In this document: piece by piece, positions 1 to 27,608 of the stretch
Layout of the letters: each line of letters starts with the position of its first letter
Numbering within the stretch: position 1 is the stretch's first letter
Origin: a virus
DNA: 27,608 nucleotides
Virus record (IMG/VR): IMGVR_UViG_3300010354_000489
Span: 1-27,608 of that record
Reading direction: 5' to 3' (one strand)
The notes under the pieces: generated by a model
The model's input: the letters and a program-made list of their open reading frames with translations, nothing else
Told to the model about the DNA's origin: nothing
The model's database searches: none
Made by a program: the position numbers and the translations under genes

Positions 1-22
1 CAATTATTTATAGGACATTTTG

Positions 23-1276
23 ATGCCAGAGACATTAGATAACATAGACGTACTTGGAAACCCTGGAAGAACAGAGGTTTTGGGTGATGTTGACGTCATT
101 GGAAATAATCGTAATGGAGAAATCTTAGGCGACATCGATGTAGTTGGTAATCCTGGTGGGCGAGGTCCACGAGATGGTGAGGCTCTTGAAGGCATCGATG
201 TTATTGGTCAAATTCGAAAAAAATCGCAGCCAAAACATCTTAGATATCCAATGCAGCTCTCTAGTGCTGGATCTCCATTTAAAAATGTTGTTCGCTTTAC
301 TGTTTATCAGCAAGTGCGATCAAGTGGAGACGGTCCTGGAGCAACACCATTTTTACGAGAGGTTCCAGAACAATATCTTAATGGCGGTAGAACATTTCCT
401 GTAAGTAAGGGTGGATTTGCATTAGGATTTTTAGGTAAAACAAGTTTATTGAACAACATTCCAGTTCCATTCACTGGAGTTCGAACCCCAAACATTGGCG
501 CGTTATACGAAGATCTTATAGGAATTGGTTATTATGGTGCAGAATATTTCTTAGGCGCTGGAGAAGCAATCAATTATGGCAGAAGAACTTTAAAACTTGA
601 GAGTACAATCACTCTCTATATGCCAGATACTGTTTTGAATCAAGATACTCATGACTATCAACCAATATCTGTAAATGCTGCCTCTGGTCGTGCTGGATTA
701 TATACTGCTGGAAATCCAACTACATTGGGTGGAACGGGCTCTCCTCTTGGTAGAACAGAAATGCTATTTGAGCTCGCTGGTCGAGCTGGTATATTTGGAT
801 CACGAGCGACTGAAGCTGCTTTGGCTGGATTGGGTTATGCATTAAATCCAATGTTAGAGATGACATTTGGTGGAAGTCAGCCAAGACGATTTAATTTCTC
901 ATTTAGATTTTCACCAAGAAATAGGCAAGAAGCTGAGGAAGTTTTAAAAATCATTAAGACATTCCGCTTCCATTCTTATTCAAGCAATGCTGGCGCACCA
1001 GATGATCCAACATCTATTAATAGTGGAACAAGATATTTGATTCCACCTGATCATTTCGAAATTCAATTTATGAGAGTTAGAAATAATCGACTAGAAGAAA
1101 ATTTAGCAATGCCTAGAGTGACGACTTGCATGCTTGCATCGGTAAACACTAACTACGCTGCAATGCTTGATAGTTTTACAACTTTTAGAGATGGAACGCC
1201 AGTATCTATGAGTTTAGATTTGGAATTTGTTGAGAGTGCAGTTCTCACTCAAAACGATATTAAGAAGGGTTACTGA
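23..1276 (+). CDS. 48: gp48-like baseplate tail-tube cap protein
   Basis: Probable 417-aa homolog of T4 gp48, which sits on the baseplate hub and starts tail-tube polymerisation. The C-terminal two thirds carries the best signal: a segment FRFSPRNRQEAEEVLKIIK (about residues 290-310) resembles the T4 gp48 stretch with TPRSTEDLMAIINIYQYF, followed by an FxxYS element and a beta-rich end. Position immediately before gp53 and the hub genes fits. The ATG at 23 is preferred over a TTG one codon earlier because AGGA (12-15) lies 7 bases upstream. The N-terminus is odd: about 60 residues with four degenerate copies of an L-x-x-[IV]-D-V-x-G element before the conserved part. The stop overlaps the next ATG (TGATG). 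Family assignment rests on remembered motifs and context, so it is moderately sure; a gp54-like cap protein is the main alternative. Confidence 0.65.
   Translation: MPETLDNIDVLGNPGRTEVLGDVDVIGNNRNGEILGDIDVVGNPGGRGPRDGEALEGIDVIGQIRKKSQPKHLRYPMQLSSAGSPFKNVVRFTVYQQVRSSGDGPGATPFLREVPEQYLNGGRTFPVSKGGFALGFLGKTSLLNNIPVPFTGVRTPNIGALYEDLIGIGYYGAEYFLGAGEAINYGRRTLKLESTITLYMPDTVLNQDTHDYQPISVNAASGRAGLYTAGNPTTLGGTGSPLGRTEMLFELAGRAGIFGSRATEAALAGLGYALNPMLEMTFGGSQPRRFNFSFRFSPRNRQEAEEVLKIIKTFRFHSYSSNAGAPDDPTSINSGTRYLIPPDHFEIQFMRVRNNRLEENLAMPRVTTCMLASVNTNYAAMLDSFTTFRDGTPVSMSLDLEFVESAVLTQNDIKKGY
35..208 (+). repeat. N-terminal IDVxGN degenerate repeats in gp48-like protein
   Basis: Four coding repeats begin at residues 5, 20, 35 and 55 of the gp48-like protein. 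Each has the pattern L-[DGE]-x-[IV]-D-V-[LIV]-G, usually followed by N and a Gly/Arg/Pro-rich linker. Spacing is 15, 15 and 20 residues. The hydrophobic alternation suggests stacked short beta strands. Confidence 0.7.
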
Positions 1277-2181
1277 TGTCGTACTTTTCAAAATTTCCTA
1301 GAGTTCTTTACTCTGTATATAAAGAAGGGAATAATGCAAAAGTTGTTCCAGATATACTTGCTCGAGTTAAGTTTATTGACTCAATCATTTCAAATCAAAG
1401 TTTATTTTTTAAATACGAAGTCAAAGGTGGAGAAACTCCAGAGCAAATTGCAAATAGAGTTTATGGTGATCCTGAAAAACATTGGATAATCTTACTCGTA
1501 AATCAATTAATTGATCCTCAATTTGACTGGGCTTTAGGTCCATTCGATTTCGAAAAACACATCAAACGAAAATATGGATCATTATCGATCAGTTTAGATA
1601 CAACAGAAACATATCCATCATCTTATACTGTTGGCGAGGTTGTATATCAAGGATCAACTTATGATAAGTCAACTGCAGAGGGAGTTGTTACTGCATATAA
1701 CTCTGGAACTAAAGTTTTAAATGTGAAGTTTCCATCTGAGATTTTTGCAAATAGCACAAACATAACAGGTGTTGCTTCTGCACAAACTCATACGATTATT
1801 GGTATCACAAATAATCTAGATGGATATCAATGGGCTTCGAATACCACAAGCCACTATCAAGTGACTGAAACAAGAACAAATACTGATGACCCAAGAAATC
1901 CAGAAATTAAAAAGTACAGAGTCACATCAAACACTTATAATTATGCGACTGATAGCATTATTGCTCTAAACACAAATACATCTTACTCTAACACATATAA
2001 TGTCACAAGTTCAGTGAACGGAAGCAACGTGCAATATACAGTTGCGACGACTATTGCTCCAGTTTCATATTATGATTATGAGTTAGAATTAAATGAAGAA
2101 AAGAGAAAAATTCTTGTTCCTAAATCTTCAATTATTGGTATAATTGAAACTCAATTTACCTCATTAATGCAAGCAAAGTAA
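1276..2181 (+). CDS. 53: gp53 baseplate wedge protein
   Basis: Homolog of T4 gp53, the LysM-like wedge component that joins wedges around the hub. The N-terminal 105 residues carry the family hallmark: a GGETPEQIANRVYGDPEKHW segment (about residues 51-70) followed by ILLVNQLIDPQFDW. This matches the T4 pattern G-x-P-x-x-[LI]-A-x-x-[IV]-Y-G-x-P-x-x-[HY]-W followed by N-x-x-x-D-P. It is 301 aa against roughly 196 in T4; the extra length is a Thr/Ser/Asn-rich beta region (about residues 115-260) including a GEVVYQGSTYDKSTAEGVV element that recurs in neighbouring baseplate proteins. The C-terminus (YELELNEEKRKILVPK) returns to the family pattern, as T4 gp53 ends with a charged helix. AAGAAGGG at 1262-1269 is the likely ribosome binding site; the ATG overlaps the previous stop. 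Confidence 0.85.
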   Translation: MSYFSKFPRVLYSVYKEGNNAKVVPDILARVKFIDSIISNQSLFFKYEVKGGETPEQIANRVYGDPEKHWIILLVNQLIDPQFDWALGPFDFEKHIKRKYGSLSISLDTTETYPSSYTVGEVVYQGSTYDKSTAEGVVTAYNSGTKVLNVKFPSEIFANSTNITGVASAQTHTIIGITNNLDGYQWASNTTSHYQVTETRTNTDDPRNPEIKKYRVTSNTYNYATDSIIALNTNTSYSNTYNVTSSVNGSNVQYTVATTIAPVSYYDYELELNEEKRKILVPKSSIIGIIETQFTSLMQAK

Positions 2182-2182
2182 T

Positions 2183-3511
2183 ATGAAAGATGAAAACTCT
2201 AGCGGGAGAACTTCAGGAGAAGGTTCTTTCTCTCCATATGATTATGTTTTAAAAGAACTCAAGCTGATTAATGCTTTGGGGACAAATGTTGATATTGATT
2301 TTTTGTTTCGTGAGATTAACATTTATGAGGATCTTTTTAGTAATGTGTTAAGTGGAGACATGATCATCTCTGACTCCACTAATCTCTTCAACACATTAAA
2401 CATGCACGGAAATGAGTTCATCTCAATTGCATTCAGCAGTCCAGGAATGCAAAAATATCAAAAGATCTTTAGAATCTATAAGGTTAGTGATTACAGTTTA
2501 CGTGGAACTTCAAACGCAACCTTTAAAATACACTTTTGCTCTGAAGAGTTTTTATTAAATCAACAATATTATATCTCTAAATCATTTAAAGAGACAAAAT
2601 TATCTGATATTGTAAGAATCATTGCAACAGGATTTCTTAGAATTCCAAAGGAAAAAATAAATTCTGCAAGCATAGAAGAAACAAGTTTACTATTAAATAC
2701 TGAAAGAAATCCACTTATTGTACCAAATTTAAAACCATTTGAAGCAATTAATTGGATTTCATCCTTCGCTTTGAGTCGAGATGATCTCTCGCCTGGATTT
2801 TATTTTTATGAGAACATAGATGGATTTAATTTTAGATCATTGACAAGTCTCTATTCAAAGGCATCTAAAAAAACAATAACCTATGCGCCTAAAAATAATA
2901 ATCCAAGAGAATCAATTGGATTCAAACAAGACACTTTAGATGAAATGGAATACAAGCAAGTATTTGATGTGCTTGATAATATTAATAATGGTGCATATGC
3001 ATCAGAACTATTAAAACTCGATTTACTAAATCGAACAGCTGAATATGAACAATTCGGAGTTAATTCTTCATCATTTAGAATGTTAAATCAATATTTACCA
3101 TATAGTCTTGCAAAAAATAGATTGGGTAACTCTCTCAATCAAGCGTCGGCTTATGTCAGGATGTTTCCAAAATTTCAAGACAATCTAACATCAAAATGGT
3201 TATTGGTTAGAGCTGCAAGATTAGCAATGTTGAATAGCACAAAATTGCATGTTGATCTACCTGGCGACAGTTCAATGTCTGTTGGTGATATTTTAAATGT
3301 CAGAGTTCCTAAACCAGATGCTCAAACAAATGAAGGAAGCATTACATTTGATCCGTTAATGTCAGGAAATTATTTAATCACTGGATTAAGGCATAGAATT
3401 CTTGATGATAAATATTTTTGTCATCTGCAATTATGCAAAGATTCAACAGGAATGAATTTAAATTATACTCCACCGTTTAATTCTGCGTGGAATTTGGTGA
3501 TCAACTCATGA
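2183..3511 (+). CDS. gp27-like baseplate hub protein
   Basis: Predicted 442-aa central hub subunit, equivalent in place to T4 gp27, which forms the trimeric ring between tail tube and the gp5 spike. The N-terminal half reads as the beta-rich hub fold: acidic IDFLFREINIYEDLF, then GDMIISDSTNLF and MHGNEFISIAF, typical of gp27/gpD-type tail hub proteins, followed by a helical stretch (KLSDIVRIIATGFLRI). The C-terminal half has a second beta barrel (PGDSSMSVGDILNVRVP, then GNYLITGLRHRI), which in this family forms the second pseudo-tube domain. It lies directly before gp5 and overlaps it by ATGA, as expected for subunits made in matched amounts. There is no obvious Shine-Dalgarno; the start is 1 base after the gp53 stop, so translational coupling is likely. 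Confidence 0.65.
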   Translation: MKDENSSGRTSGEGSFSPYDYVLKELKLINALGTNVDIDFLFREINIYEDLFSNVLSGDMIISDSTNLFNTLNMHGNEFISIAFSSPGMQKYQKIFRIYKVSDYSLRGTSNATFKIHFCSEEFLLNQQYYISKSFKETKLSDIVRIIATGFLRIPKEKINSASIEETSLLLNTERNPLIVPNLKPFEAINWISSFALSRDDLSPGFYFYENIDGFNFRSLTSLYSKASKKTITYAPKNNNPRESIGFKQDTLDEMEYKQVFDVLDNINNGAYASELLKLDLLNRTAEYEQFGVNSSSFRMLNQYLPYSLAKNRLGNSLNQASAYVRMFPKFQDNLTSKWLLVRAARLAMLNSTKLHVDLPGDSSMSVGDILNVRVPKPDAQTNEGSITFDPLMSGNYLITGLRHRILDDKYFCHLQLCKDSTGMNLNYTPPFNSAWNLVINS

Positions 3512-6500
3512 AACTTAGAAAGAATTTTATTGGTCAAGACGGATTTCAGTGGTGGGTTGGTGTGGTTGAAGATCGCAATGACCCAGAAAGAGTCGGTCGT
3601 TGTAGAGTTAGAATTTTCGGAATTCATACCGATGATTTAAGTTTAATTCCAACTGAAGATCTTCCTTGGGCAATTCCTGTTTATTCTGTAAACAATAACG
3701 ACACATTTTCTGCTCCAAAAGAAGGTGAGTATGTTGTCGGCTTTTTCTTAGATGGATCATTTTGTCAGGCTCCAGCAATACTTGGTGTTCTTCCTGGATT
3801 TAATAAACAAAGTCCTCCCGATGCAAGAGGATTTGGTGATGTAAGAAATCCATCACAAATAAGAAGTTCTCCCAAAAAACCAGTAGCCATTGATTATCCT
3901 GAATCAAGAACAGGAAATCCATCAGTTGTATTGAGTGGAAACATTATCAATGATGGTATTGGAATTGTTGATATAGTGCTTGATCAAGTTAAGTTACATG
4001 TTCCTCTTTCATTAACAGCAAAACAATCGCTAGTAAATCCAAGTCAATATTACATAGGATATAATCACAGATTTACTGAACAAGAATTAAAACAAGGGTT
4101 TGTATCACTATCGCATGTATCGCATGCAAGACATGCACATCAGAGTATTGAGGGTGTTCAGATATCTGGACTAAATGGTTCAGGCACAGAATTAACAGCA
4201 TCTCAAGCGAGAATACTGGTTGAGATCGATGTTAGAATAGCAATTGATAGAGCAAAAAATTCTATTGGTGCTGGTACTTGGGATTCTTTAAATATTGCGC
4301 AGCAATCTGGTCTTGCTTTACATGCGTATCATTTAGGCACTGAAACAGACTTTGAAAAGTCTGGAGTTCGATCAGCAATCACTTCTGGTGATTTAGTAAA
4401 AGCAACGCAGCTGATTGGAGCAGAATTAGTTAGATCAGAATCAGGAAAATATTTAAAAAGCGAAGATACACTTTCTCATATTGCTGCAAACTTATTTAAA
4501 TCTATACCAAAATCATTGCTTGCAGCACAAGCTGAAGTAGCAAAGCAAACGCCAAGTAATGCTGCTGGTGCTGGTATTGGAATTAGAGTGTTGGAATCAG
4601 ATTTGTCATCAGATACTGACGCAAAATCAATCAAATATCCTGCACCAGAAGATCTCAATAAATCATCTATCAATGATTTTGCAACACTAGAAGAAAAGAC
4701 TCTTATACAGCAATTTAAAGAAAAATCATCAGTCATAGCAATTGGTGCAAATGGAGAATCATGGTCAGAACCGTCGCCTGCATACTCTGCTGAATATCCA
4801 TATAACAAAGCAAGGGAAACAGAATCTGGACACTCGTTTGAAATGGATGATACACCTGGAGTTGAGCGTGTTCATTTAGCGCATCGTGCTGGAAGTTTTA
4901 TTGAGTTTTATCCAAGCGGAACAAAGATCGAAAAGATTGTAAAAAACAACTATCGCATTGTGATGAGTGATGATCATCTTTATGTTGCTGGTAGAGTAAA
5001 CGTCGTTCTAGAATCTAATGCGAATATCAAAGTTGTTGGTGATTGTTATCTTCAAGTAGAGAATAATCTTGAAACGAAAGTCAGCGGAAGCATGAATGTT
5101 TCTATCTCTGAAGCATTTAACTTGAAAGCGAATACACTAAATTTCGATATTGCAAATACATCGACCATCGCAGCCAACAATCAATACATAACAATCAAAG
5201 ACAAGTTATTAATTAATTCGAATACATCTAACATCTCAACAAGTAATACGCTCACCCTACATTCGAATGCGAATCAGTATTTCATCTCAATCGGAACAAC
5301 GCACCATAAGTCAAACGGAATCATGATTGAGTCTTCTCAGAATGCATCCATTAATGCAACTGGAACTGGGTATTTCACTTCCTCTGGTTTGTTACATCTA
5401 AATGGAAGTTCAGCAAGAATAACTGGATCAACAGTTGATGTATATGGCACGCTTAATGCTGGCTCAACAAATATGACAGCAACTGGCGCTGACTCAAATG
5501 GAGACTCTCATGTGTTAACAGTTGCTGGTTCTGGTGCAACGTCAGCATTGATTCCAGAGCCTTCGCAGAATAGTAATACAGCCATCAGCGCGAAACAAGT
5601 AAACGACATGTATTATGTTGATCAGCCATATATTGACATTGTAGAACTTGGTACTCGTAAAAATAAGATTATCACAGACATTTCTAACTCATATAATATT
5701 GATCTTGATACTGCTGGACTACTAGTTCATGAGATATTAAATGCAGCTGCTGGTGACACGAAACGGAAAAGATCTCATCTTGGAGATCCTGTTAAAAAAG
5801 GAACTCCAACTAATGCGCAAAAATATCTTGAATCTGATAGAATTGTGAAACTTCGCGATTCAATCAATGAAGAGAATAACGCATCTTTAAGAAAATATTA
5901 TGCCAACTTCGAGGCATATCCTTCTGGATTTACGAATGTGAAACGATTTATAGCACCAGCGCCAAAATCTGGTTCTGATATCATTTTTGATGATATTGTT
6001 GGGGAAAGTTTAATTATCATTAACGATACTGCAGATATTAAGGCATGGCTCGATAAACAGTTAATGTTAGCTGCTAATGGATACTGGAGAGAAACTGGCA
6101 TTGAAGTTTCTAGAAGAATACAGCCATCTAACCCAAACATTGTGGATTTATGGTCTAATCTCGGATTCACGCGAGAGTATTGGACGTTGAGCGATCAAAC
6201 ACCATGGTCAATGGCATTTGTCAATTATGGATTAAAACAAAACGGATATCGATACGTTCAAACACCAAATCCGAAAGACCTTGAAATTCGTTTAGAGGAC
6301 TATAGATTTACACGTGTTTCTGCAGCAGAAGCCAAACCTGGTGATGTTGTTTTGTGGGCTAACGATCACGCTAATTTTGTTTACGAAAATAACAATGGAA
6401 TTTTATCATTTGTGGGCGGTTCACAGCCGCCAGCTGCAGTTGAGAATATAAACGACGGTCGTATTGGTGACGTTTCTATTGTCGGAGATGGTGGAAGTTC

Positions 6501-6534
6501 AATTTCCGCTATTCTTCGTCCTTCTAGAACCTAA
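3508..6534 (+). CDS. 5: gp5-like baseplate hub spike with lysozyme-like and CHAP-like domains
   Basis: A 1008-aa central spike protein. Residues 1-110 are the gp5 N-terminal OB fold (FQWWVGVVEDRNDPERVGRCRVRIFG; DLPWAIPVYS). Residues about 160-320 resemble a T4-type lysozyme (GH24): YYIGYNH (181-187) matches YYTIGIGH, and LTASQARILVEIDVRIAI plus WDSL match the T4 ITKDEAEKLFNQDVDAAV and YDSL segments, but the catalytic Glu, Asp and Thr are not recognisable. Around 430-460, ESGHSFEMDDTPGVERVHL is the usual entry to the triple-stranded beta-helix, which runs to about 655 and is rich in V/I-x-x-x repeats. Residues about 870-1008 resemble a CHAP/TIGR02594-type peptidoglycan hydrolase: TPWSMAFVNYGLKQNGY, PGDVVLWANDHANF and FVGGSQ. 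The usual Cys is Ser901, while His954 is kept. The role is membrane or wall puncture during tail contraction. The ATG at 3508 overlaps the hub stop (ATGA) and is preferred over a GTG at 3487. Confidence 0.85.
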   Translation: MKLRKNFIGQDGFQWWVGVVEDRNDPERVGRCRVRIFGIHTDDLSLIPTEDLPWAIPVYSVNNNDTFSAPKEGEYVVGFFLDGSFCQAPAILGVLPGFNKQSPPDARGFGDVRNPSQIRSSPKKPVAIDYPESRTGNPSVVLSGNIINDGIGIVDIVLDQVKLHVPLSLTAKQSLVNPSQYYIGYNHRFTEQELKQGFVSLSHVSHARHAHQSIEGVQISGLNGSGTELTASQARILVEIDVRIAIDRAKNSIGAGTWDSLNIAQQSGLALHAYHLGTETDFEKSGVRSAITSGDLVKATQLIGAELVRSESGKYLKSEDTLSHIAANLFKSIPKSLLAAQAEVAKQTPSNAAGAGIGIRVLESDLSSDTDAKSIKYPAPEDLNKSSINDFATLEEKTLIQQFKEKSSVIAIGANGESWSEPSPAYSAEYPYNKARETESGHSFEMDDTPGVERVHLAHRAGSFIEFYPSGTKIEKIVKNNYRIVMSDDHLYVAGRVNVVLESNANIKVVGDCYLQVENNLETKVSGSMNVSISEAFNLKANTLNFDIANTSTIAANNQYITIKDKLLINSNTSNISTSNTLTLHSNANQYFISIGTTHHKSNGIMIESSQNASINATGTGYFTSSGLLHLNGSSARITGSTVDVYGTLNAGSTNMTATGADSNGDSHVLTVAGSGATSALIPEPSQNSNTAISAKQVNDMYYVDQPYIDIVELGTRKNKIITDISNSYNIDLDTAGLLVHEILNAAAGDTKRKRSHLGDPVKKGTPTNAQKYLESDRIVKLRDSINEENNASLRKYYANFEAYPSGFTNVKRFIAPAPKSGSDIIFDDIVGESLIIINDTADIKAWLDKQLMLAANGYWRETGIEVSRRIQPSNPNIVDLWSNLGFTREYWTLSDQTPWSMAFVNYGLKQNGYRYVQTPNPKDLEIRLEDYRFTRVSAAEAKPGDVVLWANDHANFVYENNNGILSFVGGSQPPAAVENINDGRIGDVSIVGDGGSSISAILRPSRT

Positions 6535-6556
6535 ATAGCGATTAGAGGAACCATAA

Positions 6557-6949
6557 ATGGCAAGAACTGCACGTGTATATTCAGATTTAGATCTAAATTT
6601 CACAAAACATCCAGTTACAAAGGACGTTGCGTTAAAGACTAACGAATATGCAGTCATCGGCGCAGTTAGAAATATCGTTATGACTAACTTTGGAGAGAGA
6701 AGATTTACTCCAAGGTTTGGGGGAGATGTATTGTCTCAGCTCTTCGAACCACTCGATGATATGACTGCATTAAATATAAAACAAGAAATTATGACTTGCA
6801 TCTCTAACTATGAGCCGAGAGTTAAACTTGACGTCGTCGATGTAGTTCCGAATTTTTCAGCTGATGGATTTGACGTAACAATTCGTTTTTATCTACTCAA
6901 TTCAATAAGACCAATTACAACAGCATTGTTTCTGCAAAGGTTAAGATAA
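6557..6949 (+). CDS. 25: gp25 baseplate wedge protein
   Basis: 130-aa homolog of T4 gp25 (132 aa; GPW/gp25 family), the wedge subunit that contacts the first sheath ring and starts sheath assembly. Family features seen: NEYAVIGAVRNIVMTNFGER followed by FTPRFGGDVLSQLFEPLDD (the conserved R-x-x-x-P-x-[FY]-G-x-x-[IL] core, about residues 48-75), then an alpha helix (ALNIKQEIMTCISNYEPRV) and the strand pattern VDVVPNFSADGFDVTIRFYL. AGAGGAA at 6544-6550 is a strong Shine-Dalgarno 6 bases before the ATG. It is followed by gp6 after 1 base, and the pair is a conserved T4-type unit: gp25 and gp6 with gp7 form the inner wedge bundle. Confidence 0.95.
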   Translation: MARTARVYSDLDLNFTKHPVTKDVALKTNEYAVIGAVRNIVMTNFGERRFTPRFGGDVLSQLFEPLDDMTALNIKQEIMTCISNYEPRVKLDVVDVVPNFSADGFDVTIRFYLLNSIRPITTALFLQRLR

Positions 6950-6950
6950 A

Positions 6951-9026
6951 ATGGCAAATGTAGAAAGTAAACTCGTAATATCTGAACCAGACTTCTTTGC
7001 GATTAAGACAAGTCTAAAGAACTTTTTAAGATCACAAACAACATTTGCAGACTACGATTTCGAAGGATCAACTTTATCGCAGTTGATAGATTTACTTGCA
7101 TATAATACGCATTATCTATCATTCTATATGAACATGGTAGCGAATGAGTCATTTTTAGATACAGCTGCATTAAGAGATTCAGTTGTTTCTCATGCAAAGA
7201 TGCTCGGATATACTCCAAGTTCAGTTAGAAGCGCTCGCGCATCTATAGATCTAACCTTCACTTTGGCTAACAATCCAAGTATTTCTTCATTGACCTCATT
7301 AACACTTCCGAAGTTTACCAAATTTGCTTCATCAGCAATTGATGGGGTGAACTATACCTTCGTCACTTTGGACGAGATGACAGTCTCAAAGTCTGCAAAT
7401 GCATTCACGTTTAGCGATGTAAGCATCTATGAGGGTACTCCAGTTTCTCAGGTATTTGTTTATAACGAACAATTAAATCCACTCCAAGAATTTAAATTAT
7501 TAGATAAGAATATTGATACATCAACATTAGAAGTTATTGTTCAAACCTCATCATTAGATTTAACACAGCAAACCTTTACACTTGCTACAGACGCAACAGA
7601 AGTAACACAAACAAGTAAGGTTTATTTCCTAGATGAAATTACAAATTCGAATTACAAAATTTATTTCGGCGATGACATACTAGGTCAAAAACTTTCTGAT
7701 GGTAATATGGTTGTAATTAGTTATGTTGTAAGCAATGGAGCAGCTGCAAATAAAGCAACATCTTTTAAATTATTAGATCCTGTTGCTGGACTAACACAAG
7801 GAACAGTTACTATTGAACAAGTTGCCTCTGGTGGTAGCGGAATTGAATCAATAGAAACAATTAAAGCACTTGCACCAAAAACATTTGCTAGCAGAAATCG
7901 TGCAGTAACCAAAAATGATTATATTGCACTTATTCAAGATAGATACCCAGCATTTGAAGCAGTAAATGTTTGGGGTGGAGAAGAAAACATTCCACCTGTA
8001 TATGGTAAGGTGTTTATTTCAGCAAAACCTTCTGCTGGATACCAAATTTCAAGAACAGAAAAAGAATATATTATTAGTACAGTCGTTGATCCAATTAGTA
8101 TTCTGACAGTAACGCCAGAATTTGTTGATCCTGATTTTAATTATTTAAATTTAAATATTAAGGCAACATATGATCCTACTGCCACATCATTAACACCTGG
8201 TGAAATTTCAACGTTGATCAGAAATAAAGTTAACAATTATGCTAACACATATCTTGATCAATTTAATTCTTTCTTTAAAATTTCAAGATTAATGCATGAA
8301 GTTGATATGGCGCATCCATCAGTATTGAGCAACAATATTGATGTTAAGATCGAGAAACGATTGATTCCTGTTCTTGGTGTTTCAAGAAATTATGTAATTA
8401 AATTCTATACAGAATTAAAGCGATCAACAGGTCCAGATAGAATTACTTCTAGCCCAGCATATACTGCATACGATAATGAGGGTGTTTTGCGTGAATTCTT
8501 CTTCGAAGAGGTTCCGCTCTCATCAACTGGTATCTCATCAGTTCAAGTTGTTCTTACAGGAGCAAATATCACTTCAACACCTAGACTCGTTGTTGAGGGT
8601 GATGGTGTTGGCGCAAGAGTAAGTGCAGTGGTAACAAATGGAAAGATCACAGCAGTTAATATTGATGACACTGGTTCTGATTATGCAACAGCAGCGATCA
8701 AAGCATACGATGAAGATGACAATCTAATTCCAAATGTGTTATTAAGACCAATCATTGAAAATACAACTGGTAAGTTGAGATCATATTATTTCGATAACAA
8801 TAATATTAAAGTTGTTTACTCTTCTACTGCTGGCGTCATCGATTATATTAATGGTACAATTACACTAACTCAATTTTTACCAATTGATGTCAGAGATACA
8901 TTTAAAACAATTAAGTTTTTTGCGACTCCAAAGAATACATTGTTTAGTTCTGCAAGAAACACAATCATCACATTAGATGTTGATAACCAAGCACAAGTTA
9001 CAATAGATGTACAGAAAGTAAGCTGA
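6951..9026 (+). CDS. 6: gp6 baseplate wedge protein
   Basis: 691-aa homolog of T4 gp6, which forms the dodecameric ring holding the baseplate wedges together. The N-terminal 110 residues are highly typical: FLRSQTTFADYDFEGSTLSQ, LIDLLAYNTHYLSFYMNMVA, then NESFLDTAALRDSVVSHAK and LGYTPSSVRSA. The middle has FASRNRAVTKNDYIALIQDRYP (about residues 310-330) and WGGEEN, the gpJ/gp6 core motif also found in P2-like baseplate proteins. The C-terminal third includes an inserted Gly-rich beta module (about residues 525-590; VVLTGANITSTPRLVVEGDG... IDDTGSDY) that recurs in gp7-, gp8- and later proteins here. ATG follows the gp25 stop by 1 base, so translational coupling is likely. Confidence 0.93.
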   Translation: MANVESKLVISEPDFFAIKTSLKNFLRSQTTFADYDFEGSTLSQLIDLLAYNTHYLSFYMNMVANESFLDTAALRDSVVSHAKMLGYTPSSVRSARASIDLTFTLANNPSISSLTSLTLPKFTKFASSAIDGVNYTFVTLDEMTVSKSANAFTFSDVSIYEGTPVSQVFVYNEQLNPLQEFKLLDKNIDTSTLEVIVQTSSLDLTQQTFTLATDATEVTQTSKVYFLDEITNSNYKIYFGDDILGQKLSDGNMVVISYVVSNGAAANKATSFKLLDPVAGLTQGTVTIEQVASGGSGIESIETIKALAPKTFASRNRAVTKNDYIALIQDRYPAFEAVNVWGGEENIPPVYGKVFISAKPSAGYQISRTEKEYIISTVVDPISILTVTPEFVDPDFNYLNLNIKATYDPTATSLTPGEISTLIRNKVNNYANTYLDQFNSFFKISRLMHEVDMAHPSVLSNNIDVKIEKRLIPVLGVSRNYVIKFYTELKRSTGPDRITSSPAYTAYDNEGVLREFFFEEVPLSSTGISSVQVVLTGANITSTPRLVVEGDGVGARVSAVVTNGKITAVNIDDTGSDYATAAIKAYDEDDNLIPNVLLRPIIENTTGKLRSYYFDNNNIKVVYSSTAGVIDYINGTITLTQFLPIDVRDTFKTIKFFATPKNTLFSSARNTIITLDVDNQAQVTIDVQKVS

Positions 9027-9027
9027 T

Positions 9028-12000
9028 ATGTCAAGTCTGAATAGAATATCAACACTTGTTAATTCTCAATTGCCTGAGTTCATTCGCTCAGACTATCCAG
9101 TATTCGTTGAATTTCTAGAAAAGTATTATGAATTTCTAGAACAGCCTGGAAATCCAACTTATGAGATTAAAACATTCTCAAATAATCATAATATTGATTT
9201 AACACGAGAAAGTTTATTAAAATACTTTCGTGAGAAAATTTTACCATCTTTCCCAGAAGAATCAGAATTAAGCACAGAAAGAATTATTAAGGCATCTCGT
9301 GATTTTTATGCTAAAAAAGGCACGTCTGATTCTTTCAAGTTTTTGTTTCATGTCCTTTATGACAAAGACATAGAAATATTTTTCCCAAAATTAAGAATTC
9401 TAAGAGCATCTGATGGTAAGTGGGTATTGCCGCAAGCATTTAGATTGATTGCTCCAGAAAATTCAACACTTGATTTATCGCTACTTCGTGGAAGAAAGGG
9501 TATCGGTTCTGTTTCAAGATCAACTTGTGTCATTGAACGAGCCTATTACACAAGAGACTTATCTTCAGGGCAGCAAATATATGAAGTATATGTTTCTGGC
9601 GTTACTCGCCCATTCGTCAATGGAGAGGAATTAGAAGTTGATTATGTAAGTGGAACAACCACACTCACCTTTTCGCATACTATTATCGGAAGTCTTTCCA
9701 ATATTAAGATCAATCCGAGAAGAAGAGGCAGAAGATATAAAGTTGGTGATCCAGTTGTTATTAATGGTGGATTAGATCCAGACTTATCAGGCACATCAAA
9801 ACAAAAAGCAATCGCTACAGTTAAAACTGTAACAACCGCAAGTATTGATTCAACAACAATTGTTCGTCGTGGATATGGATTTAGAGTAAACCCCAACTCA
9901 TATATTGATGTTATTACAACGAATCCTCTAACGGGAGAGGCAGACGGAACTGGTGATGGTTCTGCTGCAAATCTAATCGTAACATCTATTGACACAACAT
10001 CAAATATTACAGTTAATCTTGGATTAGATGCTATTATCTATTCAGCAAATTTAACAATCAACAATAATCATTATGATTTGACTAACACTTCTCCAGAGTT
10101 AACATTTAATGCAGCATCATCTGGAAATACACAGACTGCAATAAACATTGCAAACTTCTCAGAAATATCAACAACTAATGATTATTATAATTCATGCATA
10201 ATTAGAATTATATCTGGAACAGGATCTAATGGAAGTGGGTCGAACATTAATGCTGCTGTAATTGCAGATTTTACTGGCGCAAATTCTGTTGTAAATTTAA
10301 ATGCAAACACATCATTGATCGGAACTGTTAATGTTTCTGGTATTGATGTTGTTGGAAACACATCTCATCCAAATGTTACCTTCTTTACAGAGGGCGCAGA
10401 AGGTTTTTACACTTATCTCACGGCAGGAAAAACAATTGAGGTGAATGGTGAAATTCGAACAATCGCAACTGTTACAAATAACTATCATTTGACTGTGACT
10501 TCTGCCTTTACAAATCCTGCAACGAATAAAAAGATAAATGCCAATTCAACACTCACAGTTGCACCTGATGAGACTAGCGTTCTTCAAATTACATCTGGAT
10601 TAGATACATTCTTGTATAGTGCGATGTCATTCGAGCAAATGAATGTAAATCCTATCCTTACAGTAAGAATTGTTTCTGGTGGATCTAACTTTGGATCTGA
10701 ACCACCAGCAACATTGAATGTCGTTTCTCTTTATGAGAGTGACTATTCTTCAGAGGGATTTCAAACACTTAATCCTGGACAAGTTACTAACTATGATCCA
10801 GATGCTGCAACGGTTGTGCTCTCATTCACAGGAGCATCTACACAAAATGATTGGTACAATGGAAGAAGGTTAAAACTTGGAACTCAATTTAGAACCATCA
10901 CAGATTATGATGGTGCAACAAAAACTGCATACCTAAACAGAAAATTTGAAACGGATATAACTTCTGGAAGTATTTTAACCAAGACTTTGAGAATTGATAA
11001 TCGTCCTGGAATTCTTGGAATGGGTATCGTTGCTAACGTTGAAATTTTAAATGGTGGTAGTGGTTATGTTCCAGGAGAAACATTGAATTTCAGCGAATCT
11101 GGAGTTGGTGCAGCTGCAACTGTTGCAACTGTTGGTGGTGGCGGAATCATCACTGGAATATCAATTTCAAATCGCGGAGAAGGTTATCCAAAAGCACCAG
11201 TTATAACGGTCAACTCAGCAGGTGGTTCAGGCGCAAATCTAAAAGCCTATTTGGTTGGTGATGGTGAGGACATAACTGCAACTGCAACAACTCTCGGAGA
11301 AATCATCGATTTCAATCTCTCAAGTCGTGGCGCAGGTTATATTGGCACACCAAATGTTTCGTTAAAGATTTATGATCTAAAATTGTCATCAAATAGCAAT
11401 ACAGTAAATGTCACTGCTATAACTGAGAACGATGTTGTGTATCAGGGAACTGATCTGGCAAATGCAACGTTTAGAGCAACAGTTGATCAGCAGCTCTCAT
11501 CAAATACGATTATTCGTGTGTTTAATTATTCTGGAACACCAAACGTTGCAAACAATCCACTTAGATTGGCTCGAGCAAATTTAAGTGGAGCATTTGTAAA
11601 TGTTCACACAACTGGAATAAATCTTGAATCAACGACAATAAATGGATTCGCGTATCCAAGAACTTATGGAAATGGAAAGGCGAAGGCAAATGCTGAGTTC
11701 TTAAATGGATTGATTCGATATGACGGATTCTATCTAAACACAGATGGATTCCCAAGTTCAGATAAAAGACTTCAAGATAGTGAGAGATATCACAACTTCT
11801 CATATGAACTTGTGTCAGAAGAAAGTTATGATCATTATGCGAAAACTATTCTGGATGTTGCACACCCAGCTGGAACGAAATTATTACCAACTCATGTCAT
11901 CCCAGAAAATTATACCGCAACCTTGCCAAGAATTTTGACGCCTTCTGGAGTTGCTAATTTAAACGTCCACACAATGATCATCGCAACCAATACATTGATT

Positions 12001-12504
12001 GGTAATTGTTCTGTTGGATCTGAGTCCAATAATGTGACTGGCGCTTCTGAGAATTTTGATACGTTGGCAAACGTTGGTGATTTAATTGTTATCAATTCTG
12101 CAAATACATACAGATCATTCGTCAAAACGATCACCTCAATCGCTAATAATAACTCACTAAATATTGAGAGTTCTTGTGTTTTCGTTGGAGAAGGAAAGGC
12201 TAAAATTACTAATGGCAGCTCTGTCATAGTGATTGCTGGCAACACCAATTCAATATCAACATTCATATCAACATCCGACAAGATTAGAATTAATGTTGAT
12301 GGAACAGTGCTCACCAAGACTATAAGCAGTATATCTGGTAACTCAATCACTCTAAATAGTAACACTGGTATTACGAATACAACAAACCTTACGATCGATA
12401 CATCTAATCCGATGAACTACGGAAAGGCTACTGTTCCAGCTCTTGTTTATCAGGTTATTCCAGACTTTAGTAGTGTTGAGTATAAGATTATAAGGACTTC
12501 ATGA
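9028..12504 (+). CDS. 7: gp7-type baseplate wedge protein, large modular
   Basis: 1158-aa wedge protein placed exactly where gp7 is expected, between gp6 and gp8. The N-terminal 130 residues (LPEFIRSDYPVFVEFLEKYYEFLEQ; SRDFYAKKGTSDSFKFLF; HVLYDKDIEIFFP) correspond to a region that in T4 gp7 lies towards the C-terminus and contains YDFYSTKGIEASYKFLFKVL. The remainder is long, Asn/Thr/Ser-rich and beta-predicted, with several GSGY-type modules (residues about 225-300 and 670-780: LNGGSGYVPGE, NRGEGYPKAPVITV, SSRGAGYIGTP) and a DVVYQGTDLANATFRATV element. Near residues 880-980 there is a more conserved-looking patch (DGFPSSDKRLQDSERYHNFSYEL; KTILDVAHPAGTKLLPT) that resembles the end of T4 gp7 (DVIRFVHPVGFGF). 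In the phage this protein should be the long wedge arm linking gp6 to the peripheral baseplate. Confidence 0.75.
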   Translation: MSSLNRISTLVNSQLPEFIRSDYPVFVEFLEKYYEFLEQPGNPTYEIKTFSNNHNIDLTRESLLKYFREKILPSFPEESELSTERIIKASRDFYAKKGTSDSFKFLFHVLYDKDIEIFFPKLRILRASDGKWVLPQAFRLIAPENSTLDLSLLRGRKGIGSVSRSTCVIERAYYTRDLSSGQQIYEVYVSGVTRPFVNGEELEVDYVSGTTTLTFSHTIIGSLSNIKINPRRRGRRYKVGDPVVINGGLDPDLSGTSKQKAIATVKTVTTASIDSTTIVRRGYGFRVNPNSYIDVITTNPLTGEADGTGDGSAANLIVTSIDTTSNITVNLGLDAIIYSANLTINNNHYDLTNTSPELTFNAASSGNTQTAINIANFSEISTTNDYYNSCIIRIISGTGSNGSGSNINAAVIADFTGANSVVNLNANTSLIGTVNVSGIDVVGNTSHPNVTFFTEGAEGFYTYLTAGKTIEVNGEIRTIATVTNNYHLTVTSAFTNPATNKKINANSTLTVAPDETSVLQITSGLDTFLYSAMSFEQMNVNPILTVRIVSGGSNFGSEPPATLNVVSLYESDYSSEGFQTLNPGQVTNYDPDAATVVLSFTGASTQNDWYNGRRLKLGTQFRTITDYDGATKTAYLNRKFETDITSGSILTKTLRIDNRPGILGMGIVANVEILNGGSGYVPGETLNFSESGVGAAATVATVGGGGIITGISISNRGEGYPKAPVITVNSAGGSGANLKAYLVGDGEDITATATTLGEIIDFNLSSRGAGYIGTPNVSLKIYDLKLSSNSNTVNVTAITENDVVYQGTDLANATFRATVDQQLSSNTIIRVFNYSGTPNVANNPLRLARANLSGAFVNVHTTGINLESTTINGFAYPRTYGNGKAKANAEFLNGLIRYDGFYLNTDGFPSSDKRLQDSERYHNFSYELVSEESYDHYAKTILDVAHPAGTKLLPTHVIPENYTATLPRILTPSGVANLNVHTMIIATNTLIGNCSVGSESNNVTGASENFDTLANVGDLIVINSANTYRSFVKTITSIANNNSLNIESSCVFVGEGKAKITNGSSVIVIAGNTNSISTFISTSDKIRINVDGTVLTKTISSISGNSITLNSNTGITNTTNLTIDTSNPMNYGKATVPALVYQVIPDFSSVEYKIIRTS

Positions 12505-12513
12505 GGAATTAAG

Positions 12514-13926
12514 ATGGCGTCATTATTTACTCGAAACTTCGGAATTTTTAATGCAAACACATTTGAATATGCGATTGCTTCGGGTTTACACAAACTCTAT
12601 ATGACGATTGGTCGACCACAAGAATGGTCTAATACAGCTGATTATGCATTGGCTGGAAACGACGCTATTGCAACTCCAGTCGACACATCCAATACATTTT
12701 ATGGTATCTGGAATGATATGATTGCAATGAAGAGAGTGACTGCATCTGATCTTTGCAAAGTTATTCCACGAGTCGATTGGGCGAACGGAACTACTTATTT
12801 CGAATACACACAGGATGCAAATATATTTGCAAGAGCTAACACAGCCAATATCGCATATGATAATAAGTTCTATGTTCGAACAACTAAAGATCAAGTCTTT
12901 AAATGCTTGTTCAACAATTCGAATGCATCATCCACGATTATGCCAGAGATCGATATTGGTGGGCAACTCCCTGAAAATGCGTTTATTGAGACCTCAGATG
13001 GTTATAAATGGAAATACATGTATACCATTCCCTCAGGTCTAAAACAAAAGTTTTTTACTACGGATTATATGCCGATTGCAGAGGAAGATATCGTAACTAA
13101 TAGCGCTCAAAACGGTCGAATCGACATTCTTAAGATTGCTAATACTGGTGCTGGATTTAATGCGAACACGAATAATAACTTCTTAGATATTATAACGATT
13201 TCTGGAAATGGAACCGACGCGAACATTAGAGCAAACGCATACTCTACCGCTGCTAACGGCGCAAATATTACTGGGTTTACGATTATTTCTGGTGGTAATA
13301 ACTATACGAGAGCAGTAGTTTCTATCGTAGATCCGAACAAGATCCCAGGAACTGCAAACGCCAACGTTGTTGCGATAATTGGTCCTCCAGGTGGACACGG
13401 ATCAGATGTTGCCAGCGAACTTGGTGCATCTACTCTAATGATAAGTTCCACAATTGAAGGAACGGAAGATGAGACTATACCAGCTGTTTCTGGTGGGCAG
13501 AACCGATTTAGACAAGTTGCATTAATGCAAAATCCTCTATTGTCATCTGGTTCAGTTGCAACAGATAGTGTTTATAGAACCACAACTAAATATTTCGTAT
13601 CTGCCACTAGCGGCGTCTTTCAGAATAGAGAACAAATCTATTCTGGTGCTTCTTTGGCGAGTGCTAATTTGACTGCAGTAATTGAACATTATGATAGTGG
13701 TAATAATGTACTTTATATCAATAACGTGTTGAATTTATCAAATATCAACGTTGACAATACCTTTTCGATTACTGGTGCAAATTCAGCAGCCACTGCTCAA
13801 GTAACCTCGTATGAAAATTCTTTGGTTGACTTGTATAGCGGTGATTTGTTGTATGTACAGAATAGTGCTTATATAACGCGAGATCCAACAGAACATCAAC
13901 AAGTTAAGATTGTACTTAGATTTTAG
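12514..13926 (+). CDS. 8: gp8 baseplate wedge protein
   Basis: 470-aa homolog of T4 gp8 (334 aa), which dimerises in the wedge next to gp7 and gp10. Matching blocks in order: IGRPQEWSN (T4 FGRSEPWSS), IPRVDWANGT (T4 IPRRDWGDT), a PY/FYV segment leading to QVFKCLFNN, DGYKWKYMYTIP (T4 DGYVWEYLFEIP), FRQVALMQNPL (T4 FRQISIITNPL) and the C-terminal QVKIVLRF (T4 EINILFTF). The extra 136 residues come mainly from two insertions: a GSGY-like module (residues about 200-295) between the DGY and FRQ blocks, and a REQIYSGASLASANLTAVI module (about 370-445) before the end. A GAGGAA Shine-Dalgarno at 12503-12508 overlaps the previous stop codon. Confidence 0.9.
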   Translation: MASLFTRNFGIFNANTFEYAIASGLHKLYMTIGRPQEWSNTADYALAGNDAIATPVDTSNTFYGIWNDMIAMKRVTASDLCKVIPRVDWANGTTYFEYTQDANIFARANTANIAYDNKFYVRTTKDQVFKCLFNNSNASSTIMPEIDIGGQLPENAFIETSDGYKWKYMYTIPSGLKQKFFTTDYMPIAEEDIVTNSAQNGRIDILKIANTGAGFNANTNNNFLDIITISGNGTDANIRANAYSTAANGANITGFTIISGGNNYTRAVVSIVDPNKIPGTANANVVAIIGPPGGHGSDVASELGASTLMISSTIEGTEDETIPAVSGGQNRFRQVALMQNPLLSSGSVATDSVYRTTTKYFVSATSGVFQNREQIYSGASLASANLTAVIEHYDSGNNVLYINNVLNLSNINVDNTFSITGANSAATAQVTSYENSLVDLYSGDLLYVQNSAYITRDPTEHQQVKIVLRF

Positions 13927-13937
13927 GAACATAACCC

Positions 13938-16900
13938 ATGGCAATAGATTACAATGTAGAACCGTTTTATGACGATTTTGAGGCAGAAAATGGCGCTAAA
14001 GAACAAAACTATATGCGCATTTTGTTCCGTCCTGGTTATGCTGTTCAGGCTCGTGAACTTACTCAAATTCAGAGTATCATTCAAAATCAAATTAAACAAT
14101 TTGGCGATCACATCTTTAAAAATGGATCACCAGTTTATGGCGGTCACATAACTTATGATCTAAATGTTCCTTCTGTAAAATTACAAACAGCATATAACGG
14201 TGTTGACGTTGACCTAGATGATTATGCAAATGGCGTAATCAAAAACGTTGCTGGTACTTCGAAGGTTAGAGCAAGAGTAATTGCGACTGACGAAACTCAA
14301 ACTTATCCAACTCTCATGTTAAAGTATTTGAGAGGAACAAGATTTGCAAACAACGAAGTAATCTCAACTCTATCAGGAACAAGCGAAGCAAAGACACTTG
14401 CTTCTAATGCGATCTCTACTGGCTCTGTTGCAACAATTCAACCTGGAGTGTTCTATGTTGATGGATACTTCATTCAAGTTGAAGAGCAATCAATCGTACT
14501 TGATCCATACTCAAATACAGCCAATGCTAAAATTGGTCTCGAGATTGAAGAAGAAACAGTTGATGAAAGCGCAGATGCCAATTTGTTAGATCCAGCTCAG
14601 GGATCATTTAATTATCAAGCACCTGGTGCACACAGATACCAAGTTCGCCTAAATTTGGCAAAAAGAACACTATCATCTGTTGACGATACAAAGTTCTTTG
14701 AACTTCTTCGTATTGAAAATGGCGTCATTACAAAACAAGTCAAGTATCCAATTTATTCTGAACTTGAAAAAACACTTGCTCGTAGAACATACGATGAATC
14801 TGGCGATTACACAGTAAGCCCATTTAAAATCTCTTTTGCTGCAAATACTGTTAATGATGATTACTTCCATGCAATCATTGAGCCAGGAAAGGCATATGTC
14901 AAAGGATTTGAATACGATGCAATCGGTCCGCAAAAGATAAACATTGAAAAGGCTAGAACAAAACAAACAGCAAATAATTTTGATTTGTCTTTAGAATACG
15001 GCAACTATCTTTATGCAAACTCAGTTGTTGGCTCAGCAAATGGATTTGCAAACACTCTAAGTGTTCCAACGCTTGAATTGCACTGCGTTCCAAAATCAAA
15101 CATTAATACAACAGGAAGCGTTGGTTACAATACAACTTACATGGGATCTGCGAAGTTAAAGCACATTACTCGCAACTCTGGATCAGAATATATTGTTTAT
15201 TTGAGTGATATTCTTCTAAATTCAAATACAGTAACTGTTGCTAACAGCTCAACAAATATTAATACTGTTGTGTTTCCAGTTGCATATTCAAATTTAAGTG
15301 AAGCATATACAAACGTTTCAGTTAGAGTTATTAGCGGTGGTGCAAGTAATGCTGCAGCTGGAGATGTTCGAACAATTGTTCGATACGATGGTCCAACTAG
15401 AACAGCATTTTTAGATAGAAATCTTACTTCTACAATATTGTCGACAAATACTGTTGCATTAGTTTATAGTTCTAAAGATATCGATTCATTGGTTGAAGTT
15501 GTTTCGAATAAAGCAGCATTTAATGTTTCAATGAATGTGTCCAACAATAGTAAAGATACAATCGGTGGAACAATACTATACGATTCAAATAGAAAAACAC
15601 TCGTATTCTCATTACCTGATCCGCAGGTTGATGATGGATCGATCGACGATGCTGATTATGTAACAAATAAGTTCATACAAAATCAGGCTTTCGCTCTTTC
15701 TGGTGGTAACTATACAGCATCAATTACGTTATCTGGAAATGAAACGTTAGATTATGGAACAAACTCTCAGAATCTATCATCAGCAGTTATCAGTCAAAAT
15801 ATTATTCTTGTTGTTCGTTCAGTTGGTACTGCAACTGGTGTAAGTGTTGGTGATATTATTACTCCAGCAAATGTTGCTCGATTGTCTGCAACATCACTCA
15901 CAGTTTATTCTGGATTGAATGGAACATTTAATGGCGATCTTTACGTTCGCGTTAAGATGGATAATTCAGAAGATAGCAATCTAAGAACAAAAACACGAAT
16001 TGGTAACACATCAAATACAACGCTTACATCAACTGCTGCTTATGGACAAGGATCATCAGTAACTGGATGCACTAGTGTGTATATCGATACTGCAGTTGCA
16101 AACGGTCGCGTGTGGTTTACTGATCCAAGCGTGATCAATAAAACGCCTGGTGGAAATACCTCGTTGTTTATTCCTGATGTGTACAAACTTATTCGAGTTT
16201 ACGATTCTGGAAATGCAAGCGTTGCTGTCACAAGCACAAATGCAATTGATATTACACAAAGTTTCTATCTTGACTCTGGACAAACTTCAGAGTATTATGA
16301 TCACTCTAAGATCGTATTGAAACCTGGAAGAAATGCTCCACGTGGTCAAACGGTTGTTCTATTTGAAGCATATCAACATAGTACGACAACTGGATACTTT
16401 AACGTTGATTCATACCCAACAGCACAGTACACAGATGGAGAAATTCCTGTGTTTAAATCTACTGATGGAATGCAATATTCTCTCAGAGACTCTATTGACT
16501 TCAGACCAACAAGAACTGCTGGTACAACAGCAAATACTTACTTTGGTGCAAAAATTCCATTGCCTTATGAGCCAATGGAATTGTCATATCAATATTATAT
16601 ACCAAGAAGAGATAAGATCGTTCTTACTTCTTCAAAAGAATTGAAAGTTATTAATGGTATTCCAAATAAGAATCCAAAATATCCATCTGATCAATCAGAT
16701 GCGATGACATTATTCACAATTGATATTCCTGCTTATACTGCATCACATAAGTACGTTGCAGCAAAAGCATTGGATCATAAACGATATACAATGCGTGATA
16801 TCGGAAAACTTGAACAACGCATTAAGAATGTTGAGTATTATTCTGCATTAAGCATGGCTGAGAAGAAGGCTAAAGATTCAGCAATTCTTTATGAAGATAA

Positions 16901-17834
16901 TGCAACAGAAAAAGAAAAGTATGGTATGGTTGTCGACAACTTCACTGGATTCGATGTTGCTGATACAAAGAGTAGAGATTTTGTTTGCTCTGTCGATGAA
17001 GGCAAATTAAGACCATACACTAAAACAACAAACTTTAATCTTGTTCCAAGTGATCGATCATTTACTGCTCCAGATTATTCAAATATGCCTAAAAAGTGCG
17101 TTTGGACAATTCCACCTGGTGAAAAGATTATTAATAATCAAACAGCTGCAACTAAAAATGTCGCTGTGATTCCATCAGTGCTTTCTGGTAAGTTTGAGGG
17201 AGATGTAAATCTCTTCCCATCAACAGATCATTACTTCTCAGTTGTGATTCCACCTGTGTTGAATTCACCTGAGATTAAGATCCTCCCACCAGAACCACCA
17301 CCACAGTACGTGCCACCACCTGTTCCAATTTGTGTGCTACCAACTCCAATATTACCAGAACCAACGCCACCAGATGTGTATGCACCTGTTGTGAGCCCAG
17401 TGATGCCGCCGATTATTCCACCACCTGCACCACCTGCACCAGTAGTGTTTGATCCGCCAGCACCACCACCATACATTGCACCTCCGCCTCCTGTTGCGGC
17501 ACCACCACCATATCCACAAGTAATACCTGAGGTTCGCCCATTCCCAGATCCAGATCTTATTGGACAACTTTTAGTATTGCCACAACCTCCAGCTCCACCA
17601 GTTGTTCCAGTTCCAGCACCAATCTTTATTCCTGGATATGGAGAGATTACAATTCCAGAAATTGTTCCTCCACCATTGGAAATTATTCCTCCAGATATAA
17701 CTGGTGTTGCGCCAATCGTTTCTGTCATTGACACATGGTATGGTCAGGAATTAAAACAAGGATTTAGTGAAGGCGTCGGTGGCGGTGGAGGAATGAGAGA
17801 TTTTGAATTCGGCGATCGGATGATGCTAAATTAA
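13938..17834 (+). CDS. DUF4815-type virion structural protein with polyproline C-terminus
   Basis: 1298-aa structural protein. The N-terminus (YDDFEAENGAKEQNYMRILF; RPGYAVQARELTQIQSIIQNQI; FGDHIFKNGSPVYGG) is the typical start of the DUF4815 proteins of exo-T4 phages, which sit after gp8 and are thought to be peripheral baseplate or fiber-attachment components (gp9/gp10 positions in T4). The body is beta-rich with Asn/Ser/Thr-rich loops; residues about 920-1060 have a conserved-looking block (SLRDSIDFRPTRTAG; MRDIGKLEQRIKNVEYYSAL; AEKKAKDSAILYED) with a helical segment that may be a coiled coil. Residues about 1116-1258 are a proline-rich tract (roughly 58 Pro in 143 residues), followed by a Gly-rich GEGVGGGGGMRDFEFGDRM tail. 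Shine-Dalgarno AGGA at 13925-13928 overlaps the gp8 stop. The domain call is from memory of the family; the exact morphogenetic role is inferred from position. Confidence 0.75.
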   Translation: MAIDYNVEPFYDDFEAENGAKEQNYMRILFRPGYAVQARELTQIQSIIQNQIKQFGDHIFKNGSPVYGGHITYDLNVPSVKLQTAYNGVDVDLDDYANGVIKNVAGTSKVRARVIATDETQTYPTLMLKYLRGTRFANNEVISTLSGTSEAKTLASNAISTGSVATIQPGVFYVDGYFIQVEEQSIVLDPYSNTANAKIGLEIEEETVDESADANLLDPAQGSFNYQAPGAHRYQVRLNLAKRTLSSVDDTKFFELLRIENGVITKQVKYPIYSELEKTLARRTYDESGDYTVSPFKISFAANTVNDDYFHAIIEPGKAYVKGFEYDAIGPQKINIEKARTKQTANNFDLSLEYGNYLYANSVVGSANGFANTLSVPTLELHCVPKSNINTTGSVGYNTTYMGSAKLKHITRNSGSEYIVYLSDILLNSNTVTVANSSTNINTVVFPVAYSNLSEAYTNVSVRVISGGASNAAAGDVRTIVRYDGPTRTAFLDRNLTSTILSTNTVALVYSSKDIDSLVEVVSNKAAFNVSMNVSNNSKDTIGGTILYDSNRKTLVFSLPDPQVDDGSIDDADYVTNKFIQNQAFALSGGNYTASITLSGNETLDYGTNSQNLSSAVISQNIILVVRSVGTATGVSVGDIITPANVARLSATSLTVYSGLNGTFNGDLYVRVKMDNSEDSNLRTKTRIGNTSNTTLTSTAAYGQGSSVTGCTSVYIDTAVANGRVWFTDPSVINKTPGGNTSLFIPDVYKLIRVYDSGNASVAVTSTNAIDITQSFYLDSGQTSEYYDHSKIVLKPGRNAPRGQTVVLFEAYQHSTTTGYFNVDSYPTAQYTDGEIPVFKSTDGMQYSLRDSIDFRPTRTAGTTANTYFGAKIPLPYEPMELSYQYYIPRRDKIVLTSSKELKVINGIPNKNPKYPSDQSDAMTLFTIDIPAYTASHKYVAAKALDHKRYTMRDIGKLEQRIKNVEYYSALSMAEKKAKDSAILYEDNATEKEKYGMVVDNFTGFDVADTKSRDFVCSVDEGKLRPYTKTTNFNLVPSDRSFTAPDYSNMPKKCVWTIPPGEKIINNQTAATKNVAVIPSVLSGKFEGDVNLFPSTDHYFSVVIPPVLNSPEIKILPPEPPPQYVPPPVPICVLPTPILPEPTPPDVYAPVVSPVMPPIIPPPAPPAPVVFDPPAPPPYIAPPPPVAAPPPYPQVIPEVRPFPDPDLIGQLLVLPQPPAPPVVPVPAPIFIPGYGEITIPEIVPPPLEIIPPDITGVAPIVSVIDTWYGQELKQGFSEGVGGGGGMRDFEFGDRMMLN
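17283..17710 (+). repeat. Polyproline tract in structural protein
   Basis: A coding low-complexity tract of about 143 residues with roughly 58 prolines, many in runs of two to four separated by V, A, I, L or Y (for example IIPPPAPPAPVVFDPPAP). It is expected to form an extended polyproline-II rod. The minus strand reads as a Gly-rich open frame, which is a shadow. Confidence 0.9.
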
Positions 17835-17851
17835 TAACGAGGAAATTTTAC

Positions 17852-20701
17852 ATGTCTTTACCTTCCAGATACATTTATGAACCTTCTCAAATTGTTCAAT
17901 TTGAGGGTGGGACAATTTCCACTGCTGATCTACAGCTCAAATTTCTTGACGAAGATATTAATTCTTCAAGTAAAGAAGATGATGCAAGAAAAATTCAATA
18001 TACTCGATTTATGCGAAATCAGGAAATCACCGTTATTTCAAAAGGCTTGTGTCCTGATTTAAATGCAAATATATTCTTCGATAAAACAGATGTCAAGGCT
18101 TTCACACAAAAGCCAAATAGACTTACTGTCACCAGCATGGCAACACCATTCTTTCAAGATGAAGAAATTATTAACTCAAATACGAATGCATTTGCTCGAG
18201 TAATTACAACATCAAATAACTTTGTATATCTAAATGAAAACTTTATTAGTTTGAACATTGCTCCATATGCTGCAAATACTCTTGCCACAAATACATTATA
18301 TGAAGATGATGTTGTATATCAAACTGCAGGCAACACAATGTCTGGAACAATAACATTTGCGGGTAGTGTTGAAAGATATGAAAGAACAAGTACAACACAT
18401 GCATATCTTGTTCTAAAGCCAATCGACGGATCACTTAGAAAATTCTCAGCAAATTCATTATTGTTCTTAAGAGATAATAATTCGTTAAGACTTAATGTTG
18501 GTGCAACTCAAACTCCTTACAACAATTTTCCTGTCGGATCAACAATTTATAGTAAACGAGATGTAACTAAAACTGCAACAGTAAGTGCATATGATCATTA
18601 CTCTGGTATTATTTCTTATGCTGCAAATAGCAATAGCACAAACACTGTTTATGTTTCTGGTAATCTTTCTGGCACAGCTGCGAATACATTTAGAATCACT
18701 GCTGGTGTTGGACTTGGTTCTGAAACAACAATTAATGCTGTTTCTGCAAATGGATTTGTATTGACATTAAGTTCAAATATTAGCGTTTCGTCAAACTCAA
18801 GATACTCATATGGAAATCATCAAGTTGACGATTATGGTGTTCTAACTGCATTGTTTCATATTCCAGAAGCAGGAAATGCATATTTCCCAGCTGGTCGTCG
18901 CCTCTTAACAATCACAGATGCTGCAACAAGTTCCTCTGATGATTATATCATGAGAGCATTTAATTATTATTCTGTTGTTGGAAATCAAGGCTCAACAGCT
19001 GATTATGCTCGAATTGCATATGATACTGTTGCTCCATCTAAAGAAGTGGCAATCAATAATCAAGATATTGCAAAGAATAATAAAAAGTTTTTCCCGCTAT
19101 CACAAACATTCTTTACTCCAGCAACACCAAATACGCACTCGAGTGGCATTTCTAGTGATTTAAACGTATTACAAATTGCTGGTATTGATCTATACTTCGC
19201 AGAAAAACCAACAAGTGGAGATTTGCAACTTCCAGTTAAAGTCACAATCAACGAAGTTGAAAATGATCTACCAACACCAAAAATTATTGGTCAAAGCATC
19301 GTTGATGCAAAAGACATTAATATATCAACAATTCCAGATCCTGCATCAGCAACAGCTGTAACAACATTTAGATTCTCGCCAGCTGTAATCGTATCTCCAT
19401 CAAAAGAGTATGCAATTACAGTGACGACATCTTCTCCAGATTATGCACTCTTCACTGCCGAAATTGGTGGTGAAATTCTTGGTACAACTCCTCCAAGAAG
19501 AGTCTCTGAACAGCCTTATATTGGCGATTTCTATAAAGCACAAAATGCTTCAAATTGGTCACCAATTCCAAATGAGGATTTGATGTTTAGAGTCAGATAT
19601 GCAAACTGGGCAACTTCGACATCTAATACAATCACATTCGTTCCAGAAAATCTATTATCGAATATCAACGTTGATTCAATTTTGATTCACTCAACTGATT
19701 TCAAATTTAAACCAACATCAATCAATTATTCATTTAAATCAACAACAATTGATGATAACTATGATGCTGATTGGCGCAGCATAACTCCAGGAAAGTTTTA
19801 TAACTTCAGTGGCGATTTAGCAACTGACATTAAAACTTCTGCTGATGCGCGCCGAAGAAGAGTTGTTGCAGGAAACAATGAATCTTTTGTTGTTCAGGCT
19901 GAACTCTCAACATCTGATGAAAATATTGCACCAGCTCTTGATATTGAAAGACTTGGCGCAGTTGCAACTGAATACATGATTAATGATGCTGGTATTTCTG
20001 CCTCTGATATTACATTTACTAATTTGGGTCGACATCAAAATGTTTCAAATATTACAGTTACATTCTCGGCTCCAGATAGAGCTGATGGTGAGACAGCAAC
20101 TGCGAATATTATTGCTCTTGTAAATGCAACATCAAATATCGCAAATACGTTTACAGGTTATACTGGAAACGTTTCCATGATCTTGATAACCAATCCAGGT
20201 TCTGGCTATTATAATGCTCCAACAATTACAATATCAGAACCAGGAAGCAGTGATAATGCGACAGCAACTATCTCTGGCGAAAATGGTACTTCTGGTGGTA
20301 ATTGCAGAGCCAAGTATGTAACGAAAGTTATCACTCTTGCTGATGGATTTGATGCTGGTGATATTCGATTGTTTATGGACTGCAATCGTCCAATTGGAAC
20401 AGATATTGTTGCATACTACAAAGTCAAATCAGGAGAAGATTCTGACGTCTTTGAGAATAAGAAATGGCAACTAATGTATAAAGTAAATGATAATTTCTCA
20501 AAGGATTCAAATCAGATCATTGAACTTGAATTTAGACCAAGTCTTGACGTGAATCGAATTTCATATGTCGAGAATGGTGTTACTTATCCACTAGGTGGAA
20601 AGTTTAAATATTATGCTGTTAAGATTGTAATGACATCTAAGAACGCATCAATTGTTCCATATGTTAAAAACTATAGAGCAATCGCGACACCTGCAGGATA
20701 A
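17852..20701 (+). CDS. Large virion structural protein (baseplate/fiber associated)
   Basis: 949-aa protein of the exo-T4 structural type, not clearly equivalent to one T4 gene; by position it could fill a gp9/gp10-like peripheral role. It starts SRYIYEPSQIVQFEGGTIST and has repeated short beta modules: FFQDEEIINSNTNAFARVI, YEDDVVYQTAGNTMSGTI, SKRDVTKTATVSAYDHYSGI. The middle (LFHIPEAGNAYFPAGRRLLT; FFPLSQTFFTP; GIDLYFAEKPTSGDLQLPV) and the later block (YIGDFYKAQNASNWSPIPNE, DLMFRVRYA) resemble conserved portions of cyanophage structural proteins, as does the end (IELEFRPSLDVNRISYVENG, FKYYAVKIVMTS). A GSGYYNAPTITISEPG module sits near residues 785-815. Strong Shine-Dalgarno GAGGAA at 17839-17844. 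Function is inferred from position and composition. Confidence 0.7.
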   Translation: MSLPSRYIYEPSQIVQFEGGTISTADLQLKFLDEDINSSSKEDDARKIQYTRFMRNQEITVISKGLCPDLNANIFFDKTDVKAFTQKPNRLTVTSMATPFFQDEEIINSNTNAFARVITTSNNFVYLNENFISLNIAPYAANTLATNTLYEDDVVYQTAGNTMSGTITFAGSVERYERTSTTHAYLVLKPIDGSLRKFSANSLLFLRDNNSLRLNVGATQTPYNNFPVGSTIYSKRDVTKTATVSAYDHYSGIISYAANSNSTNTVYVSGNLSGTAANTFRITAGVGLGSETTINAVSANGFVLTLSSNISVSSNSRYSYGNHQVDDYGVLTALFHIPEAGNAYFPAGRRLLTITDAATSSSDDYIMRAFNYYSVVGNQGSTADYARIAYDTVAPSKEVAINNQDIAKNNKKFFPLSQTFFTPATPNTHSSGISSDLNVLQIAGIDLYFAEKPTSGDLQLPVKVTINEVENDLPTPKIIGQSIVDAKDINISTIPDPASATAVTTFRFSPAVIVSPSKEYAITVTTSSPDYALFTAEIGGEILGTTPPRRVSEQPYIGDFYKAQNASNWSPIPNEDLMFRVRYANWATSTSNTITFVPENLLSNINVDSILIHSTDFKFKPTSINYSFKSTTIDDNYDADWRSITPGKFYNFSGDLATDIKTSADARRRRVVAGNNESFVVQAELSTSDENIAPALDIERLGAVATEYMINDAGISASDITFTNLGRHQNVSNITVTFSAPDRADGETATANIIALVNATSNIANTFTGYTGNVSMILITNPGSGYYNAPTITISEPGSSDNATATISGENGTSGGNCRAKYVTKVITLADGFDAGDIRLFMDCNRPIGTDIVAYYKVKSGEDSDVFENKKWQLMYKVNDNFSKDSNQIIELEFRPSLDVNRISYVENGVTYPLGGKFKYYAVKIVMTSKNASIVPYVKNYRAIATPAG

Positions 20702-20706
20702 TTATT

Positions 20707-20931
20707 ATGTTAGTGAAAGTTAAAGATGCAGAAGGATTGATGAGAGATGTAAATTCACGAGCAATATTGAACGTGAATAAGAATGTCTTATTAAAAGATC
20801 AGATGTATCAAGAACAACTCAAAAAAGAAAAGCATATGGAGGCTTCTATAAATAATCTAAAAGATGAGGTTTCCTCCATAAAAAGCGACATTTCGAAAAT
20901 ACTAGAAATGCTCAGTAATCGAGGCGAATAA
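20707..20931 (+). CDS. Small coiled-coil protein, unknown function
   Basis: 74-aa protein. The first 30 residues (VKDAEGLMRDVNSRAILNVN) look like a short globular or peptide region seen in small exo-T4 proteins at this locus. Residues about 48-70 are a clean coiled coil: hydrophobic residues follow a 3-4 spacing, I-L-V-I-I-I-L, from SINNLKDEVSSIKSDI onwards. It lies between two structural genes, 5 bases after one stop and with its own TAA overlapping the next ATG (TAATG), so it is probably made with them and may be an oligomerisation or adaptor subunit for a fiber. No enzymatic motif is seen. Confidence 0.75.
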   Translation: MLVKVKDAEGLMRDVNSRAILNVNKNVLLKDQMYQEQLKKEKHMEASINNLKDEVSSIKSDISKILEMLSNRGE

Positions 20932-21896
20932 TGGCAAATTCAAATATTTCATATGTTCAATTAGTGAGCACCTTTAATGAGTGGAGAGCAACTACAAACG
21001 ATCTGATCGAAGATCGTAATATTCTTAGAAACGCTCATTATGTAAAGGATAATGGAACATTTACAATACTTGCAAACGTAAGCAATGTAAATCCACTTCT
21101 CACAGTTGGCAATAGTGGAAATGGTAATGTCATTATCGGGAATGTTTTAAATGTCGTTACAGTTAATGCAAATACATTTATTGGAAGAGGCTCTGGAGAA
21201 AACCTAGAATCTCTCATACTTACAGTTTATGCAAAAGCCAATGCGGCAGCAAATACGGTTCGTGTTTCTCAAAACAATGGATCAATACTTTCTGCAAATC
21301 AACTCAACTTTGTAAACACTTCAACAATCACAATCACAGTCAGTGATTCTGGTAATGGAAATGCAAATATATCTTTTGTTGGTAGTGGCGGAATTTCAAA
21401 TGTTGCTGTTCTTGCAAATGGTGCTGGAAGCGTAAATGCAAACGGTCTAAACTTTGTCAACACCTCAACTGTAATCGTATCAACAGGTGCCAGCTCAACA
21501 GCTGGAAATGCAAATATATCCTTTACTGTTAGCGGTTCAGGATTGACATTGAAATCTGTCAATGAATTTTTGCACACAAATACAAATGTTGATTCAGCAA
21601 ATACAGTTGATTTAGCAAATGCAAACTGGTTTGCGATGACACTTACTGGATCATCTGGCAATCGTCAATTTACATTTACGAATGCACCTGCTGCAAATGT
21701 ATTCAGTCATAATATGATCATCATTCAAGATGGATCTGGAGGCAAAACGCCTACTTGGGCGAACACGATTTATTGGGCTGGTGGACAAGTTCCTCCAGCA
21801 ACAACAACTGCAAGCGCCAAAGATATTTGGACGTTCACAACATATGATGGTGGAACAACATATATTGGAACTCTCAGCGTCAAGAATGCGAGCTAA
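20931..21896 (+). CDS. Fiber-like structural protein with internal duplication
   Basis: 321-aa protein typical of fiber or fiber-connector proteins of exo-T4 phages. The N-terminus (YVQLVSTFNEWRATTNDLIE) is an amphipathic helix. Then comes a beta region with Gly/Asn turns (NVNPLLTVGNSGNGNVIIGN), an Ala-rich VYAKANAAANTVRV segment, and two tandem copies of a roughly 50-residue unit, each containing LNFVNTST and ending GNANISF (about 21288-21380 and 21429-21525). The C-terminal 110 residues (ANWFAMTLTGSSGNRQFTFT; MIIIQDGSGGKTPTWANTIY; DIWTFTTYDGGTTYIG) form the beta-jelly-like end often seen in phage tail-fiber ends and particle-surface proteins. It overlaps the previous stop by TAATG. Confidence 0.7.
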   Translation: MANSNISYVQLVSTFNEWRATTNDLIEDRNILRNAHYVKDNGTFTILANVSNVNPLLTVGNSGNGNVIIGNVLNVVTVNANTFIGRGSGENLESLILTVYAKANAAANTVRVSQNNGSILSANQLNFVNTSTITITVSDSGNGNANISFVGSGGISNVAVLANGAGSVNANGLNFVNTSTVIVSTGASSTAGNANISFTVSGSGLTLKSVNEFLHTNTNVDSANTVDLANANWFAMTLTGSSGNRQFTFTNAPAANVFSHNMIIIQDGSGGKTPTWANTIYWAGGQVPPATTTASAKDIWTFTTYDGGTTYIGTLSVKNAS

Positions 21897-21899
21897 TTT

Positions 21900-23705
21900 A
21901 TGCCACGCAGTTTTAGTTTAAATAAAACATGGATTCCTGGTGGTTCCAGAGGAACAACCACATTCAATGCTTCTGGTAATATTAATATTGCCTACGGAAG
22001 AAATAAAACCACAGTCTCGGGACAAGCTGGACCAGGAAATCCAGCAAATTATGGTTACAACGTAACACCAGGAACTAGCAATCCAGCAACATATGGATAT
22101 AATGTAACTCCAGGGAATGTAAACCCGACGGCATATGGATATAATGTGACTCCAGGAACTGGAAATCCACCAACATATGGTTATAATACCAGCGGCGGAA
22201 ACACAAATCCAGCGAATTATGGGTACAACGTAACTCCAGGGACTGGTAATCCACCAAATTATGGTTACAATACTAGTGGTGGAAATACAAACCCACCAAA
22301 TTATGGATACAATGCCAGTGGTGGAAATACAAACCCAGTGAACTATGGCTACAACGTAACTCCAGGCAATGTGAATCCTACTGCATATGGATACAATGTC
22401 ACTCCAGGGAATGTAAACCCAACAGCATATGGATATAATGTAACTCCAGGGAATGTAAACCCAACAGCATATGGATACAATGTCACTCCAGGGAATGTAA
22501 ACCCAACAGCATATGGATATAATGTTACTCCAGGCAATGTGAATCCTACGGCATATGGATATAATGTTACTCCAGGTAACTCAAATCCAGCGAATTATGG
22601 GTACAATGTAACTCCAGGAAACACAAATCCAACTAGTTATGGATATAACTACACGGCAGGATCATATAACGCAAATAATGGACAAGATTTCAACAGAGGA
22701 TTTGATGAGGGTGGATTCGCTGTTGTTTATAGTGATGGAAATCTATACTTTCAAGATGGATATACCAACTTGAATGCTAATGTTCCAGGATCTGGATTTT
22801 CTCCAAACTGCCCACCAGGTCCAGAATATTACTTCGGATATGTTTATGAATTTAGTTTTTATGGATTAATCGGGGTGAACTATTCTTGTTCACCAGGCGG
22901 AGCAACATTAAATCCAGATAGTTATGGGTACAATACAACTCCAGGTAACTCAAATCCAGCGAATTATGGGTACAATGTAACTCCAGGAAACACAAATCCA
23001 GCGAATTACGGATATAATACCAGCGGCGGAAACACAAATCCAGCGAATTATGGATATAATACTAGTGGTGGAAATACAAACCCACCAAATTATGGATACA
23101 ATGCCAGCGGCGGAAATACAAACCCACCAAATTATGGATACAATGCCAGCGGCGGAAACACAAATCCAGCGAACTATGGATACAATGCCAGCGGCGGAAA
23201 CACAAATCCAGCGAACTATGGCTACAACGTAACTCCAGGAAACACAAATCCTACTGCATATGGATACAATGTAACTCCAGGAAACACAAATCCTACTGCA
23301 TATGGATATAATGTGACTCCAGGAACTGGAAATCCAGCAACATATGGATACAATGTTACTCCAGGAAACACAAATCCAACAGCATATGGTTACAATGTTA
23401 CTCCAGGAAACACAAATCCAGCGAATTATGGGTACAATGTAACTCCAGGAACAACAAACCCAACAAGTTATGGGTACAATGTAACTCCAGGAACAACAAA
23501 CCCAACAAGTTATGGGTACAATGTTAGTGGTGGAAATCCTGGCGCACCAACAAACGTTCTTGGTGTTTATTTCCCAGGAGGTGCTGCTGGATCTCCAGCA
23601 CCATATGTCCCAGAAACTGTAACGAATTATTGGGATTATCCTGATAATGCAAACTATCCTGTCACTGTTCCATCAGGCGGTCAAATCGTTATAAAAATTG
23701 AATAA
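21900..23705 (+). CDS. 30-repeat Pro/Gly/Asn/Tyr-rich fiber/adhesin-like protein
   Basis: 601-aa protein not recognised as a named family. It has a 45-residue unique N-terminus (FSLNKTWIPGG and a Thr/Asn-rich strand pair), then 15 tandem 14-residue repeats (residues 46-255), an 81-residue non-repeat island (256-336), another 15 repeats (337-546), and a unique C-terminal 55 residues ending YPVTVPSGGQIVIKIE. The repeat consensus is x-N-P-x-x-Y-G-Y-N-x-[ST]-[PG]-G-[NTS]. The island has Gly/Tyr/Phe-rich sequence and the only two cysteines noticed (NCPPGPEYYFGY and YSCSPGG). There is no signal peptide or membrane segment. Its place directly after fiber-type genes and its composition suggest an extended virion fiber or adhesin; the C-terminal strand may be a capping or attachment element. 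No clear Shine-Dalgarno precedes the ATG, which begins 3 bases after the upstream stop. It lies just before the hydroxylase/glycosyltransferase cassette. Confidence 0.7.
   Translation: MPRSFSLNKTWIPGGSRGTTTFNASGNINIAYGRNKTTVSGQAGPGNPANYGYNVTPGTSNPATYGYNVTPGNVNPTAYGYNVTPGTGNPPTYGYNTSGGNTNPANYGYNVTPGTGNPPNYGYNTSGGNTNPPNYGYNASGGNTNPVNYGYNVTPGNVNPTAYGYNVTPGNVNPTAYGYNVTPGNVNPTAYGYNVTPGNVNPTAYGYNVTPGNVNPTAYGYNVTPGNSNPANYGYNVTPGNTNPTSYGYNYTAGSYNANNGQDFNRGFDEGGFAVVYSDGNLYFQDGYTNLNANVPGSGFSPNCPPGPEYYFGYVYEFSFYGLIGVNYSCSPGGATLNPDSYGYNTTPGNSNPANYGYNVTPGNTNPANYGYNTSGGNTNPANYGYNTSGGNTNPPNYGYNASGGNTNPPNYGYNASGGNTNPANYGYNASGGNTNPANYGYNVTPGNTNPTAYGYNVTPGNTNPTAYGYNVTPGTGNPATYGYNVTPGNTNPTAYGYNVTPGNTNPANYGYNVTPGTTNPTSYGYNVTPGTTNPTSYGYNVSGGNPGAPTNVLGVYFPGGAAGSPAPYVPETVTNYWDYPDNANYPVTVPSGGQIVIKIE
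22035..22664 (+). repeat. 42-bp coding repeat array, block 1 (15 units)
   Basis: Fifteen in-frame 42-bp units, each encoding 14 residues with the invariant YGYN core. Units 9-13 encode an identical NPTAYGYNVTPGN-type repeat and differ only at synonymous positions. The unit ends are TPG (11 units), SGG (3) or TAG (1). Confidence 0.97.
22569..22631 (+). repeat. 63-bp exact direct repeat, left copy
   Basis: This 63-base stretch is identical to 22938-23000. It covers parts of repeat units at the end of block 1; the offset between copies is 369 bp, a multiple of three. Confidence 0.95.
22908..23537 (+). repeat. 42-bp coding repeat array, block 2 (15 units)
   Basis: Fifteen further in-frame 42-bp units with the same consensus, starting LNPDSYGYN and ending YGYNVSGGN. 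The unit ends are TPG (9 units) or SGG (6). Both blocks have the same number of units and length (630 bp). Confidence 0.97.
22938..23000 (+). repeat. 63-bp exact direct repeat, right copy
   Basis: Identical partner of 22569-22631, located at the beginning of block 2. Together the two copies bracket the non-repeat island, and recombination between them would remove 123 codons in frame. Confidence 0.95.
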
Positions 23706-23707
23706 GT

Positions 23708-23736
23708 TTGATTTTTTTAAATTTACATGTTATACT
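23708..23736 (+). promoter_or_regulatory. Putative sigma70 promoter with extended -10
   Basis: TTGATT (23708-23713) and TATACT (23731-23736) are separated by 17 bases. The -10 is preceded by TG plus one base (TGTTATACT), which makes an extended -10. It lies in one of the few real gaps of the window (23706-23757) and about 20 bases before the 2OG oxygenase start, whose ribosome binding site GGAG is at 23747-23750. Confidence 0.55.
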
Positions 23737-23757
23737 ATGTAAAAATGGAGTTATATT

Positions 23758-24345
23758 ATGCCAAGTTTTCCCAAATATAATCGTCAATTGAGTCAATATT
23801 GTGTTGTTGAAAGATATTTCAGCGATGAGGAAGTTGATAAAATTATAGATTTAGAAGAATTACAACAATTCAGTGAAGGAAAGGTGGGGTCTGGTCAAGC
23901 AAAGTTAGATAAAAGAGCAAGAGACAGTGAGATCTCTTGGCTCTTTCCATCAAATGATTCTGGTTGGGTCTTCAATAAATTTAATTCTTTGGTTGGAAAA
24001 GTGAACTATGATCATTTTATGTTAGACATTGATGGATTTGACAATTTTCAGTATACAAAATACAAAAATAAACAGCATTATAATTGGCATTATGATTTGG
24101 ATTTAAATTATGCAACATGGGAAAGAAAAATTAGTGCAACAGTGTTATTAACTGATCCTGAAAAGTATGATGGTGGTGAATTTGAAATTGTGCCCAATGG
24201 TAATATTGAAGATCCAGTATCATTTAAACCAACAAAAGGATCTGTCATCTTTTTCGCTTCTTGGATGCCGCATAGAGTTGCTCCTGTAAAATCTGGAGTT
24301 CGTAAATCTCTTGTTGCTTGGATTATGGGAAAAAGACCATGTTAA
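23758..24345 (+). CDS. 2OG-Fe(II) oxygenase, prolyl-4-hydroxylase-like
   Basis: 195-aa soluble dioxygenase of the P4H/2OG-Fe(II) superfamily. Iron ligands are visible: H111 and D113 in NWHYDLD, and distal H172 in WMPHRVAPV. The 2-oxoglutarate-binding basic residue is R182 in GVRKSLVAWI. The double-stranded beta-helix segments between them (ISATVLLTDPEKYDGGEFEI; KPTKGSVIFFASW) are typical, including the GGEFEI element. Such enzymes couple 2OG decarboxylation to hydroxylation of proline or other residues. Related enzymes are common in exo-T4 phages, usually without a known target. It is the first gene of a four-gene run behind a putative sigma70 promoter; its stop overlaps the next gene. Substrate is unknown; the neighbouring PF11397-type glycosyltransferase and Pro-rich virion proteins make proline hydroxylation worth testing. 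Confidence 0.92.
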   Translation: MPSFPKYNRQLSQYCVVERYFSDEEVDKIIDLEELQQFSEGKVGSGQAKLDKRARDSEISWLFPSNDSGWVFNKFNSLVGKVNYDHFMLDIDGFDNFQYTKYKNKQHYNWHYDLDLNYATWERKISATVLLTDPEKYDGGEFEIVPNGNIEDPVSFKPTKGSVIFFASWMPHRVAPVKSGVRKSLVAWIMGKRPC

Positions 24346-25070
24346 AAAATCTTTTTAAAATTTTTGGGAATGACGTCATCGAGTTCTATTGCCATCCAAA
24401 TTATCAGGATGTGATACCAGAACCAAAGCCTGCAATTAAATATCTTCCAGAGTGGTTCAGAATATTACCACCAGAAAATAAAGAAAGAAAAGATGATTTG
24501 TGGAATATTCCACAGATGACTGCAAAAAAATGTTTTCCACTAATAGACGCGATGTCTCTTGGATTTGTGATTCCTCTTTGTGGGGATTTGCAAGTCACAG
24601 TCGATGATGATATGACTCAAATTAAAGTTCACAATCCACCTGGAATGAAACTTGCAGAATTTCATGATGTTTCTCAAGTTGGTGGAAAAACTGCACCAGG
24701 ATTTCCAATGAATCCTGTTAAATTTATAAATCACTGGGTAATTAAAACTGCTCCAGGTTGGTCAACTCTATTCATTCCACCAATTAATCATTTTGATGCT
24801 CCATTTACATGTTTGGGTGGGTTAGTAGATACAGATCGATACCCAAAAGAAGTAAATTTCCCAGCGATTTGGAATAGACCTGGCTTTGAGGGTGTGCTTG
24901 TGTCAGGAACACCATTGGTCACAGCCATTCCAATTAAACGAAATTCTTTTAATAAAAAACCCAAAATTAAAAAGATGACGAAAGAAGAGTTTACTAAAAT
25001 AGAAGTGATTGCAAAACAACAAAGAAGTCGTTCTCATGTTTATACTCATGAATTGAGAGTTAAAAAATGA
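24339..25070 (+). CDS. Conserved phage protein, unknown function (DUF6065-like), copy 1
   Basis: 243-aa protein from an ATG at 24339 (MLKNLFKIFG), which overlaps the oxygenase stop by 7 bases; an upstream TTG is less likely. It resembles a family of exo-T4 phage proteins (DUF6065-like, from memory). Visible features: an opening YLPEWFRILPPEN, then FPLIDAMSLGFVIPLCGDLQV, an INHWVIKTAPGWSTLFIPPI patch, and a C-terminal VSGTPLVTAIPIKR followed by a basic tail. Alternating strands and turns suggest a cupin-like or other beta barrel, but no metal-binding triad is convincingly conserved with the second copy. It is a diverged paralog of the next gene (shared pattern G-[FY]-[VI]-[IM]-P, [SI]-[TA]-L-[FL]-[IL]-P, SG-x-PL-x-x-x-IPI). 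Function is not known; position suggests participation in the same modification pathway. Confidence 0.7.
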   Translation: MLKNLFKIFGNDVIEFYCHPNYQDVIPEPKPAIKYLPEWFRILPPENKERKDDLWNIPQMTAKKCFPLIDAMSLGFVIPLCGDLQVTVDDDMTQIKVHNPPGMKLAEFHDVSQVGGKTAPGFPMNPVKFINHWVIKTAPGWSTLFIPPINHFDAPFTCLGGLVDTDRYPKEVNFPAIWNRPGFEGVLVSGTPLVTAIPIKRNSFNKKPKIKKMTKEEFTKIEVIAKQQRSRSHVYTHELRVKK

Positions 25071-25894
25071 ACTTATTTAAATTTTTTAAACGAGAAAATA
25101 GTTTCCAGAAAGAGTCAGAATCATTTGATCTTGAGAAAGAAATCAATGATGCATCAAATTCTTCAGTTATCGAAGGTATAAAAAGAAATCAAATTGAATT
25201 TGTAGATTCTTCTAAATTAGTTTTTTCGTCTTTACCAATTTCACTTGCTAAAGACATAGATGTTAATTGCAGAAAAAAAATTGAAGAATCTGGTGGAAAA
25301 TTCACATTTCCAATTTGTCCTGGAATGTTTGATTATTCTAAGTTGGGTTATATTATGCCTGCTTGGACAGATATTCATTTTAAAGCAAATAAAGCAGGTG
25401 TAGTTGCATTTTCTGGTGGAGGAAAGAAAAAAACAAATTTTATTCAACCAGTGAGAATGAATCCAGAACTAGTCACTGGATTATTCGATCTTCAAGATGG
25501 AATTCCATTATCTCCATATAATCTTGGATCTCCCTGGAAGATTTTTAGTTATGATAAAGATATCTCTGCACTTCTTTTGCCAGCATGGTATCACAGTTCA
25601 GTAGAATTTCTAGAAAATTTTTATGTTTATCCAGGAATAGTAGATTATAGCACATTCAATGTATGTAATGTTATTCTAGCACCAAGAAGAAAGATGGAAT
25701 ATACAATCAAGTCTGGAGAGCCTCTTCTACACATCATTCCAATTTATAATAAAAATATTTCTTGTGGATATGGACCACCAACCATTGAGCAAGAAAGTCT
25801 GATAAATTATGATCCTGTGTTCCATAGAAATCAATACTACAGGAAAAATCATTCAAGGAAAAAGACGTTCAACCTTGAAGAAACTTCAAAATGA
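25067..25894 (+). CDS. Conserved phage protein, unknown function (DUF6065-like), copy 2
   Basis: 275-aa paralog of the preceding protein, joined to it by an ATGA overlap. Corresponding blocks: FPICPGMFDYSKLGYIMPAW (against FPLIDAMSLGFVIPLC), DISALLLPAWYHSSVEF (against WSTLFIPPINHF), and IKSGEPLLHIIPIY (against VSGTPLVTAIPI). The N-terminal 40 residues are charged and probably helical (FFKRENSFQKESESFDLEK), and the C-terminus is basic (YYRKNHSRKKTF). The two copies differ widely in sequence, so the duplication is old or they came from separate transfers. No catalytic motif is recognised. Confidence 0.68.
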   Translation: MNLFKFFKRENSFQKESESFDLEKEINDASNSSVIEGIKRNQIEFVDSSKLVFSSLPISLAKDIDVNCRKKIEESGGKFTFPICPGMFDYSKLGYIMPAWTDIHFKANKAGVVAFSGGGKKKTNFIQPVRMNPELVTGLFDLQDGIPLSPYNLGSPWKIFSYDKDISALLLPAWYHSSVEFLENFYVYPGIVDYSTFNVCNVILAPRRKMEYTIKSGEPLLHIIPIYNKNISCGYGPPTIEQESLINYDPVFHRNQYYRKNHSRKKTFNLEETSK

Positions 25895-26829
25895 AGATTT
25901 TTGTAAGCATCGCATCATACCGAGATCCTCTTTTACCATATACCATCGCGAGTCTATTTGATCGAAAAAGTCAGATGACAGACGTTATCTGTGGAGTTTT
26001 CGAGCAAAATGAACTTGAAAATAGTCTCATAACATTGTATCCTGATATATGCGCTCTTCCGAATGTGCGATATAAAAGAATTGATCCACAATATTCTGAG
26101 GGTGTGGGTTGGGCTAGGCATATTAATAGTCTGCAGATGGATGATGAAGACTTCTATTATCAAATCGATTCTCATATAGTCTTTGATGATTGTTGGGATC
26201 GACAGCTGATTAATGATTATAAGGAAGCTGTCAATTTACAAGGATCGAATAAAGTTATAATCTCATCAAATTGTAAGAATTATAGACTTGTAGAAGGTAA
26301 GATCATGCTGGACGAGGACAGGCATTATGCGACCTCTGTCAAGTATTTTCAATTTGACGAGAATCTTTTTTTATCAGCTCATGGAGATTGGGTTGATCCG
26401 ACTCCTGTTGTAACTCCATCAATTCATATTTTTGCGGGAAATATGTTTACTCATGCAGACTGGGTGAGTAATGTTGGAATCAACCCTTATATGTTTTTTC
26501 ACGGAGAGGAGCAGGTTCTAACAATGTCTTCTTTCGCTGCAGGATATAGAATTTTTCATGGAAAGCAGATTCCATCATATCATTATAGGTTTGCTGAGAA
26601 TCACACGAGCAAACAAACATATGAACAAATTGTCTCGAATGATATAATTAACGCGAGAAAGAGTCGATCAAATGCAGAATTCAAAAGATTTATTCGGAAT
26701 TTAGATGACAAAGTCTTAGAGGAGTATAGACAATACTCTGGGGTTGATTATATAAATAGAAAACTAGAGAATCGCGCCATAACTAGAACTGTTCAACCTT
26801 CCATTGAAAATGATTGGGAAATACCCTAA
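25891..26829 (+). CDS. Glycosyltransferase, Skp1 GlcNAc-transferase type (PF11397-like)
   Basis: 312-aa GT-A-type glycosyltransferase. It opens with MKIFVSIASYRDPLLPYTI, the start typical of PF11397 enzymes (GlcNAc, including Dictyostelium Gnt1). Further family hallmarks: GVGWARHI (71-78); the divalent-metal/nucleotide-sugar site QIDSHIVFDDCWD with D93, H95 and D103; FHGEEQ (203-208) with the acceptor-side acidic pair E206/E207; and SYHYR (229-233) near the end. Family members transfer GlcNAc from UDP-GlcNAc, in the characterised case to hydroxyproline of Skp1. It overlaps the previous gene by ATGA, and the cassette's first gene is a prolyl-hydroxylase-like oxygenase. No membrane segment, so it should act in the cytoplasm during virion assembly. 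The donor and acceptor here are inferred, not shown. Confidence 0.85.
   Translation: MKIFVSIASYRDPLLPYTIASLFDRKSQMTDVICGVFEQNELENSLITLYPDICALPNVRYKRIDPQYSEGVGWARHINSLQMDDEDFYYQIDSHIVFDDCWDRQLINDYKEAVNLQGSNKVIISSNCKNYRLVEGKIMLDEDRHYATSVKYFQFDENLFLSAHGDWVDPTPVVTPSIHIFAGNMFTHADWVSNVGINPYMFFHGEEQVLTMSSFAAGYRIFHGKQIPSYHYRFAENHTSKQTYEQIVSNDIINARKSRSNAEFKRFIRNLDDKVLEEYRQYSGVDYINRKLENRAITRTVQPSIENDWEIP
26751..26758 (+). promoter_or_regulatory. T4 late-type TATAAATA motif inside glycosyltransferase gene
   Basis: Exact match to the T4 late promoter -10 consensus, within the 3' end of the glycosyltransferase gene and 216 bases after the DSH active-site region's final codons begin to thin out. It may be chance in AT-rich DNA, but a second exact copy lies exactly 90 bases downstream. 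Confidence 0.3.
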
Positions 26830-26974
26830 TCAGACGAAGTTATAAATAACATAATAGACACCTTGAAACTTCGCTAAATTTTGTTGGTGACGAGCTCGCC
26901 ACTCGATATCGCAGAGATAGTTTAGTATTGTAATGGAATTGGGTAATAAATAAGTTATTAATAAGAGGCGCAGA
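26830..26974. other. 145-bp intergenic region with late promoter motif and inverted repeats
   Basis: The longest gap in the window. Besides TATAAATA it holds a near-palindrome GTGACGAGCTCGCCAC (26887-26902, one mismatched pair) and a 7-bp inverted pair CGAAGTT (26835-26841) / AACTTCG (26867-26873) that flanks the promoter element. No T-run follows, so a rho-independent terminator is not supported. AAGAGG (26963-26968) is the ribosome binding site for the next gene. Confidence 0.6.
26841..26848 (+). promoter_or_regulatory. Putative T4-type late promoter (TATAAATA)
   Basis: Exact TATAAATA in the intergenic gap after the glycosyltransferase stop, upstream of the next structural gene at 26975. 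T4 late promoters consist essentially of this element, recognised by the phage sigma gp55. Placement at the restart of structural genes supports it. Confidence 0.55.
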
Positions 26975-27313
26975 ATGCCGACTCCATATGCAGAACTTAC
27001 AGTCGATCAGGGAACAACCTTTGAGACTACTATAGACCTCGTGGGAGATGATGGAGCCGCTATCAATATCGCTGGCTACACTTTTCTCGGTCAAATTCGT
27101 AAATCCTACTATTCTTCCAACGTAACTGCGAATCTATCCATCAGCACAGTAAATGTCGCTGGCGGAAACATCATGTTGTCGATGAATTCTTCAACAACAA
27201 CGAATATTAGAGCTGGACGTTACCTGTATGACGTTAAAATGGTAGATACAGCCAACGTTGTAACACGTGTGGTTGAGGGTGTCCTAACCGTAACGCCACA
27301 GGTCTCCAGATAA
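26975..27313 (+). CDS. Small beta-sandwich-like structural protein
   Basis: 112-aa protein of a type common in exo-T4 phages next to fiber genes. Pattern: AELTVDQGTTFETTIDLVGD, INIAGYTFLGQIRKSYYSS, a Gly turn, MLSMNSSTTTNIRAGRYLYD and a closing VVEGVLTVTP. Such proteins resemble the N-terminal domain of phage baseplate-upper/fiber attachment proteins (BppU-like), with an Ig-like beta sandwich. Function as a fiber or baseplate accessory is inferred. It follows the late-promoter gap and has a clear AAGAGG ribosome binding site. Its TAA overlaps the following ATG (TAATG), so it is co-translated with the next fiber-like gene. Confidence 0.6.
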   Translation: MPTPYAELTVDQGTTFETTIDLVGDDGAAINIAGYTFLGQIRKSYYSSNVTANLSISTVNVAGGNIMLSMNSSTTTNIRAGRYLYDVKMVDTANVVTRVVEGVLTVTPQVSR

Positions 27314-27608
27314 TGAAGATAACGGTTACGAATAATAATCAGATCGGCAAGGTCACATTTGGTAAAATTACTCGTGTTGGCACAATCTCTGCCAACGATA
27401 TCGTAGACATCGGTCCAGAAGTTTACGATAAGGTTAATGCTGTTTATGCACAAGCAAACGCAGCCTACGCTAGTGCGAATGCTGCAGCGAATACTGTTGC
27501 AGTTTATGCAAATGATACGATCGTTATCACCAAAGCGAATATTAATTTTAATAATTCTTCATCGCTTAACGTTGCAGTAACTCCTAATAATATTACTCAA
27601 AGAGCTAA
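27313..27608 (+). CDS. Fiber-like protein, 5' part only (cut by window end)
   Basis: Open from an ATG that overlaps the previous stop (TAATG) to the window edge: 98 codons with no stop. It begins MKITVTNNNQIGKVTFGKIT, then DIGPEVYDKVNAVYAQANAA and an Ala/Asn-rich heptad-like stretch (YASANAAANTVAVYAND) typical of exo-T4 structural proteins with repeated QANAAY units. That stretch closely resembles VYAKANAAANTVRV in the fiber-like protein at 20931. The end (NFNNSSSLNVAVTPNN) resembles its LNFVNTST repeat. Probably a second fiber component; full length is unknown. Confidence 0.6.
   Translation, partial: MKITVTNNNQIGKVTFGKITRVGTISANDIVDIGPEVYDKVNAVYAQANAAYASANAAANTVAVYANDTIVITKANINFNNSSSLNVAVTPNNITQRA

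Follow-up and report, generated by a model that had tools for sequence, protein, structure and literature searches.

The window analysed here is an entire virus record of 27,608 nucleotides (27.6 kb). PHROG matches along it (tail tube cap, wedge subunits, hub/lysozyme and then fibres) mark it as tail-region DNA of a T4-like phage, and the nearest isolates for gp6 are Methylophilales phage Melnitz and the Pelagibacter phages HTVC008M and Mosig (~40%). The gene for the repeat protein that is the subject of this study occupies the tail-fibre slot and heads a run of five genes, followed by those for an oxygenase, a DUF6065 protein (DUFA), a paralogue of DUFA (DUFB) and a glycosyltransferase. A tail-fibre gene flanks this cassette on one side and an L-shaped-fibre-assembly-like gene on the other. 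The features are:

20931..21896, + strand: tail-fibre protein directly 5' of the adhesin, marking the tail-fibre slot (PHROG tail fiber protein, E=1e-11)
21900..23705, + strand: repeat adhesin, 601 aa, proposed substrate of the cassette (repeats, conserved terminal domains, adjoins the oxygenase in related loci)
21900-22049, + strand: conserved N-terminal domain of the repeat adhesin
22036..22648, + strand: first array of 42-bp units (14 aa, YGYN...TPGN; TRF, 14.6 copies)
22910..23524, + strand: second array of 42-bp units (TRF, 14.6 copies)
23523-23702, + strand: conserved C-terminal domain of the repeat adhesin
23758..24345, + strand: P4H/PHD-like 2OG-Fe(II) oxygenase (Pfam, PHROG, invariant residues, AlphaFold model)
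24339..25070, + strand: DUFA, DUF6065 protein (PF19541, phrog_7084, dUTPase-like beta-clip model)
25067..25894, + strand: DUFB, paralogue of DUFA (phrog_7084, E=5e-17; profile comparison with DUFA)
25891..26829, + strand: PF11397 / GT60-like glycosyltransferase (Pfam, E=1e-32; invariant DSH and EE motifs)
26975..27313, + strand: L-shaped tail fibre assembly-like protein, bounding the cassette on its 3' side (phrog_3304, E=2e-20)

The last four genes of the run overlap by 4-7 bases, provided that DUFA starts at ATG 24339, which comparison with relatives makes the likely start (an in-frame TTG lies at 24318). An earlier note on this DNA had described the oxygenase and the glycosyltransferase as members of a single overlapping run behind the repeat protein. 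The run is real, but that description was incomplete, as DUFA and DUFB, which are equally conserved, sit between the two. Related loci likewise have the C-terminal domain of the 20931-21896 product ahead of the repeat protein, and 22 of 41 (non-redundant) have a homologue of the 26975-27313 gene 3' of the cassette. A search of genome_contigs gave one match, a 4.4-kb contig in a Chitinophagaceae MAG; no host is claimed, because this is likely a phage contig.

Predicted folds and conserved residues of the cassette enzymes

The oxygenase matched the Pfam family 2OG-FeII_Oxy_3 (E=6e-18). The HxD...H iron triad and basic 2OG-binding residue on which a P4H-like assignment had been based (H111, D113, H172 and R182) are present and were invariant in 14 aligned relatives. 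When the AlphaFold model (pLDDT 90) was compared with known structures, the best folds were protein prolyl hydroxylases, which supports the P4H-like assignment: PPHD in complex with EF-Tu ranked first (Z 21.4, rmsd 2.7, 179 aligned), followed by PHD2 (20.6) and PBCV-1 vCPH (19.4), with algal P4H also in the range from 21.4 to 19. PKHD-type proteins came next (Z 18.8), and Dictyostelium PhyA (6t8m), the enzyme acting on Skp1, gave Z 17.9. The best single-sequence PDB match was vCPH (5c5t, E=1e-8). Sequence profiles placed the oxygenase as near to PKHD-type hydroxylases as to P4H, and it stayed below the curated cut-off for the PKHD type (PRK05467; 64.6 bits against 143, and 28.9-39.8 against 180-399). 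In collagen-type P4H a catalytic Lys binds 2OG; here Arg182 is invariant instead, the predicted counterpart of the 2OG-binding R383 of PHD2, and this Arg fits the PHD type. Specificity for proline, as the model suggests, is likely rather than proven, because the profiles rank PKHD-type enzymes and P4H close together.

DUFA scored above the cut-off of PF19541 (34.6 against 26.6 bits, E=2e-8) and matched phrog_7084 (E=4e-48). DUFB matched the same phrog and was identified as a paralogue of DUFA by profile comparison (96% probability). The DUFA model (pLDDT 80) had a dUTPase beta-clip fold (Z 11.1, rmsd 3.1, 120 aligned, 12% identity). A true dUTPase was nevertheless rejected: the fold agrees but the sequence profile does not, PF00692 having no match in the window and profile comparison giving a probability of just 0.2-2%. 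DUFA may act as a specificity factor, or it may itself be an enzyme.

The glycosyltransferase is a clear member of PF11397 (GlcNAc; 114.4 bits against a cut-off of 21), as had been proposed from its motifs, and D93-S94-H95 (the DSH metal/nucleotide motif), E206-E207 and H231 were invariant in its relatives. This family is that of Gnt1. Sequence search found no solved structure related to the enzyme.

Linkage of the enzymes to the adhesin in related viruses

A search of IMG/VR with the oxygenase returned 61 loci (44-70% identity), and the order repeat protein-oxygenase-DUFA-DUFB-glycosyltransferase was found in essentially all of them where the contig was long enough. The same linkage was obtained when the glycosyltransferase, DUFA or the N-terminal domain of the repeat protein served as anchor, so that the co-occurrence which the earlier note had set as a check proved almost absolute from every side. 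The N-terminal profile of the adhesin was used because the C-terminal one was nowhere conserved well enough to search the collection; the N-terminal profile detected no adhesin without the oxygenase where the downstream sequence sufficed. All loci compared are contigs of uncultivated viruses, and the tie between enzymes and adhesin rests on adjacency.

In the non-redundant set of 33 DUFA loci with at least 2.5 kb on each side, the oxygenase was found in 33/33, and all 29 loci of the window's architecture had DUFB and an upstream YN/XPG adhesin. The glycosyltransferase was less constant (24/33). A sulfotransferase, detected with a purpose-built model from Sulfotransfer_2 members, lay inside the cassette in 6/33; it often replaces an absent glycosyltransferase, and the two tend toward mutual exclusion (p=0.034). 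In some phages there are two repeat proteins with an oxygenase behind each; one of these pairs adjoins the glycosyltransferase and the other DUFA-DUFB (adhesin-oxygenase-GT-adhesin-oxygenase-DUFA-DUFB).

A wider oxygenase search detected a second architecture (type II), in which DUFA-oxygenase pairs lacking DUFB and the glycosyltransferase neighbour a long Gly-rich protein; the related oxygenases are often, but not always, paired with DUFA. Phylogenetic analysis of 74 oxygenases placed the cassette enzymes in one clade (100/99 support) and the type II enzymes in a separate one; related oxygenases elsewhere in the tree were mostly without a repeat-adhesin neighbour. With Gly-rich defined as at least 28% Gly, a threshold chosen post hoc after the data had been seen, a Gly-rich ORF lay within 2.2 kb of 14 of the 17 type II-clade oxygenases, while among the other non-cassette clades 4 of 25 had one (p=3e-5). 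Two of the Gly-rich adhesins matched Pfam Collagen (E=4e-25 and 4e-21), one of them also PHROG tail fiber proteins. Proline before glycine is the classic P4H context, and 74-88% of Pro precede Gly in six of the ten type II adhesins measured.

In the GenBank collection of isolated phages, the terminal domains of the repeat protein and DUFB were absent, and no phage had the whole system. The sole glycosyltransferase match was XacN1 (21%), and DUFA occurred alone in haloarchaeal viruses and a few cyanophages, the other cassette genes not being nearby. The oxygenase had matches in 350 records at a best identity of ~35-39% (PHROG 61 family, common in marine cyanophages).

Adhesin repeats and the proposed modification

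The repeat protein contains 20 TPG, 30 YGYN and 27 PG. The count of 20 Thr-Pro-Gly sites had been reported before and is exact; shuffling of the repeat region gave a mean of 1.4 and a maximum of 7, the observed number being ~14 times over shuffle. X-Pro-Gly, which had been put forward as the target of a collagen-type P4H, was however not conserved across the YN architecture: many repeat proteins with the cassette have few PG, and in the adhesins of L081/L204 and L082/L340 Pro makes up just 4-6%. The identity of the modified residue as proline is uncertain for these reasons. The most constant feature of the repeats was [Tyr/Phe]-Asn (median 2.9-fold enrichment, 65 non-redundant repeat proteins).

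N-glycosylation sequons were rejected as a further candidate, N-x-S/T being depleted in the adhesins (median 0.46 of expectation). The polyproline virion protein upstream, which had been named as a second target, does exist (13938-17834, 63 Pro in the last 230 residues) but was also rejected, as its tail is uncoupled from the cassette: the tail Pro number 63 in the window, 48 in L005/L006, 33 in L010 and 11 in L009, all of which bear the cassette.

Because the enzyme genes always adjoin the repeat-protein gene in the tail-fibre region, uncultivated T4-like aquatic viruses probably decorate their own attachment protein. The existence of a dedicated adhesin-modifying cassette is well supported, and to this extent the earlier proposal that the phage modifies its own fibre proteins holds; the Hyp-GlcNAc chemistry attached to it is one option among several. 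Adjacency alone does not prove a substrate, and the activities, substrate, modified residue, step order and effect on adsorption given below are what we infer from the genes. It appears probable that the four proteins together modify the adjoining adhesin by hydroxylation, most likely of Pro, followed by addition of a sugar. The tail-fibre adhesin with its long repeats would be the product of 21900-23705, on which the proteins of the next four genes would act before or during assembly. The P4H/PHD-like oxygenase and its constant partner DUFA would hydroxylate repeat residues, most likely proline. DUFB and the PF11397 enzyme would be additions in the window's branch. The latter would attach a sugar, probably HexNAc, with either the hydroxyl just made or an unmodified Thr or Tyr of the repeats as acceptor, and its role would fall to the sulfotransferase in other phages. 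The likely effect would be a stiffened or shielded fibre tip, or changed binding. In our reading, the oxygenase with DUFA would be the older core, acting on proline-containing repeats, and the glycosyltransferase and sulfotransferase would be later additions with Hyp, Thr, Tyr or Asn as acceptor.

A narrower form of this explanation, in which 4-hydroxylation of the Thr-Pro-Gly prolines is followed, on the model of the Skp1 pathway, by transfer of GlcNAc to Hyp by the PF11397 enzyme, agrees with the folds of PHD2, PPHD and PhyA, with the PHD-type Arg182, with membership of the Gnt1 family and with the TPG excess in the window. It is doubtful all the same, since more than half of the loci that carry the glycosyltransferase have adhesins with just 1-8 PG, and PG density is lower with the enzyme than without it (0.018 against 0.076, p=0.001, n=24 and 5, loci not phylogenetically independent). 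This anti-correlation argues against the glycosyltransferase acting on Hyp in X-Pro-Gly. Direct modification of Thr by the glycosyltransferase, independent of the oxygenase, was also considered: trypanosome enzymes of GT60 transfer GlcNAc to Thr, every repeat TPG in the window includes Thr, and the glycosyltransferase can be missing while the oxygenase and DUFA persist. Across the related adhesins, however, [ST]P is depleted (median 0.77 of expectation), and this explanation is unlikely.

The constancy of the [Tyr/Phe]-Asn core raises the idea that both enzymes target it (e.g. Asn or Tyr) and not proline. Presence of the glycosyltransferase does track YN density (0.055 with it against 0.029 without, p=0.0025; 24 and 5 loci, not independent), although a strict tie to YN arrays was rejected, as L243 and L244 have YN without the glycosyltransferase. 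Against a YN target stand the prolyl hydroxylase folds, the near absence of YN from type II adhesins and the adhesin of L337, which has only 2 YN in 358 aa and abundant X-Pro-Gly although an oxygenase accompanies it; in L337 and L338, both rich in X-Pro-Gly and almost without YN, the sulfotransferase replaces the glycosyltransferase. YN may also be simply structural, and such a target is considered quite improbable. Least credible is that the oxygenase, like Pseudomonas PPHD, has its substrate in the host (e.g. EF-Tu) and that the adhesin linkage is incidental: the top-ranking PPHD-EF-Tu complex would agree with it, but linkage to repeat adhesins over two architectures and divergent phages would not be expected, making this very unlikely.

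Comparison with known systems

More tentatively, the cassette may be read as a modular maturation system, in which the oxygenase and obligate DUF6065 protein hydroxylate the receptor-binding adhesin, possibly at residues other than Pro, and an exchangeable GT60-like enzyme, sulfotransferase or GT-methyltransferase fusion gives lineage-specific decorations. Phage fibre binding is usually thought to follow from sequence alone. If the modular reading is true, adsorption would depend on a surface completed after translation, which the adhesin gene by itself does not reveal, and a conserved cassette that chemically finishes the tail adhesin would give host recognition a further layer. It also suggests a testable role for DUF6065 and for some marine-phage 2OG oxygenases. 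In the open-access literature, no paper was found on DUF6065 or on a phage fibre hydroxylase/glycosyltransferase/sulfotransferase system.

The vCPH of PBCV-1 is likewise a virus-encoded P4H of similar fold (Z 19.4), but from a virus of a eukaryotic alga, and no DUF6065/glycosyltransferase cassette of the window's kind is known there. T4-like gp38 and S16-type tail-tip adhesins (e.g. PMC12892980) would resemble type II loci in their Gly-rich repeats in the tail-fibre region; they differ from the window adhesin with its YN/TPG repeats, and gp38 is not known to have modification enzymes beside it. Phage PHROG 61 2OG-Fe(II) oxygenases with EGLN-like folds, described as common in marine phages, belong to the same broad family as the cassette enzyme, but the parts of that report consulted describe no link to an adhesin, DUF6065 or a glycosyltransferase (PMC12774648). 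Hydroxyproline has been reported in viral proteins (Eriksson 1999, via PMC9301287), and viral use of prolyl hydroxylase is called cryptic in this literature (PMC12774648, PMC9301287).

The logic of hydroxylation followed by glycosylation is already known from Skp1 (PMC9485057) and mimivirus collagen (PMC9546862); the setting and the parts are new. Mimivirus L230, a lysyl hydroxylase/glycosyltransferase (PMC5802723, PMC9546862), shows a virus hydroxylating and glycosylating its own repeat protein, but on lysine instead of proline, with other glycosyltransferase families and in a giant virus. The Skp1 pathway of Dictyostelium and Toxoplasma (PhyA then Gnt1; PMC9485057) shares the PHD-type oxygenase and PF11397-type GlcNAc-transferase, and this pairing upholds part of the analogy drawn previously. 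It differs in its eukaryotic cytosolic target with a single Pro143 and in having no repeat adhesin and no counterpart of DUFA (DUF6065), DUFB or the alternative sulfotransferase; no cassette protein matched Skp1 in Pfam, the partner being a tail adhesin instead. Such a cassette would be the phage counterpart of collagen and Skp1 maturation.

Sulfotransferase genes and a glycosyltransferase fusion

Five related loci carried a sulfotransferase gene inside the cassette, and in these cassettes the glycosyltransferase was mostly absent:
L239, 8576-9196, Pfam Sulfotransfer_2
L162, 6685-7389, Pfam Sulfotransfer_2
L204, 6682-7371, Pfam Sulfotransfer_2
L337, 9665-10366, assigned by similarity
L348, 9385-10017, assigned by similarity

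In locus L345 (11503-13074), a C-terminal segment with the methyltransferase-like motif DIGAGSGNYG was joined to the glycosyltransferase; this segment could possibly provide an extra tailoring step.

DUFA-oxygenase pairs beside collagen-like adhesins

A divergent second DUFA-oxygenase pair, encoded on the opposite strand and adjoining a collagen-like adhesin, was found in L022 (13651-14963, minus strand) and its relatives L254-L262, where the full cassette was also present. In L271 (5984-6619, 8531-10922), a PrmA-like methyltransferase gene followed the collagen-like adhesin, and more 2OG oxygenase-like genes lay directly 3' of the DUFA-oxygenase pair.

Tail regions of the window and of known viruses

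The tail tube cap protein of the window starts N-terminally with a DVIGN/DVLGN-type repeat (20-200), which looks like an added segment.

In Pelagibacter phage Mosig (L228, 991-14404), genes annotated as nitroreductase, MoaA-like, carbamoyltransferase, aminotransferase and methyltransferase adjoin the tail genes, and this cluster is perhaps another surface-modification island.

Many haloarchaeal tailed viruses encode a lone DUF6065 protein (approximately 34% identity) close to the baseplate genes, annotated solely as a hypothetical protein, for example:
Halorubrum phage HF2 (L221), 5911-6795, DUF6065
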